Shown here: piece by piece, positions 1-64,000 of the stretch
Numbering within the stretch: position 1 is the first letter of the stretch
Layout of the letters: each line of letters starts with the position of its first letter
Assembly: GCA_024711125.1 (NCBI GenBank)
Contig: JANJTM010000068.1
Span: 62,001 to 126,000, forward strand
Length of the DNA stretch: 64,000 nt
Direction: 5' to 3'
From: Rhodothermales bacterium
Lineage (GTDB): Bacteria; Bacteroidota; Rhodothermia; Rhodothermales; UBA10348
Notes under the pieces: model-generated
Database searches by the model: none
What the model saw: the letters and a program-made list of their open reading frames with translations, nothing else
Told to the model about the DNA's origin: nothing
Made by a program: the position numbers and the translations under genes

Positions 1-1125
1 CTGGAGCCGACCGAATTGATCGCCCGGGGCATCGGCCAGCTCACCGACATCGTCTCGAAGGAGATGTTCGCCTTCGAACGCGGCGACACGAACTACGTGC
101 TGCGCCCCGAGCTGACCGCTCCCGTGATGCGGGCGTACCTGCAGCACCGGCTCGACCAGCGCGGAGGGGTGCAGCGCCTCTACTACATCGGGCCCTGTTT
201 CCGCGCCGAGCGCCCCCAGCGCGGGCGTTATCGCCAGTTCCACCAGTTCGGAGTGGAGTGCATCGGCGCCGAGGCGCCGCAGGCCGACGTCGAGGTCATC
301 TCGATGATGATCGGGGTCTACCGCGCACTCGGCGTGAGCGACATGAAGCTGCGCCTGAATACGCTGGGCGATGCCGAGAGCCGGCCGCGATACAGGCAGG
401 CCCTGCAGGCATTCCTGGCCCCGCACGCCGCACGCCTTACCGAAACGAGCCGGCAGCGGCTCGAGACCAACCCGTTGCGCATCCTCGATACGAAGGACCC
501 CGGCGAGCGGGCCCTCCTCGCGGATGCGCCGAAGCTCGTCGACTTCGTGGACGGGGCATCAAGGGAACACTACGACCGCGTACGGAACCTGCTGTCGGCC
601 CAGGGCATCGCCTTCGAGGAGGATCCGTTCCTCGTCCGCGGCCTCGACTACTACACACGGACCTCCTTCGAGCTGGAGAGCCCGGCCCTCGGCGCGCAGA
701 GCGCGTTGGCGGGCGGAGGGCGGTACGACCTGCTCGCGCTCGAGGTGGGGGGACGGGAAGCCGTCCCGGCCGTCGGGTTCGCGGCCGGAATGGAGCGGCT
801 CTTCCTCGCGCTCGACGCGGCCGGCATCGCGATGCCGGCCGCCGAACGGCTCGATGCCTACCTCGTGGCCCTGGGCGACGAGGCGTCCGAGTGGGCGACC
901 GGGACAGCGGCCCGACTGCGCGAAGGCGGGCTTCGCGTCGCGACCGACCTGCTTTCCCGATCGATGAAAGCCCAGATGCGGGAGGCGAACCGACTGTCGG
1001 CGCGCTACGCGGTCATCGTCGGGTCCGACGAAATGGCCGCGCGCGAGGCCATGGTGCGTGACATGGCCGGGGCCGAGCAGGAGCGGGTCCCGTTCGACGA
1101 CCTCGCGCTGCGCCTCCGGGCCTGA
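1..1125 (+). CDS. hisS: Histidyl-tRNA synthetase, 5' truncated by window edge
   Basis: Class II aminoacyl-tRNA synthetase that charges tRNA-His in the cytoplasm. The frame is open from the first base (LEPTELIARGIG...), so the true start lies upstream; roughly 50-60 N-terminal residues are missing compared with the usual length of about 420-430. Visible landmarks are the motif 2 region (CFRAERPQRGRYRQFHQFG), the histidine-binding LVRGLDYYTRTSFE segment, the GGGRYD loop, the motif 3 region (AVGFAAGMERLF) and a C-terminal anticodon-binding domain with SMKAQMREANR. A TTG at 16 is not the start because the reading frame and family homology continue before it. It is followed on the same strand by lgt after a gap of about 150 bp. 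Confidence 0.96.
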   Translation: MEPTELIARGIGQLTDIVSKEMFAFERGDTNYVLRPELTAPVMRAYLQHRLDQRGGVQRLYYIGPCFRAERPQRGRYRQFHQFGVECIGAEAPQADVEVISMMIGVYRALGVSDMKLRLNTLGDAESRPRYRQALQAFLAPHAARLTETSRQRLETNPLRILDTKDPGERALLADAPKLVDFVDGASREHYDRVRNLLSAQGIAFEEDPFLVRGLDYYTRTSFELESPALGAQSALAGGGRYDLLALEVGGREAVPAVGFAAGMERLFLALDAAGIAMPAAERLDAYLVALGDEASEWATGTAARLREGGLRVATDLLSRSMKAQMREANRLSARYAVIVGSDEMAAREAMVRDMAGAEQERVPFDDLALRLRA

Positions 1126-1273
1126 CGATCCCGGGGTCCTCTGCCGCCTCGGCGTGTGAGCGTCCGGCCGCGGCTGACCCGGACGCACGAATCGCGACCC
1201 CGCGGCGCACCGGTCCCACGGGATCGCCCGCCGTACGCCGGCGTTGCACGCTGCAGCCACCTGCCCGCGCGCC

Positions 1274-2176
1274 ATGTATCCCCGCATCAGCGACCTGTTC
1301 AAGGACTTCCTGGGCTTCGAACTGCCGTTTCCCATCTACTCGTTCGGGTTCATGGTGGCCGTGGCGGTGCTGCTGGCCGCATGGATCACGCAGAAGGAAC
1401 TGGATCGCCTGCACGGAGAGGGTCGCATCGGCAAGGTCCGGCTCCCGGACCGCAAGGATCGCAAGCGCCTCGTGGACGTGAGTCCTTCCCATCTCATGGG
1501 AACGGTCACGATGCTGGCCGTCGCCGGCGGATTCGCTGGCGCCAAGCTCTTCCACATCCTCGAGAACCTCGGCGAGTTCTTCGCGGACCCGCTGGGTATG
1601 ATCTTCTCGTCGGGCGGATTCACGTTTTACGGAGGGCTGATCGTCGCCGCCGTGCTCATCGCGAGATACGTGAAGAAGCACGGCGTCGCCGTTCCGCTCT
1701 TCGCCGACGCGGTGGCCCCCGGACTCATGCTGGCCTATGGCGTCGGCCGGATCGGGTGCCACCTGGCGGGCGACGGAGACTGGGGCATCGCGTCGAACGT
1801 GGCCGACAAACCGTCGTGGATCCCGACCTTCCTCTGGTCGGAGACGTATCCCCGCAACATCTGGGGCGTCGACCTGTCGCAGTCGCCGGTCTACCCGACT
1901 CCGCTCTACGAATTCGCGATGGCCGCCCTGCTGGCCGCTGCCCTGTGGACCCTGCGTCGCCACCCGTTCCGCGCGGGATGGCTCTTTTCGCTGTACCTCG
2001 TCATGAACGGCGTCGAGCGGTTCCTGATCGAGAAGATCCGGGTGAACAACACCTTCGACGTGCTGGGATTCGAGTCGACGCAGGCCGAACTCATCGCCGT
2101 GCTCCTCATCGCGCTGGGCGTCGTGGGACTGTACAGGTTCCGCGCGCGCCGTGCGGTGGCCCCGGTCGAGGCCTGA
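1274..2176 (+). CDS. lgt: Prolipoprotein diacylglyceryl transferase
   Basis: Inner-membrane enzyme that moves diacylglycerol from phosphatidylglycerol to the lipobox cysteine of prolipoproteins. The 300-residue product has several hydrophobic segments. Where E. coli Lgt has its conserved His (HGGLIG) this protein has FYGGLIV, and the following signature reads YGVGRIGCHLAGDGDWG. This is the form I know from Bacteroidota-type Lgt proteins. The C-terminal RFLIEKIRVN retains the Arg and Glu. The ATG at 1274 is preferred over a TTG at 1244 because family similarity begins at MYPRISDLF. Its stop is one base before the next ATG, so it is probably cotranscribed with the decarboxylase. Several lipoproteins in this window would be substrates. 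Confidence 0.93.
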   Translation: MYPRISDLFKDFLGFELPFPIYSFGFMVAVAVLLAAWITQKELDRLHGEGRIGKVRLPDRKDRKRLVDVSPSHLMGTVTMLAVAGGFAGAKLFHILENLGEFFADPLGMIFSSGGFTFYGGLIVAAVLIARYVKKHGVAVPLFADAVAPGLMLAYGVGRIGCHLAGDGDWGIASNVADKPSWIPTFLWSETYPRNIWGVDLSQSPVYPTPLYEFAMAALLAAALWTLRRHPFRAGWLFSLYLVMNGVERFLIEKIRVNNTFDVLGFESTQAELIAVLLIALGVVGLYRFRARRAVAPVEA

Positions 2177-2177
2177 C

Positions 2178-3572
2178 ATGGATACCGGGTTCCTGATCGA
2201 CCGCGCCGTCGCCGAAATCAGGGCGTGGGAGGCCGGCTGGGGAAGCTATGACCGGCATCCCGCCGTCGAGGTGCCCGCGGATCGCGCCGCCGAGGCCCTG
2301 AAGGTCTTTACCGACCGCCTGAAGGACAACTACCCGTTCTTCCATCCCCGGTACGCCGGGCAGATGCTCAAGCCGCCGCATCCGGCCGCCGTGGCGGCCT
2401 ACGTTGCGGCGATGCTCATCAATCCGAACAACCATGCCCTTGACGGCGGTCCGGCTACGGGGGCGATGGAAAAGGAGGTCGTGCGCACGCTGGCCGTGGT
2501 TTTCGGTTTCCCCGAGCAGCACCTCGGCCACCTGACCTCCAGCGGAACGATCGCCAACCTGGAGGCTCTCTGGGTGGCGCGTTCGTTGAAGCCGGGCGGG
2601 GTTGTCGCGTTTTCGGCCGAAGCGCACTACACCCACGCCCGCATGGCGCAGGTGCTGGGGCTCGAGACCCGCGTGGTACCGACGGACGCGTCCGGGCACA
2701 TGGATCCTTCGGCCGTGGAGCGCGCGCTCCAGGACGGGCGGGTGTCGACGCTGGTCGCGACGGCCGGCACGACGGGGATCGGGGCCGTCGACCCGATCGC
2801 CGACATCGTGGAAGTCGCGCGTCGATACGAAGCGAGGCTGCACGTCGATGCGGCATACGGGGGCTTTTTCCGCCTCCTCGCCGAGGCGGCCGACCCCCGG
2901 CTCACGCCGGAGACGCGACGGAACCTGCTGGCCGTTTCGGAAGCCGATTCGGTCGTGGTCGACCCGCACAAACACGGGCTTCAGCCGTACGGGTGCGGTG
3001 CGGTGCTCTTCCGCGATTCCTCGGTAGGTCGGTTCTACCGGCACGATTCGCCCTACACGTACTTCACGTCCGACGAACTGCACCTGGGCGAAATCAGCCT
3101 CGAATGTTCGCGCGCCGGGGCGTCGGCCGCGGCGTTCTGGCTGACGACGCGACTCCTGCCGCTCAGGGCCGACGAGGGACTCGGACCGATCCTGGGCGCC
3201 TGCCTGTCGGCGGCCCGAACGTGGCACGGCCTCCTCGCGGCGTCTGAAGATCTCGCTCCCCTGCGGGCCCCGGAGCTGGACATCGTGACCTATTTCCCGA
3301 GAGTCGAATCGGCGCGAGCGGCGGCGATCGACCAGGCGTCCCGGGCGGTTTTCGAGGCGGCCATGACCGATCCCGAGGATCCCGTGTTCCTGTCGGTCCT
3401 CCGGGTGCCCGCGTCGCGCGTGACGCTCAACGGTCGTGGGGTGCGCCGGGATCGGAACGACGTCCAGGTCCTGCGGAGCGTACTCATGAAACCCGAGCAC
3501 CAGGGCTACGTGCCCCGGCTGCACCGCCGGATCGAGGCGATCGCGCGGCACGTGCGCAGGGAGGTGGCCTGA
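2178..3572 (+). CDS. PLP-dependent group II decarboxylase family protein
   Basis: 464-residue fold-type I PLP enzyme related to the glutamate/aromatic amino acid/tyrosine decarboxylases (Pyridoxal_deC). The Schiff-base lysine is K265 in the motif DPHKHGLQPYG. The upstream HVDAAYGG supplies the Asp that contacts the pyridine nitrogen, and LTSSGTIANLEAL is the phosphate-binding region. The substrate cannot be read from the sequence; candidates are an amino acid or a sulfinic acid. The ATG at 2178 sits one base after the lgt stop, and the gene runs into the rRNA methyltransferase after one base, so the three form a tight operon. An internal ATG at 2151 was rejected because it lies inside lgt. 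Confidence 0.85.
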   Translation: MDTGFLIDRAVAEIRAWEAGWGSYDRHPAVEVPADRAAEALKVFTDRLKDNYPFFHPRYAGQMLKPPHPAAVAAYVAAMLINPNNHALDGGPATGAMEKEVVRTLAVVFGFPEQHLGHLTSSGTIANLEALWVARSLKPGGVVAFSAEAHYTHARMAQVLGLETRVVPTDASGHMDPSAVERALQDGRVSTLVATAGTTGIGAVDPIADIVEVARRYEARLHVDAAYGGFFRLLAEAADPRLTPETRRNLLAVSEADSVVVDPHKHGLQPYGCGAVLFRDSSVGRFYRHDSPYTYFTSDELHLGEISLECSRAGASAAAFWLTTRLLPLRADEGLGPILGACLSAARTWHGLLAASEDLAPLRAPELDIVTYFPRVESARAAAIDQASRAVFEAAMTDPEDPVFLSVLRVPASRVTLNGRGVRRDRNDVQVLRSVLMKPEHQGYVPRLHRRIEAIARHVRREVA

Positions 3573-3573
3573 C

Positions 3574-4335
3574 GTGCGCAACGCCCCGGATACCCCGCTG
3601 CTGGCAGGGCGCAACCCGGTTCGGGAAGCGCTCGAAAGCAAGAGCGACATCGACAAGGTGCTGCTCCAGGCCGATCTTCCGGGCCGGGTGCAAGGGGAAT
3701 TCCGTGCCTTGGCAAAAGCCGCCGGTGTGCCGGTGCAGCAGGTCCCGCTGGCCCGGCTGGAACACCTGGTGCCGGGTGTGAACCACCAGGGTGTGGTAGC
3801 CCTGCTGGCTTCGGTAGGGTATCGGGATTTCGACGACATGATGAGCGCAATCGCGCCCACGCGGGACGATGTCGTGGCCCGGAAGCCCATCATCGTGCTG
3901 CTCGACGGCATCCAGGACCCGCACAACCTCGGGGCGATCCTGCGCACCGCCGTCGCGGCGGGTGTCGCGGGAGCGGTCGTGCCCGAGCGTGGAGCGGCCC
4001 CGCTCAACGCGGCCGCCCTCAAGGCCAGCGCGGGATTGGCCCACCGGATTCCCGTGGCGAGGGTGACGAACCTTCGTGACGCGATCTGGCAGTTGAAGGA
4101 ACGGGGATACTGGGTCGTCGGCGCAGACGGCGAGGGGGAAGCGACCTGCTGGGATCTCGATTGGGATCGCGCGGTAGCCCTCGTTATCGGCAGCGAGGGT
4201 CTGGGCATGCGGCCCGCAGTGGCAGCCGACTGCGATTACCGCGTTCGTATCCCGATGCCGGGCCCTGCCGAGTCATTGAACGCATCGGTGGCCGCGGGAA
4301 TCCTGCTCTTCGCGGCGATACGGTCGCGTTCCTGA
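3574..4335 (+). CDS. rlmB: TrmH/SpoU family 23S rRNA 2'-O-methyltransferase (RlmB-type)
   Basis: 253-residue SPOUT methyltransferase expected to 2'-O-methylate a guanosine of 23S rRNA using S-adenosylmethionine. Domain order is an N-terminal substrate-binding domain (LLAGRNPVREALES, about residues 9-80) and a C-terminal knotted domain. The three SpoU motifs are present: motif 1 DGIQDPHNLGAILRTA, motif 2 ALVIGSEGLGMR and motif 3 IPMPGPAESLNASVAAGILL. It starts at GTG 3574, one base after the decarboxylase stop, which suggests translational coupling. TrmH-like tRNA methylation is an alternative, but the N-terminal domain favours RlmB. Confidence 0.9.
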   Translation: MRNAPDTPLLAGRNPVREALESKSDIDKVLLQADLPGRVQGEFRALAKAAGVPVQQVPLARLEHLVPGVNHQGVVALLASVGYRDFDDMMSAIAPTRDDVVARKPIIVLLDGIQDPHNLGAILRTAVAAGVAGAVVPERGAAPLNAAALKASAGLAHRIPVARVTNLRDAIWQLKERGYWVVGADGEGEATCWDLDWDRAVALVIGSEGLGMRPAVAADCDYRVRIPMPGPAESLNASVAAGILLFAAIRSRS

Positions 4336-4362
4336 CCCGACTCCCGGGGTGCCCCTGATCCG

Positions 4363-4383
4363 GCCGTCTCCCAAGGACGACGG
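4363..4383. terminator. Short inverted repeat between convergent genes
   Basis: GCCGTC (4363-4368) pairs with GACGGC (4378-4383) around a 9-base loop, between the convergent rlmB and the small hypothetical gene. No T-tract follows on either strand, so a terminator role is only suggested by position. Confidence 0.25.
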
Positions 4384-4407
4384 CAGGGTGGCAACCGGTG
4401 GTCCGGC

Positions 4408-4668
4408 TCAGTGCCGACGGCCGTTGAGCCGGTACACGATCTTGCGGATCGTGTCGAACTGCAGGTACGGATACTCTTCCCGCAGGCGTTCGATGGCGTC
4501 GTAGGCGGGCAGCCCCTCCTCTCGGAGGACACGGAACCGCTGCCGGATGTGGTAGTCGCGAATTCCCTTCTCGCTCAGCACGTTGTGGGTCTCCAGGGCC
4601 TGGTAGACCTCGTCGTTGATCAGGTCGGAGAGGGGATTCGCCATCGGGTGATCGGCCACAAGCTGCAT
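4408..4668 (-). CDS. Small conserved-looking hypothetical protein
   Basis: 86 residues from the ATG at 4668 (MQLVADHPMANPLSDLI...); MANPLSDLI (ATG at 4644) is an alternative. The frame stays open to 4725, but a candidate promoter at 4734-4764 makes the longer form unlikely. The product is helical, charged and without signal or membrane segment: LINDEVYQALETHNVLSEKGIRDY, then IRQRFRVLREEGLPAYDAIERLREEYP, then FDTIRKIVYRL. The pattern resembles small Bacteroidota proteins with a helix-turn-helix-like repeat, perhaps DNA-binding. I do not assign a function. It stands alone on the minus strand, convergent with rlmB. Confidence 0.6.
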   Translation of the reverse strand: MQLVADHPMANPLSDLINDEVYQALETHNVLSEKGIRDYHIRQRFRVLREEGLPAYDAIERLREEYPYLQFDTIRKIVYRLNGRRH

Positions 4669-4733
4669 GGTCGCACGGGTGAAGCGCGGGAGCGCGCCGG
4701 TCGGGCTTCGCCGGTGGGATCCCACTTTTCGAT

Positions 4734-4764
4734 TCTACGGTAGCGTCGACGGCGGGATGCGCAA
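4734..4764 (-). promoter_or_regulatory. Candidate Bacteroidota-type promoter for the small hypothetical gene
   Basis: On the minus strand, TTG (4764-4762) is followed after 19 bases by TACCGTAGA (4742-4734). This resembles the TTG-N20-TAnn promoters found elsewhere in the window, with one base less spacing. It places transcription start just upstream of position 4725. Confidence 0.35.
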
Positions 4765-4829
4765 AGCCGCAAAGAGCCGAATGGTCCACCGTCCGCGGTG
4801 AATCGTCCCCACGCGAGGTCGACCGGGCC

Positions 4830-7322
4830 TCAGCCCTGCGGGGCGAGCGACCGCTCCAGCGCACGGCGCACGGCCGGGTCCGGCTCGCGCTCCAGCCGCC
4901 CTCGAAGCCCCGCGAGCTCGCGACCGGGCAGCAGGAAGCCTGCCGACTGCGCGACCGCGAACCGGACGCGGAAGGACGGGTGGTCGAGAAGGGCCTGCAC
5001 CCGATCGGCGAGCGCCCGCTCGCGGGTCATCGAAGGGGCGAGTTCGAGTGCAGCGAGGATACGGTCAACGGGAAGGTCGGGCCGTGTGTGCTCGAGGAAC
5101 AGGCGCCTCCGCTCGATCGAGGTGAGCGACGAATCGCCGGCCAGCACACGGAAACCGGCCCTGCGAACCGCCTCGGCGTACGCATCGGTCACCAGCGCCG
5201 AGCGGGCGATGTACGTGGCGTCGTTGCCGCGCATCGCCGCGAGCGTCTCGACGGCGGCCGCCTGGACCGAGCCGGACGCGTCGGCGGTTGCTTCGTCCCG
5301 GGTGAACGACTCCCATGCCGGATCGCCGGCGAAGGCGCGGGCGGCCCGAACCGCTTCGACCCGCACCCGGGCATCCGGGTCGGACCACGCGCGTCGAACC
5401 AGCGCAGCCAGGGAGCCCCCGGCGCCGATGCCCCCGGCCACGGCCGTGAGCGCCACCCGCACGTCGGCCTGCTTCTCCTGTTCCATCGCCAGCCGGATGG
5501 CCAGCGGGAGGGCCGGGTCGTCGAGGAAGCGTTCGAGCTCCCATGCAGCGTGCAGCCGTGCACCCACCGGACCGTAGCGGACTACGGCCGTCAGCGCGCT
5601 GAGGTCGGCCTGGTGGACGATTTCCGCCGGAAGTCGACCCTCGGCGTCGAGCAGAACGTATCGCGGTTCGATACCGGTGACCGTTGAAAACGTCCACACC
5701 GAGTCGGCCATGCGCACGGGCGCCGATCCGTTCTCCATGAGCGACATCCAGCGGAGATCCGTCTCGGCCGGGAAGACGGCGGGCACGAACGAACCCTCCT
5801 GGATCTGCCGGACCGTCACGTCGAGGCGCTCGGCGTCCAGGTCGAACCGGGCATCGAGTCGGAGCCTCGGATGGCCGGCGCCGTACACATACGCATCGAA
5901 CCACGGAAGGAGGAACCGCCCGGAAGCGCCTTCGAGGGCTGCCCGGAGGTCCTCCGTGTCGGCGCCGGTCTCCGAGGACGAGGCAAACAGGCGGCGGAGG
6001 GCCGCTCGAAACGGAGCATCCCCGATCAGTCCGTGCATCATGTGCAGGAAGCTCCCTCCTCGTGTCGAGGCGTGGGCGTCGAGCAGGTCTGCGGGATGCT
6101 CCCACCGGTCCCACACGAGCGGACGACGGTAGCGGCCTGTCTCGGCCAGATAGGCCTGCCAGCCGTCGTGCCGGATCGCGGCGGCCGCTCCCTCGCCGCG
6201 GCGGCTCGATACCGTGCCGACGGAAAGCCACCACGCCAGCGCCTCCGGTACCCACGAGTCGGTCCATGCCGAGGCTCCCAGCATGCCGTCGGTCCACGCT
6301 CGGGCGGCCAGTTCGGCGATGGCGGGCAACGGATCGACAGAGAGCCGCGCCCTGGAATCTGCGAGCAGGGCCCGGTCGGCGACGAGAAGGCCGGTTCCGG
6401 AGAGGCCGGCCCCGTCGGGATCCGCGAAAACGACGCGCAGCGTGTCGTACGGCATGACGAAGCCGGTCGCACGCACCACGAAGTCGAGCGACGCCTCGAG
6501 GTCCTCGTGGAAGAGGGCCAATCCCTCGTCCTGTGCCGTCACACCGAAGTATGCGATTCTCGTGCCGCCGGCCGGACGTACCACGGCTGAAGACGAATGA
6601 ACGGCGAGCACCAGCTGCTGCGCGGTGACCGGCCGGTCGTAGGCGAAAACCGGCCTGCTCCCGTCCCGAAACCCGCCCGAAAGGACGTGCAGCGTTCCGC
6701 GCCGGCCGGCCGTGATCTCTGCGGTGAACCGGTCGGGAAGGTCGTGGGGCAGCGGAAGCCAGTCGGCACCGCCTCCCCGGATTCCCGGCGTCCAGGCCTC
6801 GCCCGATCCGTCGCGGGACAAGGTCGAACGCAGGGCCGGTCCCTCGGGAACGCTGTACACCAGGCCCAGCACCAACCTCTCGCCTGAAGGAATCGCACCG
6901 ACGGATACGAACAGGGTGTCTCCGGAGACGACGGGTTCCAACTCCCGCGGTCCTGCCAGCGAATCGGCCGCCGCATCCTCCGACGGACTCGGAACGAGCC
7001 GCGCCGACCGCACGGTCAGGCCGCGCACCGGGAGCGCCAGGCTGCGGAGGCTGTCGGCCACGACCTCCATTTCGAGGAACAGCGCCACGTCGAGCGTGCC
7101 GCGTCCGTCGGTGGGGGTTACCGTGGCCCACAGGTGAACGATATCCACCGGGAGTTCCGACGGAAGTCGCAGCGGCGCGTCGAGCGGCCCTCCGGCCGGC
7201 CGCTCGCGCAGCGGAGCGTCCAGTTCCCACGGAAGTGGGCGGTGCTGCGCGCTCGCCGCAGGAATGAACCCCAGCGCCGCGAGGGCCAGGGCCGCGACGA
7301 CCATGGGCTTGCGCTCAATCAT
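4830..7322 (-). CDS. Secreted M1-aminopeptidase-like protein with degenerate active site and C-terminal HEAT repeats
   Basis: 830 residues. The N-terminus is a signal peptide (VVAALALAALGFIPAASAQ); the start may be ATG 7322 or ATG 7304. The first half follows the M1 peptidase layout: a beta domain, then a thermolysin-like domain containing PAIAELAARAWTDGML and WVPEALAWWLSVG. These occupy the places of HEXXH and the downstream NEGFA element, but the zinc-binding histidines are absent (ELAAR instead of HExxH), so the domain is predicted to be inactive. About residues 580-830 are helical HEAT-like repeats (RLAMEQEKQADVRVALTAV, DPDARVRVEAVRAAR, DPAVRRALERS). It probably acts as an envelope protein-binding scaffold. 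It overlaps the end of the upstream flippase gene by 8 bp, so the two are likely cotranscribed. Confidence 0.75.
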   Translation of the reverse strand: MIERKPMVVAALALAALGFIPAASAQHRPLPWELDAPLRERPAGGPLDAPLRLPSELPVDIVHLWATVTPTDGRGTLDVALFLEMEVVADSLRSLALPVRGLTVRSARLVPSPSEDAAADSLAGPRELEPVVSGDTLFVSVGAIPSGERLVLGLVYSVPEGPALRSTLSRDGSGEAWTPGIRGGGADWLPLPHDLPDRFTAEITAGRRGTLHVLSGGFRDGSRPVFAYDRPVTAQQLVLAVHSSSAVVRPAGGTRIAYFGVTAQDEGLALFHEDLEASLDFVVRATGFVMPYDTLRVVFADPDGAGLSGTGLLVADRALLADSRARLSVDPLPAIAELAARAWTDGMLGASAWTDSWVPEALAWWLSVGTVSSRRGEGAAAAIRHDGWQAYLAETGRYRRPLVWDRWEHPADLLDAHASTRGGSFLHMMHGLIGDAPFRAALRRLFASSSETGADTEDLRAALEGASGRFLLPWFDAYVYGAGHPRLRLDARFDLDAERLDVTVRQIQEGSFVPAVFPAETDLRWMSLMENGSAPVRMADSVWTFSTVTGIEPRYVLLDAEGRLPAEIVHQADLSALTAVVRYGPVGARLHAAWELERFLDDPALPLAIRLAMEQEKQADVRVALTAVAGGIGAGGSLAALVRRAWSDPDARVRVEAVRAARAFAGDPAWESFTRDEATADASGSVQAAAVETLAAMRGNDATYIARSALVTDAYAEAVRRAGFRVLAGDSSLTSIERRRLFLEHTRPDLPVDRILAALELAPSMTRERALADRVQALLDHPSFRVRFAVAQSAGFLLPGRELAGLRGRLEREPDPAVRRALERSLAPQG

Positions 7323-8343
7323 CGCGGCGCTCCATCACGAGATCGCTCCACCGGGCGCCCTGCGCGAGCATGGCGACGAACCCGGTCACGACGTACAGGA
7401 CGAGTTGGCCCGCGTGGGTGACGATGGCATAGGTCGCCGCTTCGGAAGTGGCAAAACCGAACATGAGAACCAGGGCCTGGATCGTGATCCAGTGGTAGGA
7501 CCCGATTCCGCCGGGAGACGGGACGACGACGCCCAGTGCCCCGATGAGCATGATCGCCCACGCATGGGCCAGCGTGATGCCATGCGCCGTGTCGAAGGAA
7601 AACATGGCGAACGGGATCCAGGCCATGATGCCGTACAGGGCCCATATGGCCAGCGTGGTAACGATCAGCGTGGACCGGTGCGGGGTTCGGGCGAGCGCGG
7701 CGATCCCGCTGCCGAAGGAACGCACGAGATGGCCGATCCTTCCGCCCGCGCCCCGGCGGATACGGAAAACGAGCCATGCCGTCGCGGCAATCGAGACGAG
7801 CAGGACGATCGCGGAACCGAGGGCGTGGGCCGCGACCCGATCCTGCCACGCCGAAACGGTGTCACGCCAAAGGCCCTCCATGGCTCCGAGCCGGCCCGAC
7901 AGGACGAGCGGAACGCTGAGGAACGCGAGGGCCATGGTAACCAGGTCGAGAACCCGCTCGACCGCCACCGTGCCCAGCACCGCGCTGAAACGGAGCTTGT
8001 GGCGCGTGGCCACGTTGGCCGTGCGCACGAACTCGCCGAGGCGCGGCGCGGCGTAGTTGGCCATGTAGCCGACCATGACCGCCGCAAAGGCGCTCGAAAC
8101 GGGAACGGCTGCCCGGGTACCGTCGGTTCGGGGAAGGGTATCGAGGAAGAGTGTCCACCGCCAGGCCCGCAGCGCGTGGCTGGCGAGCGCGACCGCAGCC
8201 AGCGGCAGGAACCAGCCCCAACGGGCCGACGCGAGGTCGGCGCCCACGCGCGCGAAATCGACGCCCCGCAGCGCAAGGACGAGAAGCACGGCGGCGAGGC
8301 CGAATCCCCCGACCTGGACGAGTCGTTTGCGTGCCGCGGACAT
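7315..8343 (-). CDS. Lysylphosphatidylglycerol synthase-type transmembrane (flippase-like) protein
   Basis: 342-residue polytopic inner-membrane protein with about eight hydrophobic helices. It matches the UPF0104/LPG_synthase_TM family: the N-terminal ALRGVDFARVGADLASARWGWFLPLAAVAL, the central MVGYMANYAAPRLGEFVRTANV (the family's conserved N-x-x-x-PR-x-GE element) and VVPSPGGIGSYHWITIQALVLMFG near the C-terminus. Members without the MprF synthase domain are thought to flip lipids or glycolipids, but the substrate here is unknown. It is followed by the M1-like gene with an 8-bp overlap and preceded by lolA with a gap of 3 bp, suggesting an envelope-biogenesis operon. Confidence 0.82.
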   Translation of the reverse strand: MSAARKRLVQVGGFGLAAVLLVLALRGVDFARVGADLASARWGWFLPLAAVALASHALRAWRWTLFLDTLPRTDGTRAAVPVSSAFAAVMVGYMANYAAPRLGEFVRTANVATRHKLRFSAVLGTVAVERVLDLVTMALAFLSVPLVLSGRLGAMEGLWRDTVSAWQDRVAAHALGSAIVLLVSIAATAWLVFRIRRGAGGRIGHLVRSFGSGIAALARTPHRSTLIVTTLAIWALYGIMAWIPFAMFSFDTAHGITLAHAWAIMLIGALGVVVPSPGGIGSYHWITIQALVLMFGFATSEAATYAIVTHAGQLVLYVVTGFVAMLAQGARWSDLVMERRDD

Positions 8344-8346
8344 GCG

Positions 8347-8961
8347 TCAGCCCCTGAGGTCCACGACTTCGACCCCGCGGGGGATCTCGAGTCGGAAGCG
8401 CGAATCGTCCAGGGAGCGCTCGACCACGTTGCGCAGCCGGAACGACATCGTCGATTCGGCGGCGTCGGTCACCGCGATGCGGAGTACGGTCCAGTCACGC
8501 TCCCGCACCGCTACCGTGACCCCGGTGAACCAGTCATCCGGATCGACGGGAATCAGCGTCACGATCTGCACGCGCTGACCTTCCTCGACGGCCGAGACCG
8601 CACCCGAAACACGCCACCGCTCGTCGAAGCGATACAGGAAGCCCGGGATGGAGAACGTGGTTTCGTCCTCGACCAGGTCGCTGACGACGACCCGGTTCTC
8701 GTTCCGGTCATGCACCCAGACCGTCTTTCCGTCCGTCACCACGGTTCGGGTGCCGGTCTCCAGTCGGTACCTTTCCCCCTGCAGCCAGAGCGTTCCGCGC
8801 AATCCACCCTCCTCGTCGGCCTGCTCGAACCGGGCCTCGAGCCCGGCCGAGCGCTCGTACCGCTCGCGCACCCGATCGAGCGCCGACTGTCCAAGGACCG
8901 GGACGGCGGCGACCGAAGCGAAGACGAACGCCAGGGCGACAAGACTCGAAATGCGGTTCAT
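8347..8961 (-). CDS. lolA: Outer-membrane lipoprotein carrier LolA
   Basis: 204-residue periplasmic chaperone that receives lipoproteins from the inner-membrane Lol exporter and carries them to the outer membrane. The ATG at 8961 (MNRISSLVALAFVFASVAAVPVLGQ) gives a clean signal peptide; an upstream in-frame ATG at 8994 adds only a basic tail. The mature part has the LolA half-barrel pattern: LDRVRERYERSAGLEARFEQ, GTLWLQGERYRLETG, VTDGKTVWVHDRNENRVVVSD, then VTLIPVDPDDWFTGVTVAV and the C-terminal strand EIPRGVEVVDLRG. It lies three bases before the flippase gene. Its presence implies a double-membrane cell. Confidence 0.85.
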   Translation of the reverse strand: MNRISSLVALAFVFASVAAVPVLGQSALDRVRERYERSAGLEARFEQADEEGGLRGTLWLQGERYRLETGTRTVVTDGKTVWVHDRNENRVVVSDLVEDETTFSIPGFLYRFDERWRVSGAVSAVEEGQRVQIVTLIPVDPDDWFTGVTVAVRERDWTVLRIAVTDAAESTMSFRLRNVVERSLDDSRFRLEIPRGVEVVDLRG

Positions 8962-9027
8962 TCGGCTGCGTTTGCGAGCGAAGACGGAGTGCAACGCGAT
9001 ACGGGCAAGGCTCGTGCCCGCTCCATC

Positions 9028-10185
9028 CTAAATCCGCAGAACGTCGGTGAGTCCGCCCACCAGGGCATCCAGATCGGCCCTGTCGTTGTAGACGTGCGGA
9101 GAGACACGGACGGCATCGCCGCGCACCGAGACCCGTACGCCGCGCTCTTCCAGGCGGGACCGCACCGTTTCGGCCGGTACGCTGCCCGGGGCGCGCAGGC
9201 CGAAGAGGTGGGACGCACGGAACCGAGCGTCCTCGACGCGGAATCCGGCCCCGCGCAGGATGTCGAGGGCCGGCTCCGCGAGCCCGCGGCAGTACGCCTG
9301 CACGCGGTCCGGTCCCCACGATGACACCATCTCGAGCGCGGCCAGCATCATCGGGACCAGGATGAAATTGCTGCGCTCACCCACGTCGTAGCGGGCGGCC
9401 CCCTCGCCGTACTCCGGCTGATAGTCGACCAGGCGCGCGAAATCGCGGCTTCCGCGTCGCGATATCCAGTTGTCCTCGAGCGGTTGCCCGCCGTCGAACC
9501 GCTCCCCGAACCAGGCGAGGCCGATCGAATACGGACCCATCAGCCACTTGTACCCGGCGCACACCAGTGCGTCGGGACGGTGGACGGCAACGTCGAACGG
9601 GAAGGCTCCCACTGACTGCGTTCCGTCCACGATCAGGGCGGCGTCCACGTCGCGTGTGCGCGCCGAGACGGCGGCCAGGTCGAATACCGTGCCGTCGGCC
9701 CAGTGCACGTGGGGTATCGCCACCGCGGCGGTCCGTGCATCGATGGCCTCGAGAAGGCGCTCGTTCCAGCCCCGACCCCTACCGTCGGATTCGGGCGGGC
9801 GCACGATGCGCAGTTCGGCGCCTGCATCGCCGGCAGCCCGCATCCACGAGTAGATGTTGCTCGGAAACTGCTCGTGAAGCACGACGAGGTTCGATCCGGA
9901 CTCGATCCGCAGGTTGCGGGCGGCGGTCGCGATCCCGTACGAGACCGACGGCACGATGGCGACCCGGGAAGAGTCGGCGGCGCCCACCAGGCGGGCGAAC
10001 GCGGCCCGAAGCCGATCGCCGTCGGCAAAGAAGTGGTCCGCCGTGACCAGCGCGGGATTACGCTTGCGCCGAATGCCTTCGATGCCCGCCGCCTCCACCG
10101 CGGACGCGAGCGGGGACATGTAGGCGCAATTCAGGTAGTGGAGTCCCTCGGGCAGGGAGAAGAGTCCCTTCTGGCAGGTGAGCAT
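9028..10185 (-). CDS. Class V aminotransferase (cysteine desulfurase/kynureninase-like)
   Basis: 385-residue PLP-dependent fold-type I enzyme. The active-site lysine lies in VCAGYKWLMGPYSIGLAW, and the upstream Asp and Gln are in LIVDGTQSVGAFPFDV. VPSVSYGIATAARNL is the phosphate-binding segment. The N-terminal LPEGLHYLNCAYMSPL is typical of class V members annotated as cysteine desulfurase-like or isopenicillin-N epimerase-like. The SufS/IscS-type catalytic Cys loop (xSACxS) is not visible, so true desulfurase activity is doubtful. Substrate unknown. It is followed by lolA about 67 bp downstream and preceded by thpR. Confidence 0.8.
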   Translation of the reverse strand: MLTCQKGLFSLPEGLHYLNCAYMSPLASAVEAAGIEGIRRKRNPALVTADHFFADGDRLRAAFARLVGAADSSRVAIVPSVSYGIATAARNLRIESGSNLVVLHEQFPSNIYSWMRAAGDAGAELRIVRPPESDGRGRGWNERLLEAIDARTAAVAIPHVHWADGTVFDLAAVSARTRDVDAALIVDGTQSVGAFPFDVAVHRPDALVCAGYKWLMGPYSIGLAWFGERFDGGQPLEDNWISRRGSRDFARLVDYQPEYGEGAARYDVGERSNFILVPMMLAALEMVSSWGPDRVQAYCRGLAEPALDILRGAGFRVEDARFRASHLFGLRAPGSVPAETVRSRLEERGVRVSVRGDAVRVSPHVYNDRADLDALVGGLTDVLRI

Positions 10186-10233
10186 GGCGACCGGGGCGGT
10201 GGGCCGGCAAGATACGCCCCGGGGTCCCGGGCG

Positions 10234-10779
10234 TCAGACGTTCGCGGACGCCACGGGCCGGTAGGACGGGCCGGCGGTCGAGGTGACGCTGTCGTACAGC
10301 GTGACGCGATCGATCTCGAACGGCTCCATCTCGAGGTCGGCGTACCGATCGAGCCAGGCCCCGAGTTCGGGCGGAGGCGCGCCCGAAAACCGGGCCAGCG
10401 TCACATGCGGGTGCCATTCCGGGCCGTCGGCCGGCAATCCGGACGCGACGCACGCGGACTCGATCGCCCCCTGCAGCGCAACGAGGCCTTCACGTATCCT
10501 CAGCCCGGCCCAAAGTACCCGGGCCCGCCGCAGTCCCGGAAAAACGCCCACTCCGTCGATTCGAACCCGGCGATCCTCGGCGGCGGCCAAACGAGCCACC
10601 CGGCCCAGACCGTCGACCAGGCGGTCAAGACGCTCCGGAGTCACGTCGCCCACGAATCGGAGCGTCACGTGCATCCGTTCGGCCGCAACCGGACGGACCG
10701 AGGCCGACGGCGGCAGCGTGAGTTCCGCCAGTCGGTGAGCCTGGTTCGAGGGCAGGTCGAATGCAAAAAAGAGGCGCAT
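10234..10779 (-). CDS. thpR: RNA 2',3'-cyclic phosphodiesterase
   Basis: 181-residue 2H-phosphoesterase of the LigT/ThpR family, which opens 2',3'-cyclic phosphate ends of RNA and can join tRNA half molecules in vitro. The two signature tetrapeptides are both present: HVTL at residues 37-40 (in ERMHVTLRFVGD) and HVTL at 125-128 (in EWHPHVTLARFSG). The N-terminus MRLFFAFDLPSNQ is standard for the family. It is a single-domain protein of normal length, in a minus-strand run between the class V aminotransferase and the coiled-coil membrane protein. Confidence 0.9.
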   Translation of the reverse strand: MRLFFAFDLPSNQAHRLAELTLPPSASVRPVAAERMHVTLRFVGDVTPERLDRLVDGLGRVARLAAAEDRRVRIDGVGVFPGLRRARVLWAGLRIREGLVALQGAIESACVASGLPADGPEWHPHVTLARFSGAPPPELGAWLDRYADLEMEPFEIDRVTLYDSVTSTAGPSYRPVASANV

Positions 10780-10822
10780 CGGGAGTGCATGCTCCCGTCC
10801 GGCCCTGGTTCCCGAAACGCGT

Positions 10823-11347
10823 TCAGCTCTTGACGACGACCGTCACTTCACGGTCGCCGACGCGGATGGTCTCGGTCCGGATCGTCGGTGCCGGCGGCGC
10901 GAGGACCGCGTCCAGTTCGGCCGCGGCGGCGGCGAGCGAGCCGTGGGTTTCGATCTTCTCGCGTTTCAGCCGCAGCAACTCTTCGGATAACCGCGTGGCC
11001 GCCTCCTGCATGGAGATCGCCGCCTCGGAACGTCCGTCGGATGCCAGCCGCGCCGACTCCTCGGCCAACAGGGCGGCCTCTTCGGCGAGCCGGGCGTGCG
11101 TTTCGGCGAGAATTTCCGCCTCGAGGGCACGCTGAATTTCGAACGCGTGGTTGGGCGGAATCGGGGCCTCGGGAGCCATCGGCACCGCCACGTGCGGGTG
11201 GACCTCGATGACGCGTTCCGTGACGACCCGGCGATCGTGCGAACCGAAAAGCGAACGCTTGACGTATCCGGTTACCTGGGTGACGAACAGCACCAGGGCG
11301 ATGAGGCCGAGCACCATCACGGTGCGGTCGCGGTCGAGGGCGGGCAT
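10823..11347 (-). CDS. Membrane-anchored coiled-coil protein of unknown function
   Basis: 174 residues from ATG 11347 (MPALDRDRTVMVLGLIALVLFVTQVTGYV...); an in-frame ATG at 11416 would add 23 proline/alanine-rich residues. It has one N-terminal membrane segment, a short basic linker (KRSLFGSHDRR), a linker rich in His and Pro (VIEVHPHVAVPMAPEAPIPPNHAFE), then a long Ala/Glu/Arg-rich heptad region (EIQRALEAEILAETHARLAEEAALLAEESARL...) predicted to be a coiled coil, and a C-terminal beta segment (IRTETIRVGDREVTVVV). It is a type II membrane protein with its coil on the far side of the membrane. No family recognised. Confidence 0.65.
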   Translation of the reverse strand: MPALDRDRTVMVLGLIALVLFVTQVTGYVKRSLFGSHDRRVVTERVIEVHPHVAVPMAPEAPIPPNHAFEIQRALEAEILAETHARLAEEAALLAEESARLASDGRSEAAISMQEAATRLSEELLRLKREKIETHGSLAAAAAELDAVLAPPAPTIRTETIRVGDREVTVVVKS

Positions 11348-11435
11348 GGCGGCGGTCGTTCTGGGGACAGGATTCGGCGCCACCTCGTTCGGGGCGCCGG
11401 CGGGATGTCTTCCCATGAACGCGGCGTACGGCCCC

Positions 11436-12230
11436 TTATTGTGCCGGGTTGCGCGCTGCCAGCGACGCCGTCGAAAAAGCGTCGAGATCGACGGCTTCCT
11501 TGCGGTTCCAGCACCAGAACTGCTGGCAGGGAAATCGATTCTCGTAGAGAGCGCGGCCGACGATCACCGAGTCGACCCGGTATTCCTTGAGCGTCGACAG
11601 CGCGAGCAGGTCGCGGTAGCTGCCGACGCCCCCGGAAGCGGTCAGCCGCACCCGCGAGAGCCGGCTCCCCAGCGCGCGGTAGGCGTCCAGGTTGGGTCCC
11701 TCGAGCGTTCCGTCGCGCGAGATGTCGGTGTAGACGATGCGGCAGCATCCGCGCCGCTCCATGTCGAGCGCGAAATCGACGGCGTCGAGCCCGGAGCCTT
11801 CGGTCCAGCCCTCGACCCGCACCTCGCCGTCCCGGGCGTCGATGCCCACGACGATTTTCTGCGACCCGAAGCGGGCGACCGCTTCGCTCACGAGATCCGG
11901 CTCGCGAACGGCTGCGGTCCCGAGTACCACGCGGTAAACCCCGCTCTCGAGCATGCCCGCCACCTGGTCGATGGTCCGGATGCCTCCGCCGACCTGGACC
12001 GGAATGTCGATTGCCCGGCAGATGGCCCCGATCGTGTCCCGGTTGTCGTCGTCGCCGCTGCGGGCGGCGTCCAGGTCCACGACGTGCAGGACCTTGGCGT
12101 TCTGCACCCGCCAGAGCTTCGCCATCTGTACGGGATCGTCGAAATAGACGGTCTCGCGCTCGTACGAACCCTGCAGCAGGCGGACGCACTGTCCGCCGCG
12201 AAGGTCGATGGCCGGAATGACGAGAACCAT
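11436..12230 (-). CDS. hisA: Phosphoribosylformimino-AICAR ribotide isomerase
   Basis: 264-residue (beta/alpha)8 barrel enzyme of histidine biosynthesis that isomerises ProFAR to PRFAR. Both catalytic aspartates are visible: the N-terminal one in VIPAIDLRGGQCVRL (D9) and the second in IVYTDISRDGTLEGPN. Phosphate-binding loops are VQVGGGIRT and ASGGVGSY. The C-terminal tail (WCWNRKEAVDLDAFSTASL) is somewhat longer than in typical HisA. No other his biosynthesis gene is adjacent. The upstream neighbour on the same strand is the polytopic membrane protein, about 70 bp away. Confidence 0.93.
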   Translation of the reverse strand: MVLVIPAIDLRGGQCVRLLQGSYERETVYFDDPVQMAKLWRVQNAKVLHVVDLDAARSGDDDNRDTIGAICRAIDIPVQVGGGIRTIDQVAGMLESGVYRVVLGTAAVREPDLVSEAVARFGSQKIVVGIDARDGEVRVEGWTEGSGLDAVDFALDMERRGCCRIVYTDISRDGTLEGPNLDAYRALGSRLSRVRLTASGGVGSYRDLLALSTLKEYRVDSVIVGRALYENRFPCQQFWCWNRKEAVDLDAFSTASLAARNPAQ

Positions 12231-12298
12231 GAAGGACGCGGGATGAACCGTTTCAACCCTTGGGTCGCTCTCGCGGTTTCCCCGTTACCGGGCGGCGT

Positions 12299-13174
12299 TC
12301 AGTCGCCCGTCCCGATCGCGTCGGCCGGGTGTACGCCCTCGTCCACCTTCGAATAGTCGAGCTGGCTTCCGCCCATCGAGTGCGGAATCAGGTAGACGCC
12401 GAGCATGACCATGGCGGCCACGATCACGATGGCGCGCCGTATCCGCCGCACCGAGGCGTTCGCCGTGTAGTACGCGCCCGTGGCCAGCGCCCACGCGATC
12501 CACATGAGCAGCGTCTTGTTGTCGGTCAGGTCGTAGCCCCACGGAAAGCCCGTCCAATAGGCCCCGAACGCGTACTTCTGCACGATCGGACCGAGCACCA
12601 GCCCGCCGATCGTCATGAGCACGAGCGCGACGAGGGCAAGGCGTCGGCCCCCTTCACGGTTCACGATCACCTCGAAGGCGGCCCGCACGGCGATCATCAT
12701 CGCGATGAACATGGCGAGCACGTGCGCCAGGAGCACGGGCAGCGGGACGGGTCCCTTGAACCGGATGATGACCGGGTCGTCCGCTGCGATCGGAACGGTA
12801 CCGTCCGGCGCCGAGACATCCAGGAAGTACGCCAGTTTGCCTGCCGCCGGTTGTTTCGGGAGAAATGCCACGAGGCTGTCGCCGCGGGGCGTCATGGGCA
12901 CGGCCGTCCACGCATCGTCGGTACCGTACCGCTTCCAGTGGAGCACGCCGCCCTGCCCGTCGAACACGATGGGCAGCGCGACGCGGGCGTCCCGGTCGGT
13001 GGTCTCGCTCCGGAGAAACTCGTACTGGATTTCGACGCCGCCGATCGTCGCGGATCCGCCCAGCGGATACGTGGGGCCGGTCAGTCGCTGGTAGCGTCCT
13101 GCGGCCACCATGACGAGAAAAGCGGCGATCCAGAGGAAAATGGCGCGAATGCGGGAGCCGCTGACGGATGCCAT
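12299..13174 (-). CDS. Polytopic membrane protein with CcsA-like WxYDLTDNK motif, function unknown
   Basis: 291 residues from ATG 13174 (MASVSGSRIRAIFLWIAAFLVMVAAG...). The longer frame to 13360 runs into metG on the other strand and is rejected. Layout: one N-terminal membrane helix; a soluble, probably periplasmic beta domain (residues about 30-140, VEIQYEFLRSETTDRDARVALP..., GGVLHWKRYGTDDAWTAVPM); then about five membrane helices. Between two of them sits GFPWGYDLTDNKTLLMWIAWALA, which recalls the WGWDPKE segment of CcsA-type cytochrome c biogenesis proteins without matching it. The soluble domain looks like a carbohydrate-module-like beta sandwich. It is divergent from metG. Confidence 0.65.
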   Translation of the reverse strand: MASVSGSRIRAIFLWIAAFLVMVAAGRYQRLTGPTYPLGGSATIGGVEIQYEFLRSETTDRDARVALPIVFDGQGGVLHWKRYGTDDAWTAVPMTPRGDSLVAFLPKQPAAGKLAYFLDVSAPDGTVPIAADDPVIIRFKGPVPLPVLLAHVLAMFIAMMIAVRAAFEVIVNREGGRRLALVALVLMTIGGLVLGPIVQKYAFGAYWTGFPWGYDLTDNKTLLMWIAWALATGAYYTANASVRRIRRAIVIVAAMVMLGVYLIPHSMGGSQLDYSKVDEGVHPADAIGTGD

Positions 13175-13325
13175 GGCAGGAAGAGGGTCGTGGAATGCGC
13201 GCAAATCTGCGCAAACCGGTGCGGGCGCCGTGCCGGGGAAACCCTGCATCGCCGTGCAGATTCCGGGAAGCGCATCAAACCGCCGCCGAAGGCGTTGGAC
13301 GACGGCAGTACGCAGAAAACGCCCC

Positions 13326-15464
13326 ATGACCGAACGAGAGTCCCGCCGCATCCTCGTCACCGCCGCGCTGCCCTATGCCAACGGGCCCGTGCATATCGGG
13401 CACCTGGCGGGCGCGTACCTGCCGGCCGACCTCTACTGCCGTTACCAGCGGCTGCAGGGTCGGGACGTGGCCTTCATCTGCGGGTCCGACGAGATGGGCG
13501 TCGCCATCATGGTGCGGGCCCGCACCGAGGGCATCACTCCGCAGGAGCTGGTGGACCGCTACCACCCGATGATCCGCGACGCGTTCAAGGGCTTCGGCAT
13601 GAGCTTCGACTGGTACGGGCGCACGACCTCGCCCGTGCACGCCGAGACGTCGCGCGACTTCTTCCGCGTGCTCGCCGCCAAGGGCGCGTTCACGACGAGG
13701 ACCGAGCAGCAGCTGTTCGACCCCGCGGCGGGCATCTTCCTCGCCGACCGGTTCGTCAAGGGCACCTGCCCGTCGTGCGGAAACCCGGACGCCTACGGCG
13801 ACCAGTGCGAGAAGTGCGGAACGTCGCTCTCGCCGCTCGAACTGGTCGATCCGCGCTCGACGCTGACCGACGCGAAGCCCGAACTGCGCGAGTCGACGCA
13901 CTGGTACCTTCCGCTCGGCGCCTCGCAGGCGCGGCTGGAGGAGTGGATCGGGACGCATCCCGAGTGGAAGTCGAACGTGCTGGGGCAGGTGCGCTCCTGG
14001 CTCGCCGACGGGCTGCGCGACCGCGCCATCACGCGCGACGTGCCGTGGGGCGTGCCCGTGCCCGAGGACGTGGCGGCCGCGGCCGGCGTGGACGCGGCGG
14101 GCAAGGTCATCTACGTCTGGTTCGACGCGCCGATCGGCTACATCTCGGCGACCCGCGAGTGGACGGCCGCCCACGGCGCGCCGGACGGGTGGAAGGACTG
14201 GTGGCAGTCCCCGGACTCGCGCCTCTTCCATTTCATCGGCAAGGACAACATCGTTTTCCATTGTCTGATGTTTCCGGCCATGCTCATGGCGCACGGCGAC
14301 TACGTGCTGCCCGAGAACGTGCCGGCCAACGAATTCCTCAACATCGAGGGCAGGAAGCTCTCGACGAGCCGCGGCTGGGCCGTCTGGCTGCACGAGTACC
14401 TGGCGGAATTCGAGCCCGACCTCCTGCGCTACGCGCTCGCGACCACGCTTCCCGAGACCAAGGACGCCGATTTCTCGTGGAGCGACTTCCAGCTGCGGGC
14501 CAACTCGGAGCTCGCCGACGTGCTCGGCAACTTCGTGCACCGCACGCTGACCTTCGCCGGGCGGTTCGCCGACGGCGTCGTGCCGCCGCTGGTCGACCCG
14601 TCGGACGCCGACCGGGCCGTGCTGGACGAGCTCGCCACGTTCCCGTCGCGCATCGGGGAGGCCTACGAGGGCTTCCGATTCCGCGAGGGCGTCTTCGAGA
14701 CCATGGCCCTCGCGCGGCTCGGCAACAAGTACTTCAACGACACCGAGCCCTGGCACACGCGCAAGACCGATCCGCAGGCCTGCGCGAATACGATCCACGT
14801 GTCGCTGCAGCTCTGCGCCTCCCTCGCGGTGCTGCTCGAGCCCGTGCTGCCCTTCACGGCGGCGGCGATCCGGCGCATGCTTCGCCTCGAGGGCGTGGCG
14901 ACCTCGGCGCCGGCCGACGGGGAATTCGCGGACGCCGTGCCGTCCTCGGCGACCGTCGCAGGGGGCCGTATCCGCTGGGCCGACGCAGGAGCGCCGCTCC
15001 TCGCGCCGGGGCACGCGATCGGGCTGGCCGAGGTGCTCTTCCGCAAGATCGAGGACGAGGCGATCGCGGCGCAGCTCGCAAAGCTCCAGGGCCCGGCCGC
15101 GGAGGCCGCACCCGAGCCCTCGCTGCCGTACGCTCCGGCCAAGGGGCACGTCACCTACGACGACTTCGCGAAGCTCGACTTCCGGGCCGGCACCGTCGTC
15201 GCGGCCGAGGCCATGCCGAAGTCGAAGAAACTCGTCAAGCTGCGCGTGGACCTCGGATACGAGGAGCGGCAGATCCTGGCCGGCGTCGCCGAGCACTTCA
15301 AGCCCGAGGACCTGGTCGGAAAGCGGGTCACCGTCGTCGCCAACCTCGCTCCGCGCCTGATGATGGGCCTCGAATCGCAGGGCATGCTGCTCATGGCCGA
15401 GAACCGCGACGGCTCCCTGCACCCCGTTTCGTCGACCGGGGAAAACGGATCGGTGGTGCGATGA
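13326..15464 (+). CDS. metG: Methionyl-tRNA synthetase with C-terminal tRNA-binding domain
   Basis: 712-residue class I synthetase charging tRNA-Met. The HIGH motif appears as PVHIGHLAG near the N-terminus. A zinc-knuckle insertion carries CPSCGNPDAYGDQCEKC, with the second pair of cysteines completing the site. The KMSKS counterpart is KLSTS in NIEGRKLSTSRGW. The C-terminal 110 residues form an EMAP/Trbp111-type OB-fold (YDDFAKLDFRAGTVVAAEAM, RQILAGVAEHFKPEDLVGK), as in the long bacterial MetRS. The ATG at 13326 is chosen because family similarity begins directly after it (RRILVTAALPYANG). The stop overlaps the next gene as ATGA. Confidence 0.96.
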   Translation: MTERESRRILVTAALPYANGPVHIGHLAGAYLPADLYCRYQRLQGRDVAFICGSDEMGVAIMVRARTEGITPQELVDRYHPMIRDAFKGFGMSFDWYGRTTSPVHAETSRDFFRVLAAKGAFTTRTEQQLFDPAAGIFLADRFVKGTCPSCGNPDAYGDQCEKCGTSLSPLELVDPRSTLTDAKPELRESTHWYLPLGASQARLEEWIGTHPEWKSNVLGQVRSWLADGLRDRAITRDVPWGVPVPEDVAAAAGVDAAGKVIYVWFDAPIGYISATREWTAAHGAPDGWKDWWQSPDSRLFHFIGKDNIVFHCLMFPAMLMAHGDYVLPENVPANEFLNIEGRKLSTSRGWAVWLHEYLAEFEPDLLRYALATTLPETKDADFSWSDFQLRANSELADVLGNFVHRTLTFAGRFADGVVPPLVDPSDADRAVLDELATFPSRIGEAYEGFRFREGVFETMALARLGNKYFNDTEPWHTRKTDPQACANTIHVSLQLCASLAVLLEPVLPFTAAAIRRMLRLEGVATSAPADGEFADAVPSSATVAGGRIRWADAGAPLLAPGHAIGLAEVLFRKIEDEAIAAQLAKLQGPAAEAAPEPSLPYAPAKGHVTYDDFAKLDFRAGTVVAAEAMPKSKKLVKLRVDLGYEERQILAGVAEHFKPEDLVGKRVTVVANLAPRLMMGLESQGMLLMAENRDGSLHPVSSTGENGSVVR

Positions 15465-15853
15465 ACGTTCCGGACGCGGCGCTGCGCGTGCCCTTCAAGC
15501 TGCCCTCGTTCTCGGATCTCGACGAGGGGGACGGCTTCATCTACCTGGACGGCGAGTACCTCGTCATCGAGTACTACATCCTGACGATCGGCATCCTGCG
15601 CGGCGAGGCCCGATTCGTCAAGGCCGAGCGTACGGTCGTCGCGGGCCTCGAGCTTCGGCGTGGGCTGTTCCGCGACCGGCTGGTCGTGGAGACGTCGTCG
15701 ATTCCGTTCATGCGCGAGATCCCGGGCAAGCATGCCGACGGCATCACGCTCAAGGTCTGGCGGAAATACCGCGACGTGGCCGAGCGTTTCGTGGAGCAGG
15801 CCAACGCATGGGTGGACGGGGTCGGGCCGGGGCGGTTGCGGGCGGGGCGGTAG
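15461..15853 (+). CDS. Hypothetical protein translationally coupled to metG
   Basis: 130 residues. The start ATG overlaps the metG stop (ATGA at 15461-15464), a classical coupling arrangement. No signal peptide or membrane helix. The N-terminal part (LRVPFKLPSFSDLDEGDGFIYLDGEYLVIEYYI) alternates beta strands, followed by VKAERTVVAGLELRRGLFRDRLVVETSS and a C-terminal helix (WRKYRDVAERFVEQANAWVDGV). The strand-rich core with a final helix resembles small PH-like or DUF-type beta proteins. I do not recognise the family. Being hidden in a long open frame that spans metG, it is easily missed by automatic calling. Confidence 0.65.
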   Translation: MNVPDAALRVPFKLPSFSDLDEGDGFIYLDGEYLVIEYYILTIGILRGEARFVKAERTVVAGLELRRGLFRDRLVVETSSIPFMREIPGKHADGITLKVWRKYRDVAERFVEQANAWVDGVGPGRLRAGR

Positions 15854-16142
15854 GGGGGGGCGGAGGTGGTCAAGCGCGGCACCACGACGGTCATGCGCGG
15901 GGTCCTGCGGAGGGTTCGGAACGGGTTGTGCGCCGAGTGTCGATAGCACGCCGGCACCGGCAACGTACTATCTATATCGTGAATATTGTAAGAATACACG
16001 GTCTACCATCTTTCTGAAAGGTTGCGAATGAGCAAAGGGGAGTTTCCCGTTCGTATGTAATCCGTGTCTGATGGCGTAGCGATTCACTGCGCCTTGACGG
16101 TCTGGCCGACTGGTCGTTTTTACACCAAATCCTATCGGAATC
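15854..16142. other. AT-richer intergenic region
   Basis: 289 bp between the metG operon and the lipoprotein gene. Composition shifts from G-rich (a run of eight G at 15854-15861) to clearly AT-rich near 15966-16010 (TATCTATATCGTGAATATTG). No tRNA-like or strong hairpin structure was found. It probably contains the promoter and leader of the downstream lipoprotein gene, but I could not fit the TTG-N20-TA pattern seen upstream of other genes. Confidence 0.4.
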
Positions 16143-16967
16143 ATGAAGTCATTCGTACCCCTCCTCACCCTGACCCTGGGCCTCACGTTCCTCGCGGCGT
16201 GTACCGACAGCGCCCTGGTCGATTCTCCCAATGACGTCGACACTGCCTCGAAAGGCAAGCAGGACAAGGTCGATGTTTGCCACCTTTCGGATACCGGCGA
16301 TTTCATTCTCATCAACGTGAACGGAAATGCGCTGCCCGCACACCTCGCGCACGGCGACGGGCAGCCGGGCGATCCGGTGCCGGGTGTTGCCGGCAAGAAA
16401 TTCGACGAGGCGTGCGCCGTTGTTGATGCGGGTCCGACCGTGACGTACGGCCCGTTTGCGAAGACCTCAGCAGCGGGCGTACGGTTCAAGGGTCAGACCT
16501 CAGGAAACGAGATCTATCTCGGACGCGACCTGGGCGCCGCCCCCCCCGCCCGAGTCGAGGCGGGGTACACCTGGTCTGCCGGTACCTATGATGTGACCTT
16601 CCGATTCGACGCTAGCCTGAACAAGGTCTTCACGACAATCGACGGCCCGGGCGGTCCAAAGTCGTTGGAATACTCCCTGACCACCTTCGCCTGCGCAGTT
16701 TCCGGTTGGAATGTCCTGGACATCTATATCAAGAATGGTCCACTTTCAACTTCAGCCAAGTACTTGGAATTCAACAACGTCTACCTGAACGGATTCAGCC
16801 TTGGCGACTTCAAGACCGTTGAGGGCGGCACCATAAACAACAACTGGAAGGTGGCGGATTTCAACTTCGGCCAGGACTTCACCGTATCAGGTAAGCTCGT
16901 GGTCGACGGAATATGGGGCGCTAACGAAGAAGACAAGCTCCAACTCGTTGTCGGCTGCCTGCCCTAG
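16143..16967 (+). CDS. Secreted lipoprotein with VCH...AHLAHGD motif and jelly-roll-like anchor domain
   Basis: 274 residues. The signal peptide ends in a lipobox (LTFLAAC, Cys20). Residues about 40-75 contain KVDVCHLSDTGDFILINVNG followed by ALPAHLAHGDGQPG, a small motif (VCH...G...I.V...ALPAHLAHGD) that I know from extracellular proteins of Bacteroidota and related phyla. The rest, from about residue 95, is beta-rich and Gly/Asn-rich (TSGNEIYLGRDLGAAPP, YTWSAGTYDVTFRFDASLN, YLEFNNVYLNGFSLGDF), resembling choice-of-anchor domains of surface proteins. Codon use is less GC-biased than in its neighbours (AAC, AAG, TTC next to ATA, TTG), a possible sign of transfer. A strong hairpin follows at 17015-17047. 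Confidence 0.7.
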   Translation: MKSFVPLLTLTLGLTFLAACTDSALVDSPNDVDTASKGKQDKVDVCHLSDTGDFILINVNGNALPAHLAHGDGQPGDPVPGVAGKKFDEACAVVDAGPTVTYGPFAKTSAAGVRFKGQTSGNEIYLGRDLGAAPPARVEAGYTWSAGTYDVTFRFDASLNKVFTTIDGPGGPKSLEYSLTTFACAVSGWNVLDIYIKNGPLSTSAKYLEFNNVYLNGFSLGDFKTVEGGTINNNWKVADFNFGQDFTVSGKLVVDGIWGANEEDKLQLVVGCLP

Positions 16968-17014
16968 CGATCATCCGTCCTGCGCGCGCAAGCGTGGGAT
17001 GGAGTCCTTTTGTC

Positions 17015-17047
17015 GAAGCCCCGATCGGTCTTGCCGGTCGGGGCTTC
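17015..17047 (+). terminator. Strong hairpin terminator after the lipoprotein gene
   Basis: GAAGCCCCGATCGG (17015-17028) pairs with CCGGTCGGGGCTTC (17034-17047): 14 bp with one G-T wobble and a 5-base loop. It starts 48 bp after the stop codon. No long T-tract follows, so it may need Rho or act as an RNA-stabilising stem. Confidence 0.65.
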
Positions 17048-17116
17048 GCCGTTCGGGTACCCGGCCAGAACGCCGCGCCCGGTGGTTGACGGGTCGACCG
17101 GCGGGTCGCCCGGGGG

Positions 17117-17148
17117 TTGATCCGGACCGACGCGCGGGATAGCATACG
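17117..17148 (+). promoter_or_regulatory. Candidate TTG-N20-TAGCATACG promoter
   Basis: TTG (17117-17119), exactly 20 bases, then TAGCATACG (17140-17148), 42 bp before the ATG of the amidohydrolase. It fits the pattern shared with promoters at 26387, 28495 and 23655 (minus strand). Confidence 0.5.
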
Positions 17149-17189
17149 CGCTCCGACCCCAGACTGGCGCCCGCCGCGCTCCGAACGCC

Positions 17190-18449
17190 ATGAAGAAGCT
17201 GCTCCTGCTCGCCGCGCTCTGTTTCCCGTTCGCGATCCCGATGTCGGCCCAGAAGGTGGCCGTCCGCGCGGGCCATGTCGTGGACCCGGCAACCGGCACG
17301 GCCGCCGCCGACCAGGTCATCCTGGTGGAAGACGGCCGCATCACGGCCGTCGGCCGGAATCTCGACGTGCGCGGCGTCGACCGCGTGATCGACCTGTCGG
17401 ACGCCTGGGTGATGCCGGGCCTGATGGACGCCCACGTGCACCTGACGCTCAACATGCCGGACGAGATGGGCGTGGCGGTACCGCTTCCGACCTTCTACCT
17501 GTCGCAGAGCAACGCGTCACGGGCCCTGCTCGGCGTGAAGAACGCCCGCGACGTGCTGCACGCCGGTTTCACGACGGTCAAGGACATCGGGAACGACGGC
17601 AACTACGTGGCGACGGACCTGCGGCGGGCGGTGGAGGCCGGCTGGATCGAGGGACCGACCATCCTCAACACGGGCAAGATCATCGGGCCCTTCGGCGGCC
17701 AGACGCACGACATCTCGCCCGACATGCCGCACATCTGGGAGTTCGAGTACGTGGACGCCGACTCGCCGGAAGAAGTGCGCAAGGCGGTGCGGCAGAACAT
17801 CTACTACGGCGCGACCGCCATCAAGCTGGTCGCCGACAACAGCGCCTTCTACTACGACGTGGACGAGATCCGCGCGGCCGTGGACGAAGCGGCGAAGGCC
17901 GGGCTGACGGTCGCCGTGCACGCGTACGGGGGTGAGGGTGCGCGGAACGCGATCCTCGCCGGTGCGCACTCGATCGAGCACGGATGGACCCTGGACGACG
18001 AACTCCTGCGCCTCATGAAGGAGCGCGGCACGGTGCTCGTCGGGACGGACTTTCCGCTCGAGCATTACCGGGCGATGGTCATGTTCTTTCCGGACCCCGA
18101 GGGGATCTACGCCCAGACCGTCCGGCGGCTGCGCCGCGCCCACGAGATCGGAGTCCGGATGGCGTTCGGAAGCGACGTGGTCGTCGACCTGTTGGACCGC
18201 GATCGCGGGCGGCTCGCTCTGGACTTCCTCTCGACCTGGGTCGAAGCCGGGGTGCCGGCGCCCGAGATCCTGAGGGCCTTCACGACCAACAACGCCGAGT
18301 TCCTGCGGGTGGCGGACGAGCGCGGGGCGATCGCGCCGGGTCAGTGGGCGGACCTCGTGGCGACGCCCGGCAACCCGCTCCAGGACATCCTGCAGCTCAG
18401 GGAGATCCGCTACGTGATGAAGGAGGGCCGGGTCGTGCGGAGCGAGTAG
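17190..18449 (+). CDS. Secreted amidohydrolase (imidazolonepropionase/prolidase-like), copy 1
   Basis: 419 residues with a signal peptide (MKKLLLLAALCFPFAIPMSAQ), so the enzyme is exported. It is a metal-dependent amidohydrolase with a composite beta-sandwich (VAVRAGHVVDPATGTAAADQ ... VLVEDGRITAVG) and TIM barrel. Metal ligands visible are HVH in MPGLMDAHVHLTL, K/H positions in TAIKLVADNSAF and VAVHAYGGEGARNAI, HSIEHG, and the Asp in MAFGSDVVVD. Relatives hydrolyse cyclic amides or Xaa-Pro-type dipeptides; the substrate here cannot be told. The paralogue at 22247-23593 has the same layout including the YYADSPDEVRKAVREN-like segment, so the pair flanks the ECF sigma operon. Confidence 0.88.
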   Translation: MKKLLLLAALCFPFAIPMSAQKVAVRAGHVVDPATGTAAADQVILVEDGRITAVGRNLDVRGVDRVIDLSDAWVMPGLMDAHVHLTLNMPDEMGVAVPLPTFYLSQSNASRALLGVKNARDVLHAGFTTVKDIGNDGNYVATDLRRAVEAGWIEGPTILNTGKIIGPFGGQTHDISPDMPHIWEFEYVDADSPEEVRKAVRQNIYYGATAIKLVADNSAFYYDVDEIRAAVDEAAKAGLTVAVHAYGGEGARNAILAGAHSIEHGWTLDDELLRLMKERGTVLVGTDFPLEHYRAMVMFFPDPEGIYAQTVRRLRRAHEIGVRMAFGSDVVVDLLDRDRGRLALDFLSTWVEAGVPAPEILRAFTTNNAEFLRVADERGAIAPGQWADLVATPGNPLQDILQLREIRYVMKEGRVVRSE

Positions 18450-18515
18450 GGGCGGCCCCTCCCGCGTCGGGCTCCGGTCGGCCGTCCGGTGGATTCGGGG
18501 GCCGGGGGGACGCGA

Positions 18516-18968
18516 TCAGACTTCATCGCGACGCGCCTCGTCGGGCAGCTCGAGGCCCAGCGCGCGAAGCGTGAGGTTGATGTCGCCGAGGAAGAACCCG
18601 AGTGAGGCGACCACGCAGATCATGCACAGCGTGAACAGCCCCACGAGCAGCGCCGTGACGTGGAGCTGGAGCAGGGTGCCGACGAAGAGCGTGATGATGA
18701 GCAGGGCCACGAAGAGCACGCTCACCGTCATGAGCGCGATGGCAGTGCGCACGAGCCGCGCCCGCTTCCACAGGATGCGCAGCTGGGCCATGAGGCTCTC
18801 CCGCTCCGATGGGATCGACTCGGCGAGCTGCATCGTGAAGATCCGCGAGCGGTCGATGATCCGACCCATCCGGTTCGTCATCGTGAGGAGCAGCAGCCCG
18901 ATGCCCGAGATCAGGATGACCGGGCCTATGGCGAGCTGAAGCGTGGAAACGAGTTCACGTAGGGGCAT
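18516..18968 (-). CDS. DUF2721-type membrane protein
   Basis: 150 residues from ATG 18968 (MPLRELVSTLQLAIGPVILIS...). The open frame extends to 20156 but the extension is low-complexity antisense of the sigma/anti-sigma genes. It has three membrane helices: residues about 8-30 (IGPVILISGIGLLLLTM), 75-97 (LMTVSVLFVALLIITLFVG) and 102-126. Between the first and second is the conserved soluble loop TNRMGRIIDRSRIF...ESLMAQLRILWKRARLVR, which is typical of DUF2721. No activity is known for the family. It is divergent from the sigma factor gene. Confidence 0.8.
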   Translation of the reverse strand: MPLRELVSTLQLAIGPVILISGIGLLLLTMTNRMGRIIDRSRIFTMQLAESIPSERESLMAQLRILWKRARLVRTAIALMTVSVLFVALLIITLFVGTLLQLHVTALLVGLFTLCMICVVASLGFFLGDINLTLRALGLELPDEARRDEV

Positions 18969-19070
18969 GGTGAGGCCGGTTGTCGGGGGCGTTAAGGCGG
19001 CGAGGGGCGCGGGGTTCCGGCCCACGGCGAACCGACGGGTGACGCCTGGGCCCCTTTTTGTCGGAGCCGC

Positions 19071-19100
19071 GTAAACCTCCAACCGCGATCGGGTGTCTAG
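19071..19100 (+). promoter_or_regulatory. Possible ECF-type promoter upstream of the sigma factor
   Basis: GTAAACCT (-35 like, AAC core at 19074-19076) and GTCTAG (-10 like, 19095-19100) with spacing close to that of ECF-dependent promoters, ending 30 bp before the sigma factor start. It does not fit the TTG-N20-TA pattern, which is consistent with autoregulation by the sigma factor. Confidence 0.4.
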
Positions 19101-19130
19101 TAGGCATCGAAACCCCGCCTCCCGCCCTCC

Positions 19131-19664
19131 TTGACCGCCGCCCCCCTCGAAAATGCCGAATTCAGACGCCTGGTGGAGACCCACCGGCAGCGCCTGTACC
19201 GGCTGGCGATCGACCTGACGGGCGATCACGACGAGGCCCAGGACCTGCTGCAGGAGGTGTTCGTGCGTGCTTGGCGCGGCCTGGACGCCTTCCGCGGGGA
19301 AGCGGACGCAGCGACCTGGCTGCGCCGGATCACCGTGAACACGTTCCTGAATACGCGGCGCAGCGCCCGGCTCGAGCTCGTTCGACTGGAATCGGACGGA
19401 AGCGCACCGGAGCCTGCCGCGCCCGAGCCCGCCCGCGACCCCGCGGATGCGCGCCGCATCCAGGAGGCGATCGCGCGGGCACTCGACGGCCTTTCGCCGG
19501 GCGAGCGCACGGCGTTCGTACTTCGCCATTACCAGGAGCTGGCCGTGCTCGAGGTGGCCCGCGCCATGGGCGTGGCCGAAGGCACCGCGAAGAGCCTGCT
19601 CTTCCGAGCGACCCACAAGCTGGCGGGCCGGCTGGCCCACCTGCAAACCGAGACCCTGTCGTGA
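19131..19664 (+). CDS. ECF-family RNA polymerase sigma factor
   Basis: 177 residues starting at TTG 19131 (MTAAPLENAEFRRLVETHRQ). Sigma region 2 is RLYRLAIDLTGDHDEAQDLLQEVFVRAWRGL with the following AFRGEADAATWLRRITVNTFLN. Region 4 is LDGLSPGERTAFVLRHYQELAVLEVARAMGVAEGTAKSLLFRA, the promoter -35 binding helix-turn-helix. There is no region 3, so it is an ECF factor. The stop overlaps the anti-sigma GTG start (GTGA at 19661-19664), which ties expression of the two. The signal sensed is unknown. Confidence 0.93.
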   Translation: MTAAPLENAEFRRLVETHRQRLYRLAIDLTGDHDEAQDLLQEVFVRAWRGLDAFRGEADAATWLRRITVNTFLNTRRSARLELVRLESDGSAPEPAAPEPARDPADARRIQEAIARALDGLSPGERTAFVLRHYQELAVLEVARAMGVAEGTAKSLLFRATHKLAGRLAHLQTETLS

Positions 19665-20431
19665 GCTGTTCCGAATTCGAACCGATGATCGCCGATCGGC
19701 TCTTCGGCGAGCCGGATGCGGCCTCGAGCGAGGCGCTCGACCGGCACCTCGCGCAGTGCGAGGATTGCCGCCGGACGCTGGCCGGCATGGAAGCGGCGCT
19801 CGGTGTCGCGTCGATGCGGACCCGCCCCGAGCCCGACGCGGCCACCTGGGCGTCCTTCGACGCGAGGCTTGGCGAGCGGCTGCGCGACGAGCGCGTTCCG
19901 CAGCGGACCCGCGTACTCTGGCTCCGGGCGCGCCCCTGGGCCGCCGCCGTGGCGTTCCTCGGGCTCGGGCTGGTGCTGGGCCGTACGGTGCTGGCCCCCG
20001 TCCCGGCCGCGCCGGACGCTCCGTCGGCCGTGCAGACCGTTGCCGGCGACGTGCTGGAGCGGACCACGGCGTACCTGGACCGGTCCCGCCTCCTGCTGCT
20101 CGACATCGCCCATTCCGAGGGCGGAACGGACGATCCGGCCGCGCTGGACCTGCCACGGCGGTCGCGCATCGCGCGCGAACTGGTCACCGAGGCCGCCGAC
20201 CTGGGCGAAGCCTTGAGTGCGGCTGACGAGCGGAGGCTGCGAGCGCTCGTGGCGGACCTCGAATCCATCCTGGCCCAGCTTGCGGCCCTGGAGACCGGTC
20301 TTGACCTGCCGGGACTCGAACTCGTCCGCTCCGAGGTCGAAAGCCGGGCCCTGCTCTTCCGCATCGATATCGAACGCCTGCGCGCGGCCGAGCCGCGCCA
20401 AACCCGATCGAGGACCCGTAATGACGCGTAA
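19661..20431 (+). CDS. Zinc-finger anti-sigma factor (membrane-bound)
   Basis: 256 residues from GTG 19661. The N-terminal zf-HC2/ZAS domain has the Hx3Cx2C motif at H29, C33, C36 (DRHLAQCEDCRRTL), the part that binds the sigma factor. A single membrane segment follows at about residues 93-113 (PWAAAVAFLGLGLVLGRTVL), and the C-terminal part is a long helical region (LERTTAYLDRSRLLLLDIAHSE ... LVADLESILAQLAALETG) on the far side of the membrane, probably the sensor. A methionine-initiated start further upstream (19058) is ruled out because it lies in the sigma gene. It overlaps the next gene by 11 bp. Confidence 0.9.
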   Translation: MSCSEFEPMIADRLFGEPDAASSEALDRHLAQCEDCRRTLAGMEAALGVASMRTRPEPDAATWASFDARLGERLRDERVPQRTRVLWLRARPWAAAVAFLGLGLVLGRTVLAPVPAAPDAPSAVQTVAGDVLERTTAYLDRSRLLLLDIAHSEGGTDDPAALDLPRRSRIARELVTEAADLGEALSAADERRLRALVADLESILAQLAALETGLDLPGLELVRSEVESRALLFRIDIERLRAAEPRQTRSRTRNDA

Positions 20432-21590
20432 ATCATTCTTCCTTGGCCTGTTTTCCGCGGTCCTGGCCCTCCATGCGGCGCGGCCCGTGTCGGCCCAGAC
20501 CGCCGAACAGGCCTACGCCGAAGCCAACGCGCTGCTGCTGGAGGGCAGGTGGGCCGATGCGTCGGCCGCATTCGCGGCCTTCGTGCGCCACTCGCCGGGT
20601 CACGAGCGCGTCGATGACGCGGCCTACTTCCGCTGCACGGCCGACGACCGGCTGCAGCCGGCGAGCGAAGCGTCATTCGCATGTTTCGAGAACTTCCTCC
20701 GGTCCTATCCCCGTTCCAACTATGCGGAAGCCGCCCGAACGGACCTGGTGCGCATCGGCACGCGGCTGGCCGACGGCGGCAAGCCGGTCTACGCGGAGCG
20801 GGTACGGGCCCTGCGCGAAACCGGAGACGAGGAGGTGACGCTGGCGGCCATCCAGGCCCTGTTCGAGCGCGACGACCCCGAGACGCTTCCCCTCCTCCTT
20901 GGTCTGCTGGACCGGTCCCGCTCACCGGAGGCGCGCGTGCGCCTGGTCTACCTGCTGTCGGAATTCGACGGATCCCAGGTCATCGCCCGCCTGCAGGCGG
21001 CCGCCACGAGCGATCCGTCGACGGCCGTGCAGGTCGCCGCCGTGCGCGCGCTGTCGTCCGTGGAGGGCGCAGAAGCCGCCGAGGCCCTGCGCCTGATCGT
21101 ACGGGGGAGGAGTGATGCGGACGTGCTTCGCGACGCGATCCGGGCCCTCGGGCAGCGGGGCTCGCTCAGCGACGTGCCGCTGCTCGCCGACCTCGCCGTG
21201 CGCAGCGAGGTTCCCCCGGTGGCCCTGTCGGCAGTCTACGCCATGCACGAACTGGGCGCCGAGGTGCGTGACCTGGCGCGCGTCGCACGCTCCGCCCGGG
21301 ACGTGGACACGCGCCGCAACGCGCTGATGGCCCTTGCCGAGAAGGGCGATCCGGATGCCCTTGCCGTCCTCGTCGAGGTCGCCACGACGTCACCCGAGGC
21401 CCAACTGCGCCGCACGGCCGTCATGGCGCTCGCCGAGTTCAAGGACGACGCGTCGGTCGAGGCGCTGTCCCGCGTGGCGCGCGGCGACGCCGACACCGAG
21501 GTGCGCCGCACGGCGGTCCAGGCGCTCGGCATGATCGGATCGCCGGCGGCGCGCGCCGCGCTCCGGGGGCTCGTGGGCGGGGAGGAGTAG
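20421..21590 (+). CDS. Secreted TPR/HEAT-repeat protein, third gene of the ECF operon
   Basis: 389 residues from ATG 20421 with signal peptide (FFLGLFSAVLALHAARPVSAQ). Residues about 25-115 are TPR-like (AEQAYAEANALLLEGRWADASAAF ... SFACFENFLRSYPRSNYAEAA). The remainder is a regular HEAT array (VRLVYLLSEFD, VQVAAVRALSSVEG, VLRDAIRALGQRGSLSDVPLL, TRRNALMALAEKGDPDAL, LRRTAVMALAEFKDDASVEAL, VRRTAVQALGMIGSPAARAAL). These arrays bind proteins. Location and operon suggest it works with the anti-sigma factor on the periplasmic side, either as a signal-input protein or as a regulon member; this is inference. Confidence 0.85.
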   Translation: MTRKSFFLGLFSAVLALHAARPVSAQTAEQAYAEANALLLEGRWADASAAFAAFVRHSPGHERVDDAAYFRCTADDRLQPASEASFACFENFLRSYPRSNYAEAARTDLVRIGTRLADGGKPVYAERVRALRETGDEEVTLAAIQALFERDDPETLPLLLGLLDRSRSPEARVRLVYLLSEFDGSQVIARLQAAATSDPSTAVQVAAVRALSSVEGAEAAEALRLIVRGRSDADVLRDAIRALGQRGSLSDVPLLADLAVRSEVPPVALSAVYAMHELGAEVRDLARVARSARDVDTRRNALMALAEKGDPDALAVLVEVATTSPEAQLRRTAVMALAEFKDDASVEALSRVARGDADTEVRRTAVQALGMIGSPAARAALRGLVGGEE

Positions 21591-21596
21591 CGCCTG

Positions 21597-22058
21597 TCAG
21601 AACGCGAACTTCCCGACCCTCGGCTTCACGAGCCGCTCGAAGTCGTCGTACGCGAGCTGGAGCAGTTCGGTGTGGGTGCCGGCGTTGAAGGCGATCTCGT
21701 GGTCCTTGCGCAGGCTCTCGGCGACGAAGACCGGCATGCCGTAGAGGTTTCCGAACGGCGGCATCGCGCCGGTCTCGCACTCGGGAAACATGCGGCTGAA
21801 GTCGGTCTCCGTGGCCAGTTCGATCTCCTGCGCGCCGGCCAGCTCCCGAAGGCGCTCGAGGTCGACCCTGAGCGAGCCGGGTACGACGGCCATCGCCATC
21901 TTGCCGTCGATCCGCACGATGACGGTCTTGGCGAGGTCCTTGCCGGGAATGTGGGCGCTCGCGGCGATCTGCTGGGTCGTGAAGGCGCGCGAGTGGCGGA
22001 TGGTCACGTAGCGGATCCCGTGTTCATCCAGGAAGCGGCTCAATACGCGTAGCGGCAT
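21597..22058 (-). CDS. YbaK/EbsC-type aminoacyl-tRNA deacylase domain protein
   Basis: 153-residue free-standing editing domain of the YbaK/ProX family, which removes mischarged amino acids from tRNA. Start is the ATG at 22058, preceded by a good ribosome site (AAGGAGGG). Family features: N-terminal VLSRFLDEHGIRYVTIRHSRAFTTQQIAASAHIPGKDLAKTVIV (the Lys in DLAKTV is the conserved catalytic/binding position), then MAMAVVPGSLRVDLERLREL, TDFSRMFPECETGAMPPFG and VPVFVAESL-like VFVAESLRKDHEIAFNAGTHTELLQL. It is convergent with the HEAT gene and only 6 bp away. Whether it edits Cys-tRNA-Pro, Ala-tRNA-Pro or another species cannot be told. Confidence 0.87.
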   Translation of the reverse strand: MPLRVLSRFLDEHGIRYVTIRHSRAFTTQQIAASAHIPGKDLAKTVIVRIDGKMAMAVVPGSLRVDLERLRELAGAQEIELATETDFSRMFPECETGAMPPFGNLYGMPVFVAESLRKDHEIAFNAGTHTELLQLAYDDFERLVKPRVGKFAF

Positions 22059-22246
22059 GGCACCCTCCTTGGTGTGCGCGGCGCATGGGCAGCGCCGATG
22101 ATGGTGGCTGTGCCCGGCCGTCCGTTGCCGCACGATCCCGCCCCGCCGCTCGACCGGGGCAGGATCACGGTAGCCCATGTCCTGCCTCCGTGTCGAGGGG
22201 CAATGTCGCATCTCGGGGTCGGAAAAAGCCCGACGGGTGCGTGCGT

Positions 22247-23593
22247 TCAGCGCGCCACTCGGGCCGGCTTGCGCCGCGGGTTGTTCGGGTCGCGCGGCAT
22301 CTCCCAGCGGAACTCGCCGTCCTGCTTGTAGACGCGCCCGTCCTTCATGACGAAGTGGATGTCGTTCAGCGCGTGGACGTCGTCGAGCGGGTTCGCGTCC
22401 ATGGCGACGAGGTCGGCGTTGAACCCGACCTTGACCTGGCCGGAGTTCACCCGCAGCAGCTCGCCGTTGTTCATGGTCAGCATGCGCAGGATGAGGTCAT
22501 TCGGAAATCCGGCCGCCGTGAAGCTCTCGAGGAACTCGAGGGTCAGTTCGCCGCGGGTCCAGCCGGGGCGCGAGTAGACGACGTCCGAGCCGAAGGCCAT
22601 CGGCGTGCCGGCCGCCAAGGCGCGCCGGTTGCGTGCCACGATGCGTTCCCAAGCGGCCTGGCCGGATTGCGAGGCCGGGAAGTCCGTTCCGACCAGGTAC
22701 GTTCCCTTTTCGGCCATCAGGCGCAGGGTTTCGTCGGTCGGGTTGTTGCCGTGTTCGATGGAGGCCACGCCCGCGAGCACGGCCTTGCGGATCGCCTCGT
22801 CCGAGTAGGCGTGCGCAGCGACCGTGAAGCCGACGTCCCCGGCTTCCTCGACCGCCGCCCGGATCTCGTCGATCGAATAGTTGTAGGGCTGGTTGTCGGT
22901 CACCAGCTTGATGGCGCCCGCGCCGTAGTGGATGTTCTCGCGCACGGCCTTGCGCACCTCGTCCGGCGAGTCGGCATAGTAGTACTCCGGGTTGCCGAGG
23001 TCGGGCTTCTCCGGCTGCATCTGGAACTGCCCGCCGAAGGGCGCGATGATGCGGCCGGTCGCGATGATGTTGGGGCCGGGGATCCATCCGCCCTCGACGC
23101 CGCGCCGCAGCTCGACGTCGGCGTAGAGCGCGTTGTTGCCGATGTCCTTGATCCACACGAAGCCCGCGTCGAGCATCGACTGCGCGTGCACGACGCCCTG
23201 GATCGCGCGGAAGGCGGTCGTCTCGATGAGCCCGGTGTAGTAATAGCTTCCGAAATCGTTGATGGACGCCCCGGGCATGGTCGTCATGGCCAGGTGGGTG
23301 TGCGCGTCCATGAGGCCGGGCATGACGTACGAGCCCGAGAGGTCGATCACGGGCGTGCCGTCCGGCGCCACGACCCGGTCTCCGATGGCTGCGATTTTTC
23401 CCTCCTGGACCAGGATGGACTGGTTCGGCACCGCCCGGCCGCTTGCGACGTCGATGACGTGGCCGGCGCGGATCACGACGGTGGACGCGGGTGGGAGGCC
23501 GACGGGTCGGCGGGGCTGGGGATTCTGGGCGGATACGGTCCCTGCGAGCGCCGAAACCGCCAGGAGGGAGACGAGTAGCCGGTAGCGTTTCAT
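22247..23593 (-). CDS. Secreted amidohydrolase (imidazolonepropionase/prolidase-like), copy 2
   Basis: 448 residues from ATG 23593 (MKRYRLLVSLLAVSALAGTVSAQ), exported by a signal peptide. Amidohydrolase superfamily with HTH in MPGLMDAHTHLAMTT, GAIKLVTDNQPYNYSIDEIRAAVEEAG, TVAAHAYSDEAIRKAVLAGVASIEHG and MAFGSDVVYSRPGW as metal or substrate sites. It shares the same layout and many segments with the protein at 17190-18449, though it is an independent gene on the opposite strand. A C-terminal extension (PRDPNNPRRKPARVAR) is basic. A promoter matching TTG-N20-TACCGTGCG precedes it. Confidence 0.88.
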   Translation of the reverse strand: MKRYRLLVSLLAVSALAGTVSAQNPQPRRPVGLPPASTVVIRAGHVIDVASGRAVPNQSILVQEGKIAAIGDRVVAPDGTPVIDLSGSYVMPGLMDAHTHLAMTTMPGASINDFGSYYYTGLIETTAFRAIQGVVHAQSMLDAGFVWIKDIGNNALYADVELRRGVEGGWIPGPNIIATGRIIAPFGGQFQMQPEKPDLGNPEYYYADSPDEVRKAVRENIHYGAGAIKLVTDNQPYNYSIDEIRAAVEEAGDVGFTVAAHAYSDEAIRKAVLAGVASIEHGNNPTDETLRLMAEKGTYLVGTDFPASQSGQAAWERIVARNRRALAAGTPMAFGSDVVYSRPGWTRGELTLEFLESFTAAGFPNDLILRMLTMNNGELLRVNSGQVKVGFNADLVAMDANPLDDVHALNDIHFVMKDGRVYKQDGEFRWEMPRDPNNPRRKPARVAR

Positions 23594-23623
23594 GATGTGC
23601 GACAATCGGTTGCGGGTGACCGT

Positions 23624-23655
23624 CGCACGGTAGGGGAAACGCGCGACATGAGCAA
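23624..23655 (-). promoter_or_regulatory. Candidate TTG-N20-TACCGTGCG promoter
   Basis: Minus strand: TTG (23655-23653), exactly 20 bases, TACCGTGCG (23632-23624), 31 bp before the ATG of amidohydrolase copy 2, within the 74-bp gap after the kinase gene. Confidence 0.5.
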
Positions 23656-23667
23656 GTGCCGTTGCCG

Positions 23668-24807
23668 TCAGGCCGGCGGCCCGGCGGGGTCCATGGGCAG
23701 GGTCACCCTCGCCTCGAGTCCGCCCCCGTCCCGGCCGAAGAGTTCGAGCGCCCCGCCCAGGAGGAACGCCAGGCGGCCACTCACCGCGAGACCGAGTCCC
23801 AGCCCCTGCTGTTCGTGCCGCTCCCGGTTGAACTGGCGAAAGAGGCCGACGGAGGCGATCTCGTCGGGCGTCATGCCGCGTCCGCGATCCAGTACCGAGA
23901 GCCGGTAGTGCTCCGCGGTACGAACGCCGGACACTTCGACGGTCGCGTCGTGGGCCGAGAACTTGAAGGCATTGTCCACGAGTTCGCCCACGATTCGCTC
24001 GACGAACGGACCGAGCAGATCGCACTCCGCGGCTTCGACGTCGATCGAGAGCCTTCCCGTGGCACGGTGCACCGCGGCGGTTTCGTATGCGCGTGCCCGG
24101 ACCAACAGGGACAACTCATACGGGTGGCGGGTGCGCAGCGGATCGCCGCCCGCCTCGAACGAAGCGAGGTTGGCCCGGACCGCGCTCTGGTACAGGTCGG
24201 CCAGGCGACGGATGCGCTGCGTCGCCGATTCCATGATTCCGATGAGTTCGGAATGGATGCCGTCGTCCGGCGCGGTTTCGACGAGGTCCCTCAGGATATC
24301 GGTCGCCCCGGCGACGACCGTGATCGGGGAGGTGAGCTCGTGCGGAAATATCAGTTGCAGTCCCTCCAGCAACTCGTCCACACCGCGACGCAGGTCGGCT
24401 TCATGACGGCGGTGCTTCTCGAGGCGCAATTCCACGGCCTCGAGCAGTTCGGCGAGGTGGACCGGCTTCAGCAGGTAATCGTCGGCGGCGGCACGCATGC
24501 CGCGACGGATGTCTTCGTGCTGCGTCAGGCCCGAGAGGAATACGAAGGGGATATTGCGAAGGGCAACCCGGTCGTTGAGTGCGCGCTTCAATTCAAGGCC
24601 CGTCATGCGGGGCATGTCCACGTCGCTGACGATGAGGTCCGGGGTCGCCGACTCGATCTTCGCCAGCGCGTCGAGGCCGTCGACGGCCTGTCGCACCGCG
24701 TAACCGGCACTCGCGAGCGCTTCGGCCACGATCTCGCGCATGGCCACGTCATCCTCCACCACGAGGATCGAGGGGGTCCGGGCGGGTGTCGGTACGAGTC
24801 GCATCAT
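23668..24807 (-). CDS. Response regulator-histidine kinase hybrid (REC-HisKA-HATPase)
   Basis: 379 residues. N-terminal receiver at about 11-125: phosphoacceptor D62 in DLIVSDVDMP, K114 in YLLKPV. A dimerisation segment carries H156 (LIFPHELTSPITVV), the phosphorylated histidine. The C-terminal HATPase has the N-box (LVDNAFKFSAHD), G1 (DRGRGMTPDE) and G2 (QQGLGLGLAVSGR) boxes. The receiver-first order suggests it is controlled by an upstream phosphodonor. The G1 box reads DRGRG rather than DxGxG with a typical spacing, still acceptable. No membrane segment or sensory PAS. The gene lies 45 bp downstream of the acyltransferase and may be cotranscribed. Alternative start ATG at 24804 gives the same protein minus one residue. 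Confidence 0.88.
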   Translation of the reverse strand: MMRLVPTPARTPSILVVEDDVAMREIVAEALASAGYAVRQAVDGLDALAKIESATPDLIVSDVDMPRMTGLELKRALNDRVALRNIPFVFLSGLTQHEDIRRGMRAAADDYLLKPVHLAELLEAVELRLEKHRRHEADLRRGVDELLEGLQLIFPHELTSPITVVAGATDILRDLVETAPDDGIHSELIGIMESATQRIRRLADLYQSAVRANLASFEAGGDPLRTRHPYELSLLVRARAYETAAVHRATGRLSIDVEAAECDLLGPFVERIVGELVDNAFKFSAHDATVEVSGVRTAEHYRLSVLDRGRGMTPDEIASVGLFRQFNRERHEQQGLGLGLAVSGRLAFLLGGALELFGRDGGGLEARVTLPMDPAGPPA

Positions 24808-24852
24808 GTCGGTGTCGGCTGATACCCGGCGTCCGGCGCGCCCGGCGACGGT

Positions 24853-26289
24853 TCAGACCTTGAAGTAGAGCCCACGCCGGTCGAGCCACCAACACACCCC
24901 TGCCCAGAACGCCACGAAGGCCATTGCCCACACGAACGAGGCGAAGGTCGGGTCGCCGAGGGCCGCCGCGAGCGCGTCATACGACCAGGATTTCCAGTTG
25001 GACGGCGAAGGGGAGCCGTCGAAGGCGGGGGCACGCAGGCGACCGAGGGCGGTGGCCATCATGCCTGACAGCACGAACGCCAGGATCGCATTGCGGCCGT
25101 AGGCCCGGAATACGTGGAACCAGCGCCCGCGCTCCCGAAGGTCCACGAGATGGTAGAGCACGGCCAGGCAGAGCAGCGCCATGCCGGCTGTGAAGATCGT
25201 GTAGGAGCTGGTCCAGAGGTTCTTGTTGATGGGCATCCAGATCGAGACGACCAGTCCCGCGAGGAGCAGCCAGGCCGCCGCGACGAAGAGCCCGTTGAGC
25301 CGCCGCTCGTCCGCGACGTCCTTCTCCCGCATCCACATACCGGCGAGGATGCCGAAGAGCACCGTTCCGACCGCCGGAATCGTCGAGATCAGCCCTTCAG
25401 GGTCGAACGACCAGAGGAGGGTGCCCGACGCGTCCCGCAACTGGCGTGCGCTCCAGGTGTGATCGCCCAGCACGTGGTAGTCGATGTAGTAGGCCCAGTT
25501 CGAGAAGAGCCGGTCCACCGGAGTATCGGCCGTCGGAAAGCCCATCGAAAGGTCGGCGAACCCGAAACCCGGCACGGGTACCCAGAGCATCCAGGCGAGA
25601 TAGAGCGCAAGCAGCCCCACGAGCCAGCGAACGATGGAACGCCGGTCGGGTGTCGTGAAGTAGATCGCCGAGGCGAGCAGGTAGCAGAGGCCGATGCGTA
25701 CGAGTACGCCGGGGATGCGCACGTTCGCCAGCGCCGTGAGCAGGGAATCGTCGAAGCCCGTGAGGGCCGCGCCTCCGACGAAGAAGGCCGCGCCGGCGGC
25801 GAGGACACCACGCCAGGCGCGAAGACGCTCCGTTCCGGCGAGCAGCACCACGCCCGAAAGGACCACGGCGGCGTAGCCGGCCCGCACGAGCAGGGCGCCC
25901 GCGACCGCCGTGCCCGAGGCGTCGGCCTGGGAGATCGCCGATTCGGACCCGGGCCAGAAGATGCGCCACCACGTCGCGCCCCACCAGCCGAGCACCATGA
26001 GGGCGAACGCGCGGCGCACGACGTGAAGGAAGAGCGCGCGGCGCGAGTCCCCGGCCTCGAGGCGCTTCGGGAAGGAGTACATCATGGCCATTCCGACCAT
26101 GAAGAGGAAGAACGGGAAGACGAGGTCGGTGAAGGTCCACCCGTTCCAGTCGGCGTGCAGCAGCGGCGGGTAGGCCGTCGACCACGTCCCGGGGTTGTTC
26201 ACGAGCAGCATCGACGCGATCGTGATGCCGCGCAGCACGTCGAGCGACTCGAGGCGGCGGGAGGGCTGGAGCGTGGCGCCGAGGGTCAT
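24853..26289 (-). CDS. HGSNAT-like (DUF5009/COG4299) membrane acyltransferase
   Basis: 478-residue integral membrane protein with about ten to twelve helices. The N-terminus ESLDVLRGITIASMLLVNNPGTW followed by DLVFPFFLFMVGMAMMYSF is the signature of the heparan-alpha-glucosaminide N-acetyltransferase-like family, related to the acyltransferase 3/YeiB group (SLDVLRG). Other conserved segments are FDPEGLISTIPAVGTVLFGILAGMWM and FRAYGRNAILAFVLSGMM. It is expected to acylate a sugar from cytoplasmic acyl-CoA at the membrane. A polysaccharide-related role would fit the nearby sulfatases, but that is a guess. Divergent from the iron permease. Confidence 0.8.
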   Translation of the reverse strand: MTLGATLQPSRRLESLDVLRGITIASMLLVNNPGTWSTAYPPLLHADWNGWTFTDLVFPFFLFMVGMAMMYSFPKRLEAGDSRRALFLHVVRRAFALMVLGWWGATWWRIFWPGSESAISQADASGTAVAGALLVRAGYAAVVLSGVVLLAGTERLRAWRGVLAAGAAFFVGGAALTGFDDSLLTALANVRIPGVLVRIGLCYLLASAIYFTTPDRRSIVRWLVGLLALYLAWMLWVPVPGFGFADLSMGFPTADTPVDRLFSNWAYYIDYHVLGDHTWSARQLRDASGTLLWSFDPEGLISTIPAVGTVLFGILAGMWMREKDVADERRLNGLFVAAAWLLLAGLVVSIWMPINKNLWTSSYTIFTAGMALLCLAVLYHLVDLRERGRWFHVFRAYGRNAILAFVLSGMMATALGRLRAPAFDGSPSPSNWKSWSYDALAAALGDPTFASFVWAMAFVAFWAGVCWWLDRRGLYFKV

Positions 26290-26386
26290 GGGGATACCGG
26301 GCGGGTGGTGGCGCGGAATGCCTGCAAGCTACGCACCCGCCCGGAATGCGGTACAGCACGCCGCATCACAATGCACGTCGCGTTCA

Positions 26387-26417
26387 TTGATCGAAAGACT
26401 CCGTTTATTTAGATTTG
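26387..26417 (+). promoter_or_regulatory. TTG-N20-TAGATTTG promoter of the iron permease
   Basis: TTG (26387-26389), exactly 20 bases, TAGATTTG (26410-26417). The last element matches the Bacteroidota -7 consensus TAnnTTTG without mismatch. It is inside an AT-rich island in an otherwise GC-rich region and lies 87 bp before the ATG. Confidence 0.6.
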
Positions 26418-26424
26418 ATCTAAA
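26408..26424. promoter_or_regulatory. Perfect palindromic operator overlapping the iron-permease promoter
   Basis: TTTAGAT TTG ATCTAAA: a perfect 7-bp inverted repeat with a 3-bp spacer. It covers the -7 promoter element, so a bound dimer would block RNA polymerase. TTTAG...CTAAA palindromes of this type are bound by DtxR/MntR/IdeR-family metal repressors; a Fur-type regulator is a second option. Iron or manganese control fits the downstream FTR1 gene. Confidence 0.6.
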
Positions 26425-26503
26425 CAGCGACCCGGCGGGCAGGCTTCCGGCCCCCTATTCCCGCGGCGGTGGTTGCCGCCCCCCTGGACTTTCTCGCGGA
26501 TTC

Positions 26504-28462
26504 ATGCGCTCGAGACTCTCCCTGCTCGCCGTTGCGGCCGTCGTTTCCCTATCTGCGGTCCTTGCAGGTTCCGCGCGGGCCCAGGCCACGCAGGGGAGCG
26601 CCGACCCCGAACGCGTCCGCACGCTCGTGCACGTGCTCGACTACCTGGCGATCGACTACCCGGCCGCGGTCGCGAACGGGTCGATCATCGATACGCTCGA
26701 GTATGCCGAGATGGTCGAGTTCGCCGCCCTCGCCGATTCCCTGGTGCGAGAATTCGAGCGCGACGGGCTGCTGCCGGACGAAGCGGCGCTGTCGTCGGCG
26801 AGCGCCGAGCTTCCTCGCCTCGTGGCGGGGCTGGTACCCGAGGCCGAGCTGGCGGCGCGCGCCGGTGCCGTGCGGGACGGCGTGGTCGCGGGGTCGGGTA
26901 TCGCGGTCGCACCCCGGCGGTGGCCCGACATCGCCCGCGGAGCGACGCTGTACGCGGCGCTGTGCGCCTCATGCCACGGTGCCGGCGGCCTCGGGGACGG
27001 CCCGGCCGGCGTCAACCTGGACCCCGCGCCCGCGGTGCTGTCCGAGGGCGATCGCATCGCCGGCATCGCGCCGTTCCAGGCCTACAATACCGTTCGCCTG
27101 GGCGTGGAAGGCACGGGCATGCTCGCGTTCCCCCAGCTGTCGGAGGAAGAGGTCTGGGACCTCGCATTCTTCGTCAAGTCGCTGGCGCATCTCCGGCCCG
27201 CCGACTCGACCTCGGTGGCGGCGGCGCGACGGCTCGTGACGCTCGAGGAGGTGTCGTCCCTGGGAGACGCGGAACTGTCTGCGCTCGCCTCCTCGCGCGG
27301 CGCCGCCGACGCCGGCGCGGTTGTCGCGGCGCTCCGGACGGCCCCTCCGATCGCCGGAGACGCTTCGTCGCTCGATCTCGCCGAGCGGCTCCTGGCCTCG
27401 TCCCTCGCGGCCTTCCGGGCGGGTGATGCCGCCGGGGCCCGCCAGCACGCGATCGCGGCCTACCTGCAGGGCATCGAGCCGGTCGAGCCCATCCTTTCTG
27501 CCCGGGATCCCGAACTGGTGGCCCGCCTCGAGCGCACGATGATGGCCGTGCGCGCGGCGGTGCAGGGAGGCCAACCGCCCGAGGTCGTGGCGCAGCTCGT
27601 CGCCGAGGCCGGAGCGTGGATCGACACGGCCCGCGAGGAACTGGCCGACCGCAATACGTCGGCCTGGTTCACCTTCTGGATGGCGATGTCCATCCTGCTG
27701 CGCGAGGCGCTGGAAGCGTTCCTGATCATCCTCGCCATGTTGGGCGTCGTGCGCGCCACGGGCCAGCTTCGCGCGGCGCGCTGGATCCACGCCGGCTGGA
27801 TCTCGGCCGTCCTGGTCGGATTCGCCGGCTGGCTTGCCGTCGACGCCCTGCTCACGATGTCGGCGGCCAACCGAGAGCTCATGGAAGGCTTCATCGCGCT
27901 CGTGGCCGTCATCGTGCTGCTGTCGGTCGGGTTCTGGATGCACGACATGACGTCGGCCCGAAAGTGGACCGCGTTCCTGAAGGAGCGCATCTCGCGGCAG
28001 CTGTCGACCGGCAACCTGATCGGTCTGGCCGCTTTCGCCTTCTTCGCGGTCTTCCGCGAAGCGTTCGAGTCGGTCCTGTTCCTCGCCGCGCTGGGGCTCG
28101 AGGGCGGGGAACACACCGGAACGGCCCTCGCGTCGGCGACCGGGGCCACGCTCGTGCTCGTTCTCGTGCTGGGCGTCGCGGCCGTGAAGTACTCGGCCAG
28201 GCTGCCCGTGCGACAGCTATTCCGTTACGCGTCGGTCCTGATCGCCGTGCTGGCGGTCATCCTGGCGGGGAAGGGCATGCATTCGCTGCAGGAGGCGGGC
28301 CTCGTGTCGGTTACGCTGGTCGAGGCCTCCTTCCGCGTGGAATTGCTGGGCGTGTACGCGACGATGGAGACGCTGGGGGCCCAGGCGGCAGTCCTGGCGG
28401 CCATCCTGGTCCTCGTACTCGTCACGAGGCGATCGCACGCCCGGCTGGCCGTCGCGGCCTGA
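26504..28462 (+). CDS. FTR1-family iron permease fused to cytochrome c
   Basis: 652 residues from ATG 26504 (MRSRLSLLAVAAVVSLSAVLAGSARA, signal peptide). Residues about 30-140 are helical; a cytochrome c domain follows with the heme motif CASCH at C154-H158 and an axial-ligand candidate Met in VEGTGMLAFPQLSEEEVW. A second helical spacer is at about 240-385. The C-terminal half is an FTR1 permease with about seven helices and two REXXE iron-binding motifs: REALE (400-404) and REAFE (518-522). This is the known cytochrome/FTR1 arrangement, in which a heme protein probably handles ferrous-to-ferric iron at the permease mouth. The promoter region carries the palindrome described at 26408. It is divergent from the acyltransferase. 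Confidence 0.9.
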   Translation: MRSRLSLLAVAAVVSLSAVLAGSARAQATQGSADPERVRTLVHVLDYLAIDYPAAVANGSIIDTLEYAEMVEFAALADSLVREFERDGLLPDEAALSSASAELPRLVAGLVPEAELAARAGAVRDGVVAGSGIAVAPRRWPDIARGATLYAALCASCHGAGGLGDGPAGVNLDPAPAVLSEGDRIAGIAPFQAYNTVRLGVEGTGMLAFPQLSEEEVWDLAFFVKSLAHLRPADSTSVAAARRLVTLEEVSSLGDAELSALASSRGAADAGAVVAALRTAPPIAGDASSLDLAERLLASSLAAFRAGDAAGARQHAIAAYLQGIEPVEPILSARDPELVARLERTMMAVRAAVQGGQPPEVVAQLVAEAGAWIDTAREELADRNTSAWFTFWMAMSILLREALEAFLIILAMLGVVRATGQLRAARWIHAGWISAVLVGFAGWLAVDALLTMSAANRELMEGFIALVAVIVLLSVGFWMHDMTSARKWTAFLKERISRQLSTGNLIGLAAFAFFAVFREAFESVLFLAALGLEGGEHTGTALASATGATLVLVLVLGVAAVKYSARLPVRQLFRYASVLIAVLAVILAGKGMHSLQEAGLVSVTLVEASFRVELLGVYATMETLGAQAAVLAAILVLVLVTRRSHARLAVAA

Positions 28463-28494
28463 GGCGTTCCGCACGTTTCGTGCCCGCGGGCGGG

Positions 28495-28526
28495 TTGTCC
28501 GTTCGCTCCCGACGTGGTACCATTCG
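28495..28526 (+). promoter_or_regulatory. Candidate TTG-N20-TACCATTCG promoter
   Basis: TTG (28495-28497), exactly 20 bases, TACCATTCG (28518-28526), 15 bp before the ATG pair of the glycosylasparaginase gene. It allows only a very short leader. Confidence 0.5.
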
Positions 28527-28540
28527 TGTCCCAACTCACG

Positions 28541-29527
28541 ATGATGACCACCCGACGCGAATTCCTCAAGCGCACGGCCGTTGCCGCGGCCGCGCCCTCG
28601 GCCCTGGCGATGGCCTGCGCCGAGCCGTCCGTCCCGTCGCCGGTCGGCGATCCGATACGCCCCCTGGTCGTCTCGACCTGGAACATGGGCCTCGGGGCCA
28701 ACGAAGCCGCGTGGGAAGTCCTGTCGGCGGGCGGAAGGGCACTGGACGCCGTCGAGGCGGGCGTGCGCGTGCCCGAAGGGGATCCGAACGAGATGACCGT
28801 CGGACTGGGTGGATTTCCCGACCGGGACGGCATCGTGACGCTGGACGCCTGCATCATGGATGAAAACGGGCGTTGCGGCTCGGTGGCGGCGCTCGAGGGA
28901 ATCGTACACCCGGTCTCGGTCGCGAGGCTCGTGATGGAACGCACTCCCCACGTGATGCTGGTCGGAAAGGGCGCGCAGGACTTCGCCGTCGCCAACGGAT
29001 TCGAGATCGAAAACCTGCTGACCCCGGACGCCGAAGCCGCGTGGCGGCGATGGCTGGCCGAGCAGGGACCCGAACGGCCGCCGATCAACGTGGAAAATCA
29101 CGACACGATCGGCATGCTCGCGATCGACCAGGCCGGCAATCTCTCCGGGGCCTGCACGACGAGCGGAGCCGGCATGAAATACCACGGTCGGGTCGGCGAT
29201 TCGCCGATCATCGGCGCCGGGCTCTATGTCGACAACGAGGTCGGAGGGGCCACGTCGACGGGGTGGGGCGAGGCGGTAATCCGGGCCGTGGGGTGCTTCC
29301 TCGTGGTCGAACTGATGCGCCAGGGCCATTCGCCCGCAAAGGCGTGCGAGATGGCGGTCGACCGCGTGATCGCCAAGAACCCGGACTGGCGCGACATCCA
29401 GGTGGGGTTCCTCGCCGTGAACCGGCAGGGGGAGGTCGGTGCGTTCTGCATCGCGCCGGGGTTCAACTACGCCCTGCGCACGTCGGAGGTCGAGAACGTG
29501 ATGTTCGACGCGCCGAGCCGGATCTGA
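28541..29527 (+). CDS. Glycosylasparaginase (N4-beta-N-acetylglucosaminyl-asparaginase), Tat-exported
   Basis: 328 residues from ATG 28541 (or 28544). The N-terminus carries a twin-arginine signal TRREFLKRTAVAAAAPSALAMAC; the LAMAC could also serve as a lipobox. This Ntn-hydrolase splits the bond between Asn and GlcNAc in glycoprotein remnants. Self-cleavage generates the catalytic N-terminal threonine in NHDTIGMLAID, T189; the conserved HDT triad is intact. Other family segments are VVSTWNMGLGANEAAWEVLSAGG, GLGGFPDRDGIVTLDA, CTTSGAGMKYHGRVGDSPIIGAGLYVDN and TGWGEAVIR. A promoter ends 15 bp upstream. A terminator-like hairpin and a 52-bp repeat follow. Confidence 0.9.
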   Translation: MMTTRREFLKRTAVAAAAPSALAMACAEPSVPSPVGDPIRPLVVSTWNMGLGANEAAWEVLSAGGRALDAVEAGVRVPEGDPNEMTVGLGGFPDRDGIVTLDACIMDENGRCGSVAALEGIVHPVSVARLVMERTPHVMLVGKGAQDFAVANGFEIENLLTPDAEAAWRRWLAEQGPERPPINVENHDTIGMLAIDQAGNLSGACTTSGAGMKYHGRVGDSPIIGAGLYVDNEVGGATSTGWGEAVIRAVGCFLVVELMRQGHSPAKACEMAVDRVIAKNPDWRDIQVGFLAVNRQGEVGAFCIAPGFNYALRTSEVENVMFDAPSRI

Positions 29528-29619
29528 GCGCGTCGGGAGCCCTAGTGGATCGGGGGTTTGAGCGGATCGGGTTGGCGATTGCTGCTCGGGTCTGTTCTAC
29601 CATGCGACAGGACTCCGCG

Positions 29620-29642
29620 CCCGGCCTTGTTGCCCGGCCGGG
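29620..29642 (+). terminator. Hairpin downstream of glycosylasparaginase
   Basis: CCCGGCC (29620-29626) pairs with GGCCGGG (29636-29642) around a 9-base loop, about 93 bp after the stop. No T-tract. Confidence 0.4.
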
Positions 29643-29675
29643 AGGGCCAGGAATTGGAAAAAGAGCCCCTGATGC

Positions 29676-29780
29676 GATGTATTTGCCCCGTTTTGGGGGT
29701 GAAAAAGTCGAAAAAGGGCCGAAAGTCGACATATTTGGCCGCTTTTTGGGGTCAAAACGTCGCGGAAGGGCCCAGAATTC
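29676..29780 (+). repeat. 52-bp tandem repeat, locus A (two copies)
   Basis: Unit 1 starts at 29676 (GATGTATTTGCCCCGTTTTG...), unit 2 at 29728 (GACATATTTGGCCGCTTTTT...), a period of 52 bp. Shared core elements are a TATTTGSCC start, a CGYTTTTKGGGGT block, AAAACGTCG or AAAAGTCG, and an AAGGGCC block. The same unit occurs in inverted orientation at 56945-57090. At both loci the orientation is the same as that of the flanking genes. Degeneracy is high enough that the second copy ends in a diverged tail (about 29770-29780). Confidence 0.75.
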
Positions 29781-29826
29781 CAATTTCGGGCGCGGCGCGG
29801 CGCGGCGCGACTGCGGAAGGCAGGCG

Positions 29827-29868
29827 GAATCGGTCCGAACGGTCGCAGAATCGATTCGAACGGATGTC
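29827..29868 (+). repeat. 21-bp direct repeat, two copies
   Basis: GAATCGGTCCGAACGGTCGCA (29827-29847) is followed directly by GAATCGATTCGAACGGATGTC (29848-29868). They match at about 14 of 21 positions, and the second contains the palindrome TCGATTCGA. It is located 85 bp before the DUF305 gene start; the function could be a binding site, but it may also be chance. Confidence 0.4.
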
Positions 29869-29952
29869 GGCGGCGTAGTGAAATTCCCTACGCATCGGTA
29901 TCATTGGAGGCTTCGACCGACGAACGTGCGACCGCCGAACGATCGACGCCCC

Positions 29953-30624
29953 ATGCGTTACGACCGACTTCCGATTCTTCTCGTGCCGGCCGTGCTTGCC
30001 CTCGCCGGCTGCGCAGGGCCCGCGCCGCTGGCCACGTCGAACGTACCGACGCCGGCCACCGCTCCGCTCGTACAGGCCGGTGCCCCGGGCACGGCGAGCC
30101 GCACGGTGACCTCGGCCCCCCGCGAGCAGCGCCGTTTCGTGCACACGCCGGCCGACGTGTCGTTCATGCAGGGCATGATCGGGCACCACGCCCAGGCGCT
30201 CGTCATGACCGAGATGGTGCCGTCCCGGGCCGTTTCCGAAGACATGCGCCTGCTTGCCCGCCGCATCGAGGTCTCGCAGACGAGCGAAATCACGATGATG
30301 CAGGAGTGGCTGCGCGCCCGTGGCGAGGCCGCGCCCGGAGCGCATGATCACATGCACCACCTGATGCCGGGCATGCTGAGCGACGCGCAGCTCGCCGAGA
30401 TGCGCGCGGCGTCAGGGATCGAATTCGAGCGCCTCTTCCTGCGCTACATGATAGGCCACCATGCCGGCGCGCTCACGATGGTCGAGGAGCTGTTCGCCCA
30501 GGAGGGCGCCGCCCAGGACAACGACATCTACCAGTTCGCCTCGGACGTGGATGCCGACCAGCGCATGGAAATCCGGCGCATGGAGGCGATGCTCGAGGCC
30601 CGTACCCCCAACGAAAACCGATAG
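29953..30624 (+). CDS. DUF305 family lipoprotein
   Basis: 223 residues from ATG 29953. The signal peptide ends in a lipobox (VLALAGC), so it is probably a lipoprotein. The DUF305 domain (ferritin-like four-helix fold) has the characteristic motifs FMQGMIGHHAQALVMTEM and YMIGHHAGALTMVEELF: two His-His-Ala segments spaced about 85 residues apart. Conserved SEITMMQEWLRARGEA and MRAASGIEFERLFL complete the pattern. DUF305 proteins are often encoded near metal (copper) handling genes, and the histidines suggest metal binding. The next gene starts 5 bp after its stop, so they form an operon. Confidence 0.88.
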   Translation: MRYDRLPILLVPAVLALAGCAGPAPLATSNVPTPATAPLVQAGAPGTASRTVTSAPREQRRFVHTPADVSFMQGMIGHHAQALVMTEMVPSRAVSEDMRLLARRIEVSQTSEITMMQEWLRARGEAAPGAHDHMHHLMPGMLSDAQLAEMRAASGIEFERLFLRYMIGHHAGALTMVEELFAQEGAAQDNDIYQFASDVDADQRMEIRRMEAMLEARTPNENR

Positions 30625-30628
30625 GCTC

Positions 30629-32476
30629 ATGATCCGGACCCCCATGGCGGCGCCCGCCGCCTTCAGCCCCCGGGCTACGTGGCTCGCCGCCGCGCTCGCC
30701 CTCGTGCTCGTCGCGGCCCCCTTCGAGGCGTCGGCGCAGGACCAGCCGCCCACGATCACGCCCGACCCCGCGTGGAACTGGGACACCAGCGATCCCCGCA
30801 TCGGGCTTTCGGCCGGCCTCGACAACGCCGGGCAGGCCGCGCGCAATGTGCGCCTGCTCTCCCACACGCCGCTCACCGAGGCCTTCGTGACGACCGCGGC
30901 CTCCGGCGGCGGCTCGGTGCGCAACACCGACTTCGCGTTCCAGGGCGACCTGGCCTTCATGGGCAACTACGGCGGATTCAACGTCTACGACGTCAAGAAC
31001 CCCGAGGCGCCCGAACTCGTCGTGTCGGTGGTATGCCCCGGCGGCCAGGGCGACGTCTCGGTGTACGGCAACCTGCTCTTCATGTCGGTCGAGGCCATGA
31101 ACGGTCGGCTGGACTGCGGAACGCAGGGCACCTCGGGCCCCGTGGACATGGAGCGCTTCCGCGGCGTTCGCATCTTCGATATCGCCGACATCAAGGCGCC
31201 GAAGCAGGTCGCGGCCGTGCAGACGTGCCGCGGCTCGCACACGCACACGGTGGTCACCGACCCGGACGACGCCGATAACGTGTACGTCTACGTGCAGGGC
31301 ACCGCGCCGGCACGACCCGCCGAGGAACTCGCCGGGTGCACCGGCCCGCAGTCGCAGGACCAGGACGACACGGCGTATTTCCGCATAGAAGTCATCAAGG
31401 TGCCGTTGGCCGCGCCCGCGCAGGCCGAGGTGGTGTCGATGCCCCGCATCTTCCAGGACTACGCGACCGGCGACATCCGCGGACTCTGGGCCGGCGGTGA
31501 TCACGGGCCCGGCACCCAGCGCACGTCGACGACCAACCAGTGCCACGACATCACGGTCTACCCGGCGCTGGGTCTCGCTGCGGGCGCGTGCTCGGGCAAC
31601 GGCATCCTGCTCGACATTTCCGACCCGGCCAACCCGGTCCGCATCGACGAGGTGAGCGACCCGAACTTCGCGTACTGGCACTCGGCGACCTTCTCGAACG
31701 ACGGCACCAAGGTCATCTTCACCGACGAGTGGGGCGGAGGCAACGCGCCGCGCTGCCTCGGCACCGACCAGCCCTCCTGGGGCGCCGACGCCATCTTCTC
31801 GTTCGAGGGCGGAAAGCTGAAGCTCGAGGGCTACTACAAGCTGCCCGTTCCCCAGACCGACAAGGAGAACTGCGTGGCGCACAACGGCTCGCTCATCCCG
31901 GTGCCGGGACGCGACATCAAGGCGCAGGCCTGGTACCAGGGAGGGCTCTCGCTCTTCGACTTCACCGATCCGGCCAAGCCCTTCGAGATCGGGTTCTTCG
32001 ACCGGGGCCCGATCAGCGACACGACCCTCGTCACGGGCGGCTACTGGTCGACCTACTGGCACAATGGCAAGATCTACGGGTCGGAAATCGTGCGCGGGTT
32101 CGACGTGCTCGAACTGACCCCCAGCGAGTTCCTGACCGAAAACGAGATCGCGGCCGCGAAGCTCGCCCGGTTCGACGAGTTCAATCCGCAGGAGCAGCCG
32201 CGCTACTCGTGGCCGACGAGCTTCATCGTGGCGCGGGCCTACCTCGACCAGCTCGTCCGGGCAGGGGCCGTCGCGCGGGACCGGGCTGCGTCGTGGGAGC
32301 GGTCCTTTGAAGCGGTGCAGAGCGGAAACGGGCGTGCGGCCGGCCTGCGCGCGATGGACGCCGCGGCGAACGCGTTGGATGCCGACGCGAGGGCTGACGA
32401 GGGCGCCGGCCACGTGAACCGTGTTCGGGGCCTCCTGGCCGAGCAGATCCGGGACCTGGCGGTGTCGTTCCGATAG
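30629..32476 (+). CDS. Secreted LVIVD-repeat protein
   Basis: 615 residues from ATG 30629 (signal peptide TWLAAALALVLVAAPFEASAQ; ATG 30644 also possible). The body is a beta-propeller with LVIVD-type repeats: GGFNVYDVKNPEAPELVVSVV, RFRGVRIFDIADIKAPKQVAAVQ, ACSGNGILLDISDPANPVRID, GGLSLFDFTDPAKPFEIGFFD and YGSEIVRGFDVLEL. Conserved TCRGSHTHTVVTD and NQCHDITVYPALG may bind a metal or ligand. The C-terminal 130 residues are helical (FDEFNPQEQPRY ... QIRDLAVSFR). DUF305 plus LVIVD pairs are known in other phyla, where they are thought to be surface or periplasmic. No enzymatic activity can be assigned. A 15-bp hairpin terminator follows. Confidence 0.85.
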   Translation: MIRTPMAAPAAFSPRATWLAAALALVLVAAPFEASAQDQPPTITPDPAWNWDTSDPRIGLSAGLDNAGQAARNVRLLSHTPLTEAFVTTAASGGGSVRNTDFAFQGDLAFMGNYGGFNVYDVKNPEAPELVVSVVCPGGQGDVSVYGNLLFMSVEAMNGRLDCGTQGTSGPVDMERFRGVRIFDIADIKAPKQVAAVQTCRGSHTHTVVTDPDDADNVYVYVQGTAPARPAEELAGCTGPQSQDQDDTAYFRIEVIKVPLAAPAQAEVVSMPRIFQDYATGDIRGLWAGGDHGPGTQRTSTTNQCHDITVYPALGLAAGACSGNGILLDISDPANPVRIDEVSDPNFAYWHSATFSNDGTKVIFTDEWGGGNAPRCLGTDQPSWGADAIFSFEGGKLKLEGYYKLPVPQTDKENCVAHNGSLIPVPGRDIKAQAWYQGGLSLFDFTDPAKPFEIGFFDRGPISDTTLVTGGYWSTYWHNGKIYGSEIVRGFDVLELTPSEFLTENEIAAAKLARFDEFNPQEQPRYSWPTSFIVARAYLDQLVRAGAVARDRAASWERSFEAVQSGNGRAAGLRAMDAAANALDADARADEGAGHVNRVRGLLAEQIRDLAVSFR

Positions 32477-32500
32477 ACGCCGCGCGGCAGGGCCGGGCAG

Positions 32501-32535
32501 AGGGCTCGTGTCGGATTCGGTCCGGCACGAGCCCT
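32501..32535 (+). terminator. Strong hairpin terminator after the LVIVD gene
   Basis: AGGGCTCGTGTCGGA (32501-32515) pairs with TCCGGCACGAGCCCT (32521-32535): 15 bp with one G-T pair, loop TTCGG. Located 25 bp after the stop codon, separating the operon from the LRR-lipase gene. Confidence 0.65.
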
Positions 32536-32636
32536 TGGCATTTCGCGCGCCGTGAGTGGGACTTTCTCCGTCAACGCTTGCAGAATCGGGATGACGCGGC
32601 GCCGGGTCATGCCCCGCCGCCGAGACGTCGCTGCGT

Positions 32637-32658
32637 AGGATATCGTTCGGGATATCCT
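32637..32658. promoter_or_regulatory. Perfect inverted repeat just upstream of the LRR-lipase start
   Basis: AGGATATC (32637-32644), spacer GTTCGG, GATATCCT (32651-32658): a perfect 8-bp palindrome ending 15 bp before the GTG start. It could be a regulator binding site or a hairpin that covers the ribosome-binding region (CGGAGACG). Confidence 0.5.
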
Positions 32659-32672
32659 TCCGGAGACGCGCC

Positions 32673-35600
32673 GTGATCCGTCGATTCCTCCTCAGCGCCT
32701 GCCCCCTGGCAGCCGCGTTCCTGGTCCTGGGCGACCTGCCGGCCCGCGGCCAGTCCCTCGACCTGTTCCTGCGCCCGCTCGAAAGCCAGGAAATCCAGCT
32801 GAAACGCCGCGCGGCGAGGGAGTCCGGCGACCCTGCCCCAAAGGCGCTTACCAAGATCGACCAAGGCGATTCGCTCGCCCTCGTCGCGTTGTACGATGCG
32901 GCGGGCGGATCAGGATGGACGAACCAGGCCGGGTGGCTTGGCGGCACCGTGGACACCTGGTGGGGCATCGGGGTCGCCGGGACACGGGTCGTTTCGGTCC
33001 ACCTCGACGGCAATAACCTCGTCGGCACGATCCCCTCGGCCATCCGCAACCTCACCGCCGTGGAGTGGCTGGACCTGAGCAGTTCCGGGGATGATCGGAA
33101 CTACCTCAGCGGCCCGATTCCGGCCGAGATCGGGGACATGACGGCGCTCGAGGATCTCGACCTGGCCGGTAACGAATTGACCGGCGGCATTCCGCCCGAA
33201 ATCGGCCGGCTGACGGCACTGCAATACCTGGACCTGAGCACCAACCGGCTTACGGGCACCTTGCCTGCGGAGATAGGCGACCTGGCCGCGCTCGAGACGC
33301 TGGCCGTAATGGAAAACGACTTCGAAGGATCGATTCCCGTCGAATTGGCGCGGCTGTCGAATCTCGAGTTCCTGTTCCTGGGCTCCGAGGAGGACGACAA
33401 CCGGTGGAGCGGCACGATACCCGCCGCGCTCGGCAGCCTGGCCAACCTGGAGTGGATGTACATCGGCGGAGGCGAACTCGAGGGCCCGATACCCCCCGAA
33501 CTGGGCAACCTGTCGAAACTGCAGATCCTGGCGCTGCACGGGAACAGGCTTTCCGGAACCCTTCCGCCCGAACTGGGAAATCTCCTGGAACTGCGAATGC
33601 TGAGCCTGGGGCTCGTCGGGACCGATGAGGACGCCGGAGGCGGTGAACCCCGGACCTTCAACATGGGCAACAACCTGTCGGGGCCGATTCCGTCGGAACT
33701 CGGCAACCTCAGGAAGATCGTCTCGCTCGCGCTGGCGGGTAACCGGTTCACGGGGGCACCGCCGGCGGGTATGGTCTCCAATGCCCGGCTGATGATCCTG
33801 CTGGCCAACTGCAATCAGTTCGACGATTTTCCGGTACCGCCGTCACCTTCAAGTCTGCAGGTGGTGGACGTCAGCAGCAACCGGCTGCGGTTCGACGACC
33901 TCCTGCCGTTCGTGGGCATGGCCGGCGGAAACGTCCGGTACGCGCCCCAGGCCCCGGTCGAATGGACGGTCGAGAGGTTCGGCCTCACGACCCGCCTGTC
34001 GGTTCCGTCCGGCGCGGCGGGCGACATGATCCAATGGTACCGGGACGGTTCGCCGCTTGCGGGTGAGAACGCATCGAGCCTCGACATCCCCGGAGCCGAC
34101 GACGAGAGTCGCTACGAGGCCCGGATCACCAACCCCGGCGCGCCGGAACTCACGCTTACGACGAGGTCGGCCGGTTCAATCGAGGTGACCTCGGACCAGG
34201 ACCTTGCCGACGCCGATCCGAACGACCAGGCGTGCGATGTGGATCTGCAGACGCCGGGCGCGCAGTGCACGCTCCGGGCAGCGCTGGAGATCGTCGCTTC
34301 GGGCGGAGGGGACCCGTGCGAATGCACGCGGAGCATCACGTTCGGAGCGGGCGTGTTGTCGGTCCTGGTGAATTCGGAGCTTCCTGTGATTGTCGGTCCG
34401 TTGAGTATCGACGGCGGAGTCGACCGCGTCCGGATACATGGGGGCGGAATCGCCGCCGATGGGTTCAGCGTTGCCGGCGACGGTGTGGCTCTGCGCAATC
34501 TCTTCGTTTCGGGTTTCGAGGGTCACGCGGTGCGTTTTCTCTCCGGCGGTGGGCATTCGCTGACGGGCTCGGTCGCATTCGCCGAGCACGCGGGGCGAAA
34601 TGCCGTTCGCGTAGACGATGCCGTGACCTCCGTCACCGTGGGTGGGATGACCGAAACCGACCAGAACGAACTGTCTGGCGGAATCGTGATCATGGGACCG
34701 TCCCGGGGCGGTATCCGTATGCTGCGCAACGAGATTCGGCTCTCGTCGGCCGAGGTGACGAGGCGTCCTCTTCTTGTTCCCATCGATAGGGGCGCGGACG
34801 GTCCCACCTGCGCGGACTGGACTGACCCGGAGACCCTGCCGCCGCCGCGCATCCTGGAGTTGTCGACAACGCTGGTCCGTGGGTTCGCCATGCCGTCGGC
34901 AACCGTAGTCGCGAACCTGGAGACGTCACCCGGAAGCGAAGCGGGGCGCTACTGGTCGGCGTCGATTCGGCCGCTGGGCGTGGCCCAGGCCGGCCCTGAT
35001 GGGGAGTACACGGTATTGTTCGACCGACCGGTCACCGCCGGAGCGCGCATCGTCATGCATTCGGTGGACGTGTCGGGTCGTACGTCGGAGCTGACGCAGG
35101 CAAAACGCCCGGTCATCGTGCTCCCGGGTGTGGGAGGGACCTGGCTGCGGTCCACGACCGGCGACAATCTATACATCGACCTCGGACACTCGATTGACTA
35201 CACGATTCGCAAGCAGCTTGACCGGCTGCGTATGGACGTGTCCGGAACGGTCCAGCTCAACGGTGAGACGGTGGTCGCCGACGAGATCATGGACGGAACC
35301 CTTTTCGGGAACGACCTGCCGTACCGACCCATGACGCGCAAACTGGAGGCGGCGGGCTGGACGGGGCATCCGAAAAACGAAAACGAGCCTCTGCTGGATC
35401 TCTGGCGCTTTCCGTACGACTGGCGTCTGCGCAGCTACGAGCATGCCGACCGGCTCCGAGACCTGGTCGAGCGGCTCACCAAGGCTTCGGTGTCGACCCA
35501 GTCCCGTCCTGCAGTCTCTTGCGAGGTCGATATCGTCACACACTCGAATGGGGGCATGGTAGCCAGTGCCTATGTCTGGAAGCACCGGGAACACAGCCGC

Positions 35601-37742
35601 AACCGCGTCAACCGGCTGCTAATGAACGCCGCGCCCTACCTCGGCGCGGTCCAGGTTGCGGCCGCCCACACGAGCGGCTACCTGTTCGGCATCGAGGGCG
35701 TGGATTGGGTGGGCCCCGACCTGCACTACGGCCGCCTGACACGGCTCTTCCGGAATCTGCCGAACGGGTACGGGCTGATGCCCAGCCGCCTCTTCTACGA
35801 TGCGCTGGATGTCGGGCTGCCAAGCCAGTCCCTAATGGTTCTTTCCAACCTGAAGGGAGAGCGGCTGGTCGGGTACGACGCGACGTTCGGGTTCCTGACG
35901 CGGTCCAAGACCGACGCAACAGGCGCTCCTGACGGGCTGGGACGCAATGCGGCGCTCTGGGCCGCCGAGCAGTCCAACCTCCACGACCTCATGAATGACT
36001 GGCGAAGGTTCGACGGCCCGCCGCAGGTTTTCCGCCACGTAGGGCGCCTTCCACGCTCGACCGCCATGGCCTTTTCCGTGCCGGCCGGCCTGAAGATCCC
36101 GTGGCGCATCCTGGCTTCGGACTACCAGGAGGACGGTGACACCGAGTTGCACGTGGCGTACAGGGAACGTCTCGCCGTTCGGCTTTCCGGATGGGGGGAC
36201 GGCACCGTGCCGCTCGTATCGGCAACGCTCGGTCGCGGGATGACGACACAGGGTGGCGTAGGTGCGTTGGACTACTCGGGCGTCGATGAAAGCCCGTGGA
36301 TCGAGGAATTCGAGTACTTCCCATGCCTGCACATGCCCATGGTGGAGGAGAGCTGTCCGGCAAATGCAGAGGGCAGAAAACCGCTCGACCGCATGATCGA
36401 GGTCCTCGAGGGCGGATCCGCGGTGCCGGCAGCCACCACCGGGAAGTCGGGCGGGTGGGATGGCTCGGGCCGGGAGGTGTTCGTCGTCGAGGCCGATGCG
36501 CCGATACGGGTATTTGTGCGGGGCGCAAACGGCTCCAAGGGCGAGGATCCGTCGGAGAACGAGCCGTCCACTCTCCCTGAGGTGGGCCTCTGGTCTGGCC
36601 CGGCGTGGGCCACGATCAGCCTTCCCGCAAATGAGTCCTACACCGTGCACGTGCTCGCGGGCGACACGCCCGCGCGGGTGCAAGTGAGTCGACAGACGGA
36701 GACGGCATCGGACGCTGCCTATCGGCTCTTTCCGGAGATGGATCTCGACGCAGGCGGATCGGCCGTGATGGCGCTGTCGGCGACGGGGACCGCTGGTTCC
36801 GCACCGTTCGAGGTGGATGCCGATGGAGACGGATCGACCGAGGTTGCCGTGGCACCGGCCGTCGAGCGGGCCGGAGCCACCGAGGGTTCAGGCGTGCCGT
36901 CTCCGTATCCCGTGTGGTTTGACGAGGTTGCGGCGCCCGGAGACGCTCCGTTCGAGCGGATCCTCCAACTCCTGCAACCAGGGGCCGACACCTGGACATG
37001 GCGCCTCGAGGGCCTGCCGGCCTGGCTGTCCGTCGACGCGACGCAGGGAGCAACACCGGCCGAAGTGCGGCTGACCTTTCTGCCCGCCGGGCTGGGCGAC
37101 GGAGCGGTCGAAGCGTCCCTCCGGCTCCGGTACGTGCTGGACGGATTCGAAACCGAGCGCGAGGTGCCGGTACGCCTCGTAGTGAGGGGCGCTCCAGCTG
37201 TTGTCACCACGATCCAGGTCGCACCGACCGGACTCGATCTGGCGCCCGGGGACGTCGCGCAGTTCAGTGCGATCGCGTTCGACCAGTACGCGGTGTCCAC
37301 CCCGGCCGCCTTCACATGGACGGCATCCGGTGGAGAGATCTCCGCTGACGGTGAGTACACGGCCGGGCCGCAGTCCGGCCTTTTCCGCGTAACGGCTACA
37401 GGGCCCGGCGGTGTGGCAGGATCCGTCGACGTGCGGATCGCGGGCGGGGTCGGGTTGGAATCGGAACCGGGACTTCCCGGCCGTTACCACCTCGCCCCCG
37501 CGTACCCGAACCCGTTCAATCCGGCGACCGTGGTGCCTTTCGATCTGCCCGCGGCAAGCCGCGTGCGATTGGTCGTGTACGACGCCTTGGGGCGAACGGT
37601 CGCCGTGTTGGTGGACGGGACCCTGCCGGCCGGCAGTTACCGCTATCGACTCGACGCAGGGCTCCTGGCGGGTGGCGCGTATTTCGTCACCATGGACGCG
37701 TCAAACTACCGGCAGACCCGGGGCCTGCTCCTCTTGCGCTGA
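32673..37742 (+). CDS. Giant secreted fusion: LRR, beta-helix, LCAT-like lipase, T9SS sorting domain
   Basis: 1689 residues from GTG 32673. Order: signal peptide (to about residue 27); plant-type leucine-rich repeats at about 65-400 (GPIPAEIGDMTALEDLDLAGNEL pattern); an Ig-like segment (about 420-500); a CSLREA/beta-helix-like part (QCTLRAALEIV, ITFGAGVLSV; about 505-700); an LCAT/PGAP1-like alpha/beta hydrolase from about 810 (RPVIVLPGVGGTWLR), with nucleophile Ser about residue 956 in IVTHSNGGMVA, candidate acid Asp in GWGDGTVPLVS and His in PCLHMPMVEE; beta domains, including a Big-like segment at about 1505-1585; and a T9SS C-terminal domain (LAPAYPNPFNPATVVPFDLP ... LLLLR). It is predicted to be secreted and surface-anchored or released through T9SS, with the LRRs possibly recognising a substrate. 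Confidence 0.85.
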   Translation: MIRRFLLSACPLAAAFLVLGDLPARGQSLDLFLRPLESQEIQLKRRAARESGDPAPKALTKIDQGDSLALVALYDAAGGSGWTNQAGWLGGTVDTWWGIGVAGTRVVSVHLDGNNLVGTIPSAIRNLTAVEWLDLSSSGDDRNYLSGPIPAEIGDMTALEDLDLAGNELTGGIPPEIGRLTALQYLDLSTNRLTGTLPAEIGDLAALETLAVMENDFEGSIPVELARLSNLEFLFLGSEEDDNRWSGTIPAALGSLANLEWMYIGGGELEGPIPPELGNLSKLQILALHGNRLSGTLPPELGNLLELRMLSLGLVGTDEDAGGGEPRTFNMGNNLSGPIPSELGNLRKIVSLALAGNRFTGAPPAGMVSNARLMILLANCNQFDDFPVPPSPSSLQVVDVSSNRLRFDDLLPFVGMAGGNVRYAPQAPVEWTVERFGLTTRLSVPSGAAGDMIQWYRDGSPLAGENASSLDIPGADDESRYEARITNPGAPELTLTTRSAGSIEVTSDQDLADADPNDQACDVDLQTPGAQCTLRAALEIVASGGGDPCECTRSITFGAGVLSVLVNSELPVIVGPLSIDGGVDRVRIHGGGIAADGFSVAGDGVALRNLFVSGFEGHAVRFLSGGGHSLTGSVAFAEHAGRNAVRVDDAVTSVTVGGMTETDQNELSGGIVIMGPSRGGIRMLRNEIRLSSAEVTRRPLLVPIDRGADGPTCADWTDPETLPPPRILELSTTLVRGFAMPSATVVANLETSPGSEAGRYWSASIRPLGVAQAGPDGEYTVLFDRPVTAGARIVMHSVDVSGRTSELTQAKRPVIVLPGVGGTWLRSTTGDNLYIDLGHSIDYTIRKQLDRLRMDVSGTVQLNGETVVADEIMDGTLFGNDLPYRPMTRKLEAAGWTGHPKNENEPLLDLWRFPYDWRLRSYEHADRLRDLVERLTKASVSTQSRPAVSCEVDIVTHSNGGMVASAYVWKHREHSRNRVNRLLMNAAPYLGAVQVAAAHTSGYLFGIEGVDWVGPDLHYGRLTRLFRNLPNGYGLMPSRLFYDALDVGLPSQSLMVLSNLKGERLVGYDATFGFLTRSKTDATGAPDGLGRNAALWAAEQSNLHDLMNDWRRFDGPPQVFRHVGRLPRSTAMAFSVPAGLKIPWRILASDYQEDGDTELHVAYRERLAVRLSGWGDGTVPLVSATLGRGMTTQGGVGALDYSGVDESPWIEEFEYFPCLHMPMVEESCPANAEGRKPLDRMIEVLEGGSAVPAATTGKSGGWDGSGREVFVVEADAPIRVFVRGANGSKGEDPSENEPSTLPEVGLWSGPAWATISLPANESYTVHVLAGDTPARVQVSRQTETASDAAYRLFPEMDLDAGGSAVMALSATGTAGSAPFEVDADGDGSTEVAVAPAVERAGATEGSGVPSPYPVWFDEVAAPGDAPFERILQLLQPGADTWTWRLEGLPAWLSVDATQGATPAEVRLTFLPAGLGDGAVEASLRLRYVLDGFETEREVPVRLVVRGAPAVVTTIQVAPTGLDLAPGDVAQFSAIAFDQYAVSTPAAFTWTASGGEISADGEYTAGPQSGLFRVTATGPGGVAGSVDVRIAGGVGLESEPGLPGRYHLAPAYPNPFNPATVVPFDLPAASRVRLVVYDALGRTVAVLVDGTLPAGSYRYRLDAGLLAGGAYFVTMDASNYRQTRGLLLLR

Positions 37743-37744
37743 CC

Positions 37745-38236
37745 TCAGAACGCGCGCACGCCCGGCTTCGTCGCGGCGTAGCGGAACGTCATGTAGCGCA
37801 CCTCCTCGGTCTCGCTGTGGTAGTACGACGAGATCTCCATCTTGGCGTACCGGCCGTCGCGCAGCAGGAAGACGAGGGTGTGGTCGGGCAGCGGCCAGAG
37901 GAAGTGGGCCTGCTGGTCATAGTTGTACCAGCGGTCGCCCTTGGCCGAGCGGATTCCGCCCTCCTGGTACCCCTCGGCGGGCGCTTCGGCGAGGTCGTCG
38001 TACTTCTGCGCGAGCAGCACGCCGATGCCGTTCGGCTTGATGTCGGTGCCGGCGATCTGGAGGTCCCAGTTCGTGTCGGTGACGAGGCTGTCGGGCACGA
38101 CGCCGGTCGCGAAGCTGAAGTGCACGGGGTCGCCGCCGACGTAGAGGTTCGAGACGCTCTGGGCGAAGGCTGGAGTTACCGAAGCGGCGAGCGCGACGGC
38201 GCAGGCGATGACCAGGTGTCGGGCGGAAGTCTTCAC
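37745..38236 (-). CDS. HmuY-like secreted protein
   Basis: 163 residues from GTG 38236 with a signal peptide (LVIACAVALAASVTPAFAQ). The core NLYVGGDPVHFSFATGVVP, TNWDLQIAGTDIKPNGIG and RYAKMEISSYYHSETEEVRYMTFRYA resembles the HmuY family (the NWDIAF.G..I..NGG motif, YAK.KI.SYY and TFRY). HmuY proteins are heme-capturing surface proteins. The heme-ligating histidines of P. gingivalis HmuY are not evident here, so heme binding is uncertain. It is convergent with the LRR-lipase gene (gap 2 bp) and divergent from the FGE-like gene. Confidence 0.6.
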   Translation of the reverse strand: MKTSARHLVIACAVALAASVTPAFAQSVSNLYVGGDPVHFSFATGVVPDSLVTDTNWDLQIAGTDIKPNGIGVLLAQKYDDLAEAPAEGYQEGGIRSAKGDRWYNYDQQAHFLWPLPDHTLVFLLRDGRYAKMEISSYYHSETEEVRYMTFRYAATKPGVRAF

Positions 38237-38412
38237 GGGACGGTCTCGTTCGATGAGTGCGGGTTTGCGAACCGGAACGCTCGTCGGTACGCACCCGCAA
38301 CGGTCCGGATTCTGTTACCAGCGGCATTCAACGCGTTTTCGCAGCCCGGGGGAGGGCACCGGGCCGGACCGGCACAACCACGTCCCCCCGAGCCACGTCG
38401 GGGATTCCCCCC

Positions 38413-38444
38413 TTCCATCGGCGGCCCACGGACGCTATCCTCTC
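38413..38444 (+). promoter_or_regulatory. Candidate TTC-N20-TATCCTCTC promoter
   Basis: TTC (38413-38415), 20 bases, TATCCTCTC (38436-38444), 22 bp before the FGE-like gene's ATG. One mismatch in the -33 trimer compared with TTG. An AAGGAATAGGG ribosome site lies between it and the start. Confidence 0.35.
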
Positions 38445-38466
38445 CCAAGGAATAGGGCGAAGATCG

Positions 38467-41400
38467 ATGTTGTGGCTTCGTCGCCTTGTGCTTGCCATTT
38501 CGTTGTTGCCGGTACTCTGGACCGCCTTCGTGCAGCAGAGCGCCGCGCAGGAGCCTGGACCGTTCCCGGGTGCGGTCCGACTCGGCGTCCCGTATCCGAA
38601 CCCGGCACAGGACCGCGTCGCAGTCCCGTTCCGCACGTCCAGACCCGCGTTCGTGACCGTGGAGGTCCACGACCTGACCGGACGGCGGGTGCTTCACTCC
38701 AGGCAGTTCGTGCAGGGGGGCCGCCACGAGATCCTGGTGGACCTCGGCGATTCGGCGGCCGGGCTCTACCTGGTTCGGGCCTTCACCGGGGAACGGGGGT
38801 CGTCGGCCGTTTCCTTCGTCCGCACCGCCCGCAGCGGCGGATCGGCCGGCATCAGTATCCGCGACGCCGGCTCCGGCGGTTTCGATGCAGATCCTGACCT
38901 GCGGCCCGAAATCGCAGATTCCGACGAGGTCCGGGCGGGGCACGCATCGGCGTGTGCGCTGCGGACGTGTTCGCCGGCCGCCTCGACGACCCGGCCGGAC
39001 AGCCTGGTCAATTCGGTCGGAATGTGGTTCACGCGGGTGCCCAAGGCCGAGTATACCATGGGTTCGGTCGACGGGCCCGGGGACGAACGGCCGGTGCGGA
39101 GCGTCCGGCTGACGAGGGATGTGTGGGTCGCACGAACCGAGGTGACACGCGCCCGGTTCACCGAGGTGCTGGGTGGGGCCGCACCGGGCTCGGCAGCCGC
39201 TACCGACGTGCGCCCGGTCACCGGGGTGTCGTGGTTCGATGCCGTGGGATTCGCGAATGCGCTGTCCCGCATCGAGGGGTACCCGGAGTGCTACGTACCC
39301 GGTGGCGAGGTGCTTTCCGGCGCGATCACGGAATGTGAGGGCTACCGGCTGCCGACGGAGGCCGAGTGGGAGTTCATGGCCCGGGCCGGTACGGCGACCG
39401 CCTGGTCGTTCGGCGACGACGCGTCCCGGATCGGCGAATTCGCGTGGTACGCGGACAACTCCTCGTTCGGCGTACGGGGAACGCGCGGGGTCGGGGTCAA
39501 GCGGCCGAACCGGTGGGGAATCCACGATGTGCACGGCAACGCCTGGGAGTGGGTGCACGACCGGTACGGGTCGTACGACGACGGAAGTCGGACCGACCCG
39601 AGAGGTCCGACCGAGGGACTGCTGCGGGTCATTCGAGGAGGCAGTTACCTGTCCAGTCCGTCGTCGATGCGATCGACCGGGAGGGGTTCGATGGATCCTG
39701 TCGGGCGCAATCCGGGCGTAGGTTTTCGCATCGTGCGGACGGCCGACGGCCCCGCGCTGCCCGGGGGGCCGCCTTCGGAACCCTCGGATCCCGCCCCGCA
39801 GGACGGGCGAAGGGGCGTCTCGCCGGCCGGATCGCTCTCGTGGTTCGCCGCGGACAGGGACGGCGACGAGGTCACGTTCGACGTGTACTTCGGGACCGAA
39901 GAGCCGCTTCCGCTCGTCGCGTCCGGCCTCGTCGAGCCGACGCTGCCGATTCCGCCTACCAATGACCGCACGACCTACCGGTGGCGGGTCGAGGTCTCGG
40001 ACGGTCGCTGGGCCATCGAGGGACCGCTCTGGACGTTCACGACCGGACCGGAACCCGGGGCGCACGGCCTGCCCACCATGCGCAATTCGCTCGGAATGGA
40101 GTTCGTACTGATTCCCCCCGGAAAATTCGTGATCGGGGATATCAACTACACCCGGTACGACGTCACGCTCACCCGGGAGTTCTGGATCGGGGTCTACGAA
40201 ACGACCCGTAGCGAGTATGACCGGGTGATGGGCGCGGTCCCGCCGGGTGGTGACGATCGCCTGCCGGTCCAGAACGTCACCTGGCTCGAGGCCGTCCAGT
40301 TTGCCAATGCGCTTTCGGTACTCGAAGGAGCAGAGGTTTGCTACGGGGCGGACTTCGAGCCGATCCGCACGGACATTCACTCTTGTCGAGGGTACCGGCT
40401 TCCTACCCAGGCAGAGTGGGAATACGCGACGAGAGCCGGGACGACAGGTCCCTGGTCATTCGGCGACGACGAATCCCGCCTCGGTGAGCACGCCTGGTAC
40501 GCGGCGAACTCCGGAGGGGTGGCTCACGCCGTGGGGTGGCGCTTGCCGAACCCGTGGGGTCTTCATGACATGCACGGCAACGTGCGCGAGTGGACCCACG
40601 ACCGCTATACGAATTTCCTCGGCAGATCGCGCACGGATCCGATCCTGGGCGGGGGATGGTCAAAGGGGGTTCGGGGCGGGTCCTTTCGATCCGAGGCAGG
40701 GGCCACCCGTTCCGGGGCGGAGTCGTCGCTCGATCGCGACGCACGACGCGACGACGTTGGGATCCGGCTCATTCGAGGCTCCACAGCGCTGAATCGGCCG
40801 CCTGGCGTGCCCTACGGCCCGTCCCCGTCGCATGGAGCCTTGAACCTGGAGCTGGATTCCACGACCCTGACGTGGCAGGCCGTCGATCCGGACGACGACC
40901 CGCTCGGCTACGAAGTCTACTTCGGAACGAGTTGGCCACCGCCGCTCGCGCAGGCCTTTACGACCCACGCGTCGTTCGAAACGGGGCCGCTCGCGGCGAA
41001 TACGCACTACTACTGGAGGGTGGTCGCACGGGACGGACCCGACCGGACCACGGGTCCCGACTGGGTTTTTCTGACCGGAAACGGCTCCCCTGCCGAGCCG
41101 CTCGCCAGAGCGATCAACGGGTGGGGCATGGAACTCCTGAGGGTGCCGGCAGGCACATTCAAGATGGGATCTCTCGTGGGCCACCAGACGGCTCGTTGGC
41201 CTCACCAGGTCACCTTGACCCACGACTTCTGGCTGCAGCGCTTCGAAACGACCCAGGCGGAATACGTGCGGGTGACCGGCATGAATCCGTCGTTGTCCCG
41301 GTCGCCAGACCGGCCCGTCGAGACGGTCACCTGGTTGGAAGCCACGAGATTCGCCAACACGGTATCCGTTAAACAGGGATTCGAGGCCTGTTATGCCGCC

Positions 41401-42903
41401 GACGGTTCGTTCCGGCCGGGCGACATCTACACATGCACAGGGTACCGCCTCCCGACCGAGGCCGAGTTCGAGTATGCCGCCCGAGCCGGGACGAGTACCG
41501 AGGACTGGTTCGGAGACGCGGCCTCGATGACCCGGGATTTCGCTTGGGTCGATTCCAACTCCGACAGGAATCTTCAGCCGGTAGGCCGGATGCCGCCCAA
41601 TCCGTGGGGCTTCTTCGACCTGTTGGGCAATGTCGGTGAGTTCGCTCATGACGGGACCGATCTCGCGTCGTTCTCGGCAGACCCGGTGGTCGATCCCGTA
41701 CTCGGGCTTGCCGCCGTTCGACGGATGTATCGAGGGGGCAGCATCCGGACGACCGATACCTATCCATTGACGAGCGTCCGTTGGGCCATCGCACCAGACG
41801 AGAGTGAGAGCTATGTCGGCTTTCGCCTGGCGAGGACGGCGTTCGAGGAGAGAGGCGCCAACCTGCCGCCCAACGCGGCGGTATCCCCATATCCGGTGGA
41901 CCGATCGGTCGTCCGGGACCTCGATACGCTCCTCGAGTGGCAGGGAAGCGACCCGGAGGGGGATCCTGTCACCTACGATCTGTACTTCGGAACGACCGAC
42001 CCCCCTCCGCCGATCGCCCGGGGATTGACCGAATCGGTCTTCGATCCGGGAACCCTCGATCCATCGACCGTCTATTTCTGGCACGTCGTGACGGCGGACG
42101 GCGAGGGGCACTCGCCCGCCGTGGAATGGCGTTTCATCACGGACGGGCCACCGGTCGACCCGCCGCTGGCCCGGACGACGGGCCCGATGGGGATGGATTT
42201 CGTAAGGCTTCCCCATGGCCATTTCGAGATGGGTTCGGAAGCGACCGGGGAGCGGCCGGTCAGGCGGGTCGTGCTCTCGCACGATGTCTGGATGGGCGTC
42301 CGCGAGGTGACGCAGGCCGAATACAAGGCCATGCTCGGAACGAATCCGAGCCGGTTCACCGCGACCGGGCAGCACCCGGTCGACGGCGTCACTCGCCTGG
42401 ACGCGATCCGGTTCGTCAACGCGCTCTCGCGATCCGAGGGATTGGTCCCGTGTTACGACGCTTCGGGATCGGCGGCGGGCGACCCTTACGATTGCGAGGG
42501 CTACCGACTTCCGACCGAAGCGGAATGGGAATATGGCGCTCGCGCCGGAACGTCGGGCGACACCTTTTTCAGCGGCACAGGAACCGGTCTGGAGGACTTC
42601 GCCTGGTTCTCCGGCAACTCGGCCGGAACCGGCACGCGCGAAGTGGCCCGAGGGCTGGCCAACCCGTGGGGCCTTTTCGACATCTACGGCAACGTCCAGG
42701 AGTGGGTGGACGACCACCTCGTGCCCTACGATCCCGCCGAAGCATGGGATCCGGTCGGTCGCGGCACCCGGGACACGCGAGTCGTGCGCGGCGGAAGCTG
42801 GACACAGGGAGTCGACAAGAACCGGTCGGCGAGCCGTGTCCCCCTGTCGGGAGGCGTTTCGCTGGCGTCCGTCGGCTTCCGGGTGGCCCGGACGGCCCGG
42901 TGA
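38467..42903 (+). CDS. Four-domain FGE-sulfatase-like secreted protein with N-terminal T9SS-like module
   Basis: 1478 residues from ATG 38467. Signal peptide; then at about 36-120 a T9SS type A-like module (LGVPYPNPAQDRVAVPF ... GLYLVRAFTGE) in an N-terminal instead of C-terminal position; four formylglycine-generating-enzyme-like domains at about 181-428, 539-769, 883-1122 and 1239-1478; and three fibronectin-like modules between them (YFGTxxPxPxxA, then a Y-W-R-V strand). Each FGE-like domain has the GYRLPTEAEWE motif and a Cys pair just before it (CY ... C.GYRLP). The oxidase cysteines of real FGE (C-terminal RGGS...C...C) are missing in all four (for example RVIRGGSYLSSPSS, RVVRGGSWTQGV). 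Predicted to be non-catalytic, C-type-lectin-fold-like binding modules. No C-terminal T9SS domain. Confidence 0.82.
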   Translation: MLWLRRLVLAISLLPVLWTAFVQQSAAQEPGPFPGAVRLGVPYPNPAQDRVAVPFRTSRPAFVTVEVHDLTGRRVLHSRQFVQGGRHEILVDLGDSAAGLYLVRAFTGERGSSAVSFVRTARSGGSAGISIRDAGSGGFDADPDLRPEIADSDEVRAGHASACALRTCSPAASTTRPDSLVNSVGMWFTRVPKAEYTMGSVDGPGDERPVRSVRLTRDVWVARTEVTRARFTEVLGGAAPGSAAATDVRPVTGVSWFDAVGFANALSRIEGYPECYVPGGEVLSGAITECEGYRLPTEAEWEFMARAGTATAWSFGDDASRIGEFAWYADNSSFGVRGTRGVGVKRPNRWGIHDVHGNAWEWVHDRYGSYDDGSRTDPRGPTEGLLRVIRGGSYLSSPSSMRSTGRGSMDPVGRNPGVGFRIVRTADGPALPGGPPSEPSDPAPQDGRRGVSPAGSLSWFAADRDGDEVTFDVYFGTEEPLPLVASGLVEPTLPIPPTNDRTTYRWRVEVSDGRWAIEGPLWTFTTGPEPGAHGLPTMRNSLGMEFVLIPPGKFVIGDINYTRYDVTLTREFWIGVYETTRSEYDRVMGAVPPGGDDRLPVQNVTWLEAVQFANALSVLEGAEVCYGADFEPIRTDIHSCRGYRLPTQAEWEYATRAGTTGPWSFGDDESRLGEHAWYAANSGGVAHAVGWRLPNPWGLHDMHGNVREWTHDRYTNFLGRSRTDPILGGGWSKGVRGGSFRSEAGATRSGAESSLDRDARRDDVGIRLIRGSTALNRPPGVPYGPSPSHGALNLELDSTTLTWQAVDPDDDPLGYEVYFGTSWPPPLAQAFTTHASFETGPLAANTHYYWRVVARDGPDRTTGPDWVFLTGNGSPAEPLARAINGWGMELLRVPAGTFKMGSLVGHQTARWPHQVTLTHDFWLQRFETTQAEYVRVTGMNPSLSRSPDRPVETVTWLEATRFANTVSVKQGFEACYAADGSFRPGDIYTCTGYRLPTEAEFEYAARAGTSTEDWFGDAASMTRDFAWVDSNSDRNLQPVGRMPPNPWGFFDLLGNVGEFAHDGTDLASFSADPVVDPVLGLAAVRRMYRGGSIRTTDTYPLTSVRWAIAPDESESYVGFRLARTAFEERGANLPPNAAVSPYPVDRSVVRDLDTLLEWQGSDPEGDPVTYDLYFGTTDPPPPIARGLTESVFDPGTLDPSTVYFWHVVTADGEGHSPAVEWRFITDGPPVDPPLARTTGPMGMDFVRLPHGHFEMGSEATGERPVRRVVLSHDVWMGVREVTQAEYKAMLGTNPSRFTATGQHPVDGVTRLDAIRFVNALSRSEGLVPCYDASGSAAGDPYDCEGYRLPTEAEWEYGARAGTSGDTFFSGTGTGLEDFAWFSGNSAGTGTREVARGLANPWGLFDIYGNVQEWVDDHLVPYDPAEAWDPVGRGTRDTRVVRGGSWTQGVDKNRSASRVPLSGGVSLASVGFRVARTAR

Positions 42904-42920
42904 CCTCGGACTGTCGATAG

Positions 42921-43949
42921 TCAGCCCCCCAGCGCCTTCCGCACCGCCGGCGCCACGACCGTTCCGTAGAGTTCGATGGCCTTCAGCACCTTGGCGTGCG
43001 GCATCGGGCCAACCGTCAGCTGGAGCAGGAATCGCTTCATGCCGAAGACCTCGTGCTCCCAGAGGATCTTGTCGATGACCTGCTGGGGGCTTCCGACCAG
43101 CACGGCGCCGCGGGGCGAGATCTCGGCGTCGAACTGCGCACGGGACGTCGGGGGCCAGCCCCGCTCGGCCCCGATGCGGGACATGGTGGCGGCGAAGGGC
43201 GGGAACGCCTCGTCGGCGGCCTGCTGCGAGGTCTCGGCGATCCAGCCGTGGCTGTTGATGGATACGGGCGGAATCGGGTTCAGCCCGGCCTTCTGCGCCG
43301 TTTCGCGGTAGAGGTGCACGAAGGGTGCGAACCGCGCGGGCGAGCCGCCGATGATCGCGAGGGCCATCGGGAGGCCGAGTGAGGCTGCGCGCACGACCGA
43401 CGGCGGCGATCCGCCGACCGCGATCCAGATCGGGAGCGGCCGTTCGGGGCGCGGCAGCACGGGCAGGCCGTCGATGGATGGGCGGTGGCGACCCTGCCAG
43501 TGGACCGTGTGTTCGTCACGAAGCTTCAGGAGCAGTTCCAGCTTTTCGCTGAAGAGCTCGTTGTAGAGCGAGAGGTCGTATCCGAAGAGCGGGAAGGACT
43601 CGATGAACGAGCCCCGTCCGGCCATGATTTCGGCCCTCGAGCCCGAAAGCAGGTCGATCGTCGCGAAGTCCTGGAAGACGCGCACCGGGTCGTCGCTCGA
43701 CAGCACGCTGACGGCGCTCGTGAGCCGGATGCGTTTCGTGCGGGCGGCGGCGGCGGCGAGCACGACGGCGGGCGACGAGACGGTGTAGTCGGCGCGGTGG
43801 TGCTCTCCGACCCCGTAGACGTCGAGCCCGACCTGGTCGGCCAACTCGATCTCCTCGATCAGGTTGCGCAGGCGTTCGCCCGCGCCGACGGCCCCGGGGG
43901 CCTGGCGGGCGGGGTCGATCTCGGCGAAGGAGTAGATTCCGATTTCCAC
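42921..43949 (-). CDS. LLM-class flavin-dependent oxidoreductase
   Basis: 342 residues of the bacterial luciferase-like monooxygenase superfamily (F420/FMN-dependent TIM barrel). Family elements are [70 protein letters not shown] as consecutive strands and helices, [28 protein letters not shown] and [19 protein letters not shown]. It is close to the subgroup annotated as luciferase-like LLM oxidoreductases without known substrate. It is convergent with the FGE-like gene (17 bp between stops) and divergent from the sulfatase. Confidence 0.88.
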
Positions 43950-44026
43950 GGGTCGCAGGGATTTGGGCGTCTCGCTACGCGCGATGTGGGGGCGAGGTTC
44001 GTGGTGCGTCCCCCCAGCGCGCGGTG

Positions 44027-44058
44027 TCGCACCGATCGTCCGTGTTTCGTACCGTGCG
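44027..44058 (+). promoter_or_regulatory. Weak candidate promoter before sulfatase 1
   Basis: TACCGTGCG (44050-44058), identical to the -7 block of the promoter at 23624-23632. At the -33 position 20 bases upstream stands TCG (44027-44029) instead of TTG. 19 bp before the start codon. Confidence 0.25.
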
Positions 44059-44077
44059 GGCGAAGGATGTTACCCCC

Positions 44078-45598
44078 ATGCTCGACCGACGCACTTTCAT
44101 TCGCCGCCTCGCCGCGGCGGGCGCTCTTTCGGCGCTCCCCGGGCTCGCCGGCTGCGCCCGCCAGGCCTCCGCCCGCCCCAGTTTCCTCGTGTTCCTTGCC
44201 GACGACCTGGGGTACGGGGACCTCGCCTCGTACGGGCATCCGATCCTGCGCACGCCGAACCTGGATGCGTTCGCGGACCAGGGCACCCGGTTCACCGATT
44301 TCCACTCGGCGGGCACGGTCTGCTCGCCGTCGCGGGCGGCCCTGCTGACGGGCCGCAATCCGTACCGGTCGGGCCTCTATTACATCGCCGAGGCGGGCAT
44401 GCACCTGCAGCGGGACGAGGTCACGATCGCGACCCTGCTGCGCGACGCGGGCTATGACACGTGTTTCGTCGGCAAGTGGCACCTGAGCCGGTTCGATCGG
44501 GACGCGACGGCGCCCACCCCGGGCGATCACGGTTTCGACTGGTGGTTCGCGACGGCGGTGAACGCGTTCGAGGGGCCGGAGGACTCGACCACGTTCTGGC
44601 GGAACGGCGAAAAGGTGGGTCCCGTCGACGGCTGGTACTGCGACGTGATCGTCGACGAAGCTCTCACGTGGCTGCGGAACCGGCCCGATCCGGAGCGCCC
44701 GTTCTTTCTCGAGGTGTGCTCGCACGAGCCGCATACGCCGGTCGAGCCTCCCGAGGAGTTCGCGGCCCGGTACGACGGGGCGCGCGTCGATTCGCTCGAG
44801 CGGGGCATCGCCTACGGCGGGGTCGCGCGCCCTCCGCATGACGTCGCGCCGAACAAGCGGTACTACTACGGCACGGTCGAGCAGCTCGACGCGGCGTTCG
44901 GACGGCTCATCGCAGGGCTCGACGCGCAGGGGCTGGAGGACGACACCCTGGTGCTCTTCACCAGCGACAACGGGCCGGAGTCGCCCGTGAATCTCGAGGA
45001 ATCGCGGGGCGAGTGGGAGGACCCTTCCCGCGACCGCGCGCTCGGCACGCCAGGCCCATGGCGCGGCATGAAGCGGTTTCCGTACGAGGGCGGCCACCGC
45101 GTCCCCGGGCTCGCCCGCTGGCCCGGCCGCGTGCCGGCGGGGGCGGTCAGCCACGAACTCGTGAACGCGACCGACCTGCTTCCGACCATGGCCGAACTGG
45201 CGGGTATCGCGGTGCCCGGTGACCGCACCATCGACGGGACGAGCGTGGTGCCCGTGCTCGAGGGGGGTACGGTGCGGCGCGAGCGGCCGGTGTTCTGGCT
45301 GTTCCCGGCTCACGAGGATACCCACTACCTCATGCCGCACATAGCGATGCGGGAGGGATCGCTCACGCTGCTCGGGTGGCTTGAACCCAAGGACCCCGAC
45401 CGGCGCATCATGGAGTGGATCAAGTCGGCGCGACTGCAACGGTTCGCGCTGTACGACCTCGCGACCGACAGCACGCAGGAAAACGACCTGTCGCAGGCTC
45501 GTCCCGACGACGTGGCACGTCTGCGCGCCGGCATGGAAGCGTTCTGGGCGGAACTGCAGGCCGAAGGCCCCGACTGGCCCGGCTGGACGTCGAAATAG
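44078..45598 (+). CDS. Sulfatase (Tat-exported, likely lipoprotein), copy 1
   Basis: 506 residues from ATG 44078. The N-terminus RRTFIRRLAAAGALSALPGLAGC has a twin-arginine motif and a lipobox. Type I sulfatase with the formylglycine motif CSPSR (Cys82) in SAGTVCSPSRAALLTGR. Metal ligands DD in FLADDLGYGDLAS and FTSDNGPESP, and catalytic His in GKWHLSRFD and CSHEPHTPV. It requires FGE-mediated conversion of Cys82 to formylglycine, but the four-domain protein at 38467 lacks the residues for this. A Tat-exported sulfatase would have to be modified before export. The substrate is unknown. The start at 44024 lies in a different, upstream region and was rejected. Confidence 0.9.
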   Translation: MLDRRTFIRRLAAAGALSALPGLAGCARQASARPSFLVFLADDLGYGDLASYGHPILRTPNLDAFADQGTRFTDFHSAGTVCSPSRAALLTGRNPYRSGLYYIAEAGMHLQRDEVTIATLLRDAGYDTCFVGKWHLSRFDRDATAPTPGDHGFDWWFATAVNAFEGPEDSTTFWRNGEKVGPVDGWYCDVIVDEALTWLRNRPDPERPFFLEVCSHEPHTPVEPPEEFAARYDGARVDSLERGIAYGGVARPPHDVAPNKRYYYGTVEQLDAAFGRLIAGLDAQGLEDDTLVLFTSDNGPESPVNLEESRGEWEDPSRDRALGTPGPWRGMKRFPYEGGHRVPGLARWPGRVPAGAVSHELVNATDLLPTMAELAGIAVPGDRTIDGTSVVPVLEGGTVRRERPVFWLFPAHEDTHYLMPHIAMREGSLTLLGWLEPKDPDRRIMEWIKSARLQRFALYDLATDSTQENDLSQARPDDVARLRAGMEAFWAELQAEGPDWPGWTSK

Positions 45599-45749
45599 CG
45601 GGCGCGCGCCGGCCGGTTCCAAGGCGTTCGGGCGCCCGGTGGCCCCTACGCATGCCGGGCTGCGGCCTATACCGGGATCGGACCTCCCCTGCTGGTCTCC
45701 GGATTCCGCGTGTCGTACCCTTCACGTTCGGCCCTACCGAGGAACCGCC

Positions 45750-46247
45750 ATGCGCCTGGCCGAGACTTCCTACGACAACCATGAGACCGGCTGCTGCGCC
45801 CGGTTCGACGCCGAAGCGTGGGACGGGAGGGAGGTCAACTGGGTAGACCAGCCGTTCGTGACCGATCGCGTGCACTCGATCATGCACATTCCGATCGATT
45901 TTGGACAGGTGATGACCCGCTGCCACGCCGCCGTCGAAGCCGCCGAAGCCTGGCCGGACGAACCCATGTGGCTCAGCGACGAATCGTCTGCATGGGGTTC
46001 CGAGCTCTACGTGATGACGGACCGCAGCGTCCCGGGGGCCCTGATGACGCACTTCACCGGGCGTTTCCTCGCGAGGGCCTTTGAGGGCCCATTCCGCGAC
46101 GCGGGCAAGTGGCACAAGGAGATGCAGGCTTATGTCTCCCGGTGCGGACATCGCCCGGGCAAGACGTACGCCTGGTATACGACCTGTCCGCGCTGCGCGA
46201 AGAAACTCGGCCGTAACCCGGTCGTGCTGCTCACGCGCGTCGGCTGA
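45750..46247 (+). CDS. Small conserved protein with CPRC motif (often annotated hydrolase)
   Basis: 165 residues from ATG 45750 after 151 bp of non-coding sequence. The pattern DNHETGCCARFDAEAWDGREVNWVDQPFVTDRVHSIMHIPIDFGQVM, LSDESSAWGSELYVMTD, TGRFLARAFEGPFRDAGKWHKEM and YTTCPRCAKKLGRNPVVLLTRV matches a family found across bacteria and archaea that is sometimes labelled hydrolase without evidence. The invariant cysteines (GCC, CPRC) and His (HIPIDFG, GKWHKEM) suggest metal or cofactor binding. No signal or membrane segment: cytoplasmic. Convergent with the PepX-like gene across a hairpin. Confidence 0.72.
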   Translation: MRLAETSYDNHETGCCARFDAEAWDGREVNWVDQPFVTDRVHSIMHIPIDFGQVMTRCHAAVEAAEAWPDEPMWLSDESSAWGSELYVMTDRSVPGALMTHFTGRFLARAFEGPFRDAGKWHKEMQAYVSRCGHRPGKTYAWYTTCPRCAKKLGRNPVVLLTRVG

Positions 46248-46260
46248 CGGAACGAAACCG

Positions 46261-46293
46261 AAAGGCCCGGCCTCGACAAGGAGACCGGGCCCT
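46261..46293. terminator. Bidirectional hairpin between convergent genes
   Basis: GGCCCGG (46264-46270) pairs with CCGGGCC (46285-46291), extended by CTC/GAG inside and AA/TT outside. Located between the small hydrolase-like gene and the PepX-like gene. On the minus strand T-rich sequence (TTTCGGTTTCG) follows the stem, so it likely terminates the minus-strand gene best. Confidence 0.6.
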
Positions 46294-46315
46294 TCGGACA
46301 GGCGGCACGGGCGGT

Positions 46316-48169
46316 TCAGCGGCCGAACGCCTTCGTCAACGCGTCGGCGCCGCCGACGATGGGCAGCGTGATCGACGTGCCGTCGAGGTCGAGCGTCAGC
46401 TCGGTACCCGGGCGCGGCCAGAGCGTGAACTCGCGGTCGCTCGAGAAGACCGCGATTCCGAGCTGCTGTCCTGCCGGAATCACCTGGTCGTCGGGCTCGA
46501 GGTCGAACGTCATCGTGTAAAACGCGCCCGGGTCCAGCGGCTCGCTCTCGGTAAGCGACGCGTGGTTCTGGAGATCGGCCCAACCGCGCGTCACGAGGCC
46601 GCCCTGCCGCACGGTGACGATCTGCTGGCCCTGCCGCTCGCGCCGCTCGGACCACGGCAGGGAGACGAGGTACACCGACAGGTTTGCGGCAGGCTTCGAC
46701 GACGCCATTTTCACCGTCACGCGCACGGTGCCCGACAGGTGAACGGAATCGGCGAGCACAGGCGATACGTAGAGCAGGCGGTGGTTCGACCACTCGGCCT
46801 TGACGAGCGTTTCCGCATCGAAAGCCACGTTGTCGACCAGCGTCTCGGTGCCCTGCCACGTTGGCGTGCGCGCGAGCACCAGGTCGCCGGCTCCGTGTCC
46901 GCCGGCCTGCGGATACAGCGTGACCGGGGAGGCCTCCGGATGCGGCCACTCGGCGTACGCGGTCGGAGCGTTGCGGTCGTCACCCTCACGAACGATCCAG
47001 GAGCGAGGGCCCTGGTCGATGCCGTTATCGACGCCGTACAGGTAGTGCGAGAAGAACCGGTTCATCATGTCGGGCGGAGGCGGTCCTCCGTGACCGCCCT
47101 GGTGCAGGTAGATCATGGGCCGCTTGCCCTGCTCCTTGAGCGCCGAGTAGATGCGCAGGCTGTGGTCGGGCATGACGTTCCAGTCACTGAGACCGTGGGC
47201 GAGGAACACGGCGGCCTTCACCTTGGGCGTGACGTGCGTATAGTCGCGGCCCTTCCAGAAGTCGTTGTAGTCCCCGGTCACGCGGTCCTGGCCATTGGCC
47301 ATCTCGCCGTCGCGCACGTTGGCGTCGCACCAGGCGTCCCGGGACGGATTGCCCGAGTGGATGTAGTCGTACAGCACCTGGATGTCTTCGCCGAGGTAAC
47401 CGTCGGGGTGCCGGACCAGGCCGTTGGATCGGTAGTAGTGCCAGTAGGACGTATTCGGAGCATCCGGAACGATGGCCTCGAGGCCGGCGACTCCCGTGGT
47501 GGCGGCCGCGAGCGGAAGGGTCCCGTTGTACGAGGTGCCCGTCATGCCCACCTTGCCGGTGGTCCATGTAGCCTTGACCTGCTCGTTGCCGTCGATCGAC
47601 GTGAAGCCCTTCGCACGGCCGTTGAGCCAGTCGATGACGGCCTTGGGCGCGAGGGATTCGTTCATTCCGCCCACCGTCGGGCAGCCCTGGGACTGGCCGG
47701 TGCCGGGCGACTCGCTGTGCACGACGGCGAACCCGCGGGGCACCCAATAGGCCGTGAAACCGTTGGAGATGAACGGCTGGGTCCGCGCGATGACGGGCTC
47801 GCCGGGAACGCGCGTCGGGGGCTCTTCGCCCACTTCCTGCCGCACGTTCCAGAACATGTAATCGCCCGGTGCGGTGCCGGAATAGTACGGGGAGGATCCG
47901 TAGATCACGGGGACCTTGAGCCCCTCGGTATCGGTCTGCTTCGGTCGGGTCACCGATACGTGCACGCGGTCGAGCTTTCCGTCGCCGTCCGAATCGAATT
48001 CGGTTTCGACCCACAGGGCCTGGCGGATCCATTCGTCGGCCTTGGCCATCTCGGGGATCTCCTGGGCCATGCCGTCGGAGAAGGCGGGCTTGATCTGGCG
48101 GGCGAACGCGGACGGGACGACGAGCGAGACGGCGAGAAGGCCGCCTGCAAGGAACTTGGAAAGTCGCAT
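46316..48169 (-). CDS. Xaa-Pro dipeptidyl-peptidase-like (CocE/NonD, S15) secreted peptidase
   Basis: 617 residues from ATG 48169 (signal peptide MRLSKFLAGGLLAVSLVVPSAFA). The longer frame to 48250 overlaps arfB upstream sequence and is rejected. Alpha/beta hydrolase with nucleophile S213 in GKVGMTGTSYNGTLPLAAATTGVAGLEAIVPDA, matching the PepX type; probable acid in AVFLAHGLSDWNVMPDHS and His in LHQGGHGGPP. The C-terminal jelly-roll of S15 peptidases follows (HLSGTVRVTVKMASSKPAANLSVYLVSL). Expected to release N-terminal Xaa-Pro dipeptides; exported. An EF-hand-like calcium loop (DSDGDGKLDRVHV) lies near residue 60. Divergent from arfB. Confidence 0.87.
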   Translation of the reverse strand: MRLSKFLAGGLLAVSLVVPSAFARQIKPAFSDGMAQEIPEMAKADEWIRQALWVETEFDSDGDGKLDRVHVSVTRPKQTDTEGLKVPVIYGSSPYYSGTAPGDYMFWNVRQEVGEEPPTRVPGEPVIARTQPFISNGFTAYWVPRGFAVVHSESPGTGQSQGCPTVGGMNESLAPKAVIDWLNGRAKGFTSIDGNEQVKATWTTGKVGMTGTSYNGTLPLAAATTGVAGLEAIVPDAPNTSYWHYYRSNGLVRHPDGYLGEDIQVLYDYIHSGNPSRDAWCDANVRDGEMANGQDRVTGDYNDFWKGRDYTHVTPKVKAAVFLAHGLSDWNVMPDHSLRIYSALKEQGKRPMIYLHQGGHGGPPPPDMMNRFFSHYLYGVDNGIDQGPRSWIVREGDDRNAPTAYAEWPHPEASPVTLYPQAGGHGAGDLVLARTPTWQGTETLVDNVAFDAETLVKAEWSNHRLLYVSPVLADSVHLSGTVRVTVKMASSKPAANLSVYLVSLPWSERRERQGQQIVTVRQGGLVTRGWADLQNHASLTESEPLDPGAFYTMTFDLEPDDQVIPAGQQLGIAVFSSDREFTLWPRPGTELTLDLDGTSITLPIVGGADALTKAFGR

Positions 48170-48262
48170 GGGGCTCTTTGGAGGATGTTCGGAACGAACG
48201 GCGGGCTCGAAGATATCGAACGCGGGGCAACCGGGCTCCGTCGACGCCAAATTCGCACACCC

Positions 48263-48682
48263 ATGACCCTGGCGGGAGGCTCCATACGATTCGACGAGCG
48301 CGACGTGGAACTCGCGTTCGTCCGCGCCTCCGGCCCGGGCGGACAGAACGTCAACAAGGTGGCGACCGCCGTGCAGTTGCGCTACGATCCGTCACGGCTC
48401 GAGGGCGTGGACGCGTCGTTTCTGGCCCGGCTGCGCACGCTGGCGGGGCGGCGGTGGACCCGCGACGGCACGATCCTGATCGAAGCCCGGCGATTCCGCA
48501 CGCAGGAGAAGAACCGGGCCGATGCGCTGGATCGCCTGGTCTCCCTGCTCGAACGGGCCGCCGAGGTCGAACGACCCCGCGTCGCCACGCGGCCGACCCG
48601 GGCCTCCGGCCAGCGGCGACTGGAGGCCAAGCGGCGGCGATCGGCGCTGAAGCGCGACCGGGGGTGGAGCGGGGAGGGCTAG
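48263..48682 (+). CDS. arfB: Ribosome-rescue peptidyl-tRNA hydrolase ArfB
   Basis: 139-residue class I release-factor-like protein with GGQ at residues 26-28 (RASGPGGQNVNKVATAVQLRYD), the catalytic loop, and a basic C-terminal tail (RASGQRRLEAKRRRSALKRDR) that enters the mRNA channel of stalled ribosomes. It hydrolyses peptidyl-tRNA on nonstop ribosomes without a stop codon. The ATG at 48263 is chosen over the upstream frame, which extends for 560 codons antisense to the peptidase. Its stop overlaps the convergent sugar dehydrogenase stop by 4 bp. Confidence 0.92.
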   Translation: MTLAGGSIRFDERDVELAFVRASGPGGQNVNKVATAVQLRYDPSRLEGVDASFLARLRTLAGRRWTRDGTILIEARRFRTQEKNRADALDRLVSLLERAAEVERPRVATRPTRASGQRRLEAKRRRSALKRDRGWSGEG

Positions 48683-49848
48683 TTCGCCGGTTCCAACCGC
48701 ACGATCGACTGCGGGCCGCCGGCCGCGTCGATGGCAAGGTAAATGAACCCGTCGGGTCCCTGGCGCACGTCGCGGATACGGCCGAGACCCTTCAGCAGGG
48801 TCTCTTCCGCAATCACCGCGCCGCCCTGCATCGACAGTCGGGCCAGCTGGGCACCCGCGAGGCCGCCCACGAACAGGTTGCCCTTCCAGTCGGGGAACGC
48901 GTCACCCGTGTACAGCAGCATGCCGGACGTAGCGATCGAGGGCACCCAGTAGTGTACCGGTTGCTCCATGCCCTCGCGCTCGCGGGCCGAGTGCAGGTTC
49001 GATCCTCCGTAATTCACGCCGTACCCGATCACCGGCCAACCGTAGTTGCGGCCCGGCTCGACGCGGTTGAGCTCGTCGCCGCCCTGCGGACCGTGTTCGT
49101 TGGCCCACAGCGTGCCGGTCACGGCGTCGTAGAACAGGCCCTGCGGGTTGCGGTGGCCGTAGGACCAGATTTCGGGAAGCGCGCCGGTCGTTCCGACGAA
49201 CGGGTTGTCGGTCGGAACGCTGCCGTCCTCGTTGAGGCGGATCACCGTGCCGTGGTGGTTCGAGAGATCCTGCGCCGGATGGTGCTCCTGATCCTCGTTC
49301 GGGTTCGCCTGCCGATCGCCGACGGTGATGAATACGTGTCCCTGGCCGTCGAAGGCGATGCGCGATCCGTAGTGGCCGCGACCCCTGGTCTTCGCCACGA
49401 AGAGGTCCTCGAACCCGGTCAGCGCGTCGTTCTCGAAGCGGGCGCGCGCGAGCGCCGTCGTGGGGCCGTCGGGCGTCGGCTTGGAGTAGGTGAGGTACAG
49501 CAGCCGGTTGTTCGCGAAATCGGGGTGCGGAACGAGGTCGAGCAGGCCGCCCTGGCCCTGGGCATGCACGGCCGGGACGCCCGCGACCGAGTCGGGCAGC
49601 AGGACGCCGCCGCGGATGATGCGGATGCGGCCGGGCCGCTCGGTGACCAGCAGGTCGCCGTTCGGAAGGAACGCCATGGCCCACGGGTTCTCGAGCTCAC
49701 CGGCGACGGTGACGACGCGGAAGGGGCCCATCGCGGATTCGATCGGCTGGCCGGTCACCAGGTCGCCGGCCGGCGACTGGGCGCATGCCGAGGTGGCCAA
49801 GGCAAGCGAAAAGAGCGTCGTCAGGGCAGACTTCTTCAGGCTGGGCAT
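48679..49848 (-). CDS. PQQ-dependent soluble aldose dehydrogenase-like protein
   Basis: 389 residues from ATG 49848 (signal peptide LKKSALTTLFSLALATSACAQ; the Cys in ATSAC may be a lipobox). Six-bladed beta-propeller of the glucose/sorbosone dehydrogenase family, with blades such as ENPWAMAFLPNGDLLVTERPGRIRII, LLDLVPHPDFANNRLLYLTYS, IWSYGHRNPQGLFYDAVTGTLWANEHGPQGGDELN and RIRDVRQGPDGFIYLAID. GHRNPQG and EHGPQGGDE are PQQ/calcium site segments. It oxidises aldose sugars in the periplasm. It may be cotranscribed with the FIST/kinase operon upstream (31 bp gap), although nothing links it functionally. Confidence 0.9.
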   Translation of the reverse strand: MPSLKKSALTTLFSLALATSACAQSPAGDLVTGQPIESAMGPFRVVTVAGELENPWAMAFLPNGDLLVTERPGRIRIIRGGVLLPDSVAGVPAVHAQGQGGLLDLVPHPDFANNRLLYLTYSKPTPDGPTTALARARFENDALTGFEDLFVAKTRGRGHYGSRIAFDGQGHVFITVGDRQANPNEDQEHHPAQDLSNHHGTVIRLNEDGSVPTDNPFVGTTGALPEIWSYGHRNPQGLFYDAVTGTLWANEHGPQGGDELNRVEPGRNYGWPVIGYGVNYGGSNLHSAREREGMEQPVHYWVPSIATSGMLLYTGDAFPDWKGNLFVGGLAGAQLARLSMQGGAVIAEETLLKGLGRIRDVRQGPDGFIYLAIDAAGGPQSIVRLEPAN

Positions 49849-49879
49849 CGGAATACGGGTTGGAGGACTTGGCGGGGAA

Positions 49880-50914
49880 TCACGCGGCAGGCAACCGGAC
49901 GGTGAAGGCGGCTCCGCTGCCCGGTTCACTCTCGACCGTCATGCTGCCGCCGTGCCCCTGCGTCACGATGTCGTACGAAAGCGAAAGCCCGAGGCCGGTT
50001 CCGGCCCCGGTCGGCTTCGTCGTGAAGAACGGCTCGAAGATCTTCGCCCGGATCTCCTCGGGGATGCCCGGCCCGTTGTCGACGACGCGTATCTCGACGT
50101 GCGATGCCGTGCGCAGCGTGGCGACACGCACTTCGGGTTCGAAGCCGGGACCGGTGCGCGCCGCGTGTTCCATCAGCGCGTCGAACGCGTTGCCGAGCAG
50201 GTTGAGCAGGACACGCCCGATCGCCTGCGGCACGAGGTCGACCGAACCCGTTTCGGCGGCGAAGTCCCGCACGATCGAAACCTGGAACGACTTTGCGTGG
50301 GCACGACGGCCGTGATAGGCGAGGTCGATGTGTTCCGCGACGAGCGCGTTGACGTCGGTCGCCACCTTTTCTCCGGCGCCGCCCGACGCGTGCTGCATCA
50401 TCGTGCGCACGATCGAATCGGCCCGCTTCCCGTGCTTCCGGACGGCCTCGGAGTTGGTCCTCAGGTCGTCCAGGAGGTCCCGGAACCGGTCTGCGAGTCC
50501 GGCAGCGGCCAGTTCTTCTTCCAGTTCGCCGAGGAGTTCGAGGTTCACCTCGGCGAAGTTGTTCACGAAGTTGAGCGGGTTCTTGATCTCGTGCGCGATG
50601 CCGGCGGTCATCTGGCCGAGGGAGGCGAGCTTCTCCTGCTGGATGAGCTGCTCCTGGGCGGCTTTCAGCTCGCGCAGCGATTCTTCGAGGCGCGCGTTGA
50701 TCTCCTCGACGGTCTTCCGCTTCTGCTCGAGCTCGGCCACCGACTCGTCCAGGAAGACGGCCGTGGTCCGCTTGATCTTTTCCATGCGCTTGAGGCGGAA
50801 TTCGAGCATTCCGACTTCCTCCTCGAGCGCGCCCATCGCCTGCAGAACGGCTGTCCTGGCATCCGCGTCCAGGCCGGCGACCAGCGCCCTGATGTCCTCG
50901 CGTGGCAGACTCAT
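49880..50914 (-). CDS. Histidine kinase of the FIST operon
   Basis: 344 residues from ATG 50914, which overlaps the stop of the second FIST gene (50911-50914). No membrane segment: an N-terminal coiled coil of about 100 residues (MGALEEEVGMLEFRLKRMEKIKR ... LRELKAAQEQLIQQEK), then HisKA with the phosphorylated H108 in TAGIAHEIKNPLNFVNNFAEVN, and HATPase with N box (LLNLLGNAFDALME), G1 (VVDNGPGIPEE), F (FEPFFTTKPTGAGTGLGLSLSYDIV) and G2. Cytosolic, likely constitutively associated with the FIST proteins. No receiver-domain partner gene is adjacent. The longer upstream frame (to 51232) is antisense-like and rejected. Confidence 0.9.
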   Translation of the reverse strand: MSLPREDIRALVAGLDADARTAVLQAMGALEEEVGMLEFRLKRMEKIKRTTAVFLDESVAELEQKRKTVEEINARLEESLRELKAAQEQLIQQEKLASLGQMTAGIAHEIKNPLNFVNNFAEVNLELLGELEEELAAAGLADRFRDLLDDLRTNSEAVRKHGKRADSIVRTMMQHASGGAGEKVATDVNALVAEHIDLAYHGRRAHAKSFQVSIVRDFAAETGSVDLVPQAIGRVLLNLLGNAFDALMEHAARTGPGFEPEVRVATLRTASHVEIRVVDNGPGIPEEIRAKIFEPFFTTKPTGAGTGLGLSLSYDIVTQGHGGSMTVESEPGSGAAFTVRLPAA

Positions 50915-52053
50915 CGTTCCTTCAGCACGACGCAGGCCGACGTGATGTTGTTGAGCTCGTTGCGGCCGCCGGTGACCCGCGCGATCTCCCCCACCGAGAA
51001 GAAACCGGCCAGCGGGGCGTCCCACAGCGCTCGCACGGTGTCGACCTCCCGCTTCAGCATCGGACCCATGGAGAGCCGCCGCCCCGCGCAGGAGAAATAC
51101 ACGATGGCGTCGGCCTCGGGAGCCCGCTCGGCTTTCATGGCGCGGCAACCGTCGATGACCGCGTCGATGACATCCTCTTCGGGCGGAAGGGAGAACCGGA
51201 TCCTGGAGCCCTGCGGCACCCGCCCGTTGCACATGACCGAACTGGTGGCATCGTCATAGACGAGTGACGGCCGCATCACCGTATTGCCCTCCTCCCGGAT
51301 CAGTTGGGGCGGAAGGGACATGGCGAATTCCTCTATCCAGAATTCCGGCGTGAGCTCTTCGCGGGTACAGGCGCCCGAATACTTGATCATGAGGTCGAGC
51401 GCGGGCTCGCCGTCGATCTCGTGCACCCACATGCCCTCGCTCTTCGTGACCGTCTTGATCGGACCGACCGGCTTCCATCCGCACGTCGCGACCCCGCTGA
51501 CGGCAACACGGTCGGCGTCGAGAATCATCATCAGCACTCCCCGATGAGAGTCGACGTCGGTCGAGAACACGGCGGCGTCGGCGACGGCAGGCTCCATCCC
51601 CGCCATGGCTCCGAAGATGTCGGCCCCGTCGCCCACCACCGATTCGATGCCGGCGATGACGTCCTCGGCGATCGTCTCCATGTGACTCGTCATCACGAGG
51701 AACGCCGGATGTTTCACCCATTCGGCCGCCTTCCGGGCCATTTCGGCCGCGACATCGAACTCGGTGCCCGGTCCCAGGTCCCGGTACATCATCCGAAAGG
51801 CGGCGGGATCGAGATCGGTGAGCAGCACGGCCACCGAGCCCATCCGGTACGCACCCTCGATGAACTCCCCGTACGTGGTACCGCCGAATACCTGGACGCC
51901 GCGGGCGGCGAACAGCGCGCGCAGTTCGGCCCGCTCCCAGGAAGCGGCCGCGAACACGAAGGCCTGGGTCGGCGTGAACCCGTCGGCGACAGCCCGGCCA
52001 AGCCGGTCTTCGAGTTCGGCCGTCGAATCGGCCTGTATCGACTTCGCTTTCAT
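50911..52053 (-). CDS. FIST-domain sensor protein B
   Basis: 380 residues. N-terminal FIST domain (SWERAELRALFAARGVQVFGGTTYGEFIEGAYRMGSVAVLLTD), then a FIST C domain (DAAVFSTDVDSHRGVLMMILDADRVAVSGVATCGWKPVGPIKTVTKSEGMWVHEIDGEPALDLMIKYSG; and YFSCAGRRLSMGPMLKREVDTVRALWDAPLAGFFSVGEIA). FIST proteins are thought to bind small ligands such as amino acids and to signal to attached kinases. Adjacent paralogue at 52050-53192. It overlaps both neighbours by 4 bp (52050-52053 and 50911-50914), so all three should be made together. Confidence 0.9.
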   Translation of the reverse strand: MKAKSIQADSTAELEDRLGRAVADGFTPTQAFVFAAASWERAELRALFAARGVQVFGGTTYGEFIEGAYRMGSVAVLLTDLDPAAFRMMYRDLGPGTEFDVAAEMARKAAEWVKHPAFLVMTSHMETIAEDVIAGIESVVGDGADIFGAMAGMEPAVADAAVFSTDVDSHRGVLMMILDADRVAVSGVATCGWKPVGPIKTVTKSEGMWVHEIDGEPALDLMIKYSGACTREELTPEFWIEEFAMSLPPQLIREEGNTVMRPSLVYDDATSSVMCNGRVPQGSRIRFSLPPEEDVIDAVIDGCRAMKAERAPEADAIVYFSCAGRRLSMGPMLKREVDTVRALWDAPLAGFFSVGEIARVTGGRNELNNITSACVVLKER

Positions 52054-53192
52054 GCTTCCACCTCCCTGAGCAGGACGCAGCAGGACGTCAGTGCATTGAA
52101 TTCCAGGCTGCCGCCCGTGGCCCGCGCCATCTCGCCGCTCGAGAGCAGGCCCACCATCGAGGATCCCACCTGCCGGGCGGCCTGGCGGATTTCCCGGTTC
52201 ATCCTCGGGCCCAGCGAATTGTGCCGACCTACGCAGGTGAAGTAGACGGTCGCCTCGACCTCCCCGAACGACCGTTGCAGATCCCGCACTTCCTCCAGGA
52301 CCGATTCGATGACGTCGTCATCCGGTTCGATGGAAAAGCGCACCCGGTCGCCTTCCCGCATCTCGCCCGTGCACATGACCGACCGGGTCTGCTCGTCGAA
52401 TACCAGTGCCGGTCGCATGATGGGATCTCCCTTCTCGCGCTGCAACTGCAGCGGGAGCGTATTGACCTCCAGCTCCCAGTTCTTGGGATCGCTCAGATCC
52501 ATGTCCTCGCGACCGATGTAGCGCAGGATCGCGTCGAGCGCGGGCACGCCGTCGAGCTCGTGGACCCACATGCCCTCGCTTCTCGTGATGACCCGCGAGG
52601 CTCCGACGGCCTGCCAGCCGCACGTGGCCCTCGAGGCCATGCGCACACGGTCCGCATCCAGGATGAGGGTGACCATGCCGCGAACGGTGTGACGCTCCTC
52701 GGTGAACGCGAAGTTCTCCTGGTTGAGCAGGTCCATGCCGGCGCCGGCGCCCGCCAGTTCCACCTCCGGGCCCAAGAGGGACTCGAACGTATGTACGATG
52801 GCCTCTCCGTTGGTCCTGAGATCGGCCGTCAGAATCATGAACGAAGGCCGCTCGAACCGCTCCCTGGCTGCCTGGACCACCTGTGCGGTGACCTTCGTTT
52901 CGTCTCCGGGTTCGAAGTCGTCGACCCGGAGATCGAACCGATCCCTGGCCATGTCCATGAGGAGCACGGCGATCGTTCCGTCCCGGATGTCGCCCTCGGT
53001 GAACTCACCCCATGAACTGGACCCGAAGACCGAAATTCCGTGTCGCGCGAAGGCCTGCTGAACGCGGGAGCGGTCATGCCTTATCCCCATGAATACGACG
53101 GCCAACGTGGGGCGAAAATCCGCGGTGGCCACCGAGGACAGCCAGGAATCCAGGGCTTCGACCTGGTCGAATTGATGGCTGCGCGATTTCAT
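52050..53192 (-). CDS. FIST-domain sensor protein A
   Basis: 380 residues from ATG 53192, paralogue of FIST B with the same length and layout: N-terminal FIST (VVFMGIRHDRSRVQQAFARHGISVFGSSSWGEFTEGDIRDGTIAVLLMD), FIST C (GMVTLILDADRVRMASRATCGWQAVGASRVITRSEGMWVHELDGVPALDAILRYIGRED; YFTCVGRHNSLGPRMNREIRQA ... MVGLLSSGEMARATGG). The duplication looks old because sequence identity is limited to conserved blocks. It is the first gene of the operon; a candidate promoter with TTC-N20-TATCCTTCG lies in the 60-bp gap upstream. Confidence 0.9.
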   Translation of the reverse strand: MKSRSHQFDQVEALDSWLSSVATADFRPTLAVVFMGIRHDRSRVQQAFARHGISVFGSSSWGEFTEGDIRDGTIAVLLMDMARDRFDLRVDDFEPGDETKVTAQVVQAARERFERPSFMILTADLRTNGEAIVHTFESLLGPEVELAGAGAGMDLLNQENFAFTEERHTVRGMVTLILDADRVRMASRATCGWQAVGASRVITRSEGMWVHELDGVPALDAILRYIGREDMDLSDPKNWELEVNTLPLQLQREKGDPIMRPALVFDEQTRSVMCTGEMREGDRVRFSIEPDDDVIESVLEEVRDLQRSFGEVEATVYFTCVGRHNSLGPRMNREIRQAARQVGSSMVGLLSSGEMARATGGSLEFNALTSCCVLLREVEA

Positions 53193-53219
53193 GGACCCGG
53201 CGGCGTGGATGGAAGGCGT

Positions 53220-53251
53220 CGAAGGATACGCAAACCGCCGCGGACTGCGAA
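53220..53251 (-). promoter_or_regulatory. Candidate promoter of the FIST operon
   Basis: Minus strand: TTC (53251-53249), 20 bases, TATCCTTCG (53228-53220). It lies between the amidase stop and the FIST A start, 27 bp before the ATG. The -33 trimer has one mismatch to TTG. Confidence 0.35.
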
Positions 53252-53252
53252 C

Positions 53253-55823
53253 TCACCGCACGAGGGTCATGGTGCGCGTGGCCGAGCCCGACGGGGTTTC
53301 GAGACGCGCGACGTACATCCCGGTGGCAAGTCCCGTGGCGTCGAAGCGCACTTCATGCCGTCCCGCCGGGTGCAGCCCGTCGACGAGCACCGAAACCTGC
53401 CGTCCCAGGACGTCATACACGACAAGGCGCACCCGGGAAGCCGCCGGTAGCGCGAAGGCGATCGTCGTGGTCGGATTGAACGGGTTCGGCCAGTTCTGCT
53501 CCAGGACGTATCCGCCGGGCAGGTCGGCCGCACTTTCCCCGGCCGTCGAGAACGCGTCGATGAGCTGCAGGTCATCGATCCAGATCGTGCCGGAGGCCGT
53601 GCCGGCGTCGGCCCGCGTGAGCTGGATGCTGTCGATGCGGAGCGTACCCGTGACCGTGCCGTCTCCGATCCACGTGCCGGTCTGCCCGTCGTAGATGGCC
53701 CACGTGACCGGTTGCCATCCGTACCAGTCGACGGATGTCCACGGACTGACCTCGTGGTTCGACGCCGCGGTCGCCGGCACGTTGTCGTCGATGGCGAAGC
53801 GGAATTTCGTGCCGCTTCCGTCCCCGAAGACCCAGGCGCGCAACTGCCTGGCGCTGTCGAAGGTGAGCGAACGGGGCGCACCGCCCCCGAGATACTGGCG
53901 GATCAGCGGCTCCGTAGCGGTCGCGTCCCATCCGTACGACAGGCGCATGGCGGTCGAGCCGCCGAACAGCGCGTTCGTCACCTGGGTGTCGGCCGCCATA
54001 GAGGTCTGCGTCGTGACGATTCCCGTCGTCGAGCCGCTCTGCTGCGGCTGCCACCAGTTCGTGGTCACACCGGTCTCGAAGTTGTCGATCGGGGTGACGT
54101 CTTCTTCGAGCGAGCCCGTCGTGAAGCTCAGCGTCTTCTGGTTCGGATCGGGATTCAGGAAGAGGTCGGCAACGCCGGGCGCGACGATGAACCGGTGCGC
54201 GGTGCCGGGAGCGAGTGGCTCGGACGGGAAGAACGAGACGACGCCGCGCTCCCGCACGCGCCAATAGCGCACCTCGCCCGCGACGGGCACGGCCCCCGCG
54301 GTCCGCTCGAGACGAACGCGCGAGAACACGGTGGTCGAGTCCAGGGGCTCGTCGTACACGAACGTGACGACGGGTCTCAGCGCGACGTCCCTGGCGTTCT
54401 GGCGGGGAAACGACCCCGCGATCGCCGCCGGCTTCGTGTCCGGGAAGCCCGTCGTGAACGACATGGCGAAGACGCCGCCCGCCGCACCGTCGGCATCGCC
54501 GTCGAACGGGTGGCCGTAGGCCCCGACCGCGGTCTCGGCGATACGGAGCGTGTAGAACGTTCGAGCACGCAGCGAATCCGGGCGGAAGATCAACCGCCGG
54601 TCCCCGTTGGTCCACGAGAAGGTGCCGGTGGCCGACGGCTCGAGCGAAAAGGCCGCCTCGGTTGCGGCCCGTTCCATGGGCCTCGAGAAATTGACCTGGA
54701 TCGCGTCGGTGACGCGGAACGGGTCCTGTCCGGCCGTCGGGGTCGTCGTCGCGACGGTCGGGGGCACCGTCGAGACGAGCCCGATGTCGTGGTGGGTGAA
54801 CACGCCGCCGGGCGCTTCCACCGAGCCCGTGTACGGCTCGAAACCGGGCGCCTCGGCCGTCACATCGTGCAGCGTGCCCGCGAGTCCATCCAGATAGTAG
54901 AACCCGTTTCGCAGGGCCTGGGGGTCGTTCGAGAACTGGCGGAAGAGCGACTCCCAGGTATCGGTCGTGTACGTGGTGTCTCCGACACTGACGACGGCGC
55001 CGTTGATCGGATCGCCCGATTCGATGTCCCGCACGATACCCGTGACGATCTGTTCGGGCGGATGCGGCAGCCCGTGGAAATCGAGGATGCCCCAGTACTC
55101 GGCCCGCGCCTCCATGCGCTTCCAGTCGGCGTTCATGTTGCGCTGGTTCTGGGTCGGATTCGTGTGGAATCCGGCCTCGCCGAGCGCGCTCGCCATGTTC
55201 GTGTAGCTCTGCACGTAGTTGCGCGAGCCGCCTTTTCCGCTCGAGAGCACGTTGGCACGGCAGCTCGAAACGCCGTAGAAATCGCACTCGCCCCAGATGC
55301 CTCCGTTCGACTTGGGGATACGCATGCCGTCGGCCAGCGAGTTGGCCAGGAGTTGCGCCATGCGCTTGCCGCCGTTGGGCACGGCCTCCGACCGGTCCTG
55401 GTACTGCGGCCAGAGCACGAAGAGGTTGTTGGCCTCCGGCCCCGCGGCGTTCGAGTGGATCGACAGGAAGAAGTCGCTGCCGGTCGCGTTCGCGAAATCG
55501 ACCCGCTGCGAGAGGTCCGGATTGACGTCGTCGGTCGTGCGCGAGATGTAGACCGTATCGATGTCGGTCGTCTCGAGTAGTAGTCGACGCAGCTCGAGAC
55601 CGATCGCGAGCACCTTGCGGGCCTCGGAATAGCCCGCGTAGCCCACGTTTCCGTTCTGGCCGTGGCCGGGGTCGAGGAAGATCTTCCAGCCGGAGAGCCC
55701 GGTGACCGGGGGCGCGGCGGGTCGCACGATGGGCTGGGCGACGGCGGAGGCCGGAAATCCGGCGGTCAGTAGGGCGACCCCGAAGGCCGCGGCGAGCATT
55801 CTCGTCTTCATGGCGCGGCTCAT
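53253..55823 (-). CDS. T9SS-exported N-acetylmuramoyl-L-alanine amidase with Ig-like domains
   Basis: 856 residues from ATG 55823, coupled to the TolB-like gene by an ATGA overlap; ATG 55811 (MKTRMLAAAFGVALLTAGFPASAVA) would leave a compact signal peptide. Amidase_3 domain at about 45-245: zinc ligands H54 (LDPGHGQN), E67 (SEARKVLA) and H123 (SIHSNAAG), catalytic Glu E216 (LGEAGFHTNP). Further on a carboxypeptidase-regulatory-like segment (TGIVRDIESGDPINGAVVSVG), two Big/Ig-type copies (VATTTPTAGQDPFRVTDAIQVNFSRPM; TKPAAIAGSFPRQNARDVALRPVVTF), a carbohydrate-binding-like sandwich at about 590-755, and a T9SS type A domain (YVLEQNWPNPFNPTTTIAFALP ... TLVR). Cell-wall remodelling at the cell surface, or attack on other bacteria; the latter is speculative. 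Confidence 0.9.
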   Translation of the reverse strand: MSRAMKTRMLAAAFGVALLTAGFPASAVAQPIVRPAAPPVTGLSGWKIFLDPGHGQNGNVGYAGYSEARKVLAIGLELRRLLLETTDIDTVYISRTTDDVNPDLSQRVDFANATGSDFFLSIHSNAAGPEANNLFVLWPQYQDRSEAVPNGGKRMAQLLANSLADGMRIPKSNGGIWGECDFYGVSSCRANVLSSGKGGSRNYVQSYTNMASALGEAGFHTNPTQNQRNMNADWKRMEARAEYWGILDFHGLPHPPEQIVTGIVRDIESGDPINGAVVSVGDTTYTTDTWESLFRQFSNDPQALRNGFYYLDGLAGTLHDVTAEAPGFEPYTGSVEAPGGVFTHHDIGLVSTVPPTVATTTPTAGQDPFRVTDAIQVNFSRPMERAATEAAFSLEPSATGTFSWTNGDRRLIFRPDSLRARTFYTLRIAETAVGAYGHPFDGDADGAAGGVFAMSFTTGFPDTKPAAIAGSFPRQNARDVALRPVVTFVYDEPLDSTTVFSRVRLERTAGAVPVAGEVRYWRVRERGVVSFFPSEPLAPGTAHRFIVAPGVADLFLNPDPNQKTLSFTTGSLEEDVTPIDNFETGVTTNWWQPQQSGSTTGIVTTQTSMAADTQVTNALFGGSTAMRLSYGWDATATEPLIRQYLGGGAPRSLTFDSARQLRAWVFGDGSGTKFRFAIDDNVPATAASNHEVSPWTSVDWYGWQPVTWAIYDGQTGTWIGDGTVTGTLRIDSIQLTRADAGTASGTIWIDDLQLIDAFSTAGESAADLPGGYVLEQNWPNPFNPTTTIAFALPAASRVRLVVYDVLGRQVSVLVDGLHPAGRHEVRFDATGLATGMYVARLETPSGSATRTMTLVR

Positions 55824-56794
55824 CGGGCGACGGGGAGGAGGTAGATCACACCGTCGACGAGGTCGTCGTAGGCGATGCGCGTTCCGTCCGGGGACCAGGA
55901 CGGGTTCATTTCGAGGCGGTCTGCCGTGTCGGTGAGTCGAACCTCGGCCGAGCCGTCGGCGCGCACGGCCCACAGGTCGCTCGCGGTGAAGCGCTCCCCG
56001 TCGTCCTCGGTGCGCATCAGGACGAGCCAGCTTCCGTCCGGAGACCACTGTGGGCGGTTGCCCGGGCCGACGTCGACCGGCGTGGCCTCGAGGTCGTCGA
56101 GGCTCACGATGTGCACGTTGCCTCCGACCACTTCGAATGCGGCCGCGCGGCCGTCGGGCGACGCGGCGAGGTTGATCAGCGCCTGCCCCTCGAAGACGTC
56201 GAGCCGGCGCATCGCGCCGGTCGTCGCGTCGGCCAGCATCAGCCGGGCGTCGTCCAGGACCAGGAACCGGTCGGGACGGCCGGCCTTGGCCGCCGTCGGG
56301 GGAAGGGGCGTGCGGAAGGACGCGACGGTCTGGTCCGTGGGGAGGGCGACTTCCGTGCCGCCCGGCACGAAGACCGGGAGCGCCGCGAAGGTCGAGCGTG
56401 GGGCGACGACCTCGGTTTCGGCCGCCGTCGTGGCATCGTAGAGGCGCACCGACTGCGTACGCCGGCCGTCTGCCTGCCGGACCGTGCGGGCGAGGAGCGC
56501 CGAACCGTCGGGGCTCCAGGCGAAGCCGAAGCCGGCCGAAGCCGCGTCGGTGACACGGCGGGAGCGCCCGGAATCGAGGTCGTGGACCCACAGGCCCGCG
56601 AAGCCTTCGCTGGTGAAGGCAAGGCGGCTTCCGTCGGGCGAGAAGCGGGGATGGGAATAGGGGCCGTCGTCGGTGCCGGTGACGCGCTCGGGGGCGCCAG
56701 TGGCCCGGGGCAGGCCCTGCGCGCGGGCGCCGGTCGCGAGGAGCAGGAGGGAGAAGGCGGCCGGAAGGGCGGCGGCCCGGATCGGAAGGCGCAT
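55820..56794 (-). CDS. TolB-like WD40/PD40 beta-propeller protein, secreted
   Basis: 324 residues from ATG 56794 with signal peptide (RAAALPAAFSLLLLATGARAQ). PD40 repeats: YSHPRFSPDGSRLAFTSEGFAGLWVHDLDSG, FGFAWSPDGSALLAR, RPQWSPDGSWLVLMRTEDDG, EMNPSWSPDGTRIAYDDLVDG. These form a TolB-like propeller without the TolB N-terminal domain. It may help outer-membrane assembly or bind a peptidoglycan partner; cotranscription with the amidase (4-bp overlap) supports the second. The upstream region carries the 52-bp repeat locus B. Confidence 0.85.
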   Translation of the reverse strand: MRLPIRAAALPAAFSLLLLATGARAQGLPRATGAPERVTGTDDGPYSHPRFSPDGSRLAFTSEGFAGLWVHDLDSGRSRRVTDAASAGFGFAWSPDGSALLARTVRQADGRRTQSVRLYDATTAAETEVVAPRSTFAALPVFVPGGTEVALPTDQTVASFRTPLPPTAAKAGRPDRFLVLDDARLMLADATTGAMRRLDVFEGQALINLAASPDGRAAAFEVVGGNVHIVSLDDLEATPVDVGPGNRPQWSPDGSWLVLMRTEDDGERFTASDLWAVRADGSAEVRLTDTADRLEMNPSWSPDGTRIAYDDLVDGVIYLLPVAR

Positions 56795-57125
56795 GGAAAC
56801 GGGGTCGGTTCGAGCCCCTACCTACCCCTCGCCGGCGGCGAGGTTGCCGCCCACGGTTACTCACCGCATCGATCGTGCGCCCACGGGGACAGGAACGGCC
56901 GCTCCCAATCCCCCTTCTTCGGTTCGGAAGAAGCATGAAAGTGGGATTTTGGCTCGGATTCCATGTATTTGGCCCCAAAAACGGGCGAATACATCGACTT
57001 TCCGCCCTTTTACGACGTTTTGACCCCTAAAAGCGGGTGAATACATCGACTATCCGCCCTTTTACGACGTTTTGCCCCCCCCAAAGCGGATGTGGCACGC
57101 AGCCCGCCGTGCAAGCCTGGCACGA
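56795..57125. other. Intergenic region containing the 52-bp repeat, locus B
   Basis: 331 bp between sulfatase copy 2 and the TolB-like gene, both on the minus strand. Most of it is repeat (56945-57090). The remainder near 56800-56935 is GC-rich with no clear promoter. An open frame at 56861-57046 was not accepted as a gene. Confidence 0.55.
56945..57090 (-). repeat. 52-bp tandem repeat, locus B (one full and two partial copies)
   Basis: Read on the minus strand. Full unit: starts GATGTATTCACCCGCTTTTA at 57047, with the 52-bp block AGGGGTCAAAACGTCGTAAA then AGGGCGGAAAGTC. It is followed by a third partial unit starting GATGTATTCGCCCGTTTTTG at 56995 and preceded by a partial first unit (about 57090-57048, missing its GATGTATT start). 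The period is 52. The sequence matches locus A at 29676-29780 in the transcription orientation. Both loci are downstream of a gene stop and upstream of a lipoprotein or secreted-protein gene. Confidence 0.75.
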
Positions 57126-58523
57126 TCACTTCCGAACGGGCATCTTCGCTCCCGACGACTCCAGCCACGCGTCCAACCTGGCCTTCATGGCTGCGGCACG
57201 GTCGGGCTCGGCGGCCGAGAGATCCCGGGTTTCTCCCGGGTCGTTCGCCAGGCTGAAGAGCTCGACCGAACCGTCGTCGTAGAACTCGATCAGCTTGTAC
57301 GAACCCTCGCGCACGGCCCCGGCCAGCCGGTTTTCGCCGTGGAACGCGTAGTTCGGATAGTGGAAGAACACCGCATCGCGCTCCGGCGCCGCTCCCCCCG
57401 TGGCGAGCCCGAGCAGGCTGACACCGTCGAGGGGCGTCGCGGGATCGGGCGCGAGGCCCGCGGCTTCGAGGAAGGTCGGGTAGAAGTCCATGCTGACGGC
57501 CGGAACGTCGGTGACCGAGCCAGCCGGCACGCGCCCGGTCCACCGCATGACGAGCGGAACCCGGATTCCGCCCTCGTAGAGATGGCCCTTCACGCCGCGC
57601 AGGGGCTTCGCGTCGGCGACGCCGCCGTACGGGCCGTTGTCCGAGGTGAAGACGATGAGCGTTTCGCCTCCGATTCCCATCGAGTCGATCGCGGCGACGA
57701 TGCGCCCCACGGCCCGGTCGAGCGCCTCGATCTGGGCGGCATAGCGCTGCGCCGATTCGAGCCCGTCGCCGTGGTCGACGAACCCGTCCCGTGCCGTCCA
57801 CTTGGCCACCAGGTCCTCGGGCGCGTCCATCGGCCAGTGCACGACGTAGTTCCATAGCGCCACGAAGAACGGGCGGTCTCCGGCCTCCTTCATGAACCCG
57901 ATCGCGTCGTCGGCGAGCCGGTCGTCCAGGAACTCGCCGGGCCTCCGATCCTCGATGGCGGGGTTGCGGTACGGATCGAAGTAGGAGGGGGGACCTCCGA
58001 AACTCGTTCCGCCCACGTTCACGTCGAAGCCCTGGTGCTCGGGCCGGCGGTCCGGCTCGACGGTGGCCTGTTCGGAATTGACGCCCGAGAGGTGCCACTT
58101 TCCGAAGAAACCCGTGGCGTACCCGGCCTCCTTGAGGCGTTCGGCGATCGTCACGTAGGAGAGGTCGAGATGGTTCCGCATCTCGGCGGCCCGCATCGTC
58201 GCGCCGAGGGGCTCGAACTGGGCCTGGTCTCCCGTGATGTGGTTCGTGATGTGCAGCCGGGCGGGCGACTGGCCCGTCATGATGGCGGCCCGGGTCGGGG
58301 AGCAGACGGGCGACGCGGCATACGCGTCGGTGAAGCGGATGCCCTCGGCCGCGAGACGGTCCAGGTTCGGTGTCTCGAGGAGGGTGTTGCCCTGGAATCC
58401 GACGTCCATCCAGCCCATGTCGTCGACGAGGACCAGGACGATGTTGGGCGGACGGGTCGGCTCGGGCTCGGGCGTGGAGCACGCGGCCAGGACGGCGAGT
58501 GCCGCCAGGAGCATCCTGCGCAT
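57126..58523 (-). CDS. Sulfatase lipoprotein, copy 2
   Basis: 465 residues from ATG 58523 (MRRMLLAALAVLAAC, lipobox Cys15). The longer frame to 59108 is antisense overlap with the next gene and rejected. Type I sulfatase with formylglycine motif CSPTR (Cys74) in SPVCSPTRAAIMTGQ, metal ligands in VLVDDMGWMD and FTSDNGPYGG, and catalytic His in GKWHLSGVN and WPMDAPED context. It belongs to the arylsulfatase A/N-acetylgalactosamine-6-sulfatase-like group. Together with copy 1 it suggests use of sulfated polysaccharides. The upstream gene (58547-59671) is only 23 bp away. Confidence 0.9.
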   Translation of the reverse strand: MRRMLLAALAVLAACSTPEPEPTRPPNIVLVLVDDMGWMDVGFQGNTLLETPNLDRLAAEGIRFTDAYAASPVCSPTRAAIMTGQSPARLHITNHITGDQAQFEPLGATMRAAEMRNHLDLSYVTIAERLKEAGYATGFFGKWHLSGVNSEQATVEPDRRPEHQGFDVNVGGTSFGGPPSYFDPYRNPAIEDRRPGEFLDDRLADDAIGFMKEAGDRPFFVALWNYVVHWPMDAPEDLVAKWTARDGFVDHGDGLESAQRYAAQIEALDRAVGRIVAAIDSMGIGGETLIVFTSDNGPYGGVADAKPLRGVKGHLYEGGIRVPLVMRWTGRVPAGSVTDVPAVSMDFYPTFLEAAGLAPDPATPLDGVSLLGLATGGAAPERDAVFFHYPNYAFHGENRLAGAVREGSYKLIEFYDDGSVELFSLANDPGETRDLSAAEPDRAAAMKARLDAWLESSGAKMPVRK

Positions 58524-58546
58524 GGGGTTCCGGGTTCGTGGGCCGT

Positions 58547-59671
58547 TCAGGGGGTCGGCTCCAAGGTATCGAATCGGCGCAACTCGTGCCGGACGCCCCA
58601 CCGGGCGAGATCGTCCAGCGTGCGCTCGGGGTCCACGAGGAGACCCATGCAGTGAAGGCCCGGTCGTGCCGACGTGCCGTCGAGCAGTTGTCCGATGCAC
58701 GAAACGACCGGCAATACCGTGAACCCGTAGGCCGAGTCGCAGGTCGTGCGCAACTCCAGACGGGTCGGTCTGCCGTCGGACCGTCCGTCGGCGAGCAGGA
58801 CGAAGACGACACCCTCCGGCGTGCGGGAGAACCGGTTGATGCCGAACGCCAGCGCGCGCGCCCAGAAGTTGCGCAGGAGGCCCCTGCGCAGCGCGAACGA
58901 CAGCGCGGCGAGCGGAAAGACGACGTAGTCGGTGAAGGAGTTGAACCCGGCCACGTAGACGCCGGCCTGCCGCAGCCCCAGCTTCGCAGGGAGCTCCCGC
59001 ATTTCCACGAGATCCATGGGCCAACACGCCCGGCGGCCGAAATCCGGCCCGAAATCGACGCGCAGGGCATCCTTCGACCCGGCGCGTCGCCATGCGCCGC
59101 CGTCCCACACGTCCGCATGGAAATCGGCCACCATGTCGACGATCTCGGCGATCGACCGCGGATCCTCGACGCGTTCGTGCATCACGAACGCGACGCGGGC
59201 CGTGTCGAACCGATCGAAAAGGGAGGCGCCGCGGCGGACGTAGACGGCCGGAAGGCCGGGGTGGAAACCGCCCTGGGTTACCAGGACGCGGTCTTCGGCG
59301 AGCGCGCGGGTGGCAAGCGGGGCGAGGCGATCGGGCGTGGTCGGGTCGAAGAACAGGTCCACGTAGTCGGCCCCGGCATCGAGCGCCGCGCCCGCGATGC
59401 GGGGGGCGTCCGGCGCGGACGTGGTGGCGGCGACGACGACCCGGGCGCCCGCGACGGCCGGCGAGAGGCTGTCGGCTTGCGAGGTATCCACGGTCCGTGC
59501 CTCGGCGCGTCCGGGGAACGCACGGTCGAGTTCGGCGGACAGTTCGACAGCCTTCCGGGCATCGCGGCCCGCGACGGCCACGCGCGCGTCGGTCCGGGCG
59601 AGCAACTCCCGGCAGAGTCGCCGTCCGGCGCCTCCGTATCCTCCGAGGACCACGACGAGATGGTTTTCCAT
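58547..59671 (-). CDS. Saccharopine dehydrogenase-like NAD(P)-binding protein
   Basis: 374 residues. N-terminal Rossmann fold with GGYGGAGRRLCRELL (GxGGxG) and AVAGRDARKAVELSAEL, AATTSAPDAPRIAGAALDAGADYVDLFF as in saccharopine dehydrogenase NADP-binding domains. The C-terminal part (KLGLRQAGVYVAGFNSFTDYVVFPLAALSFAL ... LRNFWARALAFGINRF) is partly hydrophobic. The product is probably not lysine-pathway saccharopine dehydrogenase, because relatives with this N-terminus include trans-acting enoyl reductases. It follows ilvE (37 bp gap) and precedes sulfatase 2, forming a minus-strand run of three. Confidence 0.78.
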   Translation of the reverse strand: MENHLVVVLGGYGGAGRRLCRELLARTDARVAVAGRDARKAVELSAELDRAFPGRAEARTVDTSQADSLSPAVAGARVVVAATTSAPDAPRIAGAALDAGADYVDLFFDPTTPDRLAPLATRALAEDRVLVTQGGFHPGLPAVYVRRGASLFDRFDTARVAFVMHERVEDPRSIAEIVDMVADFHADVWDGGAWRRAGSKDALRVDFGPDFGRRACWPMDLVEMRELPAKLGLRQAGVYVAGFNSFTDYVVFPLAALSFALRRGLLRNFWARALAFGINRFSRTPEGVVFVLLADGRSDGRPTRLELRTTCDSAYGFTVLPVVSCIGQLLDGTSARPGLHCMGLLVDPERTLDDLARWGVRHELRRFDTLEPTP

Positions 59672-59708
59672 GGCGCAGGCACGATGAGGTCGCGCGCGCC
59701 GCCCCGGA

Positions 59709-60629
59709 TCAGGCCGCCGGGATCGGCACGCACCAGTGGAGATAGGCGGGGTCGCGTCCCGTGACGATCCGTCCGTAGCGCTCCCGCAGCGCGGCGCAGA
59801 CCGGACCCTCGGCCCCGTCGGCCACGACGCGGCCCTCGACCTCGCCGATGGCCGAGATCTGCACGCCGGTGCCGCAGAGGAACACCTCGTCGGCGACGAA
59901 CAGCTCCGACCGGTCGATGTCGCGTTCGACGACCTCGAGGCCCAGTTCCTTGGTCGCGAGGTGGATCACCGTGCGGCGCGTGATGCCCTCGAGCACGTTG
60001 GCCGTGACGGGCGGCGTGACCAGCGCGCCGTTCCGCACGATGAAGACGTTGGCGGCGCTGGCCTCGGACACGTGCCCGTCCTGGTTCAGTACGAGCGCCT
60101 CGTCATAGCCGGCCTTGTTGGCCTCGCTCTTGGCGAGGGCGCTGTTCAGGTAGGCGCCGTTGAGCTTGCCGCGCGCCGGGATCATCGTGTCATCCACGCG
60201 CCGCCACGACGAGATCGCCACCCGCAGGAGGCCTGCGGCGTGGATGTAGGCTCCGACCGGCTGCGCGAAGATCGCCACCTTGTCGGTCGCGTCGTGGAGC
60301 TGCACGCGGAAGACCCCGTCGTCCTTGTAGACGATCGGGCGCACGTAGGCGTTCTGTCGAAACCCTTCGGCCGCAAGGAGTTGCACCGTCACGTCGGTGA
60401 GCGACTCCGGCGTGTGGCCGATGTCGGCGAAGATCATCTTCGCGCTCGAGAGAAGCCGACGGTAGTGGTCGAGAGGGCGGAAGAGCCAGAGCCGCCGCTC
60501 GTCGGTGTTCCAGTACGCGCGCAGCCCGCCGAAACAGCCGGTGCCGTAGTGCAGCGTATTGCAGGTGATCGAGACGCGGGCCTGTTCGATCGGAACGATC
60601 GCGCCCTCGAAGTAGGCGAATCGGGTCAT
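59709..60629 (-). CDS. ilvE: Branched-chain amino acid aminotransferase
   Basis: 306 residues from ATG 60629. Class IV PLP aminotransferase for Leu, Ile and Val. PLP lysine K155 in MIPARGKLNGAYLNSALAK; EALVLNQDGHVSEASAANVFIV (Glu contact) and EVFLCGTGVQISAIGEVEGR are conserved. N-terminus FAYFEGAIVPIEQARVSITCNTLHYGTGCFGGLRAYW is typical of the BCAT1-type. A frame extension to 60746 without homology was rejected. Normal length for a bacterial IlvE. Confidence 0.93.
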   Translation of the reverse strand: MTRFAYFEGAIVPIEQARVSITCNTLHYGTGCFGGLRAYWNTDERRLWLFRPLDHYRRLLSSAKMIFADIGHTPESLTDVTVQLLAAEGFRQNAYVRPIVYKDDGVFRVQLHDATDKVAIFAQPVGAYIHAAGLLRVAISSWRRVDDTMIPARGKLNGAYLNSALAKSEANKAGYDEALVLNQDGHVSEASAANVFIVRNGALVTPPVTANVLEGITRRTVIHLATKELGLEVVERDIDRSELFVADEVFLCGTGVQISAIGEVEGRVVADGAEGPVCAALRERYGRIVTGRDPAYLHWCVPIPAA

Positions 60630-60808
60630 GGCTTGAGGTGGCGGGTCAACGGGCCGGGCCGGTCCGCTCCTTCGAGAATACGCACGCTTCCGCCCCCGTG
60701 CACGACCCGGTCCCCTGCCGTACGCCGCGCTTTTTCGCTCCTGCACGGAACCGTCGCCGGGCGTGAAGGTCCCAATCGGCAGGGAAGTGAACAGGCATCA
60801 TCGAAGGA

Positions 60809-61402
60809 ATGCGACGGAACGTGGTTGGATTGCTGGCGCTGTGGCTTCTCGCCGCGCCGACAGGAACGGCGACGGCGCAGGAGGCGGAGCGGGCCGAAGC
60901 GGCGACGGCCGCCGGACACCTCGGCGACAAGATCGCGGCCGATACGCTCGCGCCGGCGCCGTTGCGGCTCAAGGTCATACCGGGTTTCGTGAACAACGCC
61001 AAGCGGCTCGGCCCCAACCCGGATCTATCCGGTCTTCGCCGTTGGGACGCCTTCTCCGGGGTGGTCCCGATCGGCGAACCGCAGTTCTACCGCATTCTCG
61101 GGCAATCAGAGCTCGAGCACATGGCGATCACCGCGCGCAAACGTCGCCGGGTCGCCGTGGTGGCCGGCGCCGCGTCGATGGTCGTGGGTACGCTGCTCTT
61201 CACGTCGCGTCCCCCGCTGGACCGTCCCGCGATCTCGGCCAAGCACCTGGTGGGAGGCTTCATGATCCCGATGGGTGGCCTGACGATCGGGGTGTCGATG
61301 ATCGTCGCCGACCGGAAGCGGGTTCCGCTGGGAATCGCGCAGGAACTCGCCGAAGGCTACAACATGGGCCGGCCCGCTCGGGCTCCTGCGGACCAGGATT
61401 GA
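60809..61402 (+). CDS. Hypothetical secreted/membrane protein
   Basis: 197 residues from ATG 60809 preceded by GAAGGA (ribosome site) at 60802-60807. Signal peptide (VVGLLALWLLAAPTGTATAQ). A soluble part of about 85 residues (APAPLRLKVIPGFVNNAKRLGPNP, YRILGQSELEHMAITARKRRR) is followed by two hydrophobic segments (VAVVAGAASMVVGTLLF, LVGGFMIPMGGLTIGVSMIV) and a polar tail (RVPLGIAQELAEGYN). Unknown family. It is convergent with the glycosidase gene and divergent from ilvE. Confidence 0.6.
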   Translation: MRRNVVGLLALWLLAAPTGTATAQEAERAEAATAAGHLGDKIAADTLAPAPLRLKVIPGFVNNAKRLGPNPDLSGLRRWDAFSGVVPIGEPQFYRILGQSELEHMAITARKRRRVAVVAGAASMVVGTLLFTSRPPLDRPAISAKHLVGGFMIPMGGLTIGVSMIVADRKRVPLGIAQELAEGYNMGRPARAPADQD

Positions 61403-61409
61403 CAGGGCG

Positions 61410-62354
61410 TCACCGGCACCGCGCCACGACGGCCGAGACGACCTGGCGCTCCACGGTTCCGCCGACGGGTCGGTTGAGGAGCACTCCATTCACCACGATC
61501 GTCGACGAACCCCCTCCGTCGAGATTGAGCGCATTGACCGCCCCCAGATTCCAGAGGATGGCGGCCAGCTCCTCCAGGTTCACGCCGCGGCTTTCGGGCT
61601 GCCTGCCGTCCACGACGAGCAGCAGCAGGTCGCCATCGGCCGTGATGCCGGCCGCCGTGCGCGGATGGGTGTTCGGAATGCTGGTTCCGAAAAAGACCTC
61701 TTCGTCGTCGGTGATGCGGATGCGGCCGTTCACGATCAGCATCGGTCCGGCTCCGAGGGCCGAAACGACCGGCCAGGGCCTTTCGTCGGGCTGCCACGTC
61801 GAGTCCGGCGTCACGCCTGGCCGGTGGGGCGGGGGTGAGGACCACGCGAACAGCGAATCGCCGCGCGTCGCGCCCCAGGCCATCTCCGGGCGCCCCTCGG
61901 ATGTGAAGCCGAGGGAGGCGCGCGCCGTGAGGTACCGAAGGTCTCCCCGGGTGACGACATCCGTCGCCGGTGCCCGCAAGCCGCCCGCGTCAGCGAGCAG
62001 GCCCACGTGCACGGCAGGATCGGCCGCCATGTCAAAGTAGCCGCCGTTGACCGCGACGCACGCGCCGGGATCGGCCGCAAACGAACTCGTCGGCTCCTTG
62101 CCGTCGGCGTCGTCCGAGGCAACGACCGACAGCTCGACCGAGGGACCGGGAGCGATGCGCACCAACCATGCCCGGAGCGAATCGCCACGGCCCTCGAAGA
62201 CACGCACGGAGGAAGGCAAACGCACGTCGAGGGAGTCGAGCGGCGCCCAGGAAACGGGTCCGGCCGCCGACGCCGATCGCTGGGCAGACGCCGCCCCGGG
62301 GCCTCCGGCCAGGAAGATCCCGGCCGCTGCGACCAGCGCGACGAGGAATCTCAC
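61410..62354 (-). CDS. Phosphodiester glycosidase family protein (NAGPA/DUF2233)
   Basis: 314 residues from GTG 62354, coupled to the kinase upstream by a GTGA overlap (62351-62354). The open frame to 62423 encodes only basic low-complexity residues and was rejected. Signal peptide VRFLVALVAAAGIFLAGGPGAASAQ. Family motifs: CVAVNGGYFDMAADPAVHVG, GLLADAGGLRAP, ALGAGPMLIVNGRI, NTHPRTAAGITADGDLLLLVVDGRQPESRGVNLEELAAILWNLGAVNALNLDGGGSSTIVVNG. The DGGGSST segment is the characteristic site of the N-acetylglucosamine-1-phosphodiester alpha-N-acetylglucosaminidase-like family. The enzyme probably cleaves sugar phosphodiesters in the envelope. Confidence 0.85.
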   Translation of the reverse strand: MRFLVALVAAAGIFLAGGPGAASAQRSASAAGPVSWAPLDSLDVRLPSSVRVFEGRGDSLRAWLVRIAPGPSVELSVVASDDADGKEPTSSFAADPGACVAVNGGYFDMAADPAVHVGLLADAGGLRAPATDVVTRGDLRYLTARASLGFTSEGRPEMAWGATRGDSLFAWSSPPPHRPGVTPDSTWQPDERPWPVVSALGAGPMLIVNGRIRITDDEEVFFGTSIPNTHPRTAAGITADGDLLLLVVDGRQPESRGVNLEELAAILWNLGAVNALNLDGGGSSTIVVNGVLLNRPVGGTVERQVVSAVVARCR

Positions 62355-64000
62355 CGCGAATGCAGCGACTTGGCGACGACGGCGGCGAGGTCGGCGACGC
62401 TGAAGGGTTTCTCGAGGAAGCATGCCCCCGCAACGGCGGTCGGGTGCTTTGTGACGATGTCCGGGCCGTACCCCGAGGTGAATACCACCGGCAGCCCGGG
62501 GAACCGCTCCCGAAGTCGCTCGGCCATCGTCGGACCGTCCATCCCGGGTAGAATGACGTCGGTGATCACGAGGTTGCAGCGCGCGCCGGGTCTGCCCATC
62601 ACTTCGAGGGCACTTTCGGCGCTGAGCACCGGGGTTACGTGGTGCCCCAGATCCTCCAGGAGTTCGGCAGCCATGTCGAGCAGGACAGGTTCGTCATCCA
62701 CCAGCAGGATGGAGGCGAATTCCGGGGGTTCATCGGCCGAAACCTGCGCGGCGGCCGGCGCGAGGTCCTCGCCGCACGGTGCGCTTCCGCTGCGGGGGAT
62801 GTAGAGCTGGAATCGTGTTCCGATGCCGGGCGAAGAGTCGACACGAATGTACCCGCCGGCCTGCGTGATGATGCCGAATACGGACGGTAGGCCGAGGCCC
62901 GTGCCCTTCCCCGAGGGTTTCGTCGTGAAGAACGGCTCCCAGATGCGTGCCAGCGTGGATTCGTCCATTCCCGAGCCGTCGTCACGGACCGTCAGCAGGA
63001 TGAACGGGCCCGGAACGACGGCCTCGCCGGGCATCAGGTCATCCTCCTCGACCGAGACCGGAAGCGTGGAAATCCAGACGTTTCCCAACGGCGTCGTGGC
63101 GTCGCGCGCGTTCGTGCACAGGTTCACGAGGATCCGGTCCAGTTGGACGGGATCCATGATCACGTCGTCGACGTCAGGCGCGCCCGGCTCCCATCGCAAC
63201 GTTCGTTCGTCTCCGAGAATCGACCGAAGCGTCGGAAGCAGGACTTCGACCTGGCGATCGATGGCGAGAGGGACCGGGTGGAGCGGCTGCTGACGGGCGA
63301 TCGTCAGCAGCTGCTTCGTGAGCGCGGCGGCGCGCCCGGTGGCATCCCGGATCTCGTCGAGGTGCTTGGCGATCGGGGACCCTCCCGCATGGGCGCTCGC
63401 GAGATCGGCGCGCCCCAGGATCATCGTGAGCAGATTGTTGAAATCGTGCGCGATGAACCCTGCCAGACGGGCGATCGACTCGAGGTTCTGGGTCTTGGCG
63501 ATGTGCTCCTCGGCGGTTCGCCGCTCGGTCACGTCCATGGCCATGCTGAGCACGGCCCTTCGTCCATCCGATAACTTGCCCAGGGGTGTGGACATGAAAT
63601 CCCAGGTTCTCAATGAGCCGTCGTGGCACCGCACGCGGTATTCACCCTCTGCCGCCGGCCCCTCCAGGTCGTACTGGCCGAGAATGTGGTCGAGTACCTC
63701 GTCCTCCCGTCCGGGATACACCCTGCGAACCCACGAATCCACGGTCGGTAGATCCTCCTTTCCGTAGCCGGAAATACGGGTCCAGGCATCGTTCACGAAC
63801 AGGATCTCTCCTCCTTCCGCGTGGACCACGATAGGGAAGGGGCTCGCCTTGACCACGAGCCGGAAACGGTCCTCGGCCTCGCGGGCTGCGGCCCTCGCCC
63901 GCATCCGGCGCGCGATGTCGTGCACGATCGCGAACAGGACCGGGCGTCCTCCCATGCGGGCCGGGCCTGCGAAGATCTCCACGTCGGCCATCCTGCCGTC
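62351..64000 (-). CDS. PAS-histidine kinase-receiver hybrid, 5' truncated by window edge
   Basis: Frame open to the window end; 546 residues from the first ATG (63991), but the upstream bases still encode DGRM, completing a PAS/PAC signature (DGRMADVEIFAGP...VLFAIVHDIARR), so the gene extends beyond the window. Visible: C-terminal part of PAS1, PAS2 (FRLVVKASPFPIVVHAEGGEILFVNDAWTRISGYGKEDL; WDFMSTPLGKLSDGRRAVLSMAMDVTERR), HisKA with phosphohistidine H182 (counted from 63991) in IAHDFNNLLTMILGRADL, HATPase (N box NLCTNARDAT, FEPFFTTKPSGKGTGLGLPSVFGI) and a C-terminal receiver (ILLVDDEPVLLDMAAELLEDL; phosphoacceptor in LVITDVILPGMDG; K in FLEKPF). Cytosolic. Its stop overlaps the glycosidase GTG start. 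Confidence 0.9.
   Translation of the reverse strand, partial: DGRMADVEIFAGPARMGGRPVLFAIVHDIARRMRARAAAREAEDRFRLVVKASPFPIVVHAEGGEILFVNDAWTRISGYGKEDLPTVDSWVRRVYPGREDEVLDHILGQYDLEGPAAEGEYRVRCHDGSLRTWDFMSTPLGKLSDGRRAVLSMAMDVTERRTAEEHIAKTQNLESIARLAGFIAHDFNNLLTMILGRADLASAHAGGSPIAKHLDEIRDATGRAAALTKQLLTIARQQPLHPVPLAIDRQVEVLLPTLRSILGDERTLRWEPGAPDVDDVIMDPVQLDRILVNLCTNARDATTPLGNVWISTLPVSVEEDDLMPGEAVVPGPFILLTVRDDGSGMDESTLARIWEPFFTTKPSGKGTGLGLPSVFGIITQAGGYIRVDSSPGIGTRFQLYIPRSGSAPCGEDLAPAAAQVSADEPPEFASILLVDDEPVLLDMAAELLEDLGHHVTPVLSAESALEVMGRPGARCNLVITDVILPGMDGPTMAERLRERFPGLPVVFTSGYGPDIVTKHPTAVAGACFLEKPFSVADLAAVVAKSLHSR

Follow-up and report, generated by a model that had tools for sequence, protein, structure and literature searches.

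An N-terminal type A-like sorting domain ahead of four FGE-like domains in a Rhodothermales protein, and a related nested module family in Bacteroidota

Cargo proteins of the type IX secretion system (T9SS) are recognised, and annotated, via a C-terminal domain (CTD), which in type A is a seven-strand Ig-like sandwich. Among proteins related to formylglycine-generating enzyme (FGE), TvpA of Treponema denticola is a variable C-type-lectin-fold protein that is diversified by a diversity-generating retroelement (DGR). The sorting motifs of C-terminal domains are surface exposed and face PorV, type A signals require the last 13 residues and the lysines of motif E, and in HBP35 the last 22 residues suffice as a type A signal (PMC10202324).

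The protein described here brings relatives of both systems together. Its N-terminal domain shares with type A CTDs a score above the curated cut-offs, an Ig-like fold, the PNP, GR and GxY motifs and a leader before PNP; it differs from them in lying at the N terminus and in lacking a free C-terminal K/R end, and in relatives of the protein the domain is nested inside a CarboxypepD_reg domain. Under a definition of the class by C-terminal position and a basic last residue (the end of motif E), the domain therefore falls outside it. By the window we mean the whole 64,000-nucleotide stretch of DNA that was analysed, in which the gene occupies positions 38467 to 42903 of the forward strand as an uninterrupted open reading frame of 1478 codons with an ATG start.

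The features of the protein are collected in Table 1. A clear signal peptide, MLWLRRLVLAISLLPVLWTAFVQQSAAQ, can be read from the translation, and the whole protein gives four matches to the Pfam FGE-sulfatase family PF03781 with a combined 459 bits. It terminates with the fourth FGE-like domain; a C-terminal sorting domain is absent, and Pfam finds a single Por_Secre_tail (Por) domain. The preliminary description had proposed a secreted protein with four FGE-like domains and three fibronectin-like modules, and this layout was borne out by the signal peptide, by the matches obtained when each domain was run against the FGE-sulfatase model (106 to 134 bits), and by Foldseek matches to Fn3 domains, on which the term Fn3-like rests, the one Pfam fn3 match lying below its 25-bit cut-off.

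Table 1. Features of the 1478-residue protein and of the gene upstream of it, in window positions.
Feature	Position	Strand	Basis
Sec signal peptide, aa 1-28	38467..38550	+	translation; lipobox cysteine absent
N-terminal T9SS type A CTD-like (Por_Secre_tail) domain with upstream leader EPGPFPGAVRLGV-PYPNP	38551..38826	+	PF18962, TIGR04183, model
Pfam core of N-terminal Por domain	38593-38793		PF18962
Gly-rich linker GGSAGISIRDAGSGG...CALRTC	38827..39018	+	by eye; resembles 'GRPGVPGISFTDGG' of L146
FGE-like domain 1, Cys pair aa 275/290	39037..39738	+	PF03781, 134 bits; AlphaFold2 model
Fn3-like spacer 1, approximate boundaries	39784..40059	+	Foldseek Fn3 matches of FGE1 + spacer model
FGE-like domain 2, Cys pair aa 625/640	40099..40776	+	PF03781, 106 bits
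Fn3-like spacer 2, approximate boundaries	40834..41082	+	PF00041, weak, aa 794-857, 17.9 bits
FGE-like domain 3, Cys pair aa 975/990	41131..41835	+	PF03781, 109 bits
Fn3-like spacer 3, approximate boundaries	41890..42150	+	sequence pattern as in spacers 1 and 2
FGE-like domain 4, Cys pair aa 1329/1343	42196..42891	+	PF03781, 117 bits
Ordinary C-terminal type A sorting domain of upstream LRR/LCAT-like gene	37455..37739	+	PF18962/TIGR04183, aa 1611-1683/1689

It is the N-terminal domain, and not the FGE half, that is the surprise of this protein. PF18962 matches aa 43-109 of the 1478 at 27.7 bits (cut-off 27), and TIGR04183 (cut-off 23) scores 27.2 bits with the full-length sequence and 31.3 bits with the N-terminal 178 residues alone; the signature VPYPNPAQDRVAVPF occupies aa 41-55 (window 38587-38631), and some 1370 further residues follow the domain. 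The placement of a T9SS A-type module directly behind the signal peptide, which the preliminary description had read from the sequence, is thus upheld by both curated cut-offs. The possibility that the module was some other beta domain was examined by modeling, and the structure obtained, at a pLDDT of 75 and, like our other models, from a shallow alignment, is a seven-strand Ig-like sandwich, its assignment to PF18962 and TIGR04183 resting on sequence. Searches with this model by Foldseek and VIA-align returned generic Ig-like matches only, including DUF3244, PorU and FlgD, with no single clear match to a CTD.

The source genome (G000, 3.79 Mb) holds at least 92 Por_Secre_tail matches, and 79 of the 81 domains that could be placed end within 25 residues of the stop codon. 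The two exceptions are the window protein and a paralogue on contig C3, and in both FGE domains follow; an interrupted gene was ruled out for the paralogue, its TGA being a natural stop after the second FGE domain. K or R is the exact last residue in 68 of 78 C-terminal sorting domains of the genome, and the window domain, at 63 bits, stands low among the genome's sorting domains (about the 4th percentile). The N-terminal module is thus real and unusual for this genome. SprA is present (1943 bits), but as 112 of 113 Rhodothermales genomes match it, 111 of them over the cut-off, co-occurrence with the T9SS tests nothing.

Two sorting domains in the ordinary C-terminal position lie within the window. 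The gene at 32673-37742 (+) encodes 1689 residues, in which leucine-rich repeats and an LCAT/PGAP1-like hydrolase domain are joined to a type A sorting domain at the C terminus, and that at 53253-56978 (-) combines Amidase_3, Big_5 and CarboxypepD_reg with a C-terminal Por domain, so that it has both modules of the N-terminal family described below in ordinary order and un-nested. A small secreted HmuY-like protein (37745-38236, -; PF14064 at 26.6 bits, just below the cut-off) is encoded divergently from the FGE-array gene, and the two genes have their upstream region in common. Elsewhere in the genome, contigs C5 (L047) and C34 (L056) carry tandem genes of about 1000 residues with near-identical C-terminal sorting domains, whose tails read AGGRLDVKSVVLLK; this is a recent tandem expansion.

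Among 60 FGE loci from the order, proteins that combine Por with FGE always carry Por at the N terminus, and in four of the proteins (L146, L196, L197 and C3) the Por domain is placed within a CarboxypepD_reg-like domain. Excision of Por from L197 lifted its score against PF13620 (CarboxypepD_reg) over the cut-off of 32.3 bits, to 35.0 bits compared with 25.2 bits before, and the match became full length; among ten more modules treated in this way, L283 went from no match to 29.6 bits and most showed no clear gain. By score, nesting is firm in L197, L283 and C3, and elsewhere it is suggested by alignment. At further Por loci this module was found ahead of passengers other than FGE, and once these appeared a fusion specific to FGE domains was ruled out.

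A profile (A3) built from nine modules gave full-length matches of 102-248 bits within the order, whereas ordinary C-terminal domains scored at most 99 bits, with the Por part alone matched; elsewhere in the class and phylum matches scored 92-135 bits and were taken only if Por lay far from the stop codon. The search for homologues carrying the N-terminal module that the preliminary description had called for thereby yielded a family of at least 39 distinct proteins in at least 27 Bacteroidota genomes (of which 14 belong to the order, 10 to the rest of the class and 3 to the rest of the phylum), counts that are minima because only the best candidates of each genome were scored. In other phyla, a profile search of contigs returned matches to FGE domains only, without a Por domain. 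Many kinds of passenger follow the module, among them FGE, FISUMP (Fib_succ_major), subtilase, M19 peptidase, PhoPQ-related, fn3, PKD, Big_9/cadherin-like and DUF285 domains, with fn3 arrays being alike behind the module and in one protein with C-terminal Por. The N-terminal domain of the window protein is one of a family of modules that are nested in a CarboxypepD_reg-like domain and set before many passengers, which lay beyond the view of a description made from a single stretch of DNA.

The family is uniform in its layout. A signal peptide lies immediately upstream of the module in all 39 proteins except C3, which begins at a contig edge, and the N-terminal half of the CarboxypepD_reg-like domain measures 55-68 residues in every module but the same clipped one. 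Each of the 39 proteins, five of which are incomplete at the 3' end, contains a single Por domain, in no case at the C terminus, and no open reading frame in any of the fetched loci combined an N-terminal or internal Por domain with a C-terminal one. In the 40 Por domains (the 39 nested ones and that of the window) both prolines of PNP, the glycine of GR, and GxY are invariant, and about half have kept a basic last-strand residue. Seven of eight relatives tested with NCBIfam match TIGR04183 at 31-43 bits (for the eighth, C3, this match is not listed), so that annotation pipelines would label them as T9SS sorting-domain proteins.

Both CarboxypepD_reg halves are absent from the window protein, while L146 and C3 (the latter with its N-terminal half clipped) have them. 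Judged by its domains, the window protein represents a pared-down form of the family in which Por has been kept and the halves lost, and its Gly-rich linker is probably a remnant of the linker found behind the nested Por domain of its relatives. The neighborhoods examined showed no recurrent outer-membrane partner gene adjoining the module genes. At one locus (L306) an M19 dipeptidase carrying the N-terminal module (759-2384, +) adjoins a gene that looks PorV-like by sequence (2658-3668, -; GPRAIGMGGAFTAVAND..WNPSG), and adjacent pairs of module-bearing genes occur at four loci (L221, L279, L289 and L299).

A front-end tag on dozens of unrelated secreted proteins suggests an unrecognised surface-sorting route in these bacteria. 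One module on many passengers, with the C-terminal tag excluded, is what one would expect of an element for sorting or anchoring, and our favored reading, at a probability of roughly 0.4, is that a CTD-derived module at the N terminus replaces the C-terminal T9SS tag. The protein would be exported by Sec with the Ig-like domain, derived from a type A sorting domain, just behind its signal peptide; this domain would fold in the periplasm and present the conserved face of PNP, GR and GxY to the T9SS (the PorV/SprA route). Given its internal position, the module would be kept in the mature protein, escaping cutting by PorU, and could serve as a hold on the outer membrane, so that the four FGE-like domains, spaced by Fn3-like modules, would stand on the cell surface as disulfide-stabilised, non-catalytic binders with a C-type-lectin fold.

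Against sorting from the N terminus stand the K/R ends of most CTDs in the genome, which an internal domain cannot have, and the lack of a basic last-strand residue in about half of the nested modules; these, together with the published requirement for C-terminal residues, keep recognition of the module by the T9SS somewhat short of even odds. The low score of the window domain and the lack of a recurrent partner gene beside the module genes also count against it. A stronger form of the proposal, in which a type A-like signal inside CarboxypepD_reg constitutes a second type IX sorting topology that exports the protein and stays uncleaved as its outer-membrane anchor, is doubtful; if true, it would break with the rule that places every T9SS signal at the C terminus. 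Our search of the open-access literature found no published description of N-terminal T9SS signals.

Nearly as plausible, though likewise short of probable, is a purely structural role: the N-terminal Por domain would descend from a sorting domain but serve merely as an Ig-like module for structure or binding, ignored by the T9SS, in a protein that is periplasmic or reaches the surface in another way. The folds of Por, DUF3244, FlgD_ig and Fn3 are close, in keeping with a Foldseek search that singled out no CTD, and both the missing K/R end and the burial of the relatives' Por domain within another domain are as such a role would have them. However, the motif residues that are surface exposed in CTDs are invariant in 40 of 40 domains, and a plain spacer has no need of many unrelated passengers or of the exclusion of a C-terminal Por domain. 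Whether the recurrent N-terminal nested form is a second sorting topology or a sorting fold reused as an extracellular module, the outcome bears on how surface proteins are predicted across Bacteroidota.

It is improbable that the module is a relic, that is, what remains of a former T9SS cargo made up of signal peptide, CarboxypepD_reg and CTD, which lost its stop codon and fused with downstream genes, leaving the CTD vestigial. Small beta domains do commonly precede C-terminal CTDs, and the CarboxypepD_reg halves are already gone from the window protein, but the C-terminal half of CarboxypepD_reg resumes behind Por, as the excision from L197 indicates, which makes Por an insertion; moreover, the length of the N-terminal half is nearly constant across the class and beyond, and a single origin of the FGE-linked Por domains of the order was not rejected (p-AU 0.40).

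The FGE half, by comparison with the N-terminal domain that we favor as a sorting or anchoring module, is a variation on a common theme. Its four domains, 38-46% identical to one another, share with FGE (SUMF1) the PF03781 fold and the motifs GYRLPTEAEWE, GN..EW, RGGS and GFR, and differ in lacking the oxidase cysteines and having another pair instead. The catalytic positions read RGGSYLSSPSSMR, RGGSFRSEAGATR, RGGSIRTTDTYPL and RGGSWTQGVDKNR, without cysteine, whereas the true FGEs L018 and L021 from the same search read GGSYLCH.SYC, that is, CH.SYC after RGGS. An active FGE was thus ruled out, the catalytic, Cu-binding pair being absent from all four domains, as had been claimed at the outset. 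Also as claimed, an alternative pair precedes GYRLPT[EQ]AE[WF]E in every domain (spacing 15, 15, 15 and 14) and accounts for eight of the ten cysteines of the protein, the other two (163 and 168) lying in the linker; a pair kept four times over among almost no other cysteines suggests four disulfides, one in each domain.

The nearest solved structure by sequence is TvpA (86 bits), followed by catalytic FGE (62 bits), and a profile made from the aligned FGE-like domains again placed TvpA before FGE. An AlphaFold2 model of the first domain and its spacer (pLDDT 75) found TvpA (2y3c) as its best Foldseek match (E 2e-18), with PvdO (5hha) second, FGE next and Fn3 domains lower in the list. The simplest reading, from sequence and model, is that the four domains are putative non-catalytic binding modules: of the proposed array of C-type-lectin-fold binders, the non-catalytic lectin-type fold finds support in the missing oxidase cysteines and in TvpA as nearest relative, and a surface location and ligand binding may be inferred. 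It is improbable that they are active enzymes with PvdO-like or other non-FGE chemistry, for although PvdO, which likewise stands outside the Cys-pair FGEs, ranks second in the fold search, the nearest match is a variable binding protein, and four tandem copies with Fn3 spacers fit multivalent binding.

Other assignments were considered and rejected. The window protein resembles the T9SS lipoproteins GldK/PorK and GldJ in having a non-catalytic fold of FGE type in a bacterium that has a T9SS, but it has no lipobox, is a tandem array and scores 193 bits against an equivalog cut-off of 350; membership of TIGR02171 was excluded likewise (269 against 544 bits). With TvpA it shares the absence of the FGE catalytic pair; TvpA, in contrast to the four tandem domains here, is a DGR target, and a search for reverse transcriptase (RVT_1) that was positive in control genomes found no match in the source genome, from which it follows that the array is not a target of this kind. 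A tree of FGE domains places the four, with moderate support (92/77), in a clade with the C3 paralogue, a fragment on C29, L146 and L165, which belong to the same family and all have the Cys pair.
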